DNA of 64,000 nucleotides from Bdellovibrio sp. 22V (lineage in GTDB: Bacteria > Bdellovibrionota > Bdellovibrionia > Bdellovibrionales > Bdellovibrionaceae): NCBI RefSeq assembly GCF_030169785.1, contig NZ_CP125854.1:558001-622000 (forward strand). The letters run 5' to 3'. Position numbers and translations under genes: made by a program. Under the pieces are notes generated by a model. The model was not told the DNA's origin, did not search any database, and saw nothing but the letters and a program-made list of their open reading frames with translations. This document shows, piece after piece, positions 1 to 64,000 of the stretch. The first letter of the stretch is position 1, and every line of letters begins with the position of its first letter.

Positions 1-1
1 G

Positions 2-1246
2 GACGTAAACGGAGCGAAGTTGATGGTGCCGGCCTCTATTTCAAAAATCGCGACAGCGTCGGCGGTCTTGGCGCATTTTCCTCCGGGCCATAAATTCAAA
101 ACACAGCTGCTTTCCAGCGGCGCTATTAAAAACGGCGTTCTCAAAGGAAATCTGTATCTGAAAGGCGGCGGCGATCCGTCTTTTGTTTCTGAAAACATGT
201 GGTTTTTGGTCAACGCTTTCACGCGCAACAAAATCACCAAGATCGAAGGCGATATCATCGTGGATGATTCTCTTTTTGATAAAGTGCGCTACGACGTCAG
301 CCGGCAGAAGGAACGCGTCGATCGCGCTTATGATGCTCCGGCCGGCGCGATGAGTTTTAACTGGAACTCCGTAAATATTTTTGTGCGCCCGAATGGCAAG
401 GGCAATGGCGCAGATGTTTTTATTGATCCTGAAAACGAGTACATCCGTTTGGTCAACAAAGCGAAAACAGTCGGCGGAAGTGCTAACAATCTTCTCGCTG
501 ACAGACAAGACGATAAAAAATTTCCCGGCGACGTCATTCATGTCGGTGGCAGCATCGGCCAAGGGGTTAAAGAAGTCGTGGTCTTTAAGAACATCACGCA
601 ACCAGACCTTTGGGCAGGTTATAATCTGAAAGCGTTTTTAGCGCAAAGAGGAATTCAACTCACCGGCGGAGTCAAAAACGGTGTCACAGCAGAGAAGGCC
701 GAGGTGCTTGCGGAATCAGAAAGCAAGCCGATCGAGCAGATGGTCGCCGACATGAATAAGTTTTCCAACAACTACGTCGCGGAAATGCTGACAAAGAATT
801 TGGGAGCCGTGAAAAAAACAAAAGGTGCCAGTCTCGCCGACGGGATGTTGGTCCTCAATGAGCATATGCAAAGCTTGGGTCTTCCGGCGGATCAGTATCG
901 ATTGGAATCACCGTCTGGTTTGACACGTGAAAATAAACTGTCTTCTTTTGCGATGTGGAAAGTGTTGCAGCATTTGCGCGACGATTTCCGAGTCCAGCCC
1001 GAATTTCTCACATCCTTGCCCATCGCGGGAGTTGATGGCACGCTCAAAAAACGCATGAAGAACTCGCCCGCAGAGCGTTGGGTGCGTGCAAAAACGGGAT
1101 TCCTCACAAACGTCGTGTCTCTTGCGGGATACGCGGGCTTGGAGGATGGACGTGTGATCACATTTTCATTTGTTTACAACGGTTCTACAGATGAAACAAA
1201 GATTCGCGCGTTTTTTGATAATTTGCTTATCTATCTTGTAAAATAA
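2..1246 (+). CDS. dacB: D-alanyl-D-alanine carboxypeptidase/endopeptidase, PBP4 family (5' partial)
   Basis: Class C penicillin-binding protein that removes the terminal D-Ala or cuts D-Ala-mDAP cross-links of peptidoglycan in the periplasm. All three active-site motifs of the family are visible: SISK (bases 35-46), SNN in FSNNYVAEML, and KTG in RAKTGFLT. The SISK motif lies too close to the start for a complete protein. The frame is open from base 2 (DVNGAKLMVPASISK), and PBP4 proteins normally have a signal peptide and about 60 more residues there, so the true start is upstream of the window. A TTG-ATG at 20-25 is not a credible start. A lytic transglycosylase gene follows 31 bases downstream, which suggests a murein-degrading pair. 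Confident family assignment. Confidence 0.9.
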   Translation, partial: DVNGAKLMVPASISKIATASAVLAHFPPGHKFKTQLLSSGAIKNGVLKGNLYLKGGGDPSFVSENMWFLVNAFTRNKITKIEGDIIVDDSLFDKVRYDVSRQKERVDRAYDAPAGAMSFNWNSVNIFVRPNGKGNGADVFIDPENEYIRLVNKAKTVGGSANNLLADRQDDKKFPGDVIHVGGSIGQGVKEVVVFKNITQPDLWAGYNLKAFLAQRGIQLTGGVKNGVTAEKAEVLAESESKPIEQMVADMNKFSNNYVAEMLTKNLGAVKKTKGASLADGMLVLNEHMQSLGLPADQYRLESPSGLTRENKLSSFAMWKVLQHLRDDFRVQPEFLTSLPIAGVDGTLKKRMKNSPAERWVRAKTGFLTNVVSLAGYAGLEDGRVITFSFVYNGSTDETKIRAFFDNLLIYLVK

Positions 1247-1277
1247 GCCGACGAGATCTAGAGAAAAAGGACGTTCA

Positions 1278-2462
1278 ATGAAGAAACTAGGTGTCTCATT
1301 ATTATACGCAGTACTTGCTATGGCTCCGGTTGCGGGAGCTCAAGAAGATATCGCCTCGCAAGTGGTGCCACAAGTTTTAGGAAGAAGCCCGGAAGAAAGC
1401 CGCCCATGGCGTTCTCCTAGCTTTGCCAATCAGCCTTCTGCTTTGGGTTATCACGAAGCAGCGTTTTCTATTCCTAAAGGCATGGAAAAGCAGGTTCAGT
1501 TCTGGGTGGATATTTATACTAAATATTCCACTGAGCATGGCGTGATCCATGACGCTGAAAACGTCGAAAAAGTTTATGAAGTCGTCGACCTTAAAGGTTT
1601 GAAAACGGAACGCGAAAAGCAAAAAAGAGTCGATGAAGTTAAAAAGGTCATCGCCGAGAAGCTTTCAAAAGAAGAAGCCGATCGTTTGCGTTTTCAATTA
1701 GGTCAAAAAGATCGTATGCAGGATGCGATCTTTTATTCAGGTCGCTATCTTGAAGACATGGAACAAATCTTCCGTGACGCGAAAGTGCCAGTAGAGTTGA
1801 CTCGCCTGGCTTTCGTGGAAAGTTCTTTCAATATCATGGCGCGTTCTAAAGTCGGCGCGAGTGGTATCTGGCAAATCATGCCGTACACGGCAAGACCTTA
1901 TAAAATGATTTCTCCGGTGGTTGATAAACGCAATCATCCGTTGGAAGCGACAAAACTGGCAGCGAAACTTTTGCGCAATAACTACAACATGCTCGAGTCT
2001 TGGCCTTTGGCGGTCACAGGTTACAACCACGGACCGACAGGTGTTATGAAGATGACGAAAAGTTACGAGACTCGCGAACTTAGTGAGCTTGTGCAAAACG
2101 TTCGTTCGCGCAAAAGCTTCGGATTTGCCTCCCGCAACTTCTATGCAAGTTTCTTGGCGGCATTGGAAGTAGAAAGAAATGCGAACAAATACTTTGGCGC
2201 AGTTTTGTGGTCAAAGCCTTTGAATGCGCAAGAGTTGAAACTTCCTGTATCCGTAAAATACAAAGAGATTGTAAGCTGGTTTGACGGCGACGATTCAAAA
2301 GCGCAGATCTTCAATCCGCATTTGACTTACAAAGCACGCAAAGGAATGCCGATCCCTGCAAAAACGGTGATCTCGGTTCCTAAAGATAAATACAACATCG
2401 CTTTGATTTCATTGGCGCGCCGTGATCGTACGGTGGCAATGGAAGATAAAAAGAGCCGATAA
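1278..2462 (+). CDS. Lytic murein transglycosylase, SLT (MltD-like) family
   Basis: Exported enzyme of 394 residues that cleaves the MurNAc-GlcNAc bond to give 1,6-anhydro-muropeptides. Residues 1-21 are a signal peptide ending AGA. The SLT domain starts near residue 165: LTRLAFVESSF holds the catalytic glutamate (Glu181), followed by GASGIWQIMP (193-202) and YNHGPTGVMK. The C-terminus lacks recognisable LysM repeats, unlike E. coli MltD. The start is supported by a purine-rich GAGAAAAAGGA just upstream. It is probably co-transcribed with the preceding PBP4 gene and is followed at once by a strong terminator. Confidence 0.88.
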   Translation: MKKLGVSLLYAVLAMAPVAGAQEDIASQVVPQVLGRSPEESRPWRSPSFANQPSALGYHEAAFSIPKGMEKQVQFWVDIYTKYSTEHGVIHDAENVEKVYEVVDLKGLKTEREKQKRVDEVKKVIAEKLSKEEADRLRFQLGQKDRMQDAIFYSGRYLEDMEQIFRDAKVPVELTRLAFVESSFNIMARSKVGASGIWQIMPYTARPYKMISPVVDKRNHPLEATKLAAKLLRNNYNMLESWPLAVTGYNHGPTGVMKMTKSYETRELSELVQNVRSRKSFGFASRNFYASFLAALEVERNANKYFGAVLWSKPLNAQELKLPVSVKYKEIVSWFDGDDSKAQIFNPHLTYKARKGMPIPAKTVISVPKDKYNIALISLARRDRTVAMEDKKSR

Positions 2463-2482
2463 GACAGAATATATTTAAGAAT

Positions 2483-2517
2483 AAAAAAAGGGAGGCGACA
2501 AGCCTCCCTTTTTTATT
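2483..2517. terminator. Bidirectional rho-independent terminator
   Basis: Perfect stem GGGAGGC/GCCTCCC with a five-base loop, flanked by an A-run on one side and a T-run on the other. It serves the convergent transglycosylase (+) and TetR (-) genes. Confidence 0.85.
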
Positions 2518-2536
2518 TACCACGGAGTTTTTTTCT

Positions 2537-3244
2537 TTAAATAAAATCACCCTTGTTTTGGCGAACGGCCCCAGCCGAGGTGGTCGGTGTTTCCAAAGCG
2601 TCCATATCAAGGTATTTAAAGAATAATTGAGTGATTTCTTGCACGACGGTGTTGTCATGGATGTAGTTCGGCTTATCAATCGACATTGTATTCACAAGAC
2701 CGATGAAAGCATTTACTACAAGGTAAGAAACCTTATCCATATCGCGGCCTGGAAGCTGTGGCAGATTGTAGCGTACAACTTCTTGGTAAAAGCGAATGGA
2801 GTCTGAAATATAAGCGGCATCAGCGACGTAGTACTGGATCGTTGTCAGCTTTGCTCGAAGTTCAGAGTTACGGCGGATAGTGTCCACTGCCAACTCGATC
2901 ATGGCTTTCACTCTTTCCGGAGGAGGAAGCGGTGAAATAGCGCGCATTCTTTCGCTGATGATGCGTTTATCTTCTTCAATAATGTTTTTTACGACAGCTT
3001 GAACAACGGACTCTTTGTTGCCAAAGAATTGATAAAGAGAACCGATACTAACGCCAGCCTCTTTAGCAATTTTATCAGTCGTGATGGCATAAAAGCCTTC
3101 AGAAATGAGCAAGCGAGAACAAGCATCCAAGATCGTTGCCACCGTTTGGCGAGAACGCTCTTGAGTCGGAGCTTTTACGATAATTTTTGTCTTTTTAGCT
3201 TTGTCTTTTTCTTCTGCAGACTGAGTCATGATTAAAAATTTCAT
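2537..3244 (-). CDS. TetR/AcrR family transcriptional regulator
   Basis: Protein of 235 residues with the typical TetR N-terminal helix-turn-helix: TTDKIAKEAGVSIGSLYQFF followed by NKESVV, around residues 55-80. The C-terminal ligand or dimer domain (from about residue 90) is variable, as usual, and gives no ligand. A Lys-rich extension of about 25 residues precedes the domain. Two starts are possible, ATG at 3244 and ATG at 3229; the ribosome site AGAAGGG sits directly against the first and about 15 bases from the second, so neither is ideal. No obvious target operon is adjacent: the upstream gene is on the same strand and encodes a small exported protein. Confidence 0.85.
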   Translation of the reverse strand: MKFLIMTQSAEEKDKAKKTKIIVKAPTQERSRQTVATILDACSRLLISEGFYAITTDKIAKEAGVSIGSLYQFFGNKESVVQAVVKNIIEEDKRIISERMRAISPLPPPERVKAMIELAVDTIRRNSELRAKLTTIQYYVADAAYISDSIRFYQEVVRYNLPQLPGRDMDKVSYLVVNAFIGLVNTMSIDKPNYIHDNTVVQEITQLFFKYLDMDALETPTTSAGAVRQNKGDFI

Positions 3245-3388
3245 CCCTTCTCAACGTACCAACTAATTGAAGGATTATGAGTCCTTGTGAGGACAGAATA
3301 GGCACCAATACAATTTTTAACAAGTCTGGTTTTTTGCAGAGATGTAATGTTTATTGCAACATGAACGATTATTTATATTTTGCTGGCC

Positions 3389-3838
3389 TTACTGGAGTTC
3401 ATTCGTGCAATACACAGAAGCTCTTTGTGCATTCGGCGGATAACTCATGCTCTGAGCGATGCGTTTGCATTGCGAAGCCGTGATCGCTTTGTTGAAGCGA
3501 CGCAGACATTCCCAACGCGCTTCATCACCTGTATCGGGAAATTCCATGGCTTTAGAAATCGCAAAGCACTCTTTTAAAGTCGGCTGCTGGCGAAGATCGT
3601 AAAGGCACAGCAAGCGTGCCTCTTCGGCGTTTGTTGAATACTCCATGGATTTCGCAACCTGCAGGCATTGGGCAGGACTTAATTGCGCTTTCTTTTGTTT
3701 AAGGCACTGCAGGCGCAGATCATCTCTTTGATCCATCGCCAAGCGGGTGGTCTTAGGAACCACGCAAAGACCCTTTGCTTGAGCAGAAAATGTAAAACCG
3801 GTCGTAAGAAGTAAAACCACCAACATCAGCTTGCGCAT
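3389..3838 (-). CDS. Small exported protein with tandem Cys-containing repeats
   Basis: I do not recognise this family. From ATG 3838 (AGGGAAA ribosome site upstream) it encodes 149 residues with a clear signal peptide MRKLMLVVLLLTTGFTFSAQA. The mature part is three or more copies of a unit of about 34 residues with the pattern CxxIAxxMxYPxxAxxARxxCL: AQCLQVAKSMEYSTNAEEAR, then KECFAISKAMEFPDTGDEAR, then SQCKRIAQSMSYPPNAQRAS. Two cysteines per unit suggest disulphide-stabilised helical hairpins in the periplasm, similar in idea to Sel1-type repeats but without their consensus. Longer in-frame starts (to 3871) would put 11 residues before the signal peptide and are less likely. Confidence 0.7.
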   Translation of the reverse strand: MRKLMLVVLLLTTGFTFSAQAKGLCVVPKTTRLAMDQRDDLRLQCLKQKKAQLSPAQCLQVAKSMEYSTNAEEARLLCLYDLRQQPTLKECFAISKAMEFPDTGDEARWECLRRFNKAITASQCKRIAQSMSYPPNAQRASVYCTNELQ

Positions 3839-3978
3839 ACGTGTTTCCCTATCGTCGGCACTTAAATGCAAAAGAAGGGCTTCCTCAAGCGCTTTTTAAT
3901 TCATTCCCAGGTCATTGCCGCTGTTTAACTTTGATACAGAGGCCCAATTTCGGGGGAGGCATTAAACGACAAGATTTT

Positions 3979-6900
3979 TTAAGGAGGTGGTGCCGGCAAT
4001 AGCGGTGTTGTCAGAATGCGTTTCTTATTGGTGTCCAAAAGAAGAAGCCCCAAGGGAGTGACGGCAAGGTTTATAGAGCGAGCTGTGGTACCTTCCTGAG
4101 GCAACAGCCAACCTTCTGTAGAAAGTTCTACAAAACCTTGCTGTGGATGAGCCGCCCAGACCTGAGCCGTTTGTCCCAAAGCGGTGTTGTTAGCGGCAGC
4201 AAAGTAACTCCACCCGGTGACGTTATCATGAACAGCATGAACCCAGCGAGCGACGTTGGGTTTACCTGCTAAAGTCAGAAAATTGATTTCATCATATATT
4301 TTCGGCGTGAGGGCTTCCGTAGTCACAGTGACTTTGCGCAAGCGCCAACCATCAAAGATCAAAAGATCGCCGTCGGCATTGGGTTGCATTCCATAAATGT
4401 CGCTGAGGTAAGCTCCCCACGCAGAGTTGCCATGATCGGTTGAAACATAATTAACGGGACCGGCTCCTCCGGCAACAGGCTTGATCTTTCCAGATAAGGA
4501 ATCCGATTCAAAAATCCACAAATCAGATTCGTCCAGCAGCCCCGAAGAACCATAAAAATAAAGTTTCCCATTCGGAAGAAACGTCCCGATTTTACGAAGC
4601 GAACGTAAGTTTAAAGTCGTATTCGTTGTATTAAATTCCCCGACACTGGGTGAAGGAAAGCTTGTCGCCGTCGAGGTTGCTGTATAAAACGCCGGCCCCA
4701 CGGGCATATTGTATTCGGTGGTGGCGGGACTCCAGGCCGAAATATTATAGGAGTTCCAAAGATTCGCGGGAACGCCTGCGATCTGCGAAAAAGCAGCAAG
4801 GCCTGTTTCAGAGACTGTCAGTGAAGCGTAAGCGGAACTGTTTCCCGCCGTAGGGTGATAGCCTGTAGAAATCGTATCAATCTTTGGGCCGCCGGGAGTT
4901 GCCGTATCAATATGCAGACGGCGAAGATGACGAGGGCCGCGAAGGTAAATATTTTTCGTGACAGAGTCATAACTGATACTCGAAATCGGCGTGAAGGCGG
5001 TCTTTGTCGGGTCACTTCCGTTACCATAAGTAAAAAACGGCACGCCGGCGACGAAGGAGCTGGTGAAGACACCGCCGTCATCGACGACCTTGTAAAGCTC
5101 ATTGGTCGTCACGGAAAAAGCATAAATGAAATCTTTAGCTGCCCCTAACGAATAGTGGCTTGGCATGTTCTTGTAGTGTTTGTTCAAAGCAAAACTCGTG
5201 GACCACGTCTCTGTCGTCAAATCGAAGAACGCCAGATTGCTGCCTTCGTATTGGGCGCGCATGCAATAGATTTTATTCGCCTGCGAAGAAAGCTGCAGGC
5301 AACGCGTATAAAATGAACCCCAGGTGCCTGTCGTCATACTGTCTTGCGCGATTTTGTATTTGCCGTAAGAGCCTTGGCGTTGAAACTCGATGGTCTTGCC
5401 ATTGATCTGAATCCAGAACTTATTCAGATCCGGTCTTAGCAACGTCATATATAGATCACTCGTAGGACAAGGAATCGGCGAAACATCGGCCATCGTATCG
5501 ATTGTCCCCAAAGTTCCGCAGGCTCCCGGCGTTCCGAAAACTTTCACAGGGTTCTTGTCGGCAGAGTTAAGATCTACCATCCAAAAAGCTTCATTCGAAA
5601 AATACAGAATGTGATCCGTTTTGACATAGCGAAGTGCCGGCTGTTGTTGTTTGTTAAGTACAGCACTGTCGTATTTGATCGTCGGAAGCTGTTTGCTCCA
5701 CAAAATCGCTTTGTCAGAAATACGGACGCGGGCCATAGCCGAGCAGTCGAAACTAAAAAGCAGCATTTCATCAGCGTTATTGATGTCAAGAATGATAGGA
5801 TTGATAAATTTCGCCTGAGCCGGGTTGCAAGAGGGATTATAGGTGTCGCCGATCCACGGTGAAATCAGACCGGTTTCTTGATTGACCGTCATGATGCCGT
5901 GAAACTTGGTGAAGTACATTTTGTTCTGCGAGTCTGCAAAAAAACCAAATGTCCCGCTTGCATTCGCAGTCAGGTCCGCTGCATTGATATGAATGCCTTC
6001 GTTCAAATTGCCAGGCTCGCCAATCAGGACTTTCCATTGCGAGTTGATGGCCTCGGAAATGGCGCTGGTTAAGACACCGGCCTCTGAACTACAAGATACA
6101 AGAATCTTCATAGGCTTCGTCGGCGACAGTGTTTGGCCCGATGGAGTTTGTGCCGGAAGCACCCAGCTGTAATCGCCGGTTGTCGCGCTCACATTGTTGG
6201 GACGATTTTCCGCAATGGTGTGGTAGGTGATGCCATCATCAACAGTGTAACGAATGGCCTTGATCGGATTTGCCGCTAAAGGAATCGGGCCTGCTCCAGG
6301 ACTGCAAGACCAGGCGATCGTCATCGTATCGCCGGGAGCATGAACCGCACCAGCTACCGGTGACGTTAGAAACACTACGGGAGGATTTCCCAGATCAAGT
6401 GTGACCGTATCGGAAAGAATGTTGCTCACGGTCCCTGCGGCATTGCGAACTTGTGCATAAATTGTTTTTAGGCCCGCTGGATTCTTCAAAGTGACTGTGC
6501 CCGCAGAAGAAAAAGGCACCCACGTGGTGTCAGAGAAATCCGCCATCTCAGAAAAACGCATGCTGGTTATGGCGGAATACGAAGGGGTCGCTACGATTTG
6601 AGTTGTCGTGTAAGCAAAGCCAATTGTCGGTGCACCGTTAGCGATTGAAAAAGACGTCAAAACCGGAGCGCCCGCATCCACAATCCAGTGATAAGTAATC
6701 GGCGTGCTGTTGTTCCCGGCGGTGTCACTCGCATACAGCGTGAAGCTGTGAGCTCCTTGTGACAGAGAGGAAAATGAAACGCCGCTAGTGCAAGAAGTTC
6801 TAATTCCACCATCGAGCTGGCATTCATAACCCGCAAAGACGCCACCGCCTGTTTCCGTGTGAGTAAAATTAAATACCGCGGACGCACTTGTAGTTGCCGC

Positions 6901-7587
6901 CGCAGGTTTGGCTGTCAGTTGCAAAGTCGGAGGCGTCAGATCGACGACCCACGTGTGGCTATGTTCTGCAGAAACATTGCCGGCAGCATCGGTCGCGCGA
7001 ATTTTATAAGTGTGTGTTCCCTCCGTGAGCCCCACGAGGGGAACTGAAGAAGCACAAGGTACAAATGAAGCTGTTGGTGAGGAGGAGCTCGTGTGTTGGC
7101 ATTGATAATCGCTCAAAGGCGACAGCGTGTCCGTCGCGGCAAATTGGAAGGTCGCCGTGATATCGTTGTTGAGAGCATCCGGAACCTGAGTCACAGTCAG
7201 AGTAGGGGCATCGGTATCCACAGTCCATTTTACGGAAGATTCGCTGGATTTCTTTGAAGTTTCTTCGATGACGAGAACTTTGAAAGCGTGCGGCCCGGAT
7301 GCCAGGTTGGTGAAAGCTTCAGGACTTGTGCAATCACGCCATTGCTCTTCATCCAAGGAGCATTTGTAACTGACGGGAGTTCGCGATTCTACCGCGAATT
7401 TAAAAATGGCATCGGTCTGATTAGTATAAGGAAAGGGCTTTGCCGTAAAAAGAGTCTCAGAAGGTCCGATGTCTTCAACGTTAAGATTCAACGAGCAAGC
7501 GGAAAGAACGAAGCTGGACACGACAGCAAAAAGATGTGCCAGAAGATGAACTTTAGAAATGCGTAACGTACTTGTTCTAAACATCAC
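3979..7587 (-). CDS. Large surface lipoprotein with N-terminal Ig-like repeats
   Basis: Predicted lipoprotein of 1202 residues. The N-terminus has a long signal sequence with lipobox LSAC (near residue 30). Roughly residues 45-305 contain three similar modules of about 85 residues, each with a Cys pair and the pattern Y-x-C-x-L/H ... C ... L-x-x-G-x-H-x-F/Y ... D-x-A-G-N ... W-x-V-D-x-x-x-P-x-L. These are bacterial Ig-like modules common in adhesins and cell-surface proteins. A related Ig/Fn3-like stretch follows to about residue 500. The remaining 700 residues are rich in beta strand and aromatic residues, with repeated YFSNEAFWMVDL-like segments that suggest a propeller, but I cannot assign a family. 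Start is GTG 7587 or the adjacent ATG 7584. Function unknown; surface attachment is an inference. Confidence 0.7.
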   Translation of the reverse strand: MMFRTSTLRISKVHLLAHLFAVVSSFVLSACSLNLNVEDIGPSETLFTAKPFPYTNQTDAIFKFAVESRTPVSYKCSLDEEQWRDCTSPEAFTNLASGPHAFKVLVIEETSKKSSESSVKWTVDTDAPTLTVTQVPDALNNDITATFQFAATDTLSPLSDYQCQHTSSSSPTASFVPCASSVPLVGLTEGTHTYKIRATDAAGNVSAEHSHTWVVDLTPPTLQLTAKPAAATTSASAVFNFTHTETGGGVFAGYECQLDGGIRTSCTSGVSFSSLSQGAHSFTLYASDTAGNNSTPITYHWIVDAGAPVLTSFSIANGAPTIGFAYTTTQIVATPSYSAITSMRFSEMADFSDTTWVPFSSAGTVTLKNPAGLKTIYAQVRNAAGTVSNILSDTVTLDLGNPPVVFLTSPVAGAVHAPGDTMTIAWSCSPGAGPIPLAANPIKAIRYTVDDGITYHTIAENRPNNVSATTGDYSWVLPAQTPSGQTLSPTKPMKILVSCSSEAGVLTSAISEAINSQWKVLIGEPGNLNEGIHINAADLTANASGTFGFFADSQNKMYFTKFHGIMTVNQETGLISPWIGDTYNPSCNPAQAKFINPIILDINNADEMLLFSFDCSAMARVRISDKAILWSKQLPTIKYDSAVLNKQQQPALRYVKTDHILYFSNEAFWMVDLNSADKNPVKVFGTPGACGTLGTIDTMADVSPIPCPTSDLYMTLLRPDLNKFWIQINGKTIEFQRQGSYGKYKIAQDSMTTGTWGSFYTRCLQLSSQANKIYCMRAQYEGSNLAFFDLTTETWSTSFALNKHYKNMPSHYSLGAAKDFIYAFSVTTNELYKVVDDGGVFTSSFVAGVPFFTYGNGSDPTKTAFTPISSISYDSVTKNIYLRGPRHLRRLHIDTATPGGPKIDTISTGYHPTAGNSSAYASLTVSETGLAAFSQIAGVPANLWNSYNISAWSPATTEYNMPVGPAFYTATSTATSFPSPSVGEFNTTNTTLNLRSLRKIGTFLPNGKLYFYGSSGLLDESDLWIFESDSLSGKIKPVAGGAGPVNYVSTDHGNSAWGAYLSDIYGMQPNADGDLLIFDGWRLRKVTVTTEALTPKIYDEINFLTLAGKPNVARWVHAVHDNVTGWSYFAAANNTALGQTAQVWAAHPQQGFVELSTEGWLLPQEGTTARSINLAVTPLGLLLLDTNKKRILTTPLLPAPPP

Positions 7588-7793
7588 TCTTGGTATCGGT
7601 TTACCCGAGGGAAAATTGAATTATTCCGAAGTAATCGCATCTGCTTACTCTGTTCCATCACAAATACGTCACGAATCCATTTATCAATATCTAATAAGAG
7701 TGAAAGCGTCGTTTCATTCCATCCACGGAACAGGACCGTAAATCAAAATACAGCGAAGATGGAATTTGCCGGAGCAAAAACAAGGGAGTCGCG

Positions 7794-7822
7794 TTGAGCC
7801 TTCCCCGCCCTCGGCCTATGAT
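7794..7822 (+). promoter_or_regulatory. Sigma70-like promoter of the 7844 gene
   Basis: TTGAGC, then 17 bases, then TATGAT, placed about 20 bases before the first gene codon and directly upstream of the ribosome site AAGGAGGG. Spacing and -10 match are good. Confidence 0.55.
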
Positions 7823-7843
7823 TTCAGTATTCAAGGAGGGACT

Positions 7844-8365
7844 ATGAAGTCACTGATGACTTTCTTGCTTGTCGTGGCACCCGCGATGGCTTTTTCACAA
7901 AACGTGGATTTCCGAGTGCAAAAAGAGGCTTACGTCATTCATGGAACCAGTACGAGCTGCATGGCTTATCGGGATGGATCACATCGCAAAGATATTGCCG
8001 CTCCTTACATCGATATTCCTGACATGACGATCGCGAACAGAAGTGGCAGTCCTTTTATTCCGGGACTTTTGAGCCTGCGTTTTACATCAAGCGTAGGATC
8101 ATACGAATGCACTTATGTGGACTATGAACTTGAATCGCTGGGTCTACCTTTAAAAATGAAAAATAACGAGATTCTGGATCTTGGCTGCCCGATGAAATGC
8201 GGCGGTTTGCGTATCGGAAATCGTGAAATCGTTGAGGCGACAGTGGAACTTTTGGGCTACGTCGACGCTCCTGAAGGAGTGCTGCCCGTGAAGCTGCAAA
8301 AAAAGATGAAGATCATTGAAACTCGCGAATATCCCGCGCTCTTGGCGCCGGGAGTTTCACTTTAA
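7844..8365 (+). CDS. Small secreted protein with C-terminal CxMxCGGL motif
   Basis: I do not recognise this as a named family. The start at 7844 is set by a strong AAGGAGGG site seven bases upstream and gives a signal peptide MKSLMTFLLVVAPAMAFSQ and a product of 173 residues. An upstream in-frame ATG (7766) would place 26 polar residues before the signal and lies in the promoter. The mature protein has several cysteines and ends in GCPMKCGGLRIGNREIVEAT ... PVKLQ. A closely similar end (CAMYCGGLQV ... RPVKLS) occurs in the secreted protein encoded at 46966-48405, suggesting a shared C-terminal domain. Single gene with its own promoter. Confidence 0.65.
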   Translation: MKSLMTFLLVVAPAMAFSQNVDFRVQKEAYVIHGTSTSCMAYRDGSHRKDIAAPYIDIPDMTIANRSGSPFIPGLLSLRFTSSVGSYECTYVDYELESLGLPLKMKNNEILDLGCPMKCGGLRIGNREIVEATVELLGYVDAPEGVLPVKLQKKMKIIETREYPALLAPGVSL

Positions 8366-8464
8366 ATCTGGAGTCTCTGGATCAAAGAGGGAATGTTCTT
8401 TGCGAGAGAGCGTTCTTTGTTGAGGCATTAAAGGTAACTTAAATAATTTTTTTAGAACAGCCGA

Positions 8465-8478
8465 TATAATACCCAATG
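8465..8478 (+). promoter_or_regulatory. Perfect -10 box six bases from the start codon (leaderless candidate)
   Basis: TATAAT at 8465-8470 ends five bases before the ATG at 8476. A start of transcription at the usual distance would fall on or next to the A of the ATG, and there is no Shine-Dalgarno sequence before this ATG. No convincing -35 element is visible at 16-18 bases spacing. Confidence 0.4.
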
Positions 8479-11100
8479 AAACGCACTTATTTCGGTACTT
8501 TTTGGATTAGTGTTGTATTGGTTTGTCCTGGCTGTTTTGTCGACGTTCATTTAGAGAGTCAACGGGCCGGGGAGCTGGGTAAATTCGTAGTTATATCTCG
8601 TTCTGAGGCAACATCTGCTGCAAACAAAATTCCGTACGTTGAATTCGAAGTCAGTTTTTCAGAGGATATAAAGAGAAACACTCTCGAAACCAGCGATTTT
8701 GAAAATATCAACACGGGAACTCCCGTGGTCTGGGACCTTGAGGAGACTGCGGAATCAAAAAAATTCATACTCAAAGGATATGTCCACGGGGAAGCGGGGG
8801 AGTTAAGGCCTCGATTGCGGGAGAACTCCTTTGAGTGGAATGACGGAGTTATCAGCGACATTGCTTACTCGGGTGATGTGGCACAAATTTCGGCAACTTA
8901 TGATTCCAATAAAGTGGCTTTGGGGTACGTTCATGGCTGCCGAGTTGATTCGCTTGGCGACGTCTATTGCTGGGGGGAAAATTACAGTGGCGCGGCGGGG
9001 CCGATTCCTGCGGGTTTTAATGTGTTTCGCCAACAAAGAATAACTACAAGTTCTATTCCCGGCAGTAAAAAATTTTTGGACATATCAGCAACGGAAGAAA
9101 GTATTACTATCGGCAGAACTGCTGACAGAAAAATCTATCAATGGGGTTCTGATTTTTCTGGCGCAGGTTTTCCGGCAAGTCAGGCGGATGTTCCAGTAGA
9201 GTTAGATCTCTCAGCCCTTAATGTCGGAGAGTTTCCAATCAGTCACGACGTCGGTTCTTGGAATACGAATCTATGTATTACCACCAATCAGGGCAGGGTC
9301 TTTTGTTCGGGGAGAAATGCCAACGGTGAAGTCGGTGATGGAACAAATACGGATGCGGCTTCACCTACCCTCATTAAGGTGGACCATATTTCGCCGTCTC
9401 CTTATTTTGTACAAGCGAACATCGGGGATGGTATTGCCTGTGCTTTGACTCGAGAAGGTAAGGCTTATTGCTGGGGGATATATGGAAATGTTACTGACGA
9501 CGTGACGGCGACGCCATCTAACATTCCTATTGCTGTAAATACTTCGAACTTATTGCCTGAGGAGCGTTTTACAAGTCTACATGTGGGAGCGGGAAGAACC
9601 GTTTGCGGCCTGACGACAAAGGAACGTATTTTGTGTTGGGGAGAAAACAATGGCGGAGAGATGGGAAACGGCACCACAAATGTCAGTTATAATCCTACGC
9701 CCATGGACCTGTCTGGATTGTTATCGGATGAACATCCCGTGCTTGTGCATAGCTATTATTACCGGTCCTGTTTCACGACGAATAAATACAATCTATATTG
9801 TGTGGGGAGCAATTGGGATGGTTCGTTGGGGATTGGAAATGAAACCGACAGCTTGACTCCGACGAAAGTGGATTTTTCTGAATACGGTGCGCAGCAGATC
9901 GTAGCGATGAACGGGCACGAGGAAACCATGTGTGCCATTACCGCCAATGATGAGACCTATTGTTGGGGAGGATCCTATTATGGGTTGGTTGGAACCTTCG
10001 ACAATGGAGCGCTGAATGAGATTGATACCAGCGATCTTGCGTTCGGAGTTTACTTTACCCAAGTCTCCGAAAGTTACAACCATGCGTGCGCTATCGACAA
10101 CTTTAAGAAATTGTATTGCTGGGGAGGGAATGCCAATGGATCCTTGGGCACGGGTGATAAAGTGAACCGAGAAAAACCTGTTCTTGTGAATACAACAACT
10201 GTCGCGGGTTCGACGAATTTTATATCGGTTGTTGTAGGGGGAGTTACGACTTGTGCGGTAGCAGAAGACAATGAAGCCTATTGTTGGGGGAGCGGTTTTC
10301 TAGGAAATGGGCCTGCCGGTCAAAGCGATCTTCCCGTGCAAGTTAGTAAAACGAATCTTCCTGGAGGCGTCGGTTTTAAAAAAATCGCCGTATCTTCCTC
10401 GGGACCGGGAACATTCATGGCGTTGGGAACTGATGACAAACTGTACTGTTGGGGAAGTCCATTTTCCTATTTCTGTAATAGCGGAAGCAGTGAGGCGATT
10501 CCGATTTTAAAAAATTCGTCTGCTTTCTTAGATATTGATGCAATAGGAAATCAGATTGTGGCTATTCAAAGTGATTTTAGCATTAAATATTCGGGAGTGT
10601 TTCCCGAACCGGGTAGTGGCACTGTTAATTCGAGTTTGCAAACAGCCAGCTCTTCATTTGCGCATTCTGGTACTTTGACATCTATTCAGGCAGGCGGGTG
10701 TGTTTTAGACTCTGCCGGGGCGCTTGGATGTTGGGGCGCGGGAGGTATCGCATCGTCCACGGTATCCAATTTTTCTTTTAGCTCTCTTTCAGGATCACAG
10801 GTCGTATTACAACACCGAGCGGATTACAGCCGTTGGGACTTGGGATGCGCGATCATGGCTGATTCTAAAGTGGCTTGTTGGGGCAATGCAAAGCAGGGGT
10901 TCAATGGCGTCAGTGGCGGTGTGATTGGGCCGACATATGTTGATACTTCCTCCGTGGTTGTGGGCTTTACTCCGACGACCCTTGAAGTGGGAAGTAATGT
11001 GTTAATAGCAACTCAGCAAGGAAAGCTGTATTGTATGGGAAGTTGCAATTTTGGTATACCTCAGTATAAACCTAAAAAAATTCTGCCTTCTGCTCAATGA
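8476..11100 (+). CDS. RCC1-repeat beta-propeller lipoprotein
   Basis: Protein of 874 residues. The N-terminal hydrophobic segment ends in VCPGCF, a plausible lipobox. Residues about 35-140 look like a bacterial Ig-like domain (a SEATSA... VEFEVSFSEDI pattern). From about residue 150 to the end there are around 12-13 RCC1-type repeats, each with a C-A-x-T-x-x-G-x-x-Y-C-W-G signature, for example IACALTREGKAYCWG, HACAIDNFKKLYCWG and GCAIMADSKVACWG. Most repeats carry a conserved Cys pair, as in secreted bacterial RCC1 proteins. This should form one or two seven-bladed propellers outside the cell. Partner or ligand unknown. The next gene converges on it across a strong terminator. Confidence 0.82.
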   Translation: MKRTYFGTFWISVVLVCPGCFVDVHLESQRAGELGKFVVISRSEATSAANKIPYVEFEVSFSEDIKRNTLETSDFENINTGTPVVWDLEETAESKKFILKGYVHGEAGELRPRLRENSFEWNDGVISDIAYSGDVAQISATYDSNKVALGYVHGCRVDSLGDVYCWGENYSGAAGPIPAGFNVFRQQRITTSSIPGSKKFLDISATEESITIGRTADRKIYQWGSDFSGAGFPASQADVPVELDLSALNVGEFPISHDVGSWNTNLCITTNQGRVFCSGRNANGEVGDGTNTDAASPTLIKVDHISPSPYFVQANIGDGIACALTREGKAYCWGIYGNVTDDVTATPSNIPIAVNTSNLLPEERFTSLHVGAGRTVCGLTTKERILCWGENNGGEMGNGTTNVSYNPTPMDLSGLLSDEHPVLVHSYYYRSCFTTNKYNLYCVGSNWDGSLGIGNETDSLTPTKVDFSEYGAQQIVAMNGHEETMCAITANDETYCWGGSYYGLVGTFDNGALNEIDTSDLAFGVYFTQVSESYNHACAIDNFKKLYCWGGNANGSLGTGDKVNREKPVLVNTTTVAGSTNFISVVVGGVTTCAVAEDNEAYCWGSGFLGNGPAGQSDLPVQVSKTNLPGGVGFKKIAVSSSGPGTFMALGTDDKLYCWGSPFSYFCNSGSSEAIPILKNSSAFLDIDAIGNQIVAIQSDFSIKYSGVFPEPGSGTVNSSLQTASSSFAHSGTLTSIQAGGCVLDSAGALGCWGAGGIASSTVSNFSFSSLSGSQVVLQHRADYSRWDLGCAIMADSKVACWGNAKQGFNGVSGGVIGPTYVDTSSVVVGFTPTTLEVGSNVLIATQQGKLYCMGSCNFGIPQYKPKKILPSAQ

Positions 11101-11102
11101 GC

Positions 11103-11134
11103 GAAACCCCGCGGACTTTGCCGCGGGGAGTTTC
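11103..11134. terminator. Bidirectional terminator hairpin
   Basis: Perfect 8-bp stem CCCCGCGG/CCGCGGGG with loop ACTTTG, extended by GAAAC/GTTTC arms with a one-base bulge, between the convergent RCC1 and carboxypeptidase genes. The T-tract is short. The outer arm reaches to within two bases of the carboxypeptidase stop codon. Confidence 0.65.
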
Positions 11135-11135
11135 A

Positions 11136-12374
11136 TTAAGGTCTAAAGATCGGTCCGTTTCCTTGTTCTAACACGCGATAGGGATTGTCTGCGTGGTCGA
11201 TCAAGTAAAGCACCGGCTCTAAATTCTTTCTTTGCACTTCCGGAATCACATCCGCGCCGGGATAGAAACCGCCTGATCCCCAGCCGCTATTTGCGGGATC
11301 AAGTTCGAAAGTGAAAGAGATGATTTTATGATCTCCGTAAGACCAATCTGTGGTATCACCGCTGGCAATGTAAAGTTCAGAGGACTGTTGTGGAGTGTAA
11401 CCGTTCCACTCAGCCATTTTGCGCGCCATCACTTCGTGGACTTGTTTATCACGAGTGTTGGAGATGCCTTCATACACATGACCCCATGGATACAGAATCA
11501 ATTGGGAGAACGTGTGGAAGGACAGAAGGATGGTGATATTTTCGTGGCTTTCCACATACTTTTTAATGGCCTGAGTTTCAGGCTCACTGAAAGCTTGAGG
11601 TCCGCGGTAAGTGTCGCTGCTAGGGTTTGTGCTTGCGCCGCCGCCGCCCCAGCCGTACGAGTAATTGCGGTTCAAGTCGACACCGTAAGTTCCATTGCTG
11701 TTACGGGTGCGATTTTTTCTCCACGATTTATAACTGCCTGTCGAAATATCGTACTCCGCGCCGTCAGGATTCACGACTGGAATCATGTGAATGTCACGAG
11801 TGTTAACCAGGCGTTGAACGCGGGGATTGCCGCTTGTGTATTCTTTCAAAAGATATTCGATGTAGTAAAGCGGAAGCTCAATCGACAAGTGTTCGCGAGC
11901 ATGATGTCCGCCCATGAAAATCACCGCTGGCAAAGTCTCTGCTTGCGCCAAGTTTCCAGAGATACGAACCGCCCAGATGTCGCGGCCTTCCACGGTTTTG
12001 CCGATCGAAGACATTTGCGAAATGTTCGCGTATTGGTTTGTCAAAGCGCGAAGCTTGTCCGTCATTTCAGCGTAGTTGTGATAAGCCGAATCCTTCGCGG
12101 GAAAATCCATTTCCGCCGTCATCGGGAAGCTGACTTCAACCAAGCCCAGCTCTTGCAGTTCGTTCATTTCTTCCAAAGAACCCAGCGCCGTGACGAAGTC
12201 TTCGCGAGTGGTTTCAATCGCGACACCCGTATTAGCGATCAACGATCTTTCGAACTTGTCCTTCGCACGAAGTTTCATCCAGTATTGCGTGCTATCGACC
12301 GAGTTGGCATTGTGAAACGGCAGAACTCCCAAGGCCATAAAGCCTGCGAGCGCCACCCATTTAGTGATTTTCAT
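11136..12374 (-). CDS. Secreted zinc carboxypeptidase, M14 family
   Basis: Extracellular or periplasmic metallocarboxypeptidase of 412 residues, similar in layout to carboxypeptidase T. The start at 12374 is set by AAGGAGGGG eight bases upstream and gives a signal peptide MKITKWVALAGFMALGVLPF; the longer reading from 12434 would add 20 polar residues. Zinc ligands are visible in GGHHAREHLSIE (HxxE) and LLSFHTFSQL (His). VNPDGAEYD and DLNRNYSYGWGG are the conserved substrate loop, and FTFELDPANSGWG holds the catalytic glutamate. A propeptide of about 90 residues precedes the catalytic domain, so it is probably made as a zymogen. It is divergent from a TIGR02147 regulator, which may control it. 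Confidence 0.92.
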   Translation of the reverse strand: MKITKWVALAGFMALGVLPFHNANSVDSTQYWMKLRAKDKFERSLIANTGVAIETTREDFVTALGSLEEMNELQELGLVEVSFPMTAEMDFPAKDSAYHNYAEMTDKLRALTNQYANISQMSSIGKTVEGRDIWAVRISGNLAQAETLPAVIFMGGHHAREHLSIELPLYYIEYLLKEYTSGNPRVQRLVNTRDIHMIPVVNPDGAEYDISTGSYKSWRKNRTRNSNGTYGVDLNRNYSYGWGGGGASTNPSSDTYRGPQAFSEPETQAIKKYVESHENITILLSFHTFSQLILYPWGHVYEGISNTRDKQVHEVMARKMAEWNGYTPQQSSELYIASGDTTDWSYGDHKIISFTFELDPANSGWGSGGFYPGADVIPEVQRKNLEPVLYLIDHADNPYRVLEQGNGPIFRP

Positions 12375-12392
12375 ATAACCCCTCCTTGGGTC

Positions 12393-12406
12393 CTGACAAA
12401 AGTCAG
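12393..12406. promoter_or_regulatory. Small dyad in the carboxypeptidase/TIGR02147 divergent spacer
   Basis: CTGAC-AAAA-GTCAG lies within the 113-base divergent spacer, just upstream of the carboxypeptidase ribosome site. A possible operator; the arms are only five bases. Confidence 0.25.
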
Positions 12407-12487
12407 ACAATGGTTTATTTTGATAAGGATTCATGTTGAGGTACAGTCTTTAGTCTGTCTGCCAAGTCCAAGGTCTAGGAGCTTTTA

Positions 12488-13246
12488 ATGGCTGATTCAG
12501 TAGGTCAGTTTCTGAAAGAGAAATTTAGTGAAATGCAACAGCGCAACCCGCGTTTTTCTTTGCGCTCATTTGCCGCAAAGGTGGGGATTTCCGCGGGACG
12601 CATGAATGAGCTCATTCATGACAAACGGGCCCTCAGCGATTTCTATGCAGAGAAGATCACAATCGCACTCGGTTTGAATTTACAGGAAAAAAGACGTCTG
12701 TATTCCTTCATCAGCACGAAGGCGCGCAAGGTGCACAGCGTGCGCAAACTGACTCGTGAAGAAGGTCTGTCCGTAAGATGTTGGGAAAATCTGGCGATCT
12801 TAAGCCTGCTTCGCACCGACGACTTCGAGCCCAGCTTCGAATGGATTGCCGAGCGCCTCAATGTTTCAGTCGAACGAGTGGAGGAATGTTTCGATATTCT
12901 CCAGCAGCATCAACTGGTGAAAGTCGGTAATGGCACCATCGAAAGAAATTCTTCGCGAGTGGTGGCGACAGCTACCAAAGACACTGTTCATCATGAACGT
13001 CTAAAGATGGAAAAATCCATGGAAGCGATGGCCCACGTCGCGCCGATTTATCGCAATCATTCTGCCGTCACGGTCGCGACAACGCCTGAAAAAATCAAAG
13101 AAGCCAACGAGAAAATCAAAGAATTCCGCCGCAAGCTTGCTGACTTTTTGGAGGATGGTCCGAAAACGGAAGTTTACAGTTTGACGATCAACTTGTTCCC
13201 GCTGACGGATCTTCGTATTGAAGGCGGAAAAGTTACCAACGAATAG
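12488..13246 (+). CDS. TIGR02147-type HTH regulator
   Basis: Protein of 252 residues matching the TIGR02147 family, known mostly from Bdellovibrio-like bacteria and Fibrobacteres. The N-terminal helix-turn-helix is visible (SLRSFAAKVGISAGRMNELI, residues about 22-41, followed by KRALSDFYAEKI), then the family-typical QEKRRLYSF segment and a second winged-helix-like part (FEWIAERLNVSVERVEECFD, about 118-137, then ILQQHQLVK). A DNA-binding role is inferred from these motifs; family members have little experimental work. Divergent from the M14 carboxypeptidase gene with 113 bases between starts. Its 3' end overlaps the convergent murB by 14 bases. Confidence 0.8.
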   Translation: MADSVGQFLKEKFSEMQQRNPRFSLRSFAAKVGISAGRMNELIHDKRALSDFYAEKITIALGLNLQEKRRLYSFISTKARKVHSVRKLTREEGLSVRCWENLAILSLLRTDDFEPSFEWIAERLNVSVERVEECFDILQQHQLVKVGNGTIERNSSRVVATATKDTVHHERLKMEKSMEAMAHVAPIYRNHSAVTVATTPEKIKEANEKIKEFRRKLADFLEDGPKTEVYSLTINLFPLTDLRIEGGKVTNE

Positions 13247-14246
13247 GTTCGGCTTCGATTTCAACACCGAAAAGATTTTTAACGTCACCGGAAACTTGCT
13301 GCGCGAGTTTCCACACATCGTCCGCGGAAGCGCCGCCATGATTGACAAGCACTAAAGCTTGCTTTTCATACATGCCGACAGGTCCCAGCTTTTTACCCTT
13401 CCAGCCGGCGCGATCAATCAACCAACCTGCCGCCAGTTTGAATTGCTCTGTTTGATAAGGAAAGCTGATAAGGTCAGGATGTTTTAAAAGCAAAGTTTCG
13501 CGCATCGCTTTTGATACGATCGGATTCTTAAAGAAACTTCCCGCATTGCCAATCATTTTTGGATCGGGGAGTTTGCTTTGGCGGATATTAATCACGGCTT
13601 GCGAGATTGTTCGTGGCGTGGTTTCCCACTGATGTCTTTCGATTTCTTTGCGAATATCGCCGTACTCCAAATGCAGCACGTTCTTTTTTGGCAGACGGAA
13701 AGTCACATCCCAAATCAGATATTTTCCCGCGGCTTCTTGTTTGAAAACGCTGTCACGGTAAGCGAAACGGCACTCTTTGTTGGAAAAAGTTTTATTCTCT
13801 CCAGATTGCAGATCCAGGCAGTTCACTTCCCATAATGTGTCTTTCACTTCAACGCCGTAAGCGCCGATGTTTTGGATCGGAGCCGCACCGACAGTTCCGG
13901 GAATCAAAGAAAGATTCTCAAGTCCCCAGTAACCCTGCTGCAGAGTCCATTGTACGAAGTCGTGCCAGGTTTCTCCGCCTTGTGCGCGCACGTACCAATA
14001 GTCACGGTCTTCATGAAGAAGCTCGCGACCTTGCTGGCCCACTTTGACAACAAGCCCGCGCACCAAAGAAGGCAGCACAAGATTGCTTCCACCGCCAAGA
14101 ATATTCCAGGGCATTTTTCGGAGAGTCGAATCATTCAGAAGAGAACGCAAATCATCCGGCGTATGCAGTTCTGCGAAGTGCTCGGCACGCGAGCGCAACT
14201 GCAACGTGTTTAATGGACTAAGATCTGTGTTCGTCTGGATTTTCAT
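13233..14246 (-). CDS. murB: UDP-N-acetylenolpyruvoylglucosamine reductase MurB
   Basis: Cytoplasmic FAD enzyme that reduces UDP-GlcNAc-enolpyruvate to UDP-MurNAc with NADPH. At 337 residues it is of the E. coli-like type I form. FAD-binding GGGSNLVLP is near residue 50. NIGAYGVEVKD and RDSVFK follow, and NAGSFFKNP in the C-terminal domain carries the catalytic serine. The start codon lies 14 bases after the stop of the PilZ gene on the same strand, with no clear ribosome site, suggesting translational coupling. Unlike the other mur genes it lies outside the dcw cluster, about 5 kb away. Its end overlaps the TIGR02147 gene tail to tail. Confidence 0.95.
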   Translation of the reverse strand: MKIQTNTDLSPLNTLQLRSRAEHFAELHTPDDLRSLLNDSTLRKMPWNILGGGSNLVLPSLVRGLVVKVGQQGRELLHEDRDYWYVRAQGGETWHDFVQWTLQQGYWGLENLSLIPGTVGAAPIQNIGAYGVEVKDTLWEVNCLDLQSGENKTFSNKECRFAYRDSVFKQEAAGKYLIWDVTFRLPKKNVLHLEYGDIRKEIERHQWETTPRTISQAVINIRQSKLPDPKMIGNAGSFFKNPIVSKAMRETLLLKHPDLISFPYQTEQFKLAAGWLIDRAGWKGKKLGPVGMYEKQALVLVNHGGASADDVWKLAQQVSGDVKNLFGVEIEAEPIRW

Positions 14247-14260
14247 TAAGGAGCATTTTA

Positions 14261-14572
14261 TTAGAAGCCGCTGCTTTTAGCCATCATTCTTTCAAGAACT
14301 TCGTCTTTGTTAATAAAACATATGCCAAGTCCCAAACCTTTACTCCATACCACCTCCGCAGCGATATTGTGCGTACGGCGTAAGGATTTGAGGTTGACCG
14401 TCATATTTAACAAATCGCCTTTTTGTGGAACGTAATCGCCTTGCGCGACTTCCAGAAAGGCTCCAGTCTGTGACAGGTTTTTAAGATTAGCAACGAGAGT
14501 TCCAATGTGGCCATAGACTTCGATCTGAGCTGTCTCTTTTGTTTGATAGCGTTTTGCTGTGCTCATGGCCAC
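14261..14572 (-). CDS. PilZ-like domain protein
   Basis: Single-domain protein of 103 residues. NLSQTGAFLEV (about residues 31-41) fits the second c-di-GMP-binding motif of PilZ (D/NxSxxG), and AEVVWSKGLGLGICF matches the typical PilZ C-terminal strand. The first motif RxxxR is not intact: the equivalent N-terminal stretch reads KRYQTKE, giving RxxxK, so c-di-GMP binding is uncertain. ATG 14572 and ATG 14566 are both possible starts. It sits between folA and murB on the same strand, as the third gene of a likely thyA-folA-pilZ-murB unit, an unusual context for PilZ. Confidence 0.78.
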   Translation of the reverse strand: MAMSTAKRYQTKETAQIEVYGHIGTLVANLKNLSQTGAFLEVAQGDYVPQKGDLLNMTVNLKSLRRTHNIAAEVVWSKGLGLGICFINKDEVLERMMAKSSGF

Positions 14573-14613
14573 TCCAAGAATCGTGTCTTAACTCTATTCT
14601 CGGAGAGAAAATC

Positions 14614-14680
14614 GCGTTCGTAGAGTCCAATTTACAGCATTCTCATTTTGGGACTGAATTCTGGACTCTATTTGCGAACG
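14614..14680 (-). terminator. Inverted repeat at the end of folA
   Basis: TAGAGTCC (14621-14628) and GGACTCTA (14663-14670), with flanking CGTTCG and CGAACG, form an imperfect long hairpin that includes the folA stop codon. Only a short T-run follows on the minus strand, so it may be an attenuator or mRNA end rather than a strong terminator. Confidence 0.35.
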
Positions 14681-15177
14681 TACGTAAGAAATGAAAAAGG
14701 AATAGGCGATTCGACATCACGACGTTGCGTAAGAGTGAACAGATTTTCGTCGATTTCAGGATAATACGTATCGCCCGGAAACTCGCGGTGGATAAGGGTG
14801 AGATAGATTTTATCCGTCATCGGCATGGCCTGTTTATAGATTTCTCCGCCACCAATGATGAAGACTTCCTCGCCCCATTTGCCAGTCAAAGGCTTTGCGT
14901 GAGCAACCGCTTCCTCAATGGAAGAAACGAAAACCACAGGGCTGCTTTCCGTTGACGGAAAGCGGTGCTTGGAAGGATCGCGAGTCACCACAATGTGATA
15001 GCGATTGGGCAGAGCACGTCCTTTGAAAGAATCAAAAGTTTTTCTTCCCATAATCATGATGTGACCCTTGGTGGTTTCGCGGAAAAACTTCATATCCTCG
15101 GGAAGATTCCAAGGCAGATCTCCTTGAGCTCCGATAACACGGTTTTGCGAGCAAGCCACCACGTGAGTCAAAATCAT
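14668..15177 (-). CDS. folA: Dihydrofolate reductase
   Basis: NADPH-dependent reduction of dihydrofolate to tetrahydrofolate, 169 residues, the normal length. Family signatures: [23 protein letters not shown] at the N-terminus, MGRKTFDSF (nucleotide binding), and [13 protein letters not shown]. Its ATG overlaps the thyA stop by four bases (ATGA type), so the two are translationally coupled. This makes sense because ThyA produces the dihydrofolate that FolA recycles. Confidence 0.96.
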
Positions 15178-15968
15178 ACCGCCACCTCAGCTTTGATTGC
15201 AGGGTGTGGGTCGTAGCCAACGATCTCGATATCTTCGTAAGTGAAGTCGAAAAGATTTTTCTTCGCCGGATTCAATTTCAACTGCGGCAAAGGACGGAAG
15301 TCGCGGGTAAGCTGCAATTTCGCTTGTTCCAAGTGATTCAGATACAAGTGTGCATCACCGAGGGTGTGAACAAAGTCTCCCACTTGCAAATCGCAAACTT
15401 GCGCGATCATGTGCGTGAGAAGAGCATAACTTGCGATATTAAACGGAACGCCCAGGAAAATATCCGCGCTTCTCTGATAAAGCTGACAAGAAAGTTTTCC
15501 GTCGGCCACATAAAACTGGAAGAACGCATGACAAGGTGGCAAAGCCATTTTGTCGACGTCGCCAGGATTGAAAGCCACAACCAACAAACGGCGCGAATTC
15601 GGATTTTTTTTGATTTGCTCAACAACGTTTGTGATTTGATCGATGGTACGACCGTCCGCTGTTTCCCACGAACGCCATTGTTTCCCGTAAACGGGACCCA
15701 AGTCGCCATTCTCATCCGCCCACTCGTCCCAGATCGTCACTTTATTGTCGTGAAGATATTTGATGTTGGTGTCGCCTTTGAGGAACCACAAAAGCTCATG
15801 AAAGATTGAGCGCGTATGCAATTTTTTAGTCGTCAAAAGAGGAAAACCTTCCTGCAAATTGTAGCGCATTTGATAGCCGAACATGGAAATCGTGCCGGTT
15901 CCGGTGCGGTCTTCTTTTTTAACTCCGTGCTCAAGAACGGTTTTAATCAGATCATGGTATTGTTTCAT
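15174..15968 (-). CDS. thyA: Thymidylate synthase ThyA
   Basis: Methylates dUMP to dTMP with methylene-tetrahydrofolate. Its 264 residues match the E. coli length exactly. Conserved parts: [10 protein letters not shown], the catalytic cysteine in [32 protein letters not shown] (dUMP binding), and the family C-terminus ending AVAV-like (KAEVAV). An exceptionally strong ribosome site GAGGAGGAG precedes ATG 15968. First gene of a likely thyA-folA-pilZ-murB unit. The flavin-dependent ThyX type is not seen here. Confidence 0.97.
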
Positions 15969-16153
15969 GGAATCTCCTCCTCAGAGGTGACGCTCCTAAA
16001 GAAGGGGAGCGTGTTCTTTAGCATTTTATTGGAGCTTCCTTTTTTGTCTATGCAAATAACCCGTTTCCGCTCGGTGTCGCTCCCAGAAATCATAGGATTT
16101 GTTTTTGACATGCTTAGGCATGAGGCGGAGTCTGATCTGAGTAGGGGGTTCTT

Positions 16154-16855
16154 ATGCTCAGTGTGCGCAAATCGGAGGATCGTGGCTATGCGGAATTCGG
16201 GGGGTGGCTGAAATCTCATCACACGTTTTCGTTCAGCGATTATTACGACCCTCAGTTTATGGGCTTTCGCGACTTACGCGTCATCAACCAGGATTGGATT
16301 AAGAAGGGTTCTGGTTTTCCCGCGCATCCTCATCGCGATATGGAAATCATCACCTACGTTTTAAAAGGCACCGTCGAGCATAAAGATAGCTTGGGGAATA
16401 CGGGGCAAATCAAAGCCGGAGAAATTCAGACCATGCACGCGGGCACAGGTATTCGCCATAGTGAATACAATCCTTCGCCTGACGAAGACCTTGAGCTTTT
16501 CCAGATCTGGGTTATGCCGAGTGTGTCAGGAGCTCAACCTGGGTACACACAGCAAGCTTTCACACGTGAAGAAAAGTTGAATCACTTTAAGCTGATGGTT
16601 TCGCAAGACGGTCGCGAGGGCAGTCAAAAAATCAATCAGGATGTCGACATTTACGCCGCTGTTTTTGCAGAAGGTTTTTCACAAGACTTCCCGCTGCGCC
16701 CGGGACGGGGAGCGTGGCTGCAATTGGCGGAGGGCGAACTCGAGGTTAACGGGAAGACATTAAAATCAGGCGACGGCGTCGCAATTCAAGATGAAAAAGT
16801 TTTGAATATTAAGGCAAAAAAAGAGACCGAATTTTTACTCTTCGATCTCCGATAA
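16154..16855 (+). CDS. Pirin family protein
   Basis: Bicupin protein of 233 residues related to YhaK/pirin. Metal-binding cupin residues are seen in FPAHPHRDMEIITYVLKG and GEIQTMHAGTGIRHSEYN, the two signatures of the pirin N-terminal cupin. The C-terminal cupin is recognisable in LQLAEGELEVNGKTLKSGD. Some homologues have quercetin 2,3-dioxygenase activity; the physiological role is unclear. It is a single gene divergent from thyA, with GGGGG before the ATG as ribosome site. Confidence 0.9.
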   Translation: MLSVRKSEDRGYAEFGGWLKSHHTFSFSDYYDPQFMGFRDLRVINQDWIKKGSGFPAHPHRDMEIITYVLKGTVEHKDSLGNTGQIKAGEIQTMHAGTGIRHSEYNPSPDEDLELFQIWVMPSVSGAQPGYTQQAFTREEKLNHFKLMVSQDGREGSQKINQDVDIYAAVFAEGFSQDFPLRPGRGAWLQLAEGELEVNGKTLKSGDGVAIQDEKVLNIKAKKETEFLLFDLR

Positions 16856-16878
16856 AAAATCAACGGGTACTTTTTTAT

Positions 16879-17409
16879 TTATTGGAAGTTTTGTACTTGC
16901 GCGATGTACGGAAGGTTTCTGTAGTAACCTTGGTAATCCAAACCGTAACCGACAACGAAATCGTTTGGAATTCTGAAACCTACGTGATCGATTTCGCATT
17001 TCACTTTCAAAGCATCTGGCTTTTCAAGAAGAGCGATTGTTGTCAGGCTCTTTGGTTTGCGTGAAAGGATTGAGTTTTTCAAGTAGTTCATTGTCAAACC
17101 TGTGTCGATGATGTCTTCAACCAGGACGACGTGGCAGTTTTCAACAGGGCTTGCCAAATCCAAAGTCACTTTCACTTCGCCGGAAGAAGACGTGCCGCCA
17201 TGGTAAGAAGAAACGCCGAAGAATTCGCAAGTGATGTCGGCGTTGATGTTGCGGATCAAGTCAGAGTAGAACATGAACGAACCTTTAAGCACACAAACTG
17301 CGACCACTTTCTCGTTTTTGAATTTCTTAGAAAGCGTCTCGCCCAACTCTTTCACTTTTTGCTGAATTTGTTCTTCGGTGATGTAGGGTTTAAGAGTTAG
17401 ATTTGTCAT
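16879..17409 (-). CDS. hpt: Hypoxanthine phosphoribosyltransferase
   Basis: Salvages hypoxanthine (and often guanine) to the nucleotide with PRPP. The 176-residue length fits the family. The PRPP loop is VVLVEDIIDTGLTMNYL, the flexible loop is near SSYHGGTSSSGEVK, and the C-terminal purine-binding part ends FVVGYGLDYQGYYRNLPYI, a near-diagnostic stretch. A GGAGAACAGG ribosome site precedes the ATG. It lies 18 bases after a uracil PRTase-like gene, and the pair makes a nucleobase salvage unit that would suit a cell feeding on another cell's nucleic acids (inference). Confidence 0.95.
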   Translation of the reverse strand: MTNLTLKPYITEEQIQQKVKELGETLSKKFKNEKVVAVCVLKGSFMFYSDLIRNINADITCEFFGVSSYHGGTSSSGEVKVTLDLASPVENCHVVLVEDIIDTGLTMNYLKNSILSRKPKSLTTIALLEKPDALKVKCEIDHVGFRIPNDFVVGYGLDYQGYYRNLPYIAQVQNFQ

Positions 17410-17427
17410 AGCCTGTTCTCCGTCTTC

Positions 17428-18216
17428 TTACACGAAAGAGTTGTTCATAATCTCGCCGAAACCGCCGCCGCCGGGAACGATGTACTGTTTGTCGTTCAGA
17501 CCGCGTTCTTGATCCCAATACTGTCCGGGAGTTGCCTCTAAAACTGCCTGAGGAGATAGTCCTCGGTCAAGCCTTAAGGCATAGATTACGACCTCGGGGT
17601 GTGCAGTGAGAACATTCTTCAAATACTCTGGCGTCACGATCAAATTAAGCGCGATAAACTTCTTTGCGGGACCTGCGATGTGGGTCTTATAGTGGTCCAC
17701 TGCCGTCACCATGGTATTCCCTGTGGCTCCCATGGGGTCAGGAAAGATGACATGAGCGTCTTTGACGTCGCCGCCAATTTTCATGCCCCCAAACTCGGCG
17801 CCCGTGACCTTGTCTTTGCTGTTTGTCACGCGCGCCGCAAAGATATGATCCTGCCGAACATTGGGAGCGGCTAAAGCAAAGTGCAGAAAGTTGTAACAGA
17901 TGTGGCTGGGGTAAGTTCCGGCGCGCGCCAAGTTGACGCTGACAGCTTTTTGCTTTGCTGAAACACGTTGGCCGTGAAGTTTCTGATCAGGGTGAACTTC
18001 GGTCATACGCGTGTCTTGCGTGAAGTCTTCAATGTCGAACTCGTTATTCAGTGTGATGGAAATCAAATGCGTATAAAGAACTTCGACAATGCGATTGATC
18101 TCCGGTTGAAAAGTCTGTGGAGAACAAAGCTGCGCAAGGAGTCCATTCAGGAACGGACTTTCAATAAGATGTACTTGAGGGCCGTAGTGGTGCCTCAACT
18201 CTTGTTGGAATGCCAT
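17428..18216 (-). CDS. upp: Uracil phosphoribosyltransferase-like protein
   Basis: Protein of 262 residues resembling Upp, which makes UMP from uracil and PRPP. The PRPP loop reads IFPDPMGATGNTMV where classical Upp has DPMLATGGS, and the uracil-binding C-terminus is GLNDKQYIVPGGGGFGEIMN against the usual GY(I/V)VPGLGDAGDR. It is about 50 residues longer than E. coli Upp and carries extra N-terminal sequence, so it is a divergent branch. It lies between a zinc-ribbon membrane protein gene (13 bases upstream) and hpt (18 bases downstream), clearly one transcription unit. Specificity for uracil is inferred from the C-terminal motif. Confidence 0.8.
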   Translation of the reverse strand: MAFQQELRHHYGPQVHLIESPFLNGLLAQLCSPQTFQPEINRIVEVLYTHLISITLNNEFDIEDFTQDTRMTEVHPDQKLHGQRVSAKQKAVSVNLARAGTYPSHICYNFLHFALAAPNVRQDHIFAARVTNSKDKVTGAEFGGMKIGGDVKDAHVIFPDPMGATGNTMVTAVDHYKTHIAGPAKKFIALNLIVTPEYLKNVLTAHPEVVIYALRLDRGLSPQAVLEATPGQYWDQERGLNDKQYIVPGGGGFGEIMNNSFV

Positions 18217-18229
18217 AGTGGTTTTGTCC

Positions 18230-19255
18230 TTAGTTGCCTTTTTCGAACTCGATGAAAATCACAAATTCGCTTTCACCAGCGCGGAATTGCGGTGAACGCA
18301 AGATTTTATAAATATCCACCGAAGTCAGTTCATCATCATTTTCAAGATTCGACTGAGGAGGCATGACGCCAGACATGAAGAAGCCGGTTTCGCCGCCGAT
18401 TTCAAAGATGGCGGGGAAGGATTTTCTTTGGATTTCAAATTGACCGTTCGGACCCATTTCACGCCACGTTCTTTGGATCTCCAAGTTACCGCGCAGATTG
18501 TTGGCATCCATCTCATTCAGTTCAAAGAAAGTCGTGTGACCGATTTCAATGGAAAGATCGCGACGGTCTTTCCAGCCGTAAAACCATTGCAAGGATTTTG
18601 CGCGGTCTAAAGCGCGCTCTTCTTTGTGCAAGATTTTAATCTGCGGGCCCTGCAGATTTTTGCTGATATTCGGAAGAATGCCGGCAGAGTAATCGTTGAA
18701 ATTCATGAACTGACCGGTCGAGCGGCTGGCATCAACGATCGCGTTTAAGCGACCACGTCCTACCTCGGCATAGTAAACGACAAGATGAGGCGCGTGGAGT
18801 TTTGCAACGGAACGCTCTTTTGTCTTGTCATCAGAAGCCGCTGCCGGTGTCGGGGATCCCGCAGCCGTAGGCGCCGCCACCTTGTAAGCGTTCATCACTC
18901 CGTCGGCGGCGTCACTTGGAGCTTCAGGGGTTTGCGAAGCTTGATCGGCGGTCGGTAGTGATTCCTCTGATGCCGCAAAAGTTTCAGAAGGTCCGCCCGA
19001 AGTGGAATTGATTTGCACCGTGGACTTGAGATAACTCACGCGACGTTCAAGATTCTGCTGTCCTTTTTGATAAAGGCTGACGCCGACACCGCCCGCGACA
19101 ACAACAAGCAGAGATAACTGAATAAGCGGATTACCAAAAAATCTTTTCCAAGCGGGAGGAGTCGCAGGCTTAAACGTCTCCATGTCCACGCCACACTGAG
19201 CGCAGTACTTGTCTTTAGGTTGTTGAAAACCACAGCGGGGACAGTTGATTAACAT
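18230..19255 (-). CDS. Zinc-ribbon single-pass membrane protein
   Basis: No named family recognised. The N-terminus has a two-Cys-pair zinc ribbon, CPRCGFQQPKDKYCAQCG (residues 5-22), then a single membrane helix (about 42-62), then a 60-residue Ala/Ser/Pro/Thr-rich linker (about 75-145) and a folded C-terminal domain of about 190 residues with charged and aromatic character. The ribbon would be cytoplasmic and the C-terminal domain periplasmic. An AAGGA site precedes the ATG. It is divergent from rsmH, the first gene of the dcw cluster, and leads the upp-hpt run. Function unknown. Confidence 0.7.
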   Translation of the reverse strand: MLINCPRCGFQQPKDKYCAQCGVDMETFKPATPPAWKRFFGNPLIQLSLLVVVAGGVGVSLYQKGQQNLERRVSYLKSTVQINSTSGGPSETFAASEESLPTADQASQTPEAPSDAADGVMNAYKVAAPTAAGSPTPAAASDDKTKERSVAKLHAPHLVVYYAEVGRGRLNAIVDASRSTGQFMNFNDYSAGILPNISKNLQGPQIKILHKEERALDRAKSLQWFYGWKDRRDLSIEIGHTTFFELNEMDANNLRGNLEIQRTWREMGPNGQFEIQRKSFPAIFEIGGETGFFMSGVMPPQSNLENDDELTSVDIYKILRSPQFRAGESEFVIFIEFEKGN

Positions 19256-19316
19256 CGAAATTCAAATCCTTTTAAATTTTCGAAAGAGCCTTAAAAATAG
19301 ACTAAAGCAAAGCGGC

Positions 19317-19345
19317 TTGACCCACAATAGAATAAAATGAATATT
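19317..19345 (+). promoter_or_regulatory. Possible promoter of the dcw cluster
   Basis: TTGACC, 17 bases, AATATT, ending 33 bases before the rsmH ATG in the 122-base divergent spacer. The -35 is good and the -10 is weak. Confidence 0.35.
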
Positions 19346-19377
19346 ACAGCGAAGGGTCTGTTGAAAGAGCGTGGTGA

Positions 19378-20364
19378 ATGAAAAAGTATAAGCCGAAATC
19401 CGGTGAGCGCATTGAAATTGAAGAAGAAATCGTACCGCCGAAAGTCGAGCTTCCTTTCGAGTTTTCTCCTGAACACTATCCGGTTTTGCTTCAAGAAGTC
19501 CTCGCGGCTTTTTATCCTTTGCGCGAGAAAAAAGAACTTCATTACTTCGACGGCACTTTCGGAAGAGGCGGCCACTACTCCGCTGTCAAATTCGCTTACC
19601 CCCAGATCAAAGCCACGGTCATGGACCAAGATCTAGCTGCGGTGGCCTTCGCGAAAGAGCGCTTCAAGACGGAAGTCGAGCAGGGCCAGTTAAATGTAAT
19701 ACATGGAAACTTCTCACAGTTTTCGGAACACAATCTGAAAAACTTTGATATGATGCTCTTAGATCTAGGTGTGAGTTCACCGCAATTGGACCAGGCGGAA
19801 CGAGGCTTTAGTTTTTATCACGATGGCCCCCTAGATATGCGAATGAATCAGCAGCAAGGTTTGACAGCTGAGGTGCTTGTGAATACGGCAACAGAGGACG
19901 ATCTCATTCGAATCTTCAAAGAGTACGGCGAAGTCCATCGTCCGTCTCGCGTTGTGCGTGCGATCGTGAACGATCGTAAAACAAAAGCATTTCAAACAAC
20001 CAAACAACTTGCAGGGCTTATTGAGCGTGTGGATGGCTGGCAGATTAAAGGTCATCATCCTGCGACGAAATATTTTATGGCTCTGCGCTTGGCTGTGAAT
20101 TCAGAACTGGAAGTGGTGGCGGAAGCGTTGCCTGCAATGATTAAAGCTCTGAATCCAAAGGGCCGTCTTGCAGTGATCACCTTTCACTCGCTTGAAGATC
20201 GTATTGTTAAAAATATCTTCCGCGATTCAGAAGATTTGGGAAGACCTGTGAATAAGAAAGTGATTGTTCCCACTCAGGAAGAGTGTGACAAAAATTCTCG
20301 CTCGCGCTCAGCGAAGTTGAGAATATTCGAGAGGAGTGCTCAGGATGAGCTCAGAGAACTTTAG
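19378..20364 (+). CDS. rsmH: 16S rRNA (cytosine-1402 N4)-methyltransferase RsmH
   Basis: SAM-dependent methylation of C1402 of 16S rRNA. The 328 residues include a charged N-terminal extension of about 35 residues before the family start HYPVLLQEV. SAM motif DGTFGRGGHYSA, then DLGVSSPQLDQAERGFSF and GPLDMRMNQ, and the C-terminal ITFHSLEDRIVK are all diagnostic. First gene of the dcw cluster here; mraZ, which usually precedes it, is not present upstream, where a divergent zinc-ribbon gene is found. It overlaps ftsL by 20 bases. Confidence 0.95.
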   Translation: MKKYKPKSGERIEIEEEIVPPKVELPFEFSPEHYPVLLQEVLAAFYPLREKKELHYFDGTFGRGGHYSAVKFAYPQIKATVMDQDLAAVAFAKERFKTEVEQGQLNVIHGNFSQFSEHNLKNFDMMLLDLGVSSPQLDQAERGFSFYHDGPLDMRMNQQQGLTAEVLVNTATEDDLIRIFKEYGEVHRPSRVVRAIVNDRKTKAFQTTKQLAGLIERVDGWQIKGHHPATKYFMALRLAVNSELEVVAEALPAMIKALNPKGRLAVITFHSLEDRIVKNIFRDSEDLGRPVNKKVIVPTQEECDKNSRSRSAKLRIFERSAQDELREL

Positions 20365-20668
20365 GCAGCTAAAACCTTTCTTTAGTATTTTACTTATCAT
20401 TGCGACTTTATTTTCCATCGTCTTCCTGCAAATGGAAGAACGCCGCATGGGTTACAGCGTCCTTAAGCTCACTCGTGAATACAAAAAAGTGAACGAAGAG
20501 AAACGCAGCAAGGAAATCGCTTTGGCGAAAATCACGCGCCCGCAGTTGCTGGATACGATGGCGCAGCAAAAATTCACGCTTAAAAAAGTTCAAGCCAATC
20601 AAATCATTCATTTGAGCGGCACGATGTCGGAAGAAGTGAAAGCAGACGCGACAAAAAAGGATCTGTAG
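20345..20668 (+). CDS. ftsL: Cell division protein FtsL
   Basis: Short bitopic membrane protein of 107 residues acting with FtsQ and FtsB at the septum. One membrane helix (PFFSILLIIATLFSIVFLQM, about 10-29) is followed by a coiled-coil-like periplasmic part rich in Lys, Glu and Leu. Sequence similarity in this family is weak, so assignment rests on size, topology and position between rsmH and ftsI. ATG 20345 is favoured over GTG 20336 because GAGAGGAG sits at the right distance from it. Overlaps the end of rsmH. Confidence 0.85.
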   Translation: MSSENFRQLKPFFSILLIIATLFSIVFLQMEERRMGYSVLKLTREYKKVNEEKRSKEIALAKITRPQLLDTMAQQKFTLKKVQANQIIHLSGTMSEEVKADATKKDL

Positions 20669-20669
20669 T

Positions 20670-22655
20670 TTGAAATCACGTATTGTTATCATTTTCGTTG
20701 GTATTTTGGTTCTTTGGTCCGCTTTGATTTTGCGTGCGGGATATCTGCAGTTCTTGCCGAACGACCGTTTGAATTCTTTGCAAAACAGACAGTTTCAAAC
20801 CAAGGTGACGTTGCAGGCGCGTCGCGGAGCTATCGTCGACAGCAATGGCCGTGATCTTGCGATGTCAGCGGCTGCATATTCTTTGTATGCGGATCCGAAA
20901 ATTTTAGAGAATCGCAAAACTGTCGCAAAAAAATTGGCGAAGGTTTTAAATCAGTCTTATGAATCCGTTTACGCGAAGATCAAAGATGGCAACCGCCGTT
21001 TCGTATGGATTCACCGCATGCTCGATCAGGAGAAAGCAAACGAAATTAAGTCTTGGGATCTTCGCGGTCTGTCTTTCGTTGAAGAATGGCGTCGCGTTTA
21101 TCCGAATGAAACTTTGCTCGCCCAAACTTTGGGTTTCTTGGGAATCGAAGGTCAGGGCCTTGAAGGTTTAGAGCTTGGTTACAACCAAACTCTTGCGGGT
21201 AATCAAAAGAAAATGTCCGTGAAAAGAGATGCGCGAGGTCGCCCTCTTATTAACGACGGTTTGATGTTCATTGAAAATCCCGAAGGCAGCGAGTTGCATC
21301 TGACGGTGGATTCCGAACTGCAATACCGTTTGGAAAGCGAACTTGCGAATGCGGTTTCCACTTTCGAAGCGGATCACGCGGTGGGTGTTGTGTTGGATGC
21401 GAAAACCTCGGCGGTTTTGGCTTTGGCTTCGGCGCCAACGTTTGATGTGAATAAAGCGATGAAGGCCCCTGCAGAGTATCGCCGCAATAAAATCGTCACG
21501 GATGTTTTTGAGCCAGGTTCGACAATGAAGACGTTTGTTATTGCGTCGGCGTTGCGTGACGGTTTGATTCAACCGAATTCAAAGTTCTATTGTGAAAAAG
21601 GCAGCTTCAAAGTCGGCGACCGTATTATTCGTGAAGCCGAGACAAAAGAAAAATTTGAAGATTTGACTGTTTCAGAAATTCTCGCGGTTTCCTCCAACGT
21701 AGGAACGACGAAGATCGCTTTCAAAATGGGCGCGGATCGTTTGCGCCAAGGTCTTCTTGATTTTGGTTTCGGGCAAAGATCCGGTGTAGATCTTCCCGGT
21801 GAAGCGCGCGGAATGGTGCAAGCTCTTCCTTGGCGCCAGCATTTGCTCAGCAATATTTCTTTCGGTCACGGGATTTCTTCGACTCCTTTGCAAGTAGCAA
21901 ATGCTTTTGCGGCGATCGCGAACGGCGGAGTTTTGAATACACCTTATATCGTCAAAGCCATTCGCGATTCTGAAACGGGCGAGCTTGTTGAAACTCAGGC
22001 GAAACCCATCCGTCGCGTGTTGAGTGCCGAGCAAGCCGCGCAAATGCGTGCGATGCTTGTTGGAGTCACAACGAAAGGTGGAACAGGTATCAACGCCCGC
22101 GTTGAAGGTTTTATGGTGGGTGGAAAAACGGGAACTGCGCAAAAAGTAAATCCAAACGGCCGTGGTTATCTTCGTGGCGCTTACATTTCTAGCTTCGGCG
22201 GATTTATTCCTGCGAACGATCCGAAGTTTGTGATCTACGTAGCGTTGGATTCTCCGAAAAAAGGTTATTATGGCAGTACGGTCGCGGCGCCGATCTTTTC
22301 GCGCATTGCTTCGTATGCAGTTCGTAAAGAGGGTATTGCGCCTTTACAAATGGCCGAAGAATCAACAAGCAATATTAAGAACCGTAAAGTAGCTTCCGAA
22401 ACAAAGGCGGTAAAAAAGCCAGCCACTCCTGCGAAATCACTCTTGACCGCTGAGGAGCTGGATAAAGTCACGACGGTGTCGACGGGCGAAACGGTTCCGA
22501 ACCTTATGAACCTGACAACTCGTGAAGTTCTTCGTCGCGTAAACGGACAAGATATCAAAGTAAAGTTTGTCGGTCAGGGGACAGTCAGCGAGATCGTTCC
22601 CGACGTGGGCTCGCAACTTCCAGAGAGTAAAGAAATCACCGTCATCATGAAATAA
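20670..22655 (+). CDS. ftsI: Septal peptidoglycan transpeptidase FtsI (PBP3) with PASTA domain
   Basis: Class B penicillin-binding protein that cross-links septal peptidoglycan. 661 residues: one N-terminal membrane helix, a dimerisation/pedestal domain, then the transpeptidase with STMK (284-287), SSN (341-343) and KTG (486-488). Residues from about 600 form a single PASTA domain (VPNLMNLTTREVLRRV ... VPDVGSQLPES). PASTA domains are common in Gram-positive PBP2x/SpoVD but absent from the classical enterobacterial FtsI. It starts with TTG one base after the ftsL stop, with AAAAAAGG upstream, so translation is coupled. A terminator hairpin follows. Confidence 0.95.
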   Translation: MKSRIVIIFVGILVLWSALILRAGYLQFLPNDRLNSLQNRQFQTKVTLQARRGAIVDSNGRDLAMSAAAYSLYADPKILENRKTVAKKLAKVLNQSYESVYAKIKDGNRRFVWIHRMLDQEKANEIKSWDLRGLSFVEEWRRVYPNETLLAQTLGFLGIEGQGLEGLELGYNQTLAGNQKKMSVKRDARGRPLINDGLMFIENPEGSELHLTVDSELQYRLESELANAVSTFEADHAVGVVLDAKTSAVLALASAPTFDVNKAMKAPAEYRRNKIVTDVFEPGSTMKTFVIASALRDGLIQPNSKFYCEKGSFKVGDRIIREAETKEKFEDLTVSEILAVSSNVGTTKIAFKMGADRLRQGLLDFGFGQRSGVDLPGEARGMVQALPWRQHLLSNISFGHGISSTPLQVANAFAAIANGGVLNTPYIVKAIRDSETGELVETQAKPIRRVLSAEQAAQMRAMLVGVTTKGGTGINARVEGFMVGGKTGTAQKVNPNGRGYLRGAYISSFGGFIPANDPKFVIYVALDSPKKGYYGSTVAAPIFSRIASYAVRKEGIAPLQMAEESTSNIKNRKVASETKAVKKPATPAKSLLTAEELDKVTTVSTGETVPNLMNLTTREVLRRVNGQDIKVKFVGQGTVSEIVPDVGSQLPESKEITVIMK

Positions 22656-22668
22656 TTTGCGAATACCG

Positions 22669-22697
22669 GATCTCCTTTGCGAAAGAGGAGATCTTTT
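22669..22697 (+). terminator. Rho-independent terminator after ftsI
   Basis: Stem GATCTCC/GGAGATC, extended by a short CTTT/AAAG inner stem, followed by TTTT. It splits the dcw cluster after ftsI. Confidence 0.7.
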
Positions 22698-22788
22698 CGC
22701 GAGTCAAACATTTGCTATGCCTTCGCCAGGGAGCGTAAGGTGCCTTTTTTTCGGAATCTTATTGCTCTCGCTAACTCCTTGAAAGAAA

Positions 22789-24351
22789 GTGGCGGGTATG
22801 CAAGTGGATCTCGGGCCGCAAGAAAGCCTTTTACAAAAATATTTCAATCTTTCCCAGTTTCGCCGCGGTCAAAAAGAAATTATTGATGCGGTGATGGCCA
22901 AAAGAGATGTGCTTGCAGTTCTACCAACCGGTGGTGGCAAGTCTCTTTGTTATCAATATCCCGCGGTTCATTTCCAGCAGCTTGTAATTGTTATTTCTCC
23001 GCTGATCGCTTTGATGAAGGATCAAGTGATGGCTTTGCGCAAGTTGGGAATTCCAGCGGGCTGCCTTCACTCGGGCCAATCTGATGATGAAAAACGCGAG
23101 GTTTTTGCGGAACTCAACAAAGGCGGCGCTTTTATTCTGTATCTTTCTCCGGAGCGTGCGCAAAAAGAAGGCTTCCAAAAATGGGTGCAGCACAAACAAA
23201 TCGCATTGTTCGCGATTGATGAGGCCCACTGTGTCTCACAATGGGGGCACGACTTCCGTGAAGAATACGCTCAGCTCAATAATTTGAAAAAACTCTGCCC
23301 GCAAGTTCCGATCCTGGCTTTAACCGCGTCGGCGACTCCGACAGTTTTGGATGATATTTCCAAACACTTGCATCTAAAAAATCCGGCGCGCATGGTGCAT
23401 GGATTTTACCGCTCCAATTTGTATTACCAGGTGGAGCTCTGTGAAGACGAAGAAGCAAAAGTCGCCTTTCTTTTACAAAGTATTAAACAGCATTCTCAAG
23501 GGCGTATTATCGTTTATTGCGGAACTCGCAAGGTGACCGAAAGTATCGCTCTGCTGCTGCAAAAAAAGTTTTCGCAAGTAGGTTTCTATCACGCGGGTCT
23601 TTCGGCGGAGGTGCGCGCGCAAACGCAAGACGCTTACGCTCGGGGGGATCTAAGAATTCTTGTTGCAACGAATGCTTTCGGTATGGGCATCGATCAGCCC
23701 GACGTGCGCTTAGTGGTGCATAATCAGATTCCAGCCAATATCGATGCTCTTTATCAAGAGATGGGCAGGGCGGGCCGTGACGGCGAGGATGCGACTTGTT
23801 TGACTTTGTACTCTAAAAAAGACAAAGGCCTGCAGTCGTATTTCATTCATAGCTCTGAGGCTCCGGAAGAAATCAAGGACGCGCGCTGGCGAAACTTAGA
23901 CGCCTTGGTGAACTATGCTGAGGGCGGTGAGTGTCGTCACGCGGAAATTCTAACCTACTACAAAGATTCGCAGCGTATTGAGCGATGTGGTCACTGCGAT
24001 AATTGTGCGCCTCAGTCGGCACGAAAAGTCTCCAAGCCCCTGTATCAAAAAGTGGATGAAACTTTGCAGGTTATTAAAACGGCTTTGACGAAGGCGAAGA
24101 AAAAGAAAGTGGATCCGGATCTGGTTCTGGATGAAGTGCAGGAAAAGCGCTTTCAGCTTCTTAAACATTGGCGCAAAGAAAAAGCGAAGGAACTTGATGT
24201 TCCAGCCTTTGTCGTCTTTAGCGACCAGACTTTAAAACATTTGGCTATCAAGAACCCTCACTCGATGGACGGTCTTAAAGCCATTCACGGCATTGGCGAA
24301 GCGAAGCTTGAAAAATTTGGTTGGGATCTTTTGGCCGAACTTAAAAATTAA
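22789..24351 (+). CDS. recQ: ATP-dependent DNA helicase RecQ (short form)
   Basis: 3'-5' DNA helicase of the RecF repair pathway. 520 residues (about 610 in E. coli). Helicase motif I is VLPTGGGKSLCYQ, motif II is AIDEAHCVSQWGHDFR, and motif VI is YQEMGRAGRDGE. The zinc cysteines CRHAEILTYY and CGHCDNC (last Cys at residue 406) are present, and an HRDC domain fills the C-terminus (from about residue 440). Only about 35 residues separate the last zinc cysteine from HRDC, leaving no room for the usual RQC winged helix. Start is GTG 22789 or ATG 22798. It sits between ftsI and murE, an unusual place, and abuts the convergent binding-protein gene with no spacer. Confidence 0.93.
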   Translation: MAGMQVDLGPQESLLQKYFNLSQFRRGQKEIIDAVMAKRDVLAVLPTGGGKSLCYQYPAVHFQQLVIVISPLIALMKDQVMALRKLGIPAGCLHSGQSDDEKREVFAELNKGGAFILYLSPERAQKEGFQKWVQHKQIALFAIDEAHCVSQWGHDFREEYAQLNNLKKLCPQVPILALTASATPTVLDDISKHLHLKNPARMVHGFYRSNLYYQVELCEDEEAKVAFLLQSIKQHSQGRIIVYCGTRKVTESIALLLQKKFSQVGFYHAGLSAEVRAQTQDAYARGDLRILVATNAFGMGIDQPDVRLVVHNQIPANIDALYQEMGRAGRDGEDATCLTLYSKKDKGLQSYFIHSSEAPEEIKDARWRNLDALVNYAEGGECRHAEILTYYKDSQRIERCGHCDNCAPQSARKVSKPLYQKVDETLQVIKTALTKAKKKKVDPDLVLDEVQEKRFQLLKHWRKEKAKELDVPAFVVFSDQTLKHLAIKNPHSMDGLKAIHGIGEAKLEKFGWDLLAELKN

Positions 24352-25140
24352 TTATTTTAAAAGTCCTTTTGCCGCCATATCGATATATTTTTGCGATAGT
24401 TTTTCGTAGTTGTAACCGTCCAATTCCGCCGTAAACGCTTTGTTCATGCGTTCAACGATCGCAGGATTCGCAGTTTTTGAAAAGGCCGCGTACATACGAT
24501 TGGGTTTTTCGCTGCCTGGAAAAGGAAGAACCTTGATTTCAGGACCGTTGTTTTGCGCATTATAGAAATAAGCAGTGCTTGAAAAAATAAAATACGCGCC
24601 CCAGATTTTCTTTTGCGCTAACTTCTCCATATTCACCTGGATGGAGTTATCCGTCGCCGGCTCCCAAACGATGTTCTTTCTATTCTTTTCTAAAAATGGC
24701 GGAGGCGTTCCTCCGCGCAGCCAGCCGATTTTCTTTCCTTTGATGTCGTCGTCTGTAGTAACTCTTTCGAGACGATCGGAAGCGAGAACGACGATCCCTG
24801 TTTTTCCCCAGAACGGCGCAACCTCTGAAAAAACAAAAACTTTTTCCCGCTCCGGTGTTTTCGCAAGACGGTAGATGGCGTCGACTTTTCCCGTCTCTAA
24901 AAGATGTAATGCGCGCATGTAAGGAACGGGACCGACCCACTCGATTTTTACTTGGGCTCTTTTCGCGGCTTTCTCCCACACTTCGTGAGAGGCGCCGTAT
25001 AAGCCCGTCGATGTTTTTAAGATTTCGGGAGGAAAATTATAATAGGAGACACGCAAAGTTTCTGCCGCATGCCCTGAAGACGCCAGACCGAAAAGTACCA
25101 GAAGAATGAAATACATATGTTCCCATTTTCTCTTTTCCAT
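24352..25140 (-). CDS. Periplasmic solute-binding protein, family 3 (amino-acid type)
   Basis: Exported protein of up to 262 residues resembling the SBP_bac_3 family: LRVSYYNFPPE at the start of the mature part, then VGPVPYMRALHLLETGKVDAIYRLAKTPEREKVFVFSE, a typical lobe-1 sequence. The signal peptide is MYFILLVLFGLASSGHA, preceded by a basic segment if translation starts at ATG 25140; ATG 25116 is an alternative. No transporter permease or ATPase gene is nearby, so it may be an orphan receptor rather than part of an ABC importer. Its stop is directly next to the recQ stop. Confidence 0.8.
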   Translation of the reverse strand: MEKRKWEHMYFILLVLFGLASSGHAAETLRVSYYNFPPEILKTSTGLYGASHEVWEKAAKRAQVKIEWVGPVPYMRALHLLETGKVDAIYRLAKTPEREKVFVFSEVAPFWGKTGIVVLASDRLERVTTDDDIKGKKIGWLRGGTPPPFLEKNRKNIVWEPATDNSIQVNMEKLAQKKIWGAYFIFSSTAYFYNAQNNGPEIKVLPFPGSEKPNRMYAAFSKTANPAIVERMNKAFTAELDGYNYEKLSQKYIDMAAKGLLK

Positions 25141-25218
25141 TGAAAGAAGCCAAGTGAATTCGGATTACGGGATTGAACCGAAGGTGCATGGAGCGATACT
25201 TCGCACTGCGCGCTGGAG

Positions 25219-25998
25219 ATGCGCACGACGCTCGTTCACAATTTGTTTATGCAGAACTTTTCTAAAGACATTAAAGAAATCATTTCTTCGGTCCTAAAAT
25301 CAGAATCGGAAATTCTTGCGGCGTGGTTCGGAGGCTCCACGGCGACAGGTTTTGAAGATGCGCTGTCTGACACGGATGTTGTCACTATCTGCAGACAGCC
25401 TGAACTCGTTTTTTCTTTGTTGGAAAAAGTTTTTTCGGAAAAATTTGAGATTACTCACATTTGGGAGGTGGAAGATTCTCCGTGGAAAAACTTTTCTCAA
25501 AAGTTTTATATTTTTAATGGCGGCCCTGCGACCTATTACGTGGACGCAGGTGTTTTTCAAAGCACGGACGAATACGACTACCGCGAGTATTTCAATGTTG
25601 AGAGGCATGGTTCGCCGCAAATTATTTTCGATCGCGAGGATATTCTAAAAAAAGCAGCGCTCTCGCCGCGAGCGGAAGTCCCGACGACCTTAAATGAAAA
25701 GAATTGGTGCGCGCGTTTTGAAATTCTTTATCGGACTTTCTCGAAAGAAGCCTTGCGTGGAAAGTACATCGACAGTTTTGTTTTTTATCAGAGGCTCGTG
25801 GCATTATGGGTGCAGCTTTTGCGTCGCGAACATTCCCCGCAGAAACATGACTTCGGTTTGCGCTATATTTATCGTGACCTCCCTGAAGCTGAAGCGCAGT
25901 GCATAGAGAAATATTTAAGAGTTCACGATATAAATGATATGAAAAATTTTGCGGTGGAAATCCGTCAGCGAATTTTAGAAAAAAGGATGTCCTCATGA
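25219..25998 (+). CDS. Nucleotidyltransferase-domain protein
   Basis: Protein of about 259 residues with the pol-beta superfamily signature GGSTATGFEDALSDTD (about residues 39-54), matching GSxxxGxxDxxSDxD, whose aspartates bind the metal. The C-terminal helical part resembles aminoglycoside adenylyltransferase-like and MNT-type proteins in layout, but I cannot name the substrate. ATG 25219 has only a close GGAG; ATG 25249 is another possible start. It overlaps the following epimerase gene by four bases (ATGA), so the two are coupled. Confidence 0.7.
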   Translation: MRTTLVHNLFMQNFSKDIKEIISSVLKSESEILAAWFGGSTATGFEDALSDTDVVTICRQPELVFSLLEKVFSEKFEITHIWEVEDSPWKNFSQKFYIFNGGPATYYVDAGVFQSTDEYDYREYFNVERHGSPQIIFDREDILKKAALSPRAEVPTTLNEKNWCARFEILYRTFSKEALRGKYIDSFVFYQRLVALWVQLLRREHSPQKHDFGLRYIYRDLPEAEAQCIEKYLRVHDINDMKNFAVEIRQRILEKRMSS

Positions 25999-26876
25999 AG
26001 ATTCTTGTGATTGGTGGAACTCGTTACTTCGGAAAACGTTTTGTGCACAGGATGATCGAAGCTGGTCATCACGTCACGGTGCTGAGTCGCGGAACCACGC
26101 AAGACGATTTCGGGGCTCGAGTAGAAAGAATTCATGCGGACCGCAGGGATGCTGCCGCTTTTAAAAAAGGTGTCGGTAATTTGCACTTCGATGCAGTGGT
26201 CGATCAAGTGTGCATGAATGCCGACGAAGCTCGGGCCGCGATTGAGGCATTGGCGGGGAGAGCTTCGCACTATGTGATGACTTCAACACTCTCCGTTTAT
26301 GACTTTCATGGAAATTTAAATGAAGCCGACTTTGATGGCGGAAACTATCAGCCGCAAACTCCGACAAACCCCATGGAGAGCTACAAAGAGGGCAAGCGTG
26401 CAGCGGAAGCGGCGTTTCTACAAGCACCGTTTCCATGTGCGTTCCCGCGCTTCCCAGTTGTTTTGGGTGAGGACGACTACACCTTAAGACTTTTTGATCA
26501 GGTGAAGAAAATTTATCTTGGTAAACCTCTTTATTTCCCGAATATCGAAGCGCATTTTTGTTTTATCAACTCGGCCGACGCGGCTCGCGCGCTGGCGTGG
26601 TTGGTTGAAAATAAAAAAGAAGGCCCGTACAATTTTTCTTCGCCCGAAACTTTAAAGCTGAAAGAACTCGTGGCGCTGATCGAGCAGGCGACCGGGCAAA
26701 AAGCCCATCTTTTGGATCACCCTTCTGAGGAAGCGTGGTCTCCGTTTGGTGTGCCAAGTGATTGGTCTATGAATGTTGAAAAAGCGCGGCGCGAGGGTTT
26801 TGTCGCGCAGTCTTTGGCTGAATGGTTGCCGGCACTGATTCAAAAATTTGCGGGGGACGTCCATGTTGCAAGATAA
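25995..26876 (+). CDS. NAD-dependent epimerase/dehydratase family protein (extended SDR)
   Basis: 293-residue Rossmann-fold protein. The N-terminal KILVIGGTRYFGKRF is the GxxGxxG nucleotide-binding loop of atypical extended SDR enzymes (CSP41/isoflavone-reductase-like branch). The active-site region shows TSTLSVY, while the usual YxxxK is replaced by MESYKEGKRAAE, in which a YKEGK is retained. Substrate unknown. Coupled to the nucleotidyltransferase gene upstream by overlap, and its 3' end overlaps the yjbQ-like gene by 14 bases, so the three form one unit. Confidence 0.82.
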   Translation: MKILVIGGTRYFGKRFVHRMIEAGHHVTVLSRGTTQDDFGARVERIHADRRDAAAFKKGVGNLHFDAVVDQVCMNADEARAAIEALAGRASHYVMTSTLSVYDFHGNLNEADFDGGNYQPQTPTNPMESYKEGKRAAEAAFLQAPFPCAFPRFPVVLGEDDYTLRLFDQVKKIYLGKPLYFPNIEAHFCFINSADAARALAWLVENKKEGPYNFSSPETLKLKELVALIEQATGQKAHLLDHPSEEAWSPFGVPSDWSMNVEKARREGFVAQSLAEWLPALIQKFAGDVHVAR

Positions 26877-27375
26877 AGACTGGTGCTTGGCTCCGCATGA
26901 TGCCACTGGATTTCTAAAGACAGAAAAAGTCGCTGAACACAAAGTCGCAGGAAATATTTCCTGGACTGAGTATTTGCATTTTCGTGTGCCGAAGCGCTAT
27001 GGTTTGATCAATATCACGGACAAGGTTGAAGAAGTTTTGCTTCGTTCTGGTGTGCAAGACGGTCTTTGTTATATCGGAGCCATGCATATCACGGCCGGAA
27101 TTTACGTGAATGATGCCGAGGCGGGTTTGCTTCATGATATCTCGCGCTGGATTGAGCGCCTGGCACCTTTTGGACAAAACTACGATCATCATCGCACTGG
27201 TGAAGACAACGGCGATGCGCATTTAAAAAGTTATTTAACGAATCATCAGATTGTTGTGCCGGTGACTCGCGGGGAGTTTGATTTCGGAACTTGGCAGCAG
27301 ATCTTTTATGCGGAGTTTGATGGACTCCGCGATAAAAGAGTTTTGGTGAAAGTCGTCGGACTCGGAAACTCTTAA
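26863..27375 (+). CDS. yjbQ: YjbQ (UPF0047) family protein
   Basis: Protein of 170 residues from ATG 26863 (GGGGGA upstream). The signature of the YjbQ/UPF0047 family is complete: GLCYIGAMHITAGIYVNDAE, then RTGEDNGDAHLKSYL, then VVPVTRGEFDFGTWQQIFYAEFDG. E. coli YjbQ has weak thiamine phosphate synthase activity in vitro; the true role is unsettled. The N-terminal extension of about 30 residues is longer than usual. Its end overlaps the convergent esterase gene by four bases. Confidence 0.88.
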   Translation: MLQDKDWCLAPHDATGFLKTEKVAEHKVAGNISWTEYLHFRVPKRYGLINITDKVEEVLLRSGVQDGLCYIGAMHITAGIYVNDAEAGLLHDISRWIERLAPFGQNYDHHRTGEDNGDAHLKSYLTNHQIVVPVTRGEFDFGTWQQIFYAEFDGLRDKRVLVKVVGLGNS

Positions 27376-28049
27376 AGCGTGTTTAAGTAGTCGCCAATCT
27401 TCGTGATCACCTGCGGTGGAATTTCGTGTCCTCCTCGGAAACTTGTCAAAGAACCCTTCATTCCATTTTGCGTAAGCAGAGTTTCGAGCTTCTGGGCCTG
27501 CTTAAAGCCAAGAATAGGATCGCCTTCGCCATGACTTTGAAAGAAACGCTGGCCTTGTCTTGCAGGAATTAACTTTTTCCACTCTTCTTGATGCAGCAAA
27601 GTGCCCGACATAATAACTAGACCTGCCGGAGTTTCCGGCGCGCGCAAGTAAAGTTCCGTGGCTAGCATCGCACCTTGGCTGAAGCCTCCAAGCACGATTT
27701 TACTCCAAGGGACTTTAAGCTGACGGATCATTTCCGAGGTCATATCGTAGGCCTTAGTCATGCCTTTCGGAGTGTCGTTGCTGAAATCACGATGTTCGCC
27801 GCGTTCAGCCGCGCGTTGAATCTCCATCATGTCAATTGTCCACCAAGCGCGTCCCATCCAAGCAGGACCAATCGGCACTTCGAGAATTCCATTGGGGAAA
27901 AGCCAATTGTAAGTTTTCTTCGTTGAAATCATTTCTCCGAGAGAAAACAAGTCGTTGCAGTCGGCGCCGAAGCCGTGAAAGAAGATAACCCAGGGCGCGT
28001 TATCGTCATTATTTATTTCTTGGCAATGTATTTTTCCGAGTTGTCTCAT
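27372..28049 (-). CDS. Carboxylesterase/phospholipase-type alpha/beta hydrolase
   Basis: Alpha/beta hydrolase of 225 residues related to YpfH and lysophospholipase/carboxylesterase proteins. IFFHGFGADCNDLFSL is the oxyanion-hole region, GGFSQGAM holds the nucleophile serine, and the Asp and His are likely in HGEGDPILGF and RGGHEIPP. No signal peptide, so cytoplasmic. ATG 28049 leaves a 34-base divergent spacer to murE; the longer reading (28121) would overlap murE. Substrate not assignable. Confidence 0.83.
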   Translation of the reverse strand: MRQLGKIHCQEINNDDNAPWVIFFHGFGADCNDLFSLGEMISTKKTYNWLFPNGILEVPIGPAWMGRAWWTIDMMEIQRAAERGEHRDFSNDTPKGMTKAYDMTSEMIRQLKVPWSKIVLGGFSQGAMLATELYLRAPETPAGLVIMSGTLLHQEEWKKLIPARQGQRFFQSHGEGDPILGFKQAQKLETLLTQNGMKGSLTSFRGGHEIPPQVITKIGDYLNTL

Positions 28050-28083
28050 AACTCTGTCATACGCTACTCTCAATGGATAGTCT

Positions 28084-29574
28084 ATGAAGTTACAGCATCT
28101 TTTCTCTATCATTCCGGGCATCGCCAGCGATCACTTCTCTGAAGCAGAGGTGTCGGGGATTTTTAATGACGCGCGTCTGGTGACTCCGGGCTCGGTGTTT
28201 GTCGCGATTCGTGGAAGCAAACTCGACGGGCATAGTTTTATCAAAGATGCGATTGCCAAAGGCGCTGGTGTGTTAGTTGTTGAAGACCGCGCTTCCGTGC
28301 CGGTGGAATACCGTGGATTTGTTTTACAGGTTCCAAACACCCGCGAGGTTCTGGATCTTCTTGCGAGCCGTTTTTATTGGGATCCGGGGCAAGAGCTTTT
28401 CTGTGTCGGTGTGACCGGAACAAACGGCAAAACTTCCGTGACTTACATGACGGAAGCAATTCTGAACAAAGGCCAAATTCCAACGGGAGTGATCGGCACA
28501 GTCAATCATCACCTGGGCGAGCAAGTGTGGCCTTCTGAAATGACGACTCCCGATCCGATCTTTTTGCAAAAGCGTTTGCGCGAGTTCCGCGCGGCAGGCG
28601 CCATGGCCGTAGCGATGGAAGTTTCCTCGCACGCTTTGGATCAAAAACGTGTCGACAGTGTTCCGTTCAATACGGTGATCTTCACAAATCTCACTCGCGA
28701 TCATTTGGATTATCATCAGACGATGGATAATTATTTCGAAGCGAAGCAAAAGCTTTTTACGGATCTTTTGTGGAAGACGCACAAGCGTCCGTGCTTTGCG
28801 ATCATCAATACGGCGGATAAGTTTGGCCGTCGCTTGCGTGTGGCCGATCCCGCGGTCTTGTGGACCTATGGCGCAAAAGACTCTGACATTCGTTACGACA
28901 TCAAACGCATGGATTTTGCTTTGACTCATTTCAAAGTGCAAACGCCGATGGGTGACGGTGAAGTTCACCTTCCCATGTCTGGCACGCACAACGTGATGAA
29001 TGCCTTGGCGGCTTTAGGAGCAGGTTTGTCTGCGGGAATTCCTCTGTCGATTTGTATTTCCGCTTTGGATGAATTCACCGGCGTTCCGGGGCGCTTGCAG
29101 TCCGTGCCAAATAATAAAAATCTTTCTGTCTTTGTCGACTACGCGCACTCGCCGGATGCTTTGGAAAATGTTTTAACGGCTTTAAATAAAGTGCGCGAGA
29201 CATTGCAATCAACGGCGCGTATCTGGACGATCTTTGGCTGTGGTGGAGACCGCGATAAAGGCAAACGTCCTTTAATGGCGCAAATGGCTTTGAAATATTC
29301 TGACGAAGTCATCGTAACTTCAGACAATCCTCGCACGGAAGATCCTCAGGCCATCATCAATGATATTCTCGCCGGGGTTGCGGGTGCGGATAAATCCAAA
29401 ACAACTGTGATCGTGGATCGCAAAGAGGCGATTCATGAAACTTTGAAAAAAGCGCAGTCCGGTGATGTGATTCTTATCGCAGGCAAAGGCCACGAAGACT
29501 ATCAAATCATCGGCACGCAGAAATTCCCATTCAGTGATGTGAAAATCGCCCAAGAGGCAATGCAGGAGAGATAA
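28084..29574 (+). CDS. murE: UDP-MurNAc-L-Ala-D-Glu:meso-diaminopimelate ligase MurE
   Basis: Adds the third residue of the peptidoglycan stem. 496 residues. The ATP loop is GVTGTNGKTSVTY (near residue 112), NLTRDHLDYH is a Mur ligase signature, and the C-terminal domain holds TSDNPRTEDP. The DNPR sequence is the known specificity motif for meso-diaminopimelate rather than lysine. The carbamylated lysine lies in the YFEAKQKLF region. It restarts the dcw order after a six-gene interruption and is followed three bases later by murF. Confidence 0.96.
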   Translation: MKLQHLFSIIPGIASDHFSEAEVSGIFNDARLVTPGSVFVAIRGSKLDGHSFIKDAIAKGAGVLVVEDRASVPVEYRGFVLQVPNTREVLDLLASRFYWDPGQELFCVGVTGTNGKTSVTYMTEAILNKGQIPTGVIGTVNHHLGEQVWPSEMTTPDPIFLQKRLREFRAAGAMAVAMEVSSHALDQKRVDSVPFNTVIFTNLTRDHLDYHQTMDNYFEAKQKLFTDLLWKTHKRPCFAIINTADKFGRRLRVADPAVLWTYGAKDSDIRYDIKRMDFALTHFKVQTPMGDGEVHLPMSGTHNVMNALAALGAGLSAGIPLSICISALDEFTGVPGRLQSVPNNKNLSVFVDYAHSPDALENVLTALNKVRETLQSTARIWTIFGCGGDRDKGKRPLMAQMALKYSDEVIVTSDNPRTEDPQAIINDILAGVAGADKSKTTVIVDRKEAIHETLKKAQSGDVILIAGKGHEDYQIIGTQKFPFSDVKIAQEAMQER

Positions 29575-29577
29575 AAG

Positions 29578-30999
29578 ATGAGAGCCATGGACGTGCAAAC
29601 TCTTGTGAAAGTGACGGGAGCGCAAACTCTCAGTCTTCAAGAAAAAAACTTTTCCGGCATTGGTACTGATACGCGTGTGGATTTGAAGGGTCAGCTTTTT
29701 ATTCCTTTGAAGGGCGAGGCTTTCGATGCGCATCAGTTTTTGGATAAAGCTGTTCAGCAAGGGGCCGCAGGTCTGCTTGTGCACGAAGAAAATGAACAAG
29801 TGCAAAAGCTCAAAGGCAAGGTCACGATTCTTAAAGTTCCTGATACGTTAAAAGCTTTGCAGCGTCTGGGGACATGGGCTCGCCGTGAAGCGCGCGCAAA
29901 GGTCGTGGGTATCACGGGCTCTAACGGCAAAACAACGACGAAGGAATTCACGGCGGCACTTGTCGGTTCCGTAAAAACCGTTCACTACAACAAAGGCAGT
30001 TTCAATAATCATTGGGGTGTACCGTTTACTTTGTTGCAACTGCCGCCAGATAAAGACGTGGCGGTTGTCGAGATGGGGATGAATCACGCCGGTGAAATCA
30101 CGGAGCTTGTGCATATTGCAGAACCCGACGTTGTTGTCTGCACGATGGTCGGCCGCGCACACATGGAATTTTTTGGCACGATCGAAAAAGTTGCGGAAGC
30201 AAAGGCCGAGATCTACGAAGCGTCTTCTCCTGAGACCGTTCGAATTTACAATCTTGACAACAAACAGACGCACAACATGTATGTGAAGGCTCTTGAGAAA
30301 TATCCGAAAGAAAAAATCCTGACGTTCTCTTCCGAAGATCCGCGCGCGACGGTGCACTTGATGATCAGCTCAATGAACATGAGCGAGCTGACTGTGAAAG
30401 GTGTGATCGGCGGTAAAGAGGGCACGGCACAAGTGCAAGTCTTCGGCGCACAAAATTTAACGAACCTGATGGCGGCTGCGAGCATTGGTCTGGCAGTGGG
30501 TATGACGCCGGAGCAAGTATGGAAGGGTCTTCCTGCTTGTAAAACAAACTGGGGCCGCAATCAGTTGGTGCATTTAAAGTCGGGCGCACAAATGATCTTC
30601 GACGCTTACAACGCAAACCCTGACAGCATGAAGGCGCTGATCGACAACATGAAGCTCTTAACAGTTTCCGGTCGCAAGGTCGGCGTCTTCGGTCAAATGC
30701 GCGAGCTCGGCTCTGCCTCTGCAAGTCTGCACGAAGAACTTGGCACCTGGGTTGGCGCTGCGGGTTTCGACAAAGTTTATTTCATCGGCGACGACTACGA
30801 TGCTTTCAACAAGGGCCTCACAAAAGCCGGCTACAAAAATCCATCATCAATTGAAAAAGACTACAAAGATTCTTCCGGCCAAGACCTCGCCAACTTCCTC
30901 AAAGAAGGCGACATCGCCGTCGTCAAAGCCTCCCGAGGCACAAAACTCGAACGCTTCGTCTTCCCCTGCAACCCCCTCGACTTCTCCGAAAAACAATAA
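29578..30999 (+). CDS. murF: UDP-MurNAc-tripeptide:D-Ala-D-Ala ligase MurF
   Basis: Adds D-Ala-D-Ala to the UDP-MurNAc-tripeptide. 473 residues. GITGSNGKTTTKEF (ATP loop), GSFNNHWGVPFTLL and MGMNHAGEI are diagnostic of MurF. The ribosome site GCAGGAGAG lies in the murE end. The stop codon is directly followed by a palindromic element (30998-31214). Ddl, which makes the D-Ala-D-Ala substrate, is not encoded in this window. Confidence 0.96.
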   Translation: MRAMDVQTLVKVTGAQTLSLQEKNFSGIGTDTRVDLKGQLFIPLKGEAFDAHQFLDKAVQQGAAGLLVHEENEQVQKLKGKVTILKVPDTLKALQRLGTWARREARAKVVGITGSNGKTTTKEFTAALVGSVKTVHYNKGSFNNHWGVPFTLLQLPPDKDVAVVEMGMNHAGEITELVHIAEPDVVVCTMVGRAHMEFFGTIEKVAEAKAEIYEASSPETVRIYNLDNKQTHNMYVKALEKYPKEKILTFSSEDPRATVHLMISSMNMSELTVKGVIGGKEGTAQVQVFGAQNLTNLMAAASIGLAVGMTPEQVWKGLPACKTNWGRNQLVHLKSGAQMIFDAYNANPDSMKALIDNMKLLTVSGRKVGVFGQMRELGSASASLHEELGTWVGAAGFDKVYFIGDDYDAFNKGLTKAGYKNPSSIEKDYKDSSGQDLANFLKEGDIAVVKASRGTKLERFVFPCNPLDFSEKQ

Positions 31000-31214
31000 A
31001 AGGTGCCTGCTTCTTTTTTCTGGCTACGCCGCGAAAAAGAAGCAGGAGAATTTTGCGATTTATCGAGTCCGAGACCAAACGGTCCGACGAGCAAGGCCGT
31101 CATTCGGCCAACGAATGCTCTAAATGCAAATACTCAAAAAGATTCCACTAAGATGTTCTCATATCACTAACTTTTTTCGCGCTGTAGCCAGAAAAAAGAA
31201 GCAGGCACCTTTTT
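30998..31214. repeat. 217-bp element with 30-bp inverted terminal arms
   Basis: The left arm (30998-31027) and right arm (31184-31213) are exact reverse complements over 30 bases; the complementarity continues with small gaps through the GCGCGAAAAAG region. Each outer end carries GGTGCCTGCTTC. The left arm alone can fold: CCTGCTTCTTTTT (31006-31018) pairs with AAAAAGAAGCAGG (31034-31046), giving murF a terminator-like hairpin. The about 135-base centre shows no credible ORF. It looks like a MITE- or REP-pair-like element; no transposase is present in the window. Confidence 0.7.
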
Positions 31215-31677
31215 AGATTCCCGCTTGGCCGACGAGGTAGGCGGTTCTTTGTAGGGCGGGGTTGAAGAGGAGTTCGCCGAGGTTCCAGGTGCGGTGGTCT
31301 CCTTTTTCGAGGAGTTGATCGAGCAAGACGAGCATGTCTTCCGATGTGACGATGCCGACGACTTCGTCTTCTTTGGTGATGAGGAAGGCCGAGATTTTTT
31401 CTTCGATCATGGACTCGACGACGGCTTTGATGGGGGCGTCGACTTCGAAAACTTTCAGAGGCGAACTCATGACTTGGTTAACAGGAGTTTCTTGTGAAGG
31501 CGCTCTTAATAGATCTCTTTCCGACAACATTCCAACAATGAACTCATCGGTTTCGTCCATAACAGGAAGGTGACGAATCCAAAAATTGGTCATCAATCGA
31601 TACGCTTCGGCCACCGTGGCGTCTTTGCCTATCGTAACTAATTTTCGAGTCATGTGATCCTTCAGAGCGATTTTCAC
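31213..31677 (-). CDS. Two-CBS-domain protein
   Basis: Protein of 154 residues made of a CBS pair: residues about 8-60 (MTRKLVTIGKDATVAEAYRL ... GMLSERDLL) and 67-125 (VMSSPLKVFEVDAPIKAVVE ... GIVTSEDML). CBS pairs bind adenine nucleotides or SAM and usually act as sensors; no partner domain is attached. The start is GTG 31677, with AGGAGG six bases upstream. It lies on the opposite strand between murF and mraY, interrupting the dcw order, and its last codons reach the right arm of the palindromic element. Confidence 0.85.
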   Translation of the reverse strand: MKIALKDHMTRKLVTIGKDATVAEAYRLMTNFWIRHLPVMDETDEFIVGMLSERDLLRAPSQETPVNQVMSSPLKVFEVDAPIKAVVESMIEEKISAFLITKEDEVVGIVTSEDMLVLLDQLLEKGDHRTWNLGELLFNPALQRTAYLVGQAGI

Positions 31678-31885
31678 AAGAAACCTCCTGGCGAATCTTT
31701 TCTTATTATACTCCTGCAGAGGCCGCCAAGGGTGAGGGTGCTGTTATTTATCAGTGTTTTTAATAATCTCAAGTAAAATCAATAACTTATAAACTTTCTC
31801 TTGCAACCGACGAAGGACCTGTGCTAAATCCTTTAAGTTCCTAGCAAATTTAATTTTTTAGGTCACAACAGGGGATCAGCACAAC

Positions 31886-32962
31886 ATGCTCTATCAATGG
31901 CTTTATTCAATGGCGGATCAGTTTTCGCCGCTGAACGTATTTAGGTATATCACCGTTCGTACATTCATCGCCTTTTTCACAGCATTCTTGTTGTGCTGGA
32001 TGTGGGGGCCGCACTTCATCAAGCGCTTGCAGTTAAAACATTTCGGTCAGGCGATCCGTGATGACGGTCCTCAAACACACAAGAAAAAAGCGGGCACGCC
32101 AACAATGGGCGGAGGTTTGATTCTTTTGTCGACTTTGATTCCATGCTTGTTGTGGGTCGACATGATGAATCCTTTGGTGTGGGCTGTTCTGATCATCACA
32201 TGGGGATTTGGTTTCATTGGTTACATCGATGACTGGCTTAAAGTGAGCAAGAAAAACTCCAAAGGTCTTTCGGGAAAAATCCGTTTGGCGGGGGAGTTCC
32301 TTATCAGCGGTGCCGTCGTTGCCTACTTGGTTTTCAATCACAATCTAAGCACAGCGGTGGCAGTACCATTTGTGAAATCCGTTTCGCTCGAGCTTGGATA
32401 TTTCTACATCGTGTTTGCAGCACTTGTTGTTGTGGGGACTGCAAACGCGGTGAATTTGACGGACGGTCTTGACGGACTTGCGATTGTACCGGTGATGATT
32501 TCTGCGGCGACGTTGGGACTTTTTGCTTACGTTACAGGTCACTACTCTATCGCGGCTTATTTGCAAATCCCGCATGTCGTGGGAGCGGGTGAGTTAACTC
32601 CTGTGGCAGCGACCATCGTCGCGGCGGGCATGGGCTTCTTGTGGTTTAACGCGTATCCGGCACAAGTCTTCATGGGGGACGTGGGTTCGTTGTCTCTCGG
32701 CGGATTCTTGGGTTCGATGGCGGTTATTACTCAAAATGAACTTTTGATGGTGGTTCTAGGCGGAGTCTTCGTGGTGGAAGCTCTTTCTGTTATAACGCAA
32801 GTTATTTCCTTTAAAATGACTGGCAAAAGAGTTTTCAAAATGGCGCCGATTCATCACCACTTTGAATTGGGCGGATTGACCGAAACGAAGATCATCGTTC
32901 GGTTTTGGATTATTTCTATTTTATTAGCAGTTCTAAGTCTTGCGACCCTGAAGTTGAGGTAG
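31886..32962 (+). CDS. mraY: Phospho-MurNAc-pentapeptide translocase MraY
   Basis: Polytopic membrane enzyme making lipid I from UDP-MurNAc-pentapeptide and undecaprenyl phosphate. 358 residues with about ten membrane helices. Conserved loops: [30 protein letters not shown] (aspartates of the catalytic site), [14 protein letters not shown] and [14 protein letters not shown] 208-base spacer divides it from the divergent CBS gene, so it likely has its own promoter. murD follows after six bases. Confidence 0.97.
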
Positions 32963-32968
32963 GTAAAT

Positions 32969-34357
32969 ATGTATAAAGAGTTTAGCGATTTAAAAGATAA
33001 AAGAATCCTTGTAGTGGGTCTTGGTAAGACGGGAGCTTCGTTGGCTCACTTCCTTACAAAACACGGCGCTCAAGTGACAGTGACAGATCACAAATCAAAG
33101 CCAGAGCTTTCCACGCAGTTGGAGCAGTTGGGCGATCTGCCAATCAAGTTTGAGCTGGGCGGACACAGTCCGAAAACTTTCATTGCGCAAGACCTTGTTG
33201 TTTTGTCTCCGGGTGTTCCGAGCAATTTGAAAATCTTTGATTACGCTCGTTCACAAGGTATCAAGATCACGGGAGAGTTCGAATTCTCTGCGGGTTTCAT
33301 TAAAGAGCCGATCATTGGTATTACAGGTACCAACGGTAAAACGACTGTGGCGAAAATCACAGAAGCGATTTTGAAAGAGTCCGGCGTCAAAACATGGGTG
33401 GGCGGCGCGAATGAAAAACCGCTTGTTGATTACTTGCGCTCGGATGAAAAAGCTCAAGTTGTTATCGCGGAAGTTTCAAGCTTCATGCTTGAGCATTGCG
33501 ATACTTTCAATCCAATGAACATCGTGTTCACGAACTTGGCTGAAAATCACTTGGACCGTTATCGCTCTATGGAAGAGTACGTAAATGCTAAAAGACGTAT
33601 CTTCAAAAACACAAACCAAGCGACAACAAGCATCTTGAATGCCGACGACAACGCGGTTGTCGAGTTGGCGCGTGATCCAGCGGTTCAGCGCGGACGTATT
33701 TTCTACTTCTCGCGCAAACCGGCTTTGGAGCCGCAAATCATGAACATTGGTGGAGCTGTGAACATTGGCGATGAAATCCGTGTTCGCACAGGCCCCGAGA
33801 TCGAAACGTTCACAATCAAAAACATGAAAATGCGCGGTAAGCACTCTGTCGAAAACATCATGGCGGCGATCTTGGCATCGCGTGAACATGGTGCGACTCG
33901 CGATGCAGTTCAACGCGTGATCGACAGTTTCACAGGCCTTGCTCACCGTATTGAGTACGTTCGTAAAGTCGGCGGAGTTCTTTTCTATAACGACTCCAAA
34001 GCGACAAACGTGCACGCAGTTCTTCGCGCTTTGGACACTTTCGATGAAAACGTGATTTTGATCGCCGGTGGTAAAGACACCAACTTGAACTACGAGCCAC
34101 TACGCACGGCTGTGAAAAGAAAAGTAAAGACCTTGATCTTAGTCGGGGAAGCCAAAGAGCGTATCAATCGCGACCTTGGTGATTTCTCTGAGACGTTCTT
34201 GATCGGTACTTTCGAAGAAGCGGTTCTTATCGCTTACCAAAAGTCGAGAATCGGCGATACTGTTCTCTTGTCTCCAGGTTGTTCATCCTTTGACATGTTT
34301 GACAGTTTCGAAGAACGAGGAGATTATTTCAAAGAAATCGTGAGAAAGTTTCACTGA
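32969..34357 (+). CDS. murD: UDP-MurNAc-L-Ala:D-Glu ligase MurD
   Basis: Adds D-glutamate to UDP-MurNAc-L-alanine. 462 residues. Rossmann-like N-terminus RILVVGLGKTGAS, ATP loop GITGTNGKTTVAKI, then VFTNLAENHLDRY and the C-terminal FYNDSKATNVHAV and LIAGGKDTN, all typical of MurD. Six bases after mraY. A highly structured inverted-repeat element begins ten bases after its stop codon and separates it from the rest of the cluster. Confidence 0.96.
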   Translation: MYKEFSDLKDKRILVVGLGKTGASLAHFLTKHGAQVTVTDHKSKPELSTQLEQLGDLPIKFELGGHSPKTFIAQDLVVLSPGVPSNLKIFDYARSQGIKITGEFEFSAGFIKEPIIGITGTNGKTTVAKITEAILKESGVKTWVGGANEKPLVDYLRSDEKAQVVIAEVSSFMLEHCDTFNPMNIVFTNLAENHLDRYRSMEEYVNAKRRIFKNTNQATTSILNADDNAVVELARDPAVQRGRIFYFSRKPALEPQIMNIGGAVNIGDEIRVRTGPEIETFTIKNMKMRGKHSVENIMAAILASREHGATRDAVQRVIDSFTGLAHRIEYVRKVGGVLFYNDSKATNVHAVLRALDTFDENVILIAGGKDTNLNYEPLRTAVKRKVKTLILVGEAKERINRDLGDFSETFLIGTFEEAVLIAYQKSRIGDTVLLSPGCSSFDMFDSFEERGDYFKEIVRKFH

Positions 34358-34366
34358 GTCGGACGG

Positions 34367-34497
34367 TTCTGCCGTTCCTCAAAGGGCCTTTAGCTTACCC
34401 TTCGGCTTCGAACAGTCCTCGCGGACGCCTCCCTTCGGGAGAGCTGCTGCGGAACTTGCCGGCGGGCAAACTAAAGGCCCTTTGAGGAACGGCAGAA
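34367..34497. repeat. 131-bp perfect inverted repeat enclosing four small hairpins
   Basis: Outer arms 34367-34393 and 34471-34497 are exact reverse complements over 27 bases. The 77-base interior holds four further short perfect stems: TTCG/CGAA (34401-34412), GTCC/GGAC (34415-34426), CTCCC/GGGAG (34429-34441) and TTGCC/GGCAA (34456-34469). As RNA this would be a multi-branched structure closed by a 27-bp helix; as DNA, a cruciform or palindromic repeat. There is no T-tract right after it and no ORF inside. It lies between murD and a lipoprotein gene in the dcw cluster. Confidence 0.8.
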
Positions 34498-34579
34498 GTC
34501 TTCCTCTGAAACTTTCAGCAATCATTGAAATAATTGAAATCTGTATGGATGCAGGTTGAGAATGCCTAGGAGGGCTATA

Positions 34580-34948
34580 GTGTTTTCGCAACGTCTTTTT
34601 CTTCTTTTAACGTCTGGAATGTTGTTTCTTTCTGGATGTGCTTCCGGAACTTTCAAAGCTCGTCAAGAGCAGCGCGAAAAAATGGCGTCTTCAACTGGGA
34701 TGTACTGTGAGTTCTTAAGTGGGGATATGTTTCCTGACTTGGATGTGGAACTTAGTATGTCGATGGCTCGTCGTTGTGATGCGAATAAAACTTTTTCGAT
34801 CACAAACTACAAAAACTCTTCGGATCAAAACGGTGTGATTTACTGCTGCTCTACACGCAGTCGTATGACAACTCAGACTCCAAAAAAGGCGACTCCAGCG
34901 AAAACAGAGTCTAGCGAAGCCTCTGATGCGGAAGTCATTTCCGAGTAA
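34580..34948 (+). CDS. Small lipoprotein inside the dcw cluster
   Basis: No family recognised. From GTG 34580 it encodes 122 residues: a signal peptide FSQRLFLLLTSGMLFLSGC with lipobox LSGC, then a short domain with several cysteines (GMYCEF, RRCDAN, IYCCSTRS) and a Ser/Thr/Lys-rich tail. The GTG is chosen because an ideal AGGAGGG lies five bases before it; the upstream in-frame ATG (34562) and TTG (34556) would put that site inside the coding sequence. It lies between murD and ftsW, where no lipoprotein is expected. Lack of spacing to ftsW (79 bases) suggests joint expression. Confidence 0.68.
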   Translation: MFSQRLFLLLTSGMLFLSGCASGTFKARQEQREKMASSTGMYCEFLSGDMFPDLDVELSMSMARRCDANKTFSITNYKNSSDQNGVIYCCSTRSRMTTQTPKKATPAKTESSEASDAEVISE

Positions 34949-35027
34949 AAAACCGGGTCCAGCTTTTAGTTAGGACATAGACGTAAAAAAGGACTTCTGA
35001 TTAAACTAAAGGTCGGGAGTTCTTTCT

Positions 35028-36173
35028 ATGTTGAGATATTTGTCCAGCAGCTTGTTTCTTGCGATTATCACGCTTCTTGGTATCGGACTTGTTCAGGTTT
35101 ATTCTTCCAGTTTCATTTTTGCGATTGAATCTTATGGTGATGGGCTTTTCTTTTTTAAGCGCCAATTAGTTTTCGCCTTGATTGCATTCGCAGTTCTGAT
35201 CGGAACGATTCACATCCCTTTTAAATACATCGAAAAATACGGCTGGGCTTTGTGGTTTGTCGCTACGATCGGCGTTCTCGCAACTTACGTTCCGGGATTG
35301 GGTGTTCGTGTCGGTGGAGCTCTTCGTTGGATTCAGCTTCCTTTCGGTATTCGTTTCGAGCCGGGGGAGTTGCTGAAGATCGCTTTCAGTGTGTGGTTTG
35401 CAAGCTTGCTTGTCCGTCGCGAAAATTTCTTGGCGAAAGTGAAATGGCATTGGCTGGTGCTGGCGATGATTGCTCCTCTTGGTCTTTTGTTAAAACAGCC
35501 TGACTTCGGAACATTTGCGATTATCCTCATGGTGGGCGTGACGTTGCTTTTCGCTTTCGGTCTGCAGTGGAAATATATTTTCGCGGCGCTGGCGGTTATG
35601 CTCCCGGCGTTTTATTTCCTTGTGATGTCTGTTCCTTACCGTCGTGCGCGCGTTCTTGCGTTCTTGGACCCGTGGTCGGATCCGGCGCAAAAAGGTTTCC
35701 AAGTGATTCAGAGTATGCTCAGTTTTCATTCGGGCGGCCTTACGGGAGCGGGCTTGGGACAAGGCCAAGGCAAACTCTTCTTCCTGCCTGAAGCGCATAC
35801 TGATTTCACGATGGCGGTTCTGGGTGAAGAAATGGGTTTCATCGGCTTCGTTTTGATTCTTGCCCTTTATGGCTTCGTGGTTTTCCGCGGAATTCAAATC
35901 GCGGTCAAAACTGAGGAGACCTTTAAAAGATCTTTGGCGTTGGGTTTATCAGTGACTTTTGCTCTGAGTGTCTTTATCAATGCCGGGGTGGTAATGGGCT
36001 TGTTGCCAACCAAAGGTTTGACACTTCCATTCCTCAGTTATGGCGGCAGTTCCCTTGTTTCTTTGTGTTTTATGTTCGGTCTGATCCTAAACATTGAAAA
36101 TTCATTGGAAGAAGATAAATTTTCACGCCGTTTTGGCTCTCGATGGACAACGTCAAAGGTGAAGAATTCATGA
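35028..36173 (+). CDS. ftsW: Septal peptidoglycan glycosyltransferase FtsW
   Basis: SEDS-family membrane enzyme that polymerises lipid II together with FtsI. 381 residues with about ten membrane helices. Conserved SEDS features: GGALRWIQLP, KQPDFGTFAII (with the essential Asp), PYRRARVLAFLDPWSDP, FLPEAHTDF, EEMGFIGFV and PFLSYGGSSLVS. It overlaps murG by four bases. A GGGAG precedes its ATG. Confidence 0.96.
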   Translation: MLRYLSSSLFLAIITLLGIGLVQVYSSSFIFAIESYGDGLFFFKRQLVFALIAFAVLIGTIHIPFKYIEKYGWALWFVATIGVLATYVPGLGVRVGGALRWIQLPFGIRFEPGELLKIAFSVWFASLLVRRENFLAKVKWHWLVLAMIAPLGLLLKQPDFGTFAIILMVGVTLLFAFGLQWKYIFAALAVMLPAFYFLVMSVPYRRARVLAFLDPWSDPAQKGFQVIQSMLSFHSGGLTGAGLGQGQGKLFFLPEAHTDFTMAVLGEEMGFIGFVLILALYGFVVFRGIQIAVKTEETFKRSLALGLSVTFALSVFINAGVVMGLLPTKGLTLPFLSYGGSSLVSLCFMFGLILNIENSLEEDKFSRRFGSRWTTSKVKNS

Positions 36174-37240
36174 GTAAGAAAACCATTGTGATCGCAGGGG
36201 GAGGAACCGGCGGTCACATTTACCCGGGAATCGCGATTGCCCGGGCCATTCAAAAACTAGATCCCAGCATCGAAGTTCATTTCGTTGGGACATCAAGAGG
36301 TTTGGAATCGAAGATTGTTCCTCGCGAGGGATTTCCTCTGCATTTGATCGAGTCCGGCCAGTTGAACGTTAAAAGCCCCCTGGAAAAACTAAAAACGCTT
36401 TTCAAAATTCCTTACGGCTTATGGCAGTCGATTCGCCTTTTGGGTCAACTGAAACCCTTGTATGTTATCGGCGTCGGTGGTTATGCTTCCGGTCCCTTCG
36501 TGTTGGCTGCCAGCTTTATTGGATTTAACACAGCGATTTGGGAGCCGAATGCGATGCCGGGAATGGCGAACCGCATTTTGTCCCGCTTTGTCGATAAGTG
36601 TTTTGTCGTTTTTTCTGAATCAAAAAAGTTTTTAAAAAACGATCAAATCATCCAAGCGGGAATGCCGATCCGCGAAGAGATCGAAAATGCTGTCCGTCAG
36701 ACTGAAAGAGACGAAAAGTTCCACCTTTTGGCTTTCGGTGGCAGTCAGGGATCGCGCGTGATCAACTATTGTTTGAGCGACGCGATTTTGTCAGGCGGTG
36801 AATGGGTCAAAGGTCTCTCTGTAGTTCATCAGCTTGGCGCGTACGATTTCGCGACGGTTTCTGCGAAATACCAAAATGCTCCTTGTGAAGTTCAGCCTCA
36901 CGAGTTTATCTACGACATGCCCAAATATTATCAATGGGCTGATATTATCGTGAGTCGAGGAGGAGCGAGCTCCATTGCCGAAGCTGCGGCTTTTGGCATT
37001 ATTCCTATCATTATTCCGCTGCCTGCCGCTGACAATCATCAGCAAAAGAATGCGGAAAGTCTTGTCAAAAAAAATGCCGGTCGAATGATTTTACAGCAAG
37101 ATTTGACTCCAGAGCGGCTCATTACCGAAGTCCAATCTTTGCGCAAGGATAAAGCTTTGCACGAAGAGATGGTTCGGAATATAAAGAGCTTCTATATCCC
37201 TCAAGCGGCGACGACGATCGCGAAGGAAATCTTGCAATGA
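36170..37240 (+). CDS. murG: UDP-GlcNAc:lipid I N-acetylglucosaminyltransferase MurG
   Basis: Peripheral membrane glycosyltransferase making lipid II. 356 residues from ATG 36170, which overlaps the ftsW stop (ATGA) and has AAGGTGA upstream; an in-frame ATG at 36143 would extend it inside ftsW. GGGTGGHIYPGIAIA is the N-terminal glycine loop, GVGGYASGP follows, and the C-terminal donor site shows VSRGGASSIAEAAAFGIIPIIIPLP, with DNHQQKNA. Overlaps murC by four bases. Confidence 0.96.
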   Translation: MSKKTIVIAGGGTGGHIYPGIAIARAIQKLDPSIEVHFVGTSRGLESKIVPREGFPLHLIESGQLNVKSPLEKLKTLFKIPYGLWQSIRLLGQLKPLYVIGVGGYASGPFVLAASFIGFNTAIWEPNAMPGMANRILSRFVDKCFVVFSESKKFLKNDQIIQAGMPIREEIENAVRQTERDEKFHLLAFGGSQGSRVINYCLSDAILSGGEWVKGLSVVHQLGAYDFATVSAKYQNAPCEVQPHEFIYDMPKYYQWADIIVSRGGASSIAEAAAFGIIPIIIPLPAADNHQQKNAESLVKKNAGRMILQQDLTPERLITEVQSLRKDKALHEEMVRNIKSFYIPQAATTIAKEILQ

Positions 37241-38598
37241 AACTACAATACGCCAAATTTCATTTTGTAGGTATCGGTGGAATCGGTATGTGTGGTCTTG
37301 CGGAACTGCTCCACAATATCGGTGCTAAAGTCACAGGCAGCGACCTCGCAGACAATGCGAATACAGAGCGCCTGAAAGAAATGGGAGTCAAAATCTTCAA
37401 AGGCCACGCGGCTTCCAACGTTGGTGAAGCCGATGTGGTGGTTTACTCCAGCGCTATTCAATACGGTAATCCCGAAATCTCAGAAGCGCGCGCTAGACAG
37501 ATTCCTCTGATTCCCCGCGCGGAAGCATTGGCTGAGATCATGCGTTTAAAGCGCGGAGTGGCCGTTGCCGGAACGCACGGAAAAACGACAACAACATCCA
37601 TGACCTCGGCGATCTTTCTCGAAGCAAACCTGAGTCCCACGATCATGGTGGGCGGACGCTTTGAGTTGATCAAATCCACAGCTCTTCTGGGAACAGGAGA
37701 CTGGTTGGTGGCGGAAGCCGATGAGTCTGACGGAAGTTTCCATAAGCTTTCGCCCGAGATTGCAATTATCACAAACGTCGATTCCGACCACTTGGATCAT
37801 TTTAAAACATTCGAGAATTTGCAAAAAAATTTCTACGACTTTGCTTTGAAAGTTCCATTCTACGGAAAAGTGATCGCGTGTGGTGACGATCCGGTGATTC
37901 GTCAAATTTTCGAAAATTTCCCGAAACGAATTCTTTTCTATGGTTTCGATGAAAAGAACGATCTTGTTCTTAGCGGCGAGCAAGGCAAATATTCTTTGTA
38001 TCGCAGCGACCGTTTGCTAGGAACGAAACACCTTGTCGGCGAATTCAGTTTGAAAGTGCCGGGACGTCACAACGCCTTGAATGCGGTGGCGGCGATTTGT
38101 GCGGGCGTGGCAGCGGGCATTCCGTTTGCGACGTGCGCGAAAGGTTTGCAGCGTTTCGAAGGTGTCGACAGACGTTTCCACTTCAAAGGTGAAAAACGCG
38201 GCATCAAAGTTTACGACGATTACGGGCATCATCCGACGGAAGTACGCGCTGTTTTGCAAGCCTTCCGTGAAAAATACCCGAATCAGCGTTTGGTCGTCTT
38301 CTTCCAACCGCACCGTTTCACTCGCACACAACATTGCTGGCATGACTTCACAACCGCTTTCAAAGAGGCGGACGAAGTTCTTCTGACGGATATTTATCCT
38401 GCAGGCGAGGCTCCGATCCCAGGGGTCAGCAGCATGCAGCTCGCGCAAGAGATGAAACACGAAAGAGCTCAGTACTTCACTCGCGACGACAAATCGGCGC
38501 AAAGAATTTTGGGTCTTCTTAAAGAAGGCGATGTCTTCGTGACTTTGGGTGCGGGCGATGGCTGGAAGCTCGGCCTTGACGTGCTGAACGCTCTCTAA
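37237..38598 (+). CDS. murC: UDP-MurNAc:L-alanine ligase MurC
   Basis: First Mur ligase of the stem peptide. 453 residues. HFVGIGGIGMCGLAELL at the N-terminus, ATP loop GTHGKTTTTSM, DSDHLDHFKTFENL and YDDYGHHPTEV (typical of MurC) are all present. Coupled to murG through an ATGA overlap. A strong terminator follows, and the usual next genes (murB, ddl) are missing: murB lies at 13.2-14.2 kb and ddl was not found. Confidence 0.96.
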   Translation: MKLQYAKFHFVGIGGIGMCGLAELLHNIGAKVTGSDLADNANTERLKEMGVKIFKGHAASNVGEADVVVYSSAIQYGNPEISEARARQIPLIPRAEALAEIMRLKRGVAVAGTHGKTTTTSMTSAIFLEANLSPTIMVGGRFELIKSTALLGTGDWLVAEADESDGSFHKLSPEIAIITNVDSDHLDHFKTFENLQKNFYDFALKVPFYGKVIACGDDPVIRQIFENFPKRILFYGFDEKNDLVLSGEQGKYSLYRSDRLLGTKHLVGEFSLKVPGRHNALNAVAAICAGVAAGIPFATCAKGLQRFEGVDRRFHFKGEKRGIKVYDDYGHHPTEVRAVLQAFREKYPNQRLVVFFQPHRFTRTQHCWHDFTTAFKEADEVLLTDIYPAGEAPIPGVSSMQLAQEMKHERAQYFTRDDKSAQRILGLLKEGDVFVTLGAGDGWKLGLDVLNAL

Positions 38599-38630
38599 GC
38601 GTTTCAGGAATTCAATGAGTCTTTAAAACA

Positions 38631-38662
38631 AAAGAGACTGGAAATTTCCAGTCTCTTTTTTT
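38631..38662. terminator. Bidirectional terminator between murC and chemoreceptor 1
   Basis: Stem AAAGAGACTGG/CCAGTCTCTTT, loop AAATTT, with a long T-run after it on the plus strand and an A-run before it. Confidence 0.85.
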
Positions 38663-38686
38663 ATTTCTAGTATGCTTCCTTTATGT

Positions 38687-40336
38687 CTAAGAAACTTTGT
38701 TCAGCGGAAGAAGATCTTCATGTTGTTGTTCTTTGCGCGCAGGGGAGGAAGCAAGTGGAGCCTTCTTCATCGTCTTTGGCACTTCGGCAGCAGGTGGCGG
38801 AGTCTCGTGCTGACGGCGGGCGCCTTCAACGATGGAGATCAACTCTTGCACCATATTGTGCATTTGCTGCGATCTTTCCGATAAAGTTTCCGCGGCAGAC
38901 GCACATTCACCGGCAGCGGAAGCATTGTTTTGTGTAACACGGTCCAACTCATTGATCGACATGTTAATCGAATTTACGCCCTGAGCTTGCTCCGAACTCG
39001 CCGTAGAGATCTCGATATTCAAATTCGTCAGTTTTTCGATCTGCAAAACGATTTCGTTAAGCATCACGCCGCTGGCTTGAACGACTTCGTGGCCGTTCTC
39101 GATCTTTTCAACGCTATCACGGATAAGATCGGAAATTTCTTTGGCAGACGTCGCACTTCTTTGGGCAAGGGCACGGACTGCTTCGGCAACAACCGCGAAA
39201 CCTTTCCCTTGCTCTCCGGCGCGGGCCGCTTCGACCGCGGCATTCAAGGCAAGAAGGTTTGTTTGGAAAGCGATGTCATCGATAACTGTGATGATCTCTT
39301 CGATCTTCTTCGAACTCTTCGCGATTTCATCCATAGAAAGAATAAGTTTTTCAACTTCATCTTTACCTGTGCGAGCTTTCGTTTGCGCAAGCTCCGCCAG
39401 ATTTTTGGCTTCGCTAGTATGGCCCGCATTAAGTTTAATCATGCTCGACATTTCCTCTGTCGCAGAAGTGGTTTGTTCGATAGAAGCGGCAGCTGTCGTC
39501 GCAGCATTGCTTAGATCTTGTGATGATTTCGTGATCTCGACACTTGCGGCCGCAACGCTTGTTCCCGTTTCCTGAAGTTTTTCAGCAATACCGGACAAAG
39601 CACGCATGGGCGTTTTCAAGAACATAAAAGAGAGGAACATCGCCACAATCGACAAACCTGCCGACCAGCCAATAATGTACCATGTGGCATTTGTCGCCGC
39701 CGCTTGGATGTTGGCTTTGCTGGAGACAACGGCGAATCCACCGTGAAGTTTTCCGTCCTTCCAGTTTTCCATCGGATAACCCAAAATATCTTTGCCGTTC
39801 TTCCAAGGCGACTGCGCCGGATCACCATGACAACTCATGCAGCCTTGATTCTCACTGAGGCGAACAGGGCGGTAAACGATAGTATCCGTGTCTGTGGATT
39901 CAGAAAGCTCTTGAAGACTCGGATCGGCTTCAAACTTCTTAAGAATCTCCAATTCTTTTGCTGTTGCACGATTCTCGGGATTGCGAGGTTCGTCGGAAAA
40001 AATACGGAAAGTATAACCTTCTGCTTTCGCGCCTTCTGCTCCCACTTTCATCGCTGCAAAGATCGGAACTTGTTTAAGAATCGTCAGTTTAGATTCTTTT
40101 GGAAGATTTCCATCTGGATGCTCGTGAATAGCTTTTTCAATACTCGCATCCAGTCCGCCTTGAGAGGCGATGTAAGAGCGAACCGCTTCAAGACGTGTCA
40201 AGATGGCCTTCGATTTTTCAATAAGCTGTTGTTCCCCTTGGCCCGAAATGCGGGACGAAGAAACGAAAACAGCCGCCGTCGTACAAATAACGCAGGCGAG
40301 GGCAATGCTTGCCATAACTTTCGTGTTAAACTTCAT
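38687..40336 (-). CDS. Methyl-accepting chemotaxis protein with c-haem (Tll0287-like/DUF3365) sensor
   Basis: 549 residues. An N-terminal membrane helix is followed by a periplasmic domain like Tll0287 (DUF3365): [51 protein letters not shown] (166-170) is a CxxCH c-type haem motif. The second helix is at about 219-240. The cytoplasmic part is a normal receptor coiled coil with the signalling tip [34 protein letters not shown] see no HAMP domain between helix 2 and the coiled coil. Likely senses redox state, oxygen or NO. An AAGGAG site precedes the ATG. Tandem paralogue with the gene at 40587. Both lie against the direction of the dcw genes. Confidence 0.9.
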   Translation of the reverse strand: MKFNTKVMASIALACVICTTAAVFVSSSRISGQGEQQLIEKSKAILTRLEAVRSYIASQGGLDASIEKAIHEHPDGNLPKESKLTILKQVPIFAAMKVGAEGAKAEGYTFRIFSDEPRNPENRATAKELEILKKFEADPSLQELSESTDTDTIVYRPVRLSENQGCMSCHGDPAQSPWKNGKDILGYPMENWKDGKLHGGFAVVSSKANIQAAATNATWYIIGWSAGLSIVAMFLSFMFLKTPMRALSGIAEKLQETGTSVAAASVEITKSSQDLSNAATTAAASIEQTTSATEEMSSMIKLNAGHTSEAKNLAELAQTKARTGKDEVEKLILSMDEIAKSSKKIEEIITVIDDIAFQTNLLALNAAVEAARAGEQGKGFAVVAEAVRALAQRSATSAKEISDLIRDSVEKIENGHEVVQASGVMLNEIVLQIEKLTNLNIEISTASSEQAQGVNSINMSINELDRVTQNNASAAGECASAAETLSERSQQMHNMVQELISIVEGARRQHETPPPAAEVPKTMKKAPLASSPARKEQQHEDLLPLNKVS

Positions 40337-40419
40337 GGGTGACGCTCCTTAAATATATATTTATTTGTCGATGACTCTTTATCGAACGAAGGTTCGTCAC
40401 ACATTCGTTATAAGTTTGT

Positions 40420-40439
40420 CATACAACATCTGTTGTATG
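40420..40439. promoter_or_regulatory. Perfect palindrome upstream of chemoreceptor 1
   Basis: CATACAACA-TC-TGTTGTATG, nine-base arms with a two-base centre, 84 bases before the receptor ATG. Size and symmetry fit an operator for a dimeric regulator. The regulator is unknown. Confidence 0.4.
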
Positions 40440-40552
40440 CAGACTTTTCGCACCATTTATTACAGGGGTAAACTCGTATTGGATTTTAAGAAGTAACGGA
40501 ACAAAGAGAGCACTATGGCTCTGAAAGGACTGGGAAGAATTTGTAATGAAGA

Positions 40553-40578
40553 CGAAGGACGATAGCTCGCCCTTCGTA
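40553..40578 (-). terminator. Weak terminator candidate after chemoreceptor 2
   Basis: Plus-strand ACGAAGG and CCTTCGT flank a loop of about twelve bases, just past the stop codon of the 40587 gene. There is no clear T-run on the minus strand, so termination is doubtful. Confidence 0.3.
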
Positions 40579-40586
40579 AGTTCATA

Positions 40587-42122
40587 TTAAGCGGATTTCG
40601 AAGGGCTCCCAATAATAATCTCGTGCAACTGAACGACAGCTTCTCCAACGAGAGTGGATTGACGATGCAGTTCTTCAGAAGCTGCCGCACATTCTTCCGC
40701 AGCAGCGGCATTGGCTTGAGTGATCTTATCCATATCGTTCAAGGCTTTGTTAATTTGCGTAACTCCAAGTTCTTGCTCGCCGCTCGCCGTTGAGATTTCA
40801 ACATTCAGAGTGGAAAGTTGCACAATTGCGGTGACGATTTCCTGCAAAGAAGTTTCACTCGACTGCACGACTTTGTGGCCTTGTTCAATTTTTTCAACAC
40901 TCTCGTTGATCAAAGAAGAAATTTCTTTAGCGGAGTTTGCGCTTCGTTGGGCAAGACTGCGAACGGCATCGGCGACAACGGCAAAGCCTTTTCCGTGCTC
41001 TCCGGCGCGAGCCGCCTCGACAGAAGCATTCAATGCCAAAAGATTTGTCTGAAAAGCGATGTCGTCGATCACGGTGATGATCTCTTCAATTTTTTTAGAA
41101 CTCGCCGTGATATCGTTCATCGAAGACGTGAGTTTGCGAACTTCGGCTTCGCCGACACGCGCTTTTTCTTGCGCTTGGTGTGCAAGATCGCGCGCTTGTT
41201 CAGCGTTCTTTGTATTCATTTTCACCATGCTGGAAACCTCTTCGGTCGAGGCCGAGGTTTCTTCGATGGAGGCGGCGGCTTTCACCGCGGCATTGCTCAG
41301 GTTCTGGCTGGCAACAAGAATTTCTCCGCCCGTTGTTGAAACTTGATTGCCTGCGCTGGTCAGCTTCTGAATTCCCGTCATCAAAGCCTGCAATGGACGG
41401 CGCACAAAGAAGAATGAAACAAGAAGCACAATGACTGAAATCAGAAGCGCCCACATTAAGATTGAATAGGTCGTTTCAGTTGCTGCCGCGGCAACACGAT
41501 CGGTGGAAGAGGTGACGGCAAAGACGCCATGAAGCTTTCCATCTTTCCAGTTTTCCATGGGATATCCCAATATATCTTTTCCGTTTTTCCAGGGGCTTTG
41601 CGCGGGATCGCCATGACACAACAAGCAGCCTTGTTTTTCAGAAAGACGAACGGGACGGTAAACGATGACAGCGGTATCATCTCCTTCGACGATTTCGTGC
41701 AGATTTTCATCTGCTTCGAATTTTTGCAGAATTTCTTTTTCGTGTGCCGTGGGGGCATTGCCTTCGCGGCGTGGCTCGCGGGCAAAGACCCGAAACTTAT
41801 AACCGTCCTTTTCGGCGTTTTCAAAACCGACACTGATTGAAGCGAAAATGGGAACCTTGCGCAGAAGATGCTGGCGTTCTTCTTCGGGAAGATTTCCGTC
41901 GGGATTTTGTGCAACGGCTTGAGCAAAATCACTGTGCAGACCGCCTTGAGTGGCGATGTAAGAACGAATCGATTCCAAGCGCGAAAGAATAGCGCGGGAT
42001 TTGTCCGTCAGTTGTTCTCGGCCTTGTTTGTGAATATGCGAAGAAGAAATCGCCACGGCGGCGATCGTGCAGATAATGCCGGAGAGAGCAACGTTAAGAA
42101 TAATTTTACTGCCAAGTTTCAT
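40587..42122 (-). CDS. Second c-haem (Tll0287-like) methyl-accepting chemotaxis protein
   Basis: 511 residues, paralogue of the 38687 gene along its whole length. The CxxCH motif CLLCH is at 166-170, the same positions as in the paralogue, and the following segment [20 protein letters not shown] is identical. Tip sequence [33 protein letters not shown]. Start ATG 42122 is set by alignment with the paralogue and GGAGG five bases upstream; the in-frame ATG 42173 would add 17 residues. That GGAGG lies in a perfect 10-bp hairpin, so translation may be controlled. The two receptors probably arose by tandem duplication and split into separate sensors. Confidence 0.9.
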
Positions 42123-42126
42123 GAAG

Positions 42127-42155
42127 CCTCCGATAGATGAAAACCCTATCGGAGG
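42127..42155 (-). promoter_or_regulatory. Hairpin sequestering the ribosome site of chemoreceptor 2
   Basis: On the minus strand CCTCCGATAG and CTATCGGAGG form a perfect 10-bp stem with a nine-base loop. The 3' arm includes the GGAGG Shine-Dalgarno, five bases before the ATG at 42122. No T-tract follows, which argues against a terminator. Confidence 0.6.
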
Positions 42156-42350
42156 AAGCGGCGTAAACAACATAGACTAACAATCGTATTTCTTACACCA
42201 AAGATATGTTTACGGATAAAAGTCGGGGCGCCTTTTTCGCCATGACAATGGTCTTGATTTGCGGACGCGTCCTCTGTCGTGATTCAATGTTCAGAATGTT
42301 ATTGCTACTCTAAAATCTACGGCAGCAGAGGATTTGCGGAGATATATTCA

Positions 42351-43097
42351 GTGAAGAAGCTCGTTTTACAACTCATCTTTGGATTCGTTATTCTTCCTTT
42401 GTCTTTGGCAGGAACTCTTTATTATCTGAACAAAAACGGATTTTTCAACATCAGCAAAGTCGAAGTTGTTTTGGAAAATCCACCCCGGGGTCAGGAGCAA
42501 TTTCTTCGCCCACTCGTAGACAACCTCGAATCTTCACTCGCAAAATACAAAGGTCTCTCGCTTTGGAATATCAAACTTAAGAAAGTTTCGGGTGACGTCA
42601 AGAAGCTTGGCTGGGTGGAAGGTTTGAACGTGAAGCGCAGTTGGCCGGCGACATTGTCGATTCGTGTACGTCCCCATGAAGTGAAACTTCTTTTCATGGC
42701 AAAAAGTGGCAAGCTTGTTCCAATCATCAAAGACGGTTCGTTCTTGGAGCCGATCGAAATCAAGCAAGCTCCCGATGTCGCACTTCTTGAAGGCGAAAGT
42801 TTCGTCAAGAAAACGGAGCTCAGAAAAAAAGCAGTGGAAGTGATCGAGCAAATTCCTGCTGAAGGATCGTTCAGTAAAAAAACGATTTCTGAAATTCGCT
42901 ACGACAACAAAGAAGGTTTTTGGATGACTCTGATCAAAACCGGAATTCAAGTGAAGATGGGTGAAGATCAAGTGGCTCTGAAGGCTGCCCGAGTTTCTCA
43001 AGTGGTTGACTATCTCGAATCCCGCCAGTTTGACGCGCGCGTCATAGATGCGAATCTGTCAAAGAAAGTCCTTGTCAGGTTGCGTAAGGATCCCTAA
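42351..43097 (+). CDS. ftsQ: Cell division protein FtsQ
   Basis: Bitopic division protein joining FtsB/FtsL to the cytoplasmic ring. 248 residues from GTG 42351, preceded by GGAG at proper distance; this start gives a normal short cytoplasmic tail and the membrane helix LIFGFVILPLSLAGTLYYL. The POTRA domain follows (FNISKVEVVLENPP, then ... LGWVEGLNVKRSWPATLSIRVRPHEV), typical of FtsQ. The longer open frame from ATG 42279 adds 24 Cys/Tyr-rich residues and is unlikely. Position before ftsA confirms the call. ddl, which normally precedes ftsQ, is replaced here by the two chemoreceptors. Confidence 0.9.
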   Translation: MKKLVLQLIFGFVILPLSLAGTLYYLNKNGFFNISKVEVVLENPPRGQEQFLRPLVDNLESSLAKYKGLSLWNIKLKKVSGDVKKLGWVEGLNVKRSWPATLSIRVRPHEVKLLFMAKSGKLVPIIKDGSFLEPIEIKQAPDVALLEGESFVKKTELRKKAVEVIEQIPAEGSFSKKTISEIRYDNKEGFWMTLIKTGIQVKMGEDQVALKAARVSQVVDYLESRQFDARVIDANLSKKVLVRLRKDP

Positions 43098-43211
43098 GCT
43101 TAAGTCTGGAGGACCGATCAAAGTCGGGTTAAATCGGCTTTATAACTCATTGAAATGATTTTAGTGAGTGGTCCAACGACATTTTAGCGAAGCATCCGTG
43201 AGGACTTAAGG

Positions 43212-44462
43212 ATGAGTACAACAAAACCGAAAGCACCGGTATTGGCTGGTTTGGACATTGGTTCTTCCAAAGTCTCTTTTGTTATCGGCACAGTCAATCC
43301 CGACGGAAAAATCGAAGTTGCAGGCGTAGGCACGGCTCCTAATACAGGCATTCGCCAAGGCGTTGTCGTTAATATCGAAGCGACAACAGAATCCATTAAA
43401 AAAGCAAAAGAAGAAGCAGAGTTGATGTCTGGATATTCCATCTCCGAAGTGTGGGTGGGAGTTCTTGGAACGCATATCTCTTCTTTCGATTCTAAAGGCA
43501 TGGTTGCGATCAAGAATCGTGAAGTCACAGCTTCAGAAATCGACCGCGTGATTGAAGCGGCGAAAGCGGTGGCGGTCCCTGCGGATCGTACCGTTTTGCA
43601 CGTTCTTCCGCGTGAATTCAAAGTCGATGGCCAAGATGGAATCACAGATCCTATCGGTATGTCAGGCATCCGCTTGGAGGCCAACGTGCACATCGTGACG
43701 GGCAGCCAAAGCGCGATCAACAACACGGTAAAATGTGTTGAAAAAGCCGGTCTTAAAGTTGCGGGCCTGGTGTTAGGCCAATTGGCTTCTGCAACAGCAG
43801 TTATTTCTAATGACGAGAAAAACTTGGGCGTGAGTGTTGTCGACATGGGCGGCGGCGCTTGTAACGCTTTGTACTTCGTCAACGGAAGTGTGGCGCATTC
43901 TTCAACTATTCCTGTTGGCGGCCAACACTTCACTCATGACGTCGCTGTGGGATTGAGAACTCCACAAGTTGCGGCTGAGGAGTTGAAAAAGAAGCATGGA
44001 ACTGCCATGGCTTCTCTTGTGAATGAAAATGAAACCATTGAAGTGGAAGGCGTGGGCGGAAGAAAAGCTCGCGTGATTCCGCGCAAAGATCTTGCGGATG
44101 TTATTGAGGCACGTGCAGAGGAAACTTTGAACTTGATCGCTAACGATATTCGCATGAGCGGTTTGATGCCGATGTTGGGATCAGGAATTGTTCTTACAGG
44201 CGGCGCAAGTCAGCTCGATGGATTGATTGAGATGGGCGAGTTTATTTTTGATATTCCCGTACGCAGAGGAACTCCTCGCGAGATCGGTGGATTGACGGAT
44301 GTAGTGAAGTCTGGAGAATTCTCTGCAGCCGTTGGACTTTTGTTGTACGCGTTGGCGCAGAAGAAAGAGCTGCTCAATTCGAATCAACAAGAAGTCAACA
44401 TTGGTGAGTCCTTGGATGGAATCACGAAGAAGATCAAAGATTTTTTTGGACAGATTTTTTAA
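43212..44462 (+). CDS. ftsA: Cell division protein FtsA
   Basis: Actin-like ATPase that anchors FtsZ to the membrane. 416 residues. LAGLDIGSSKVSFVIG (phosphate 1), VVDMGGGACN (phosphate 2), IVLTGGASQLDGL (adenosine), and the C-terminal amphipathic membrane-targeting helix ITKKIKDFFGQIF. The membrane helix and the FtsZ C-terminal peptide present in the next gene are the two ends of the anchoring interaction. AGGACTTAAGG before the ATG as ribosome site; 114 bases after ftsQ. Confidence 0.96.
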   Translation: MSTTKPKAPVLAGLDIGSSKVSFVIGTVNPDGKIEVAGVGTAPNTGIRQGVVVNIEATTESIKKAKEEAELMSGYSISEVWVGVLGTHISSFDSKGMVAIKNREVTASEIDRVIEAAKAVAVPADRTVLHVLPREFKVDGQDGITDPIGMSGIRLEANVHIVTGSQSAINNTVKCVEKAGLKVAGLVLGQLASATAVISNDEKNLGVSVVDMGGGACNALYFVNGSVAHSSTIPVGGQHFTHDVAVGLRTPQVAAEELKKKHGTAMASLVNENETIEVEGVGGRKARVIPRKDLADVIEARAEETLNLIANDIRMSGLMPMLGSGIVLTGGASQLDGLIEMGEFIFDIPVRRGTPREIGGLTDVVKSGEFSAAVGLLLYALAQKKELLNSNQQEVNIGESLDGITKKIKDFFGQIF

Positions 44463-44512
44463 TTTTACTCGGTGAGCGCCAAGAGGGCGCTTGATTCTGT
44501 GGGGAGGATCGA

Positions 44513-46147
44513 ATGTTTGAATTAGAAGAAAATATCAATATCGGTGCAAACATTAAAGTCGTAGGTGTCGGTGGAGGCGGAAGCAACGCGGTTTCCACAA
44601 TGATCGAATCTGGCATGGGCGGCGTAGAGTTCATTGTTGCGAATACAGACATCCAAGCTTTGAACGCAAATAAGGCATCTAACAAAATTCAATTGGGCCT
44701 TGATTTGACAAAAGGTTTGGGCGCAGGCGCGAATCCAGATGTGGGTCGCAGAGCCGCGATTGAATCATATAATGAGATTGTTGAGAAATTGGAAGGCGCG
44801 GACATGGTGTTCGTCACTGCGGGTATGGGTGGCGGAACAGGTACGGGTGGCGCTCCGATTGTTGCGAAGATTGCGCGCGAACTTGGCGCTTTAACAATTG
44901 GTGTAGTCACTAAGCCCTTCCTGTTTGAAGGTAAAAAGCGCGGCAAACACGCTGAAGGCGGTTTGTCTGAGCTTAAAGACAATGTTGATACATTGATCGT
45001 AATCCCGAACCAAAAACTTCTTTCTGTGGCGGCAGAGAAAACTCCTCTTCTTGAGACATTCAAAAAAGCGGACGAAGTTCTTTTGCAAGCCGTAAAAGGG
45101 ATTTCAGACCTTATCAACATCCGCGGTTTGATCAACTTGGACTTCGCGGATATCCGCACAGTGATGTCTTCTAAAGGTATCGCTATCATGGGTACTGGTT
45201 CTGCAAAAGGTGACAACCGCGCAGTGGAAGCAGCAACAGCAGCGATTTCTTCTCCTCTTCTTGAGAATGTAAAAATCGATGGTGCAACTGGCATCATTAT
45301 CAACGTGACTGCAAGCTCTAGCTTGTCATTGTACGAAGTGAACGAAGCGACAACTTTGATCACGGAAGCGGCTCATGAAGATGCGGAAATCATCTTTGGT
45401 GCAGTTATCGACGACAACATGGGTGACGAAGTTCGCGTGACTGTGATCGCAACGGGTTTTGACTCTCACGATGTAAAACTTGTGAACGACATGGCTCAAG
45501 TAAATCAAATGCAAAATTTCTTGAACCAGCAAAATGCAATGCAGTTCGGTCAAATGAACATGCAAGGTATGCAAATGCCTCAGATGCCACAAATGCCATC
45601 TATGCCGCAAATGCCGACAATGCCACAGATGCCTCAGTTCCCGCAAATGCCTGTGATGCCGACAATGCCACAAATGCCGCAAATGGCTCCTGTGGAATTG
45701 CCGCCGATCTCTGCAGTTCAATCTCAAGTGATGAACTTCACGCAACCTTCACAACAGGAGGTTCCCCAGGTAACTGAGACTGTTGTTGTTCCGCCAGTAG
45801 CTCCTGTCGCTCCACAAGTAGCGCAGCAAGCCGCTCAGAACATGATGCCTCAAGCACCTGTGCAACAAACTGAAGTAGCAACTCCGATCCAACCACAAGT
45901 TGAAGCGGCAGTTTCTCCTCGCGATATGTTGCTTGCGAAAGCACGCGCTTTCAAAGAAAGCCAAGACTTGAAATCACGTCACAACAACCCTGAACAGTTG
46001 TCTATGAACGTGGATCACGAACAGCAATCTTTGGAAGAAGCTCGTCGCATGGCTCGCGAAGTATTGAGCTCTCCATTCTCTAGCCAAAATCTTGAAGTTC
46101 CAGCGTTCATCCGCAAGAAACAAGGTTTTGATTTGAACAAAGAATAG
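44513..46147 (+). CDS. ftsZ: Cell division GTPase FtsZ with Met/Pro/Gln repeat linker
   Basis: Tubulin-like GTPase forming the division ring. 544 residues, longer than the usual about 385. [19 protein letters not shown] (tubulin signature) and NLDFADIR are present in the normal GTPase core (to about residue 320). Then follows a long linker: a Met/Gln-rich part, 13 triplets of the MPQ type (355-393), and a Pro/Val/Gln-rich part. It ends with the conserved C-terminal peptide [11 protein letters not shown] that binds FtsA. GGGGAGGATC ribosome site. The 3' end overlaps the next gene by one base. Confidence 0.97.
45575..45691 (+). repeat. Coding triplet-peptide repeat in the FtsZ linker
   Basis: Thirteen consecutive nine-base units encode [15 protein letters not shown] and M-A-P triplets. 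Synonymous codons vary between units, so the peptide rather than only the DNA appears to be kept. Confidence 0.85.
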
Positions 46148-46905
46148 TGGAAGCCTGGTTTTTATCCGACATTCACTTAAAAACCGCAGAAGAGCGCAAT
46201 GGGAAAATCCTGTTGCGCTTTTTGCGTTCTTTGCTGGAGAAAAATCCATCTGAAATTCATCTTTTCCTTCTCGGCGACATCTTTGATTTATGGGTGGGCG
46301 GTCATTCTTACTTTGCAAAAAAGTTTAAACCGTTGATCGACGCTCTTCATGATTTGAAAAAGGCGGGCGCGCGTATTACATACATCGAAGGCAATCACGA
46401 TGTGCACGTCGAAGGATTCTTTCAGAAAAAACTCGGCGTCGAAGTTTTTGTCGAAGCTCAATACTATCGAATTGATGGAGTGACCGTGCGCTGTGAACAC
46501 GGTGACTTGATCAATTTGACGGATGAAAAGTATCTCAAATACCGCAGCATCATCCGCAATCCTTATATTAAACCCCTGGGAAATATTCTTCCCGGTCGTT
46601 TCTGGGATCATATCGGCAATAAAGCGAGCAAAAAAAGCCGCGCACGCACCGGGCACTATCGTTCAGCCAATGAGAGTTCATTGGTCGAAATGATTCGTTC
46701 GCACGCGACGAAAGCTTATCAGGAAAAACCCTTTGATATAATTATCTCAGGCCACATGCACGTTTTTGACGATCACACAGTGGATGTGGACGGGCGCAAA
46801 GTGCGCTCGATCAACCTCGGTTCGTGGTTTGAGGAGAAGGTTAAAGTCTTCCGAATCCACCACGGTCACGGCGAGTGGGTTTATCTCGACTCACAAAATT
46901 TATAA
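46147..46905 (+). CDS. LpxH-like metallophosphoesterase (UDP-2,3-diacylglucosamine diphosphatase type)
   Basis: 252-residue calcineurin-like phosphoesterase. Metal-binding motifs: WFLSDIHL (DxH), LLGDIFDLWVGG (GDxxD), IEGNHDVHVEG (GNHD), and SGHMHVFDD (GHxH); LGSWFEEK is the LpxH-like C-terminal motif. In the lipid A pathway LpxH makes lipid X from UDP-diacyl-GlcN. The assignment to LpxH rather than another phosphoesterase is likely but not certain. Start GTG 46147 overlaps the ftsZ TAG by one base, which makes coupling to ftsZ likely. Confidence 0.78.
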   Translation: MEAWFLSDIHLKTAEERNGKILLRFLRSLLEKNPSEIHLFLLGDIFDLWVGGHSYFAKKFKPLIDALHDLKKAGARITYIEGNHDVHVEGFFQKKLGVEVFVEAQYYRIDGVTVRCEHGDLINLTDEKYLKYRSIIRNPYIKPLGNILPGRFWDHIGNKASKKSRARTGHYRSANESSLVEMIRSHATKAYQEKPFDIIISGHMHVFDDHTVDVDGRKVRSINLGSWFEEKVKVFRIHHGHGEWVYLDSQNL

Positions 46906-46928
46906 AGATCTCTATCTCTAAAAGACAT

Positions 46929-46956
46929 CTGGTACCTTTTTAGGAAAAAGTACCAG
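46929..46956. repeat. Hairpin with CTGGTAC arms after the LpxH-like gene
   Basis: CTGGTAC-C-TTTTT and AAAAA-GTACCAG pair in a 28-base hairpin around AGG between two convergent genes. Its GGTACC/TACCAGGTA sequence is close to the arms of the elements at 31.0 and 52.8 kb. It may act as a terminator for both flanking genes. Confidence 0.55.
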
Positions 46957-46965
46957 GTATCTGTA

Positions 46966-48405
46966 TTAGTAGGAAGAAACAGAAAAGGGCGTTGAAAGTT
47001 TCACAGGTCTAACTTCTTGTGTGGGGATGTCTAGTTCCATCCCGTATACTTCCAAGGTTCCAGCATACGAAGACATGGCATTGACTTGTAAACCACCGCA
47101 GTACATGGCGCAATCAGTGTCGAATTGAGTGACCCCAGCAGGGATGACGGCATTTTGTTTATTCCACCAGTCAGAACTCAAAGCCTTGAGATTGTCTCCG
47201 CCAATTTTGCAATAGTAATTACCGCCATTGGCTGACTTAACTACAGCGCGAAGATAAGCGATCGTGAGCTCCGTATCCGGGTTATTTCTCTGAATTTGAA
47301 TCCTTGGAATTCTGAAGTAGCTCGCAGGAACATCAACAACAGGTTTATCTAAATCTCCGGCTTGACGGAGGTTAATGCAACTGCTGGCTGTTGCGGGAAT
47401 AATTGGGAAGCTTAAATAAGGAAGAACTACGGCATTCTCTTTGCCTTCGTTTGAAGGAAAGCAATCAAGAATGTGCTGTCCCGACTTTGAGTCGATATAA
47501 AGATATTCCTGGATAGAACGAGGCGTGATCTTTCTCTTGATGCCCACTGTAAAAAAAACCCCACCTTCAAAATTGGAAGAGATATCGCCACCGGAGATAT
47601 TGCAGCCGTCGCCATCTGGGCAGCTTGCTGGAACATTTTTTAGCCATGGAAGTTGAAGGGGAAGAACGACGGTTTTTTTACTGAAGACGGGCTTTCCTTC
47701 AAACCACATAAATTGCAAGACGGTGTGTCTCGCATTGGAGCTCGGGTAATAAGCAAATTGATAGGTCATTTTTCCTTTGTTCTTTGCAGAACAAAATTTG
47801 GCTCCTGGCGGGAGATCTGCATCCACTTTTTCAAAAGCAAAATCAGAGAATACATGACCTACAATTTTTCGGGCTCGACGTGAATCCTTCGCGCCATAAG
47901 TTCTTTCTAGGCGATAGATAGCTTCGTGGGTAATTAAAGCAGCCTTGTCTGTTGCACTGAGGGCGTTCCAAATTTCTTGGCTTACGATCAATGTTTCGTC
48001 ATCAACATAATGAGCGAGTTGCTCGAGTTTACAGTTTTTAGGAAGTACCACTTCTGCTGCATCGTCCACTGGTTTAATGACGGCTGTCGGTGGAACAAAT
48101 TTCATAATCTTCGTTACACGCTCAAAAAGTGGAAGGAGATGGAGTTCTGCCTGAGACATCGTGCCTTCAAGTTTCTTTTGAATTACTGAAACAATGTCTT
48201 CCACTGAGCCTTTTTGAGGAACCAATGTCAGTCCATAGACATTCTTGGCTTCATACAAGTCCAGTGTCTCAGCTGACGTAATTTTATTTTTTGAATCACG
48301 GCAGACGACGCTTTTTCCGCCTCCTCCATCGACGCCACCCGTGGAAGTCGCCGCATGTGTGCACACTGAGTAACTCATCACTAAAAGAACGAAAATCCGG
48401 ATCAT
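46966..48405 (-). CDS. Large secreted protein with C-terminal CxMxCGGL motif
   Basis: No named family. From ATG 48405 (GGAGG upstream) it has 479 residues with a signal peptide MIRIFVLLVMSYSVCTHA and a mature start STGGVDGGGGKSVVCRDSK. The Gly-rich GGGGK-VVCR followed by LDLYEAKNVYGL is a feature I associate with Bdellovibrio secreted proteins. A middle HEAIYRLERTYG segment recalls but does not prove a metalloprotease-like His/Glu pair. The C-terminus has CAMYCGGLQV ... EVRPVKLS as in the 7844 gene. Divergent from a TIGR02147 regulator. Confidence 0.7.
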   Translation of the reverse strand: MIRIFVLLVMSYSVCTHAATSTGGVDGGGGKSVVCRDSKNKITSAETLDLYEAKNVYGLTLVPQKGSVEDIVSVIQKKLEGTMSQAELHLLPLFERVTKIMKFVPPTAVIKPVDDAAEVVLPKNCKLEQLAHYVDDETLIVSQEIWNALSATDKAALITHEAIYRLERTYGAKDSRRARKIVGHVFSDFAFEKVDADLPPGAKFCSAKNKGKMTYQFAYYPSSNARHTVLQFMWFEGKPVFSKKTVVLPLQLPWLKNVPASCPDGDGCNISGGDISSNFEGGVFFTVGIKRKITPRSIQEYLYIDSKSGQHILDCFPSNEGKENAVVLPYLSFPIIPATASSCINLRQAGDLDKPVVDVPASYFRIPRIQIQRNNPDTELTIAYLRAVVKSANGGNYYCKIGGDNLKALSSDWWNKQNAVIPAGVTQFDTDCAMYCGGLQVNAMSSYAGTLEVYGMELDIPTQEVRPVKLSTPFSVSSY

Positions 48406-48470
48406 TGATACCTCCATGTTTTGCTTGTCAGTATCGCAATCTAAGTAGACTCTCTCTACATTTATTAATT

Positions 48471-48498
48471 TATTTGTTATCTATAAAATTAACAAATA
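48471..48498. promoter_or_regulatory. Inverted repeat in the divergent spacer of the second TIGR02147 gene
   Basis: TATTTGTTA and TAACAAATA, nine-base arms around ten bases, 34 bases before the regulator ATG and 65 from the secreted-protein ATG. A candidate operator for the TIGR02147 protein. Confidence 0.4.
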
Positions 48499-48532
48499 TG
48501 CTAATTTTCTTGAAACTCAAAGGGAGCATTTC

Positions 48533-49345
48533 ATGAATGTTTTCGACTTTCACGACTATAAACACTGTGTCAACGCATGGATCGGAGAGCAACCACGCAA
48601 TGGTCACGGGCAACTTCGACAGCTCGCGCTTTATCTGGATATAAACTCAGTTGTCATGAGCCAGATTTTTAGAGGAGAACGTGAGCTAACTCTAGAGCAA
48701 GCTTTGTTAGTAACGCGATTTATTGGGCTTTCGGAGTTAGAAAGGGACTACTTTCTATTATTAGTTCAAAAAAGCCGGGCCGGTACCGTGGAACTAAAGA
48801 ATGTTTTAGAAAAGCAGATCGCAAACTTAAAAGAATCCGCACTTGCGTTGAAGAATAGGGTGAAGCATCAAAAGTTCACAGACGAAGACAGAGCCACATT
48901 TTACTCTCAGTGGTATTACAGCGCTGTTCGACTGGGCGTCTCTATTCCTCAGCTTAATACGGCGGCCTCTATCGCCAGTTACTTGAACTTAGATCGTGTT
49001 CTTGTAACCAAGGTGGTGGACTTTCTCTTGCAGCATAAGTTGATTGTGGAGCATAAAGGTCATTTGGATATGGGTCCCCAGGTCACTCATGTTGGGCATG
49101 ATTCCCCGTTTGTAAATAGACATCACACCAATTGGCGATTGAAGGGAATGCAGGCAATGGAGCGTGTTTCAGGGAAGAATTTATTTTATACCGGTCCGAT
49201 GGCTTTATCGGAAGAATCGACTCAGGAGGTTCGCAAGCTCCTGATTGAACTTGTAGAGAAAACCACGAAGAAGGCGGCGAGCTCCGATTCTGAAGTTCTT
49301 CGCTGTCTAAATATTGATTGGTTCGCTGTCGGAAACGAACGATAA
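48533..49345 (+). CDS. TIGR02147-type HTH regulator (second copy)
   Basis: 270 residues. LRQLALYLDINSVVMSQIFRGERELTLEQALLVTRFIGLSELERDYFLLLVQ is a TIGR02147-like helix-turn-helix and the following hallmark region; a second winged-helix-like part is near residues 130-175 (NTAASIASYLNLDRVLVTKV). The role in DNA binding is inferred. Paired head to head with the secreted protein gene at 46966, as the first TIGR02147 gene is with the carboxypeptidase. GGGAGC precedes the ATG. Its 3' end is four bases from the convergent NHL lipoprotein gene. Confidence 0.78.
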   Translation: MNVFDFHDYKHCVNAWIGEQPRNGHGQLRQLALYLDINSVVMSQIFRGERELTLEQALLVTRFIGLSELERDYFLLLVQKSRAGTVELKNVLEKQIANLKESALALKNRVKHQKFTDEDRATFYSQWYYSAVRLGVSIPQLNTAASIASYLNLDRVLVTKVVDFLLQHKLIVEHKGHLDMGPQVTHVGHDSPFVNRHHTNWRLKGMQAMERVSGKNLFYTGPMALSEESTQEVRKLLIELVEKTTKKAASSDSEVLRCLNIDWFAVGNER

Positions 49346-49349
49346 AGTT

Positions 49350-51170
49350 TTATTCCTCAAGCGGAATGCCGAGCGGACTGAATTTTTGCACGCGATGATT
49401 GTAGACATCCACGACATAAAGGTTTCCGTAAGAATCTCCGGCTATATCGGCGGGGGCTTGGAGTTCTCCAAGAAATGATCCGAGACTGCCAAAGCTGACC
49501 AAAAAATTTCCGCCACTATCGAATTTGTCTACTCTGTTTTGGTCATAGTTCGTGGAATAGATATTGCCTACCGAATCGACGTAAATACCGAATCTGTACG
49601 GGCCGTCACCGAAAGAGAACAAAAAGTTTCCGGAGGCATCGTATTTATAAATTTTCCTTGATGCTCCTATGGTGCAAACGTAGATGTTTCCGTCTTTGTC
49701 TAGATGGACTGTCGAAGGCTGATCTAGTTGCCCTGCTCCTCCGGAGTTTCCTATCTCACCAAGATAAGTTCCATCCTTACTTAGTTTTTGTACACGCGAA
49801 TTGCCTAAATCAGCGACATAGATGATGTCATTTTTGTCGATGTAGATACCAGAGGGGCCATTGAATTGCCCAGGATTGGTACCAGCAGATCCAATTGTCA
49901 GAAGGTGGGTGCCGTCGGAAGCGAACTTCTCGATGTTGTTGGCTAGGTTGTCGGTGATATAAATATGGCCTTCGGAGTCCGTGGCACTGTCGAAACCATA
50001 CTCCAATTGTCCAACACCTGTACCCTTGCTTCCATAAGTCACAAGATAATTTCCCCGCGAATCAAACTTATAAGATCCTTGAGGACTCGTGCCGGCTCCT
50101 GATTGGGCGACAAAGAAATTATCCGCAGAGTCGATCCAAAGCCCTGTCGGTAAAGATAAAGCACCTTCAGCAGAGGTATAGTTTCTATAAGTTTTTTGGT
50201 TCACGCCGTTTTTATCCCAAACTTCGATTCTTTTGTTATTACCGTCGGCAATGTAAATGGAATCATCCGGCCCAAAGAAAAAATCAAAAGGAACTCCAAT
50301 AGGGTCATGCCCGCCGGCGTCGCCTTTATAGGTCGCTATGTAAGTACCTGCAGAAGAAAACTTAATAAGCTCCTGACGGGAGATCTCCGCAACCCAAATA
50401 TTTCCAAGCGAATCAACTCGCACGCGGGCCGCTTGCTGAAATTGACCGACACCGATCCCAGAGACGCCAAACTTCATGACGAAATTTCCTGAAGAATCGA
50501 ACTTCTGCACGCGATCATTATCATACTCGACGACATAAACATTCAAATCGTCATCCACGTCGATGCCGTAAGGACAATTCATTTGCCCATTTCCGGAGCC
50601 GAATCCTAAACCAATATTTCGATTGTGCGTGCCATTCGAATTAAAAACCTGCACACGGTCGTTGCCGCAATCCGCGATGTAAATAAGTCCATTCTTGTCG
50701 ACAGCGATATCCATGGGAGAGTTAAACTGCCCGTTGGCGAAACCGCTAGTTCCTACCTTGCTAAGAAAAGTCCCGTTGCGGTCGAAAATTTTATAAGAAT
50801 CAACGTCGAGAACATAAATAAGATTGTTATGAAGAGTCGCGCTGATCGGAGCATTCAGTTGTTGATCCGCAGAGCCTGGAGGGCCAAACGCCAACACAAG
50901 TTCATCCGTTGCCGGGTCATACTCATGCACGCCACCGGATAATTCACCTTGGCTTGCGACAAGAAGGTGGCCTTCGGGAGTCAGCTCAATACTTACCGGA
51001 AAGGCAAAATTATATTTACTTTTACCAAGAGGGAATTTTCCGGGCAGAGGACCAGAGGGGGAATGCACGGGATTTAGAGAATCTAAATCGAGATTCGCCA
51101 GCTTCATATCTAGCGTACATCCTGTCAATAAGAGGATCCCGAATAGAACTTGGAGAAAACCGACGTTCAT
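49350..51170 (-). CDS. NHL-repeat lipoprotein
   Basis: 606 residues. N-terminal signal with lipobox LLTGC (Cys about 18), then from about residue 60 around ten NHL repeats of about 45 residues, pattern G-x-F-x-x-P-x-x-I-x-V-D-x-x-G-x-I-Y-V-A-D-x-x-N-x-R-V-Q-K-F, for example QFNSPMDIAVDKNGLIYIAD and PADIAGDSYGNLYVVDVYN. These should form one or two six-bladed propellers displayed on the outer membrane. Such domains bind proteins or carbohydrates; the ligand is unknown. Confidence 0.85.
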   Translation of the reverse strand: MNVGFLQVLFGILLLTGCTLDMKLANLDLDSLNPVHSPSGPLPGKFPLGKSKYNFAFPVSIELTPEGHLLVASQGELSGGVHEYDPATDELVLAFGPPGSADQQLNAPISATLHNNLIYVLDVDSYKIFDRNGTFLSKVGTSGFANGQFNSPMDIAVDKNGLIYIADCGNDRVQVFNSNGTHNRNIGLGFGSGNGQMNCPYGIDVDDDLNVYVVEYDNDRVQKFDSSGNFVMKFGVSGIGVGQFQQAARVRVDSLGNIWVAEISRQELIKFSSAGTYIATYKGDAGGHDPIGVPFDFFFGPDDSIYIADGNNKRIEVWDKNGVNQKTYRNYTSAEGALSLPTGLWIDSADNFFVAQSGAGTSPQGSYKFDSRGNYLVTYGSKGTGVGQLEYGFDSATDSEGHIYITDNLANNIEKFASDGTHLLTIGSAGTNPGQFNGPSGIYIDKNDIIYVADLGNSRVQKLSKDGTYLGEIGNSGGAGQLDQPSTVHLDKDGNIYVCTIGASRKIYKYDASGNFLFSFGDGPYRFGIYVDSVGNIYSTNYDQNRVDKFDSGGNFLVSFGSLGSFLGELQAPADIAGDSYGNLYVVDVYNHRVQKFSPLGIPLEE

Positions 51171-51273
51171 GAATTTCCTTATGGTTACTCATTATATTTT
51201 TCGGTTTTTAACAAGGGGATCTGAAGTGTACAGGCTCAATAACTCAGGAGAATCTCAAAGTGAAACGCGAAAG

Positions 51274-51981
51274 TTAGCGGTCTGATACTTTTTTGCAGTA
51301 GTACTTGTTTACCGCCACCTTTAATGAAGGCTCTTTATCACAAAGAGATTCATCCAAGCCTTTTCCGCGTTGGCGTGCCTCGCTCAGAACCATGACCATT
51401 TTTAAGTAGGTCGGTGTCAGCGTTTCGCGGATCTTCAACACAACATCGCGATAGGGTTTTCCAGGGTTTCCCGCTTCATAGCCTCGCGCGCACAATTCTT
51501 TTTCAACGGATTCTGGAACAGAGGAATAAGTCCCGGCCCACAAGCCCCACAAACCGGCGAGGTATCCCGTGCGATCTTCGCCCACGGTGCAATGAAAGTA
51601 GAGGCTTCTATTTCTTTGCGCCGCTTCTTCGATCGTTTGCAAAGCTTGAATCGTCATCGTGCAAGCGCTTTGAAAATCGTGCAGATCTTTCCATGGAAAT
51701 GAAATATGTGTGATTGAACTTTTTGTGATTCCCAAGTTTTGCAGAAGGGCTTTTTCTTTTTCCACTTCACCTTTGGTATCCATTTTAAAAATCAGAAATT
51801 CCGTGACGCCCAAATCGATCAATTCTTGGAATTGTATTTTATTTGCCGGAGCTTTGCCGCGAATGATCTGCGCTTCTTCCGTTTCGTAAATTACGTACGC
51901 ATTGCTGATGGAACTGCCCTCCACAGCCGCGTGGGTGACAGAGGCAAGAATTAATAGGGCGGGAATTAAAAGTGTTTTCAT
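51274..51981 (-). CDS. Exported protein tyrosine/dual-specificity phosphatase-like
   Basis: From ATG 51981 (AAGGG upstream), 235 residues with a signal peptide MKTLLIPALLILASVTHA. The active-site loop HCTVGEDRTGYLAG (HCxxGxxRTG, CX5R) shows the phosphatase fold, and FPWKDLHDF may be the general-acid Asp loop. Exported members of this class are rarer than cytoplasmic ones, suggesting a periplasmic or secreted function, perhaps on inositol phosphates or proteins of a host cell (inference). Upstream in-frame codons (to 52044) are unlikely. Confidence 0.78.
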   Translation of the reverse strand: MKTLLIPALLILASVTHAAVEGSSISNAYVIYETEEAQIIRGKAPANKIQFQELIDLGVTEFLIFKMDTKGEVEKEKALLQNLGITKSSITHISFPWKDLHDFQSACTMTIQALQTIEEAAQRNRSLYFHCTVGEDRTGYLAGLWGLWAGTYSSVPESVEKELCARGYEAGNPGKPYRDVVLKIRETLTPTYLKMVMVLSEARQRGKGLDESLCDKEPSLKVAVNKYYCKKVSDR

Positions 51982-52094
51982 GGACCCTTGTATAAGCGGG
52001 CCTCTAAAAAACGGCCAATTTCTAATAACCAAATTATTATTCAACTAAAGAATAATGGAGCCTGCCCTCTCAAATAGGCAAGCTCCGATGAGGT

Positions 52095-52643
52095 TTAGTC
52101 TTTGAATGAATTTGAGTAGATAGCCAGGGAGTCTTGCGAGAGGAGCTTATAGCGCTTCCAGTTGATCTGACCATTTTCTTTGTATTTCGGTCCGTAAACC
52201 TGCAGGACCAGTTCTTGCCCGTACTCCTCAGCGAGCATTCTTTCCATAGTGTCTAAGTCACGGAAAAGTTGCGGGCTGAAGTCCATCAAGCTCTCAAGGC
52301 TTAAGCGGCCGGAGATGCGTCCGCTGTCATAGCGGCTGATCACAGAGCGATAGCCTTGAGAGTAGCGTTCGTATTGTTGCATTCGGAGCAAATAGTTCGT
52401 GCCATCAAGACGACGTGAAATGCGCGCCAACTTCGCTTGATTTTGTTCAAGAGAAATCGGATCCAGGTGATGACCTTTTTTTGCCGCATCACGAGCTGCG
52501 ATGATCGAAACCACCAAGCCGCCGACGATAACAACGCCACAAACAGGATGAGGCATAAAGCAGACAACAGCTTGCGACGGAGTCGCCGCCGCCATCACAC
52601 CCGCAAGTGAAAGCATCGCTAATTTTTTCGAAACTGATTTCAT
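52095..52643 (-). CDS. Exported protein of unknown function
   Basis: 182 residues with signal peptide MKSVSKKLAMLSLAGVMAAATPSQA. Next is a Cys pair and a short hydrophobic stretch (VCFMPHPVCGVVIVGGLVVSIIAA), then a helical, charged region with no motif I recognise; it ends in KRYKLLSQDSLAIYSNSFKD. A good ribosome site (AAGGAGATTTCT) precedes the ATG. Possibly membrane associated through the second hydrophobic stretch. Confidence 0.6.
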   Translation of the reverse strand: MKSVSKKLAMLSLAGVMAAATPSQAVVCFMPHPVCGVVIVGGLVVSIIAARDAAKKGHHLDPISLEQNQAKLARISRRLDGTNYLLRMQQYERYSQGYRSVISRYDSGRISGRLSLESLMDFSPQLFRDLDTMERMLAEEYGQELVLQVYGPKYKENGQINWKRYKLLSQDSLAIYSNSFKD

Positions 52644-52777
52644 AGAAATCTCCTTTGTATTTTTTGAATCGAGCGCGGGTTATAACAATTTTTTTATCGC
52701 ACACAACAAAGGAATCAAAGGTGTCTTGTATTTAATGGAAATAACCGAAAATGCAGATCCATCTCGTGGAAACTTGC

Positions 52778-52853
52778 GGAAGCGAAAGGTACCCGCTTCC
52801 ATTTCTTCACCGAAAGAACACCGTTCCTTCTGTTGAGAAACGGAAGCGGGTAC
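52778..52853. repeat. Palindromic element with GTACCCGCTTCC arms
   Basis: GTACCCGCTTCC (52789-52800) and GGAAGCGGGTAC (52842-52853) are exact reverse complements; pairing continues into TTTCT with one mismatch. A second GGAAGCG (52778-52784) can also pair with CGCTTCC (52794-52800). The arms resemble those of the elements at 31.0 and 46.9 kb. No ORF inside. Lies between two minus-strand genes. Confidence 0.6.
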
Positions 52854-52863
52854 GTTCCCAAAT

Positions 52864-52892
52864 AAAAAAGGCTCTTCTTTTGGAAGAGCCTT
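52864..52892 (-). terminator. Terminator of the beta-barrel gene
   Basis: On the minus strand AAGGCTCTTC and GAAGAGCCTT form a 10-bp stem followed by a T-run, just past the stop codon at 52920. Confidence 0.8.
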
Positions 52893-52919
52893 CGTTTAGA
52901 AATCATTTATTTAAGAACG

Positions 52920-53675
52920 TTAGAAGTTCATCGTGTAACCGATAAGACCCTGAACGCCCGACATTGTTGTTCTTAAGTCGCTACCACCGATTTCCACTTC
53001 GCTGCTGCCACCACACTGCCTGACTCCCGGAATATCGTTCGCAGCGGAACAGTTACCGCCTGTCGTGATATTTCTCTCGATTGGCATATAGCGGATGTTA
53101 CCTTCCACAGTTAAACAGTGAGCATCTGTGAAACAGAAGTCGACACCGATGCCGCCCATCGCTCCGAAGGCACTTCCTTTGAAATCAAGATTCTTTGCGC
53201 CCGCGGTGATCGCACCATTTAAGGAGCCATAGCCCAGACCTGTTTGCATGTAGAACTTGATGAACGAGTTCTCAAGCGGGTAAAGACGGAAGATTGGGAA
53301 CACAGTGAAGCCCGTTAATTTGTAGTCATAAGAGCCATCCGCAGCGGAGCCCTCTGTAGATTGCGTGAAATAAGAAGGGCGGAAAACAAAAGCGTAAGGC
53401 GTGCCAGAGAAGCGATAGCTCCAGTTTGCATAAAACTCCCACGCAGAGCCTAGGTTCTTAGTGCTCGCTGTTCTATCCGTCACCGCTTGGTCGATCGCGC
53501 TGTTCAAGTCGTCTTGGCCCGCAGAAACGGTCGAGATACCTAAACCGATCGACATATCACCGGACAGGCCGCGTGAGCTGCCGAAACGTCTTTGCGCATT
53601 TGCATCTTGAACAAAGAAGACAGAGATTAGAAGTACTGTTGAAAGAAAGAGGCTTGCTTGATTGAAAGCTCTCAT
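52920..53675 (-). CDS. Outer-membrane beta-barrel-like protein
   Basis: 251 residues with signal peptide ending DANA. The mature protein has alternating polar and hydrophobic strands typical of an outer-membrane barrel (WEFYANWSYRFSGTPYAFVFRPSYF, FIKFYMQTGLGYGSL, HCLTVEGNIRYMPIER) and ends in a terminal Phe (GLIGYTMNF), the classical recognition signal for outer-membrane insertion. A Cys-containing extracellular loop is near CSAANDIPGVRQC. No specific porin family recognised. AGGAGG upstream. Confidence 0.75.
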   Translation of the reverse strand: MRAFNQASLFLSTVLLISVFFVQDANAQRRFGSSRGLSGDMSIGLGISTVSAGQDDLNSAIDQAVTDRTASTKNLGSAWEFYANWSYRFSGTPYAFVFRPSYFTQSTEGSAADGSYDYKLTGFTVFPIFRLYPLENSFIKFYMQTGLGYGSLNGAITAGAKNLDFKGSAFGAMGGIGVDFCFTDAHCLTVEGNIRYMPIERNITTGGNCSAANDIPGVRQCGGSSEVEIGGSDLRTTMSGVQGLIGYTMNF

Positions 53676-53832
53676 GAAGATCCTCCTGATCTAATGGCTA
53701 TTAATATTAGAATCTTTTAATACAACTCCTTGAGCAACTATCATTCTACATCTTTTGGACAAAGGACGGGACGATCTTTCGTCCAGAGAATAATATTGAG
53801 ACAACGGGGTCTCTCTATGAGATTGTGTTTGT

Positions 53833-54381
53833 ATGAAACATCTAGAAGAAAAAACTCTGTCTACTAAGCAAATTTTCCGCGGTCGTTTTTTAAAAGTCGA
53901 ACAGGACGAAGTGCAGGCTCCCGATGGAAAAACCTATACGAGGGAATACATACTTCATCCTGGCGCTGCGATGATGATTCCTCTGCTTCCCAATGGCAAT
54001 GTGGTCATGATTCATCAGTACCGGCACGCAGTGAAAAAAGTTTTTCTAGAATTTCCCGCAGGAAAACGCGATCACGGCGAGGATTCTTTAGTAACAGCAA
54101 AAAGAGAACTCATGGAAGAAACGGGATATGATGCCAAGGAGTGGACTTTCCTGACCACAATTCATCCAGTGATTGGTTACTCAAACGAACATATCGACCT
54201 GTATTTAGCCAAGAATTTGGTGCACGTAGAACAAAAACTCGATCATGGAGAATTTATTGAGGTTGTCGAAATAAAACCTCAAGAACTCATGAGGTTTGTA
54301 CGCGAAGGAAATGTCAGCGATGTGAAAACCCAGATTGGGGCTTTTTGGCTTGATAAAATCCTGCGTGAGGAGTGGAATTGA
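53833..54381 (+). CDS. Nudix hydrolase (ADP-ribose pyrophosphatase type)
   Basis: 182-residue Nudix protein. The Nudix box is [17 protein letters not shown] followed by MEETGY (GX5EX7REUXEEXGU), and [13 protein letters not shown] upstream matches NudF-type ADP-ribose pyrophosphatases. [14 protein letters not shown] is the substrate-binding strand typical of that group. It overlaps the putative early GTG of acnA but ends 18 bases before the favoured acnA start, so the two are likely co-transcribed. Confidence 0.88.
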
Positions 54382-54398
54382 GAGGGGAGGACCCTCTC

Positions 54399-57086
54399 AT
54401 GCATATCAAGTCCAACGATAGTTTTAAAACAAAAGAAAAGCTTCAGGTGGGAGCGAAAGAGTACACGATCTTCAATCTGCAAAAGATCTCTCACCCCAAC
54501 ATTAAAAAATTACCTGTTTCACTCAAAGTTCTTTTAGAAAATCTTCTTCGCCATGAAGACGGTCTTCACGTTTCCAAAGACGATATTGATGCGCTCTTGA
54601 GTATGGACAGCAAATCTCTGACCCGAGAAATTTCGTTCTTCCCGGCGCGTGTGTTGATGCAAGACTTCACCGGTGTGCCTGCGGTTGTCGATCTTGCGGC
54701 GATGCGAGACGCGATGAAAGCTCTGGGCGGTGATCCGAAGAAAATCAATCCTCTTGTGCCGGTAGACCTGGTGATTGACCACTCTGTGATGGTGGACTCT
54801 TTTGCGTCACCTCAATCCTTTGACGAAAACGTGCGCATGGAATTCCAGCGCAATCACGAACGCTACGTGTTTTTGAAGTGGGGGCAAGAAGCTTTCCAAA
54901 ACTTCAAAGTGGTTCCTCCGGGAACGGGGATTTGCCATCAGGTGAATTTGGAGTATCTCGGAAAAACGGTTTGGCAAAATCAAGGACCAGAAGGCACGTA
55001 TGCATTCCCTGACACTCTTGTCGGAACAGACAGCCATACGACGATGATCAATGGTCTTGCTGTATTAGGTTGGGGTGTGGGCGGCATCGAAGCTGAGGCC
55101 GTGATGTTGGGGCAGCCGCTAAGCATGTTGATCCCTGAAGTCATCGGTTTCCGTTTAGAAGGAAAACTTAAAGAAGGCACGACAGCAACTGATCTTGTTT
55201 TGATGGTCACCCAGATGCTGCGTAAAAAAGGTGTTGTGGGTAAGTTCGTGGAGTTCTATGGCTCGGGACTTGCTTCGATGTCTTTGGCGGATCGCGCGAC
55301 GATCGCGAACATGGCTCCTGAGTATGGAGCGACTTGCGGATTTTTCCCAATTGATGACGAAACGTTGAAGTATCTGCGTTTGTCCGGTCGTGATGAAGCG
55401 ACAGTGGCTTTGGTTGAAGGTTATGCCAAGAAAACCGGCTTGTGGCGCAATGAAGAAAATGAACGCCATTTTGCATTCAGCGACACACTTCAATTGGATC
55501 TTGCAACGGTCGAGCCGTCATTGGCAGGACCGAAGCGTCCGCAAGATCGGGTACCTTTGAGTCATGCGACGACAGACTTCCAAAATCAATTGATATCTGG
55601 CTTCCAAGTTCCGGCGGAGCTTACAAGCAAAAGACATTCAGAAGTCCCTGTTGAAGGCGGCAATTATTCCTTGGGCCAAGGGGATGTTGTTATCGCGGCG
55701 ATTACGAGCTGCACGAATACTTCCAATCCATCCGTCATGATGGGCGCGGGTCTTGTGGCGAAAAAAGCGGTGGAAAAAGGTTTGAAGGTGAAGCCTTGGG
55801 TGAAGACCTCTTTGGCTCCGGGCTCTCAAGTCGTGACCGACTATTTGGAAAGATCCGGTCTGCAAAAGTATCTCGATCAAATCGGTTTTAATCTTGTCGG
55901 GTACGGTTGCACAACTTGTATCGGAAACTCCGGTCCATTGCCGGGCCCGATTGCTGCGGCTGTTGAAAAAGGCAATCTGGTTGTGGCTTCCGTGCTTTCT
56001 GGAAACAGAAACTTTGAAGGTCGTATCAATCCACATGTGAAAGCGAATTATCTGGCGTCACCGATGCTGGTTGTTGCCTATGCATTAGCGGGCAGCATGC
56101 ATGTTGACGTGATGAAAGAATCATTGGGTACGGATAAAGAAGGCAAACCTGTTTTCCTTCGCGATATCTGGCCGACGAATCAAGAGATTCAAGACATCGT
56201 TAATAAAACGGTGGAAACAAAAATGTTCGACTCTCGTTACGGCAATGTTTTTGCTGGGACGACGGACTGGAAGCGCATTGAGACAACACCGTCACAAACA
56301 TACTCATGGGCCGACAGCACTTACATTAAAAACCCACCGTACTTCGTGGGCATGACAAAAGAGCCGGCACGTTTGCAAGATATTCGGGCGGCCCGAGTGC
56401 TCGCGATTTTAGGTGACTCCATCACGACGGATCATATTTCGCCTGCTGGAAATATTAAGAAAGATTCTCCGGCTGGAAAATACCTCATCAGCAAAGGCGT
56501 GGACGCGATCGACTTTAACTCTTACGGCTCACGTCGTGGGAATGATGAGGTGATGGTGCGCGGGACTTTTGCGAATATCCGCATCAAAAACGAAATGTTG
56601 CATGGAACGGAAGGTGGCTTGACGAAATATATTCCTTCCGGGGATGTGATGTCGATCTACGATGCATCGATGAAGTATCAAGCGATGAACACGGGCCTGG
56701 TTGTAATAGCCGGTAAAGAATACGGGACCGGCTCATCACGTGACTGGGCCGCGAAGGGCACGCGTCTTTTAGGCGTGAAAGCGGTTATTGCTGAAAGCTT
56801 TGAACGTATCCATCGTTCGAATCTTATCGGAATGGGTGTATTGCCTTTGCAATTCCATCCGGGCACGGATCGTAAAACTTTGCAGTTAGACGGCTCGGAG
56901 GCGATTGATATCGTGGGGATTGAAGCGGGAATGAAGCCACTTCAAGATCTGCAGTTGATCGTCACTCGCTCGAACGGCAAAAAAGAAGAAATCAAGGTTC
57001 GCTCACGTATCGATACGGCGGTGGAGCTTGAGTACTACAAAAACGGCGGCATCCTTCACTACGTGCTCAGAAAGCTGAGTGTCTAA
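54399..57086 (+). CDS. acnA: Aconitate hydratase AcnA
   Basis: TCA-cycle enzyme interconverting citrate and isocitrate. 895 residues from ATG 54399 (GGGGAGG eight bases before). Three Fe-S cluster cysteines are visible in [15 protein letters not shown] and [13 protein letters not shown]; active-site residues in [12 protein letters not shown] and in the C-terminal swivelling domain [15 protein letters not shown]. Length fits the AcnA/IRP group. An earlier GTG at 54372 is possible but has no comparable ribosome site. Confidence 0.97.
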
Positions 57087-57093
57087 TATTTGG

Positions 57094-57139
57094 CCACCCC
57101 TGTATTTCCTTCCGTGATGAGCGGAGGGGCGAGGGGTGG
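57094..57139. terminator. GC-rich branched hairpin after acnA
   Basis: CCACCCCT and AGGGGTGG pair around an inner CCTTCCG/CGGAGG stem with a bulge. No T-run follows, so this may end the acnA message by another route or stabilise it. Confidence 0.4.
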
Positions 57140-57232
57140 GCTATTCCACGGTCCACTTGAACCTTAAAAACTTGGCAACGAATTTGCTCACATTCTTGCG
57201 ATTCGCAATTTTTATTGAAGAATGGAGCCTAT

Positions 57233-58033
57233 ATGAAATTCGGTAAATACGGTGTGGTTCTGGCTGCGTTGATGCTTTCCCAGTCCGCTTTCGCAATCTC
57301 TTTTTGGGGTAAGGTCAAGAACGCTTTTAACGACTGTGATTATTCTGACGTAGAATACAGCCAAACTTTGCAGCTCGAAAAGCAGATCACCGCACGCCTT
57401 CCTGAGCATTACAGTGGTCGCTTCGATGAACGCGATTTCAATGAAAAACCTTGGATGCGCGATTTCCGTTACGTGATCGTTGTGAATAAAGCTGAAAGAG
57501 GCCCGTATGCGCAGCAAATGCGTATCTATGAATATGGTCGTTTGACGCATATTTCGAACGTTTCGACAGGTCGTGAAGGTTTCGAGCTTCGCCGTAAAAA
57601 CAAAGTTTGCGCGGGAGCTCCTCCAAAATCTTATTGGTCACAAACTCCGACAGGATACTACACTCCGCAATACCTAAATAAAGACCACAAATCGAGTTCA
57701 TGGGATTCTGATATGCCATTTGCAATTTTCTATGACGTAGAAAACGGTTTGGCATTGCACGAAGTAAGCAAAGCTTACATCGGTCGTCTTGGTAATCGCG
57801 CTTCGGGCGGCTGTGTTCGTCAAGATGGCGACACTGCGGAAGCTCTTTTCAATCGCGTGAAAGAAACAGAAGGTTCTCGCATCCCGCAAATCAATCCTAA
57901 CGGAACTCCTGTGTTGGATGAAAACGGACAAGTGAAGTACATCACTCAGCAACGTATCGTTCACTCTAGAACGGGCGAGTTGATGCGCTTTAATACATTC
58001 AGCGCTTTGATCATCATTGAAAACGTTCAGTAA
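57233..58033 (+). CDS. L,D-transpeptidase (YkuD family)
   Basis: Exported enzyme of 266 residues that can form 3-3 peptidoglycan cross-links or attach proteins to murein. From ATG 57233 (GGAG upstream) it has a signal peptide ending QSAFA. The catalytic motif is LHEVSKAYIGRLGNRASGGC followed by VR: a His upstream and the catalytic Cys in SGGC, where the commonest form is S-H-G-C. YVIVVNKAERGPYAQQMRIYE resembles the family N-terminal strand. A strong terminator follows. Bdellovibrio-type bacteria use such enzymes to modify prey or self wall, but this role is inferred. Confidence 0.87.
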   Translation: MKFGKYGVVLAALMLSQSAFAISFWGKVKNAFNDCDYSDVEYSQTLQLEKQITARLPEHYSGRFDERDFNEKPWMRDFRYVIVVNKAERGPYAQQMRIYEYGRLTHISNVSTGREGFELRRKNKVCAGAPPKSYWSQTPTGYYTPQYLNKDHKSSSWDSDMPFAIFYDVENGLALHEVSKAYIGRLGNRASGGCVRQDGDTAEALFNRVKETEGSRIPQINPNGTPVLDENGQVKYITQQRIVHSRTGELMRFNTFSALIIIENVQ

Positions 58034-58055
58034 TAACGTTTGCCCAAATTGAAAT

Positions 58056-58087
58056 AAAAAAGGCCAGGTTTTTCCTGGCCTTTTTAT
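58056..58087. terminator. Bidirectional terminator
   Basis: AAAAAGGCCAGG and CCTGGCC with TTTTT on both sides of a T-loop, between the convergent transpeptidase and oligopeptidase genes. Confidence 0.85.
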
Positions 58088-58107
58088 TTTAGTATGAGAA
58101 CTCCAAG

Positions 58108-60207
58108 CTATTTATTTGCGGCGTCTTTATCTACCATCAAAATAAAAGCGTACTCGGTGGCGGTGTCTTTCAAGGCGTCGAATCGGCCAGAAGCTCCACC
58201 GTGACCGGATTCCATGTCCGTCTTAAGCAGGATCATAGAATCACCGGTGTTGTGTTCGCGAAGTTTCGCCACCCATTTTGCCGGCTCCCAATACTGAACT
58301 TGCGAATCGTGCAATCCTGTCGTCACCAAAGTGTTTGGATACTTCATGTCTTTCACGTTGTCGTAAGGCGAATACGTTTTAATGTAATCGTAAGCCGCCT
58401 TTTCATTCGGATTGCCCCATTCGTCATACTCCGACGTCGTCAAAGGGATAGTGTCATCCAGCATCGTCGTAATCACGTCGACAAACGGCACTTGCGCAAC
58501 AATGCCGCGGTAAAGATCAGGACGAAGATTCATGATGGAGCCCATTAAAAGCCCCCCCGCGCTTCCACCCATTGCATACACACGGTGAGGATTTGCGTAT
58601 TTGTTTTTGATAAGGGCCTCCGTGACGTCGATGAAATCGAAGAACGTGTTTTTCTTATTCATCGTGCGACCATGATCGTACCAATCACGACCCATTTCTG
58701 AGCCGCCGCGAATATGCGCCAAAGCAAAGACAAAACCGCGGTCCACCAGACTGAAAACAGATGAACTAAAATCTGGATCCATGTTCGCGCCGTAAGAGCC
58801 GTAACCATAAACGAGCACGGGAGCCGTTCCGTCAAGCTTATGCTCTTTCTTCATCACCATGGACACAGGAACTTTCGTACCGTCACGGGCTGTAAAAAAC
58901 ATGCGCTCTGTTTTATAAAGTTCTGGATTGTAGTTGGGAACTTCGCGAACCTTTTTAAGTTCTTGCAGATGGGTTTTCATATTGAAGTCGTAAACCGAAG
59001 GCGGTAAGCGCATCGACTCGTAGTTGTAGCGCACCCATTCCGTTTTATACTCTTTATTATTCCCAACATGCGCTAAGTAACTTTCATCGGCAAAAGGAAT
59101 GTAAAAAGAGTTTTTTCCTTCGCGATCGAGAATCTGAATCTGAGTCAGGCCGTTTTTGCGTTCGTCGAGAACAAGATAATCTTTAAAAACCGTCACGTCT
59201 TCCAAGTAAGTGTCAGAACGGTGAGGAATGAACTCCTTCCATTCGCTGACATTCGTGTGGCCTGCTTTCGCCGTCATCAGCTTATAGTTCTTCGCATTTT
59301 TATTCGTGCGAACATAGAAGATATCTTCGCCGTCTTCAACGGAGTACTCGTGCTCTCTTTCACGCGGGGCAAAGAGTTTGAATTTGCCGTGTGGTTTGTT
59401 CGACTCCAGATATTGCACTTCCGTCGTCAAAGTACTGAACGAAGTGATATAAATGTACTTGCCGGAAAGGGACGTATTCACGTAGACGGAAAAGGTTTCG
59501 TCCTTTTCTTCGTAAATAAGGTCGGTCTGTTTAGTTTTGATGTTGTAACGGAAGACTTTTTCCCAACGCAATGTCTCTGGGTTTTGCTGCGTATAGAAGA
59601 TCGTTTCATTGTCGTCGGCCCACTCTAAGTTGCCGGTGACGTTTTCAATTTTTTCCGGCAAGGTTTGTCCTGTCGTCAAATCCTTAAAGTGCAAGGTATA
59701 GAAACGTCTACCCACGGTGTCCATTCCGAAAGCCATCATCTTGTGATTGGGACTTACACGAGGTCCTGTCGTTTCAAAAAACGGGTGGCCTTTGGCGAGC
59801 TCGGGTCCGTTCAAAAGAATTTCTTCGGGTGCTTTCGTCGTATGTTTTTGTCGGACAAACAAGGGATACTGCTGGCCGACTTCGTAGCGGGCAGAGTAAT
59901 AAAAATCGTCCCATTTTACAGGAGCTGTAGACTCGTCCTCTTTGACTCGGGATTTGAGTTCTTGAAAGATCTTTTGCTCCAGTTCTTTCACAGGAGCCAT
60001 CATTTCCGCCGTATAAAGATTTTCAGCCGTCAGATGGGCAATGACTTTCTGGTCTTCTCTTTCACGCAGCCAAAAATAATCGTCCGTACGAACATCACCG
60101 TGTTTCGTCAGAGTGACAGGTTTCTTTTCGGGATGAGGATACTGCAAAGGACTTTTATGCATACAAGACGCTCCGAAGATGAATAACAAATAGATCCATT
60201 TTTTCAT
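58108..60207 (-). CDS. ptrB: Prolyl oligopeptidase family protease (oligopeptidase B type), lipoprotein
   Basis: 699 residues from ATG 60207. S9 peptidase with N-terminal beta-propeller (about 40-420) and C-terminal alpha/beta hydrolase: MGGSAGGLLMGSIMN holds the serine, TTGLHDSQVQYWEPAKW the Asp, and ESGHGGASGRFD the His; GYGSYGANMDPDFS is typical of oligopeptidase B, which cuts after Arg/Lys. The N-terminus MKKWIYLLFIFGASC ends in a likely lipobox, unusual for this normally cytoplasmic enzyme. The open frame extends to GTG 60243, but the signal sequence points to 60207, although no good ribosome site is seen there. Confidence 0.85.
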   Translation of the reverse strand: MKKWIYLLFIFGASCMHKSPLQYPHPEKKPVTLTKHGDVRTDDYFWLREREDQKVIAHLTAENLYTAEMMAPVKELEQKIFQELKSRVKEDESTAPVKWDDFYYSARYEVGQQYPLFVRQKHTTKAPEEILLNGPELAKGHPFFETTGPRVSPNHKMMAFGMDTVGRRFYTLHFKDLTTGQTLPEKIENVTGNLEWADDNETIFYTQQNPETLRWEKVFRYNIKTKQTDLIYEEKDETFSVYVNTSLSGKYIYITSFSTLTTEVQYLESNKPHGKFKLFAPREREHEYSVEDGEDIFYVRTNKNAKNYKLMTAKAGHTNVSEWKEFIPHRSDTYLEDVTVFKDYLVLDERKNGLTQIQILDREGKNSFYIPFADESYLAHVGNNKEYKTEWVRYNYESMRLPPSVYDFNMKTHLQELKKVREVPNYNPELYKTERMFFTARDGTKVPVSMVMKKEHKLDGTAPVLVYGYGSYGANMDPDFSSSVFSLVDRGFVFALAHIRGGSEMGRDWYDHGRTMNKKNTFFDFIDVTEALIKNKYANPHRVYAMGGSAGGLLMGSIMNLRPDLYRGIVAQVPFVDVITTMLDDTIPLTTSEYDEWGNPNEKAAYDYIKTYSPYDNVKDMKYPNTLVTTGLHDSQVQYWEPAKWVAKLREHNTGDSMILLKTDMESGHGGASGRFDALKDTATEYAFILMVDKDAANK

Positions 60208-60363
60208 GAGGTTCACAGTAACATGAAGGTGTTTAAGGATCACCTTCGCTGAAGATCCAGGACTTAAGACGGTACTTCAAAAGTCTCGATAATGTAATAA
60301 ACAAAATATGGTGTTGAATTGAAGTGTGGTTGTGCAAGGATTTCTTTTAAAAAAGGAAGGTCT

Positions 60364-61362
60364 ATGTTCAATTGGTTTACTGTTTTGTTCGCGGGTCTTA
60401 CGGTTTTAAGTTTGACGGCATGTCAGTCTTACAAGAAAGCTCTTGAGGATATTCGCAAAGGTGGACAGCCAGCAATGGTGACTGTCTTAGAACACCCCAA
60501 AAACCGCGTTGTCTTAAAAGGCGATTCTTCTATTCACTTCGTTGTTCGACAAGGGCTTTTGAATCCACTCAAGGTTCAAGTGAATGGACAAGAGATTGAA
60601 TACGTGACTGATATTCCTCGACGCTCAAGCGAACTCATCGCACAGAAAAAGTATTTCTATACATCCGCAGATATTAAAGCGGACTCCGCAACGGCAATCT
60701 GGGAACGCAGTATTTCTATCAATAACCCGCATTTCAATGAGCCTATTGGCACGTCTAAAGTGATCGACATTGTATTCACGGAAGAGTCGATCAATCCCAG
60801 TTACGACAATGATCCAAATAAAAAAAGAAAAAGTATTTCCATGAAAGTAGCACGAGAAGGTAAGCCTCAGTTGGGGGTTGGCATCCCTGCGAATGTTCAA
60901 CGTCTTTCGGAGGACACAACAAAGATTGATGTTCCTATTTCATGGGATGCAAAGGGAGCTTCTTGGGTGGGCATCTATCGTGGAGAAGATCTCATTCATA
61001 CAGAGCTGGCAAATTCAAATTTTGAATCCCGAGGCCTTTATGTGGATCATAGAAAAGGCGTGCATTTAGGCGAAGGATCAATTTCATATAAAGTGGAAGC
61101 GAAGCTGGCGACGCATACATCTTCGATTTCTCAGAAGTCACGTTTTCCAGCGAGTACGGAAGTCAACCAGCCGACAACACCTGCTTGCAATACTCGTTTT
61201 GATCTTTGCAGAAAGTGTTATGACTCTGAAGGAAGACTTATGTGGTCCCCCGGTGTAAAAACCGTTTTCGCATGTCGTTTGGAAGATGCTCAGGCGATTT
61301 CAAAGTACTATGAGCCGCAGTGTACATTTGAAGAAGTGACCGCCGCAAATCCTTGTAACTAA
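60364..61362 (+). CDS. Lipoprotein of unknown function
   Basis: 332 residues from ATG 60364 (AAAAGGAAGG upstream). Signal peptide with lipobox LTAC. The mature part has two apparent beta-rich stretches and a Cys-rich C-terminus (CNTRFDLCRKCYDSEG ... CRLEDAQ ... CTFEEV), no family recognised. Flanked by a terminator that also ends the convergent NmrA-like gene. Confidence 0.62.
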   Translation: MFNWFTVLFAGLTVLSLTACQSYKKALEDIRKGGQPAMVTVLEHPKNRVVLKGDSSIHFVVRQGLLNPLKVQVNGQEIEYVTDIPRRSSELIAQKKYFYTSADIKADSATAIWERSISINNPHFNEPIGTSKVIDIVFTEESINPSYDNDPNKKRKSISMKVAREGKPQLGVGIPANVQRLSEDTTKIDVPISWDAKGASWVGIYRGEDLIHTELANSNFESRGLYVDHRKGVHLGEGSISYKVEAKLATHTSSISQKSRFPASTEVNQPTTPACNTRFDLCRKCYDSEGRLMWSPGVKTVFACRLEDAQAISKYYEPQCTFEEVTAANPCN

Positions 61363-61370
61363 ATAAAGAA

Positions 61371-61404
61371 AAAGCCTCTTCCGAATGATGAAGAGGCTTT
61401 TTTA
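61371..61404. terminator. Bidirectional terminator
   Basis: AAAGCCTCTTC and GAAGAGGCTTT, loop of eight bases, followed by TTT on the plus strand. Confidence 0.8.
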
Positions 61405-61411
61405 TTCAACA

Positions 61412-62356
61412 TTAAGGGCGGGCTTCGCCACCGGTTTCGCGGGGACGAGAGCGATCCGCTCCGGCAGCGGTTGGAGCGCGGTTGTAAGCATCCAAGAAGG
61501 TTGTGCGCGCGAATTCTTCCAAAGTCGTCGCGGTGGTGTTTGTCTTGTCACGTTGTACAGTCGCGCCGATGGTACCGTTCGAAAAGGACTCCGCCATTTC
61601 AAGCATGACGTCGGCCCAATCTTTTGTCATACCCGCGCCGATAAGAGAGTTACGCATTTCCTTCGGTGGCACCTCGACGTATTCCAAGTCAGGTTTGCCG
61701 ATCGCCTGACCCAGTATTTTTGCGACTTCCGCATGAGAAACGTCACGCTGACCTAAAAGATACTCGACGTTATGGGATTTGAAATCCGGATTCATCAGCA
61801 AGAACGCCGCTCGTGCCGCAATATCACGAGTAGCTATCATTGGCATGGGAACATCTTCCGGGAAAACACCAAAGATGCGATTCATGGATTTGATGCTAGA
61901 GATATGCGCCAAAAGATTTTCCATAAAATAAGTCGGGCGGAGGTGAACGATATCGGCATGAGTGATTTCATTAAGACGCTCTTCCTGATCATGCAGTCCC
62001 AAAACAGGCCCGGTGCCGCTTTCAAGATCGGCGCCGATGCTGCTGAGGTTAACGACTTTTTTAATGCTCGCTTCTTCGATCGCCTCGGCAATGACCTCGC
62101 CGAATTTGTTTTGATAGAAGCGAACTTCCTCGGCCTGCATGTTCGGCGGAATCATCGTGAAAATCGCTGAACAGCCGCGCATGGCATCCATCAAGAAGGA
62201 AACGTTATTGGCATCGCCGATGGCCAGCTCGGCACCCTGGAAGGCTTCTTTATTCGGAAATTTACGAGCGACACAGCGAACCTTTTGACCGTTCGCGAGA
62301 AGATGAGTGACGATCTTAGAGCCGATATTCCCAGTGGCTCCCATAACCAGAATCAT
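61412..62356 (-). CDS. NmrA-like NAD(P)-binding protein
   Basis: Atypical short-chain dehydrogenase-like protein of 314 residues. N-terminal LVMGATGNIGSKIV is the GxxGxxG loop, LRPTYFMENLL and DIAARAAFLLMN are typical of NmrA/YtfG-like members, which act as NAD(P)-dependent quinone reductases or as redox-sensing regulators. ATG 62356 has AAGGAGG eight bases upstream. That site lies in a hairpin that may also end recN. The C-terminal 20 residues are Arg/Pro/Gly rich. Confidence 0.83.
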   Translation of the reverse strand: MILVMGATGNIGSKIVTHLLANGQKVRCVARKFPNKEAFQGAELAIGDANNVSFLMDAMRGCSAIFTMIPPNMQAEEVRFYQNKFGEVIAEAIEEASIKKVVNLSSIGADLESGTGPVLGLHDQEERLNEITHADIVHLRPTYFMENLLAHISSIKSMNRIFGVFPEDVPMPMIATRDIAARAAFLLMNPDFKSHNVEYLLGQRDVSHAEVAKILGQAIGKPDLEYVEVPPKEMRNSLIGAGMTKDWADVMLEMAESFSNGTIGATVQRDKTNTTATTLEEFARTTFLDAYNRAPTAAGADRSRPRETGGEARP

Positions 62357-62360
62357 AAAA

Positions 62361-62407
62361 AAACCTCCTTGTGATCCCGATATTCTACGAGACAAGCAAG
62401 GAGGTTT
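62361..62407 (-). terminator. Hairpin that ends recN and holds the next gene's ribosome site
   Basis: On the minus strand AAACCTCCTTG and CAAGGAGGTTT are exact arms of 11 bases around 25 bases, followed by a run of T. That is terminator-like for recN, which ends 24 bases upstream. The 3' arm AAGGAGG is also the Shine-Dalgarno of the NmrA-like gene at 62356. Confidence 0.55.
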
Positions 62408-62431
62408 ATTACTTACAAATATTTTATCGCT

Positions 62432-64000
62432 CTAGGCTTTGGCATCTGCCAAAAGTTGTTCAGCATGCGCCAACGAAGTTTTTGTGATTTTTTCGCCGCT
62501 GATAAGGCGGGCGATTTCTTGCACGCGATCCTTCGTTTTGAGTTCTGACACAAGCATCGCCACAGAATCTTTTTGCGGAGATTTCTGAATAAAGAAATGG
62601 CTGTGACCAAAAGCCGCAACTTGTGGCAAGTGAGTCACGCAGATAACTTGTTGACCTTTGGCAATGGTTTTCAATTTTCGACCGACTTTTTCCGCCGTCT
62701 CTCCCGAAACACCCGTATCTACTTCATCAAACAGATACGTGCGTGGCTGATTGCTTGAGCCCACGACACGCTTCAAAGAAAGTAGAATACGGCTCAGTTC
62801 ACCGCCGGACGCAAACTTCGCCAGAGGACGTTTGACGTCTTTTGCGGAGGTCTGACTTAGGAATTCCACATCAGACAAACCGGTTGAAGAAAGTTCCGTG
62901 AGTTTTTCGACTTGGACGTGGAAAGTCACGCCCTTCATGTTGAGTTCCGACAACTCGGCATTCACGCTGTCAGCCAAAAGATCGGCGCCTTTTTGACGGC
63001 GTTTGTGCAGATCCAAACCCAAGGCTTCGAGTTCTTTCAAAAGAACAGCGGCCTCTTTTTTCAAAGATTCGATTTTAGTTTCTGAGTTTTGCAGATTGGA
63101 GATTTCAATCTCCATTTCCATCAATGCTTTAAGAATATCATCAACAGTGGAGCCATATTTTTTCTGAAGCTTACGCACGTCGCTTAAGCGTCCTTCAAGC
63201 TCTTCCAGGCGCTGAGGATCGGCATCAATCTTTGAAGCATATTGACGAAGTTCGTAAACGCTTTCATCGATCAAAGCTTTTGCCTGTTCGAGGTTCTCTA
63301 GTTTCGCGGCGATTTGCGGGTCGACCGTAGAAAGCTCGAGACCTTTTTTAAGCACGGCATTCAAACGGCTGATGGCAGAGTCATCATCGGTATAAAGCGC
63401 GGATTCCGCGGCATCAACGAAAGAGCCAATGCGGTTAGAGTTTTTAAGCTTCTTTACTTCGACTTCCAACTCATGATCTTCACCCGGAGACAGATCCAAG
63501 TTCGCGATTTCATCGCGTTGATAAATCAGGAAATCCAAACGTTGTGCTTTTTGTTTCGCATCGTTTTCAAGTTTTTTAATTTCCGCGAAAATCGCATGAT
63601 AGCGATTGTACTTTTCCGTGAACAAAAGACGCTTGTCCCAAGTTCCCGCATATTGATCCAAAAGATCCAAGTGATAATTCTTGGACATCAGATTGCGGTT
63701 TTCGTGCTGGCCGGTCATTTCAATCAGAGGTGCAGAGTGACCCGCCAACTCCACAAGGGGAGCCACGATGTCACGCAAGCTGTTCAACGTGCTTAGACCG
63801 CCGTTCAAATACACTTTCGATTTATCGCCGGAACTCAAAACACGGCGAACGATCAAAGTATCCTCGTCCACTTCGATCCCCATGTCTTTGAGAGACTGAA
63901 TAACGTCAGGACGGTTGCTGATATCAAAAGAGCCTTCGATCGTCGCTTGTGAAGCGCCCGTGCGAATGGTGTCGCTGGAAGCTTTTCCACCCATCAATAA
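62432..64000 (-). CDS. recN: DNA repair protein RecN (N-terminal part outside the window)
   Basis: SMC-like ATPase in double-strand break repair. The frame is open to the window edge; typical RecN needs about 45 more residues holding the Walker A loop, so the 5' end is beyond 64000. Visible: MGGKASSDTIRTGASQATIE close to the N-terminus, long coiled-coil region in the middle, FASGGELSRILLSLK (ABC signature), TYLFDEVDTGVSG (Walker B) and ICVTHLPQVA (His loop). The visible part has 522 residues. Stop codon at 62432. Confidence 0.94.
   Translation of the reverse strand, partial: LLMGGKASSDTIRTGASQATIEGSFDISNRPDVIQSLKDMGIEVDEDTLIVRRVLSSGDKSKVYLNGGLSTLNSLRDIVAPLVELAGHSAPLIEMTGQHENRNLMSKNYHLDLLDQYAGTWDKRLLFTEKYNRYHAIFAEIKKLENDAKQKAQRLDFLIYQRDEIANLDLSPGEDHELEVEVKKLKNSNRIGSFVDAAESALYTDDDSAISRLNAVLKKGLELSTVDPQIAAKLENLEQAKALIDESVYELRQYASKIDADPQRLEELEGRLSDVRKLQKKYGSTVDDILKALMEMEIEISNLQNSETKIESLKKEAAVLLKELEALGLDLHKRRQKGADLLADSVNAELSELNMKGVTFHVQVEKLTELSSTGLSDVEFLSQTSAKDVKRPLAKFASGGELSRILLSLKRVVGSSNQPRTYLFDEVDTGVSGETAEKVGRKLKTIAKGQQVICVTHLPQVAAFGHSHFFIQKSPQKDSVAMLVSELKTKDRVQEIARLISGEKITKTSLAHAEQLLADAKA

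Follow-up and report, generated by a model that had tools for sequence, protein, structure and literature searches.

The structure that follows murD in the analysed Bdellovibrio genome is probably one copy of a dispersed palindromic DNA core, mobile or selfish in nature, whose arms would be acquired and refreshed by fold-back copying of the adjacent flank. The copies have the core in common; their arms are specific to each locus and are copied from native flanking DNA. The element is present or absent between species and is found in a patchy set of phyla. On the best reading it is primarily neither an RNA gene nor a terminator, and its position between murD and ftsW is incidental.

Structure of the element downstream of murD

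The window, to which all positions refer, is the whole stretch of 64,000 nucleotides that was analysed, C1:558001-622000 of a 3.60-Mb, one-contig Bdellovibrio genome; all features are given on its + strand. The element begins 10 nt 3' of the murD stop codon (34355-34357). As first predicted, a structured interior is enclosed by exact inverted repeats of 27 bp, the left arm (34367-34393), on the native flank side, and the right arm (34471-34497), its inverted copy. When extended inwards, the arms (34367-34406 and 34458-34497) are 90% complementary across 40 bp and leave a loop of 51 nt. The window holds two near-perfect inverted repeats of at least 40 bp with a spacer below 250 nt, this element being one of them.

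The predicted minimum folding energy (MFE) of the element is -84.8 kcal/mol, as compared with -46.0 +/- 3.8 kcal/mol for 200 dinucleotide shuffles, none of which reached so low a value (z = -10.2); an order beyond chance, already suspected, is thus borne out. The four independent inner hairpins of the original prediction were replaced, in the MFE fold, by one long interrupted stem with a single apical hairpin, CTCCC-TTC-GGGAG (34429-34441). This hairpin is the only part of the interior with clear covariation among relatives, its letters varying while pairing is retained, and its loop is a triplet (TTC, TTT or GTT), not a UUCG tetraloop; TTC or TTCG-like loops had been proposed for two of the hairpins.

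A conserved core was located at 34403-34462, the only match (70.4 bits) of covariance model R1, which was built on 29 Bdellovibrio cores, this one included. It contains motif 1, ACAGTCCTCGC (34412-34422), fixed across the element family, and motif 2, GCTGCGGAACTTGC (34446-34459). The lack of a T-tract was confirmed, and no terminator-like site was found on the + strand within 34200-35100. The element had been placed between murD and ftsW: murD does lie upstream, but a small lipoprotein-like ORF (34556-34948) intervenes before ftsW, which starts at 35028.

A dispersed family with a common core

A search of the same genome with the whole element returned a second copy, matching in the interior only, and searches with two interior motifs returned six clear copies plus one interrupted copy beside tRNA-Arg, so that at least seven are present. 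The two-motif pattern was matched 125 times, in 22 of 24 Bdellovibrio genomes, and its reversed control not once. Many copies with the same interior were thus found in this and in related genomes, which identifies a repeat family. Among the natures first considered (structured RNA, palindromic mobile repeat, DNA-binding site), the mobile repeat comes closest, given these copies at differing loci and their presence or absence between species, except that the arms are not conserved.

For the analysis of arms and cores, 121 Bdellovibrio elements were extracted. All share ACAGTCCTCGC and GCTGYGGAACT, within a common architecture in which ACAGTCCTCGC is followed by an apical hairpin or loop and then by GCTGCGGAACT. 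The middle of the core comes in three forms: a short hairpin, as at the murD site, a medium loop and a long loop. The conserved part of the element is the core alone, about 50-110 nt. Arms are present in 120 of the 121 elements (median 33 bp) and are Watson-Crick paired at 3689 of 3846 positions (96%), yet their information content is mostly below 0.2 bit per position, a near-zero sequence constraint. At orthologous loci they differ between species and remain palindromic; conversely, the core type may switch while the arms stay alike, as at tRNA-Leu(gag) (L002 vs L144/L157). The arms, which had been taken as the signature of the element, are local host sequence with its inverted copy, different at each locus.

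Elements tend to lie 13-25 nt past gene ends, in mixed orientation relative to the neighbouring genes, and 59 of 79 are co-oriented with the replication fork, a bias not taken as proof, since the counts include orthologs, are not independent and are confounded by gene orientation. Such a position past gene ends, together with the fork bias, could reflect a function, which would speak against a selfish core.

Two elements, L022 (G000, C1 near 1141500) and L070 (G007), are both interrupted at ACAGT^CCTCGC by a second multi-hairpin module, with TCCC..GGGACTA..CGCGAAAAA and a T-run in common. Inverted pairs of elements, 264-277 bp apart, were observed at one locus in G006, G002 and G015 and at another in G018 (L201, L202, L203, L126). 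In L135, L158, L164 and others, the loop of the long-type core contains a whole terminator-like hairpin with its T-run (AAGGGAGCC..GGCTCCCTTTTTTT).

Arms as inverted copies of the flanking DNA

At the murD site, inverted symmetry extends outwards to about 34323-34534 and reaches the coding end of murD (34323-34358, DYFKEIVRKFH stop), the probable source of the outer inverted duplication. Read as its reverse complement, 34504-34534 aligns with the murD end ATTATTTCAAAGAAATCGTGAGAAAGTTTCACTGAG and is a putative decayed inverted copy of it. The score of this match, 30.5, was reached in 3 of 3000 shuffles, while the 23 relatives devoid of the element yielded no comparable match (scores of 14-22.5, the background), although each of them conserves the murD end. 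Considered alone, this locus gives moderate support, at the sequence level, to an inverted copy of the murD end.

The same relation was found throughout the family. Residual inverted similarity outside the arms exceeds that of mismatched left/right pairs (p = 6e-11 for 97 Bdellovibrio elements), with 20% of the elements above the 99th percentile, and is also present, in weaker form, in other taxa. Examples of inverted copying reach into murD, into rplL and into a conserved transcript-like flank; at the rplL and L194 loci, a complete terminator with its T-run lies ahead of the element and is included in the inverted copy. In tRNA-linked copies the left arm includes the ACCA end of the tRNA, or more of it. 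Of 25 ortholog clusters, 23 show higher conservation of the left flank (5' of ACAGTCC) than of the right one (p = 3e-7), which indicates that the left side is normally native and the right one the copy. The clearest case of arms copied from the host is G240, a member of the Bdellovibrionales, where ten loci carry near-identical cores and nine of them have inverted arms of about 45-110 bp, all different.

The left flank of L194, L114 and L155 is a conserved, probably structured transcript (GGGGAGGGTGAGGAAGAGATCGCGAACCATGGA...ACTCCCC-T run), observed in ten Bdellovibrio genomes and without a match in Rfam. At L003 (G000, C1:235510) and L075 (G016), a 22-nt intergenic sequence resembles the left arm of the murD site (TTCTGCCGTTCC.CAAAGGGCC) and is conserved in another species; chance and common origin are both possible.

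Maintenance of arm pairing

In comparisons of related pairs, both partners had changed at 636 paired positions and a single partner at 171, as counted over overlapping pairs of related sequences and alignments of diverged arms, so that the counts are not independent. Transversions account for 62% of the double changes, which argues that change did not proceed mainly via G-U intermediates. Between L076 and L077, about 30% of the arm positions have changed, whereas the flanks are 95-97% identical. Among these overlapping pairs, changes of several bases were found matched in both arms, with no intermediates altered on one side only, as left by template switching. The changes agree better with one arm being copied from the other, by template switching (PMC8794818), than with gradual selection via G-U pairs, and selection for the hairpin could make an added contribution.

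The types of mismatch are strand-asymmetric, in Bdellovibrio and, independently, in other taxa. On the top strand, A.C and pyrimidine-pyrimidine types prevail over G.T and purine-purine ones, with 66 A.C against 20 G.U in the 121 Bdellovibrio elements and 94 against 32 in 85 elements of other taxa. This asymmetry suggests either that the other strand forms a single-strand hairpin or that a strand-specific process is at work. Both sets also show one recurrent mismatch whose distance from the core is fixed, at 12-14 nt in Bdellovibrio and at 15-16 and 24-25 nt in other taxa.

These data bear on the possibility that the element is a structured RNA, such as a 3' UTR stabiliser, an sRNA or a riboregulator, with arm pairing kept by selection on the transcript. 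Such an RNA would account for the very stable fold, the compensatory changes in the arms, the covariation of the apical hairpin and the frequent location just past the 3' ends of genes. We consider it unlikely, however, since the strand co-transcribed with murD is the one that tolerates A.C and pyrimidine-pyrimidine mismatches and not G.U, which does not favour this strand as the RNA of the original prediction. The predominance of transversions among double changes and the mixed orientation to neighbouring genes also argue against it, as do arms that pair with the ends of tRNAs and coding sequences, for which a 3' regulator has no need. Rfam, searched at gathering and at relaxed thresholds, contained no matching family; the single hit, to a miRNA, had an E-value of 2.4 and is attributed to chance.

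Gain, loss and distribution

Only the host genome has the element at the murD site. The 23 other Bdellovibrio genomes lack the element there, so that an effect on the balance of murD and ftsW expression, once suggested, is unsupported; relatives carry a short terminator-like hairpin at the site. The L102 site is empty in 20 of 24 genomes; three related genomes have one element in common, and the element of G033 runs the opposite way and is read as an independent insertion. For judging a target-site duplication, the only empty site in a fairly close relative is that of G015 at L102, which may be read either as empty or as a partial deletion and so gives no clean comparison of the states before and after insertion. 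Presence and absence between relatives, as in mobile elements, are thus observed.

In a scan of the phylum, the pattern was found in 25 of 369 genomes, namely the 22 Bdellovibrio genomes, a further one that has 19 copies and two that have a single copy; the control pattern did not occur in any of the 369. A scan of GTDB genomes revealed, among the matches listed, cores with arms in Adlercreutzia, Enterorhabdus, Slackia and other Coriobacteriia, as well as in Omnitrophota, Planctomycetes, Latescibacterota, Eisenbacteria and deltaproteobacterial genomes. The set from outside Bdellovibrio comprises at least 85 elements with clear arms; pattern matches devoid of arms, several of them from GC-rich genomes, seem to have arisen by chance and were excluded. 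The distant phyla have the same core, other arms and a patchy occurrence. In IMG/VR, one of five pattern matches (L330) is a convincing element, and adjoins a tRNA-Leu end.

This distribution has to be weighed against a reading without mobility, in which chance hairpins or terminators undergo ordinary quasi-palindrome correction and the core is a conserved protein-binding site. Template switching is an established source of perfect stems and keeps them perfect (PMC8794818), and the arms of the murD site contain CAAAGGGCC/GGCCCTTTGAG, also present in the terminator that HD100-like species have at this site. As in the element, template switching copies a neighbouring stretch in inverted form and goes with perfect arms and multi-base compensatory change (PMC8794818; PMC7202029), but it acts on any hairpin, whereas the Bdellovibrio element is tied to one core, repeated across genomes and phyla. 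We regard this explanation as improbable, because it leaves unexplained an identical core at unrelated sites and in unrelated phyla, differing core types at one ortholog locus, the near-identical cores with unrelated arms of G240, and the independent insertions.

Comparison with known elements

REP/REPIN elements, mobilised by a Y1 (RAYT) transposase, are similarly short, palindromic, dispersed in intergenic regions, presumed to form single-strand hairpins and sometimes arranged in inverted pairs (PMC3116915). The 264-277 bp spacing of the inverted pairs, and Y1_Tnp genes in 21 of the 24 Bdellovibrio genomes, would agree with an element of this type. REPs, however, conserve their stems, while here the stems are locus-specific host copies with near-zero information and the conserved part is the tip (compare PMC3116915). 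By coordinates, moreover, no element adjoins a Y1_Tnp gene; G007, G012 and G016 have elements and no Y1_Tnp match, and G004 and G005 the opposite. A link to RAYT is thus unsupported, and assignment to the REP/REPIN type appears very unlikely. At two Y1_Tnp loci a different repeat, GGTGCCTG, is found, and its inverted copies (L335:1358 and 2141; L340:1193 and 1983) bracket the matched RAYT-like region, so that the RAYT-linked repeat of Bdellovibrio is probably the GGTGCCTG repeat. A repeat of this type, found elsewhere in the genus, is also seen in the window just past murF (30998-31213), with 41-nt arms (95%, AAAAGGTGCCTGCTTCTTTTTT...).

That the element is the transcription terminator of murD is the least credible explanation, in spite of the short terminator-like hairpin of relatives at the same place, as the T-run that follows the GC-rich hairpin of an intrinsic terminator is absent and, at rplL and L194, a full terminator already precedes the element.

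Integron attC sites are single-strand hairpins recognised by structure, with fixed mismatches and free arm sequence, and in this resemble the Bdellovibrio element, in which neither RYYYAAC/GTTRRRY ends nor gene cassettes were seen. ERIC/MITE-like families conserve the whole unit, arms included, unlike the present element, whose copies have no shared ends and hence none of the common terminal inverted repeats of MITEs. These families are likewise small dispersed palindromes, as are hairpin-forming mitochondrial repeats (PMC2800124). Palindromes in mitochondrial coding sequences of Nematomorpha (PMC6649704) are long, perfect inverted repeats in or near coding sequence, with apparently homogenised arms and rapid gain and loss, but they are mitochondrial and have no common core. 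The open-access literature yielded nothing relevant on the motif or on Bdellovibrio intergenic repeats, where another name may have been used, and the element is apparently undescribed so far. Its kinship is broadly with small dispersed palindromic elements, and from those considered here it is set apart by stems made of host DNA; there is a fair chance that it represents a new class.

Proposed mechanism and implications

A mobile or selfish core with copied arms could arise as follows. The core would fold on a single DNA strand, and a growing strand, having copied the left flank and the core, would snap back at the core, copy itself outwards for tens to about 110 nt, and then rejoin the template. 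Through repeated fold-back events, the inner 25-40 bp would stay almost perfectly paired as the outer portion decayed. The core itself may spread as a small non-autonomous or selfish element, through an enzyme acting in trans. More tentatively, and with somewhat less than even confidence, we propose a new class of selfish DNA, present in many phyla, in which the mobile part is the tip of a hairpin and the stem is built at each site by DNA synthesis primed back onto the host flank, each insertion being a local inverted duplication.

If this is right, a common and overlooked element accounts for many perfect intergenic palindromes and provides a natural, repeated record of fold-back DNA synthesis, and strong compensatory change in a stem need not imply a selected RNA. 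The presence, within one lineage, of near-identical cores with fresh arms of 50-110 bp makes the insertion mechanism directly testable.
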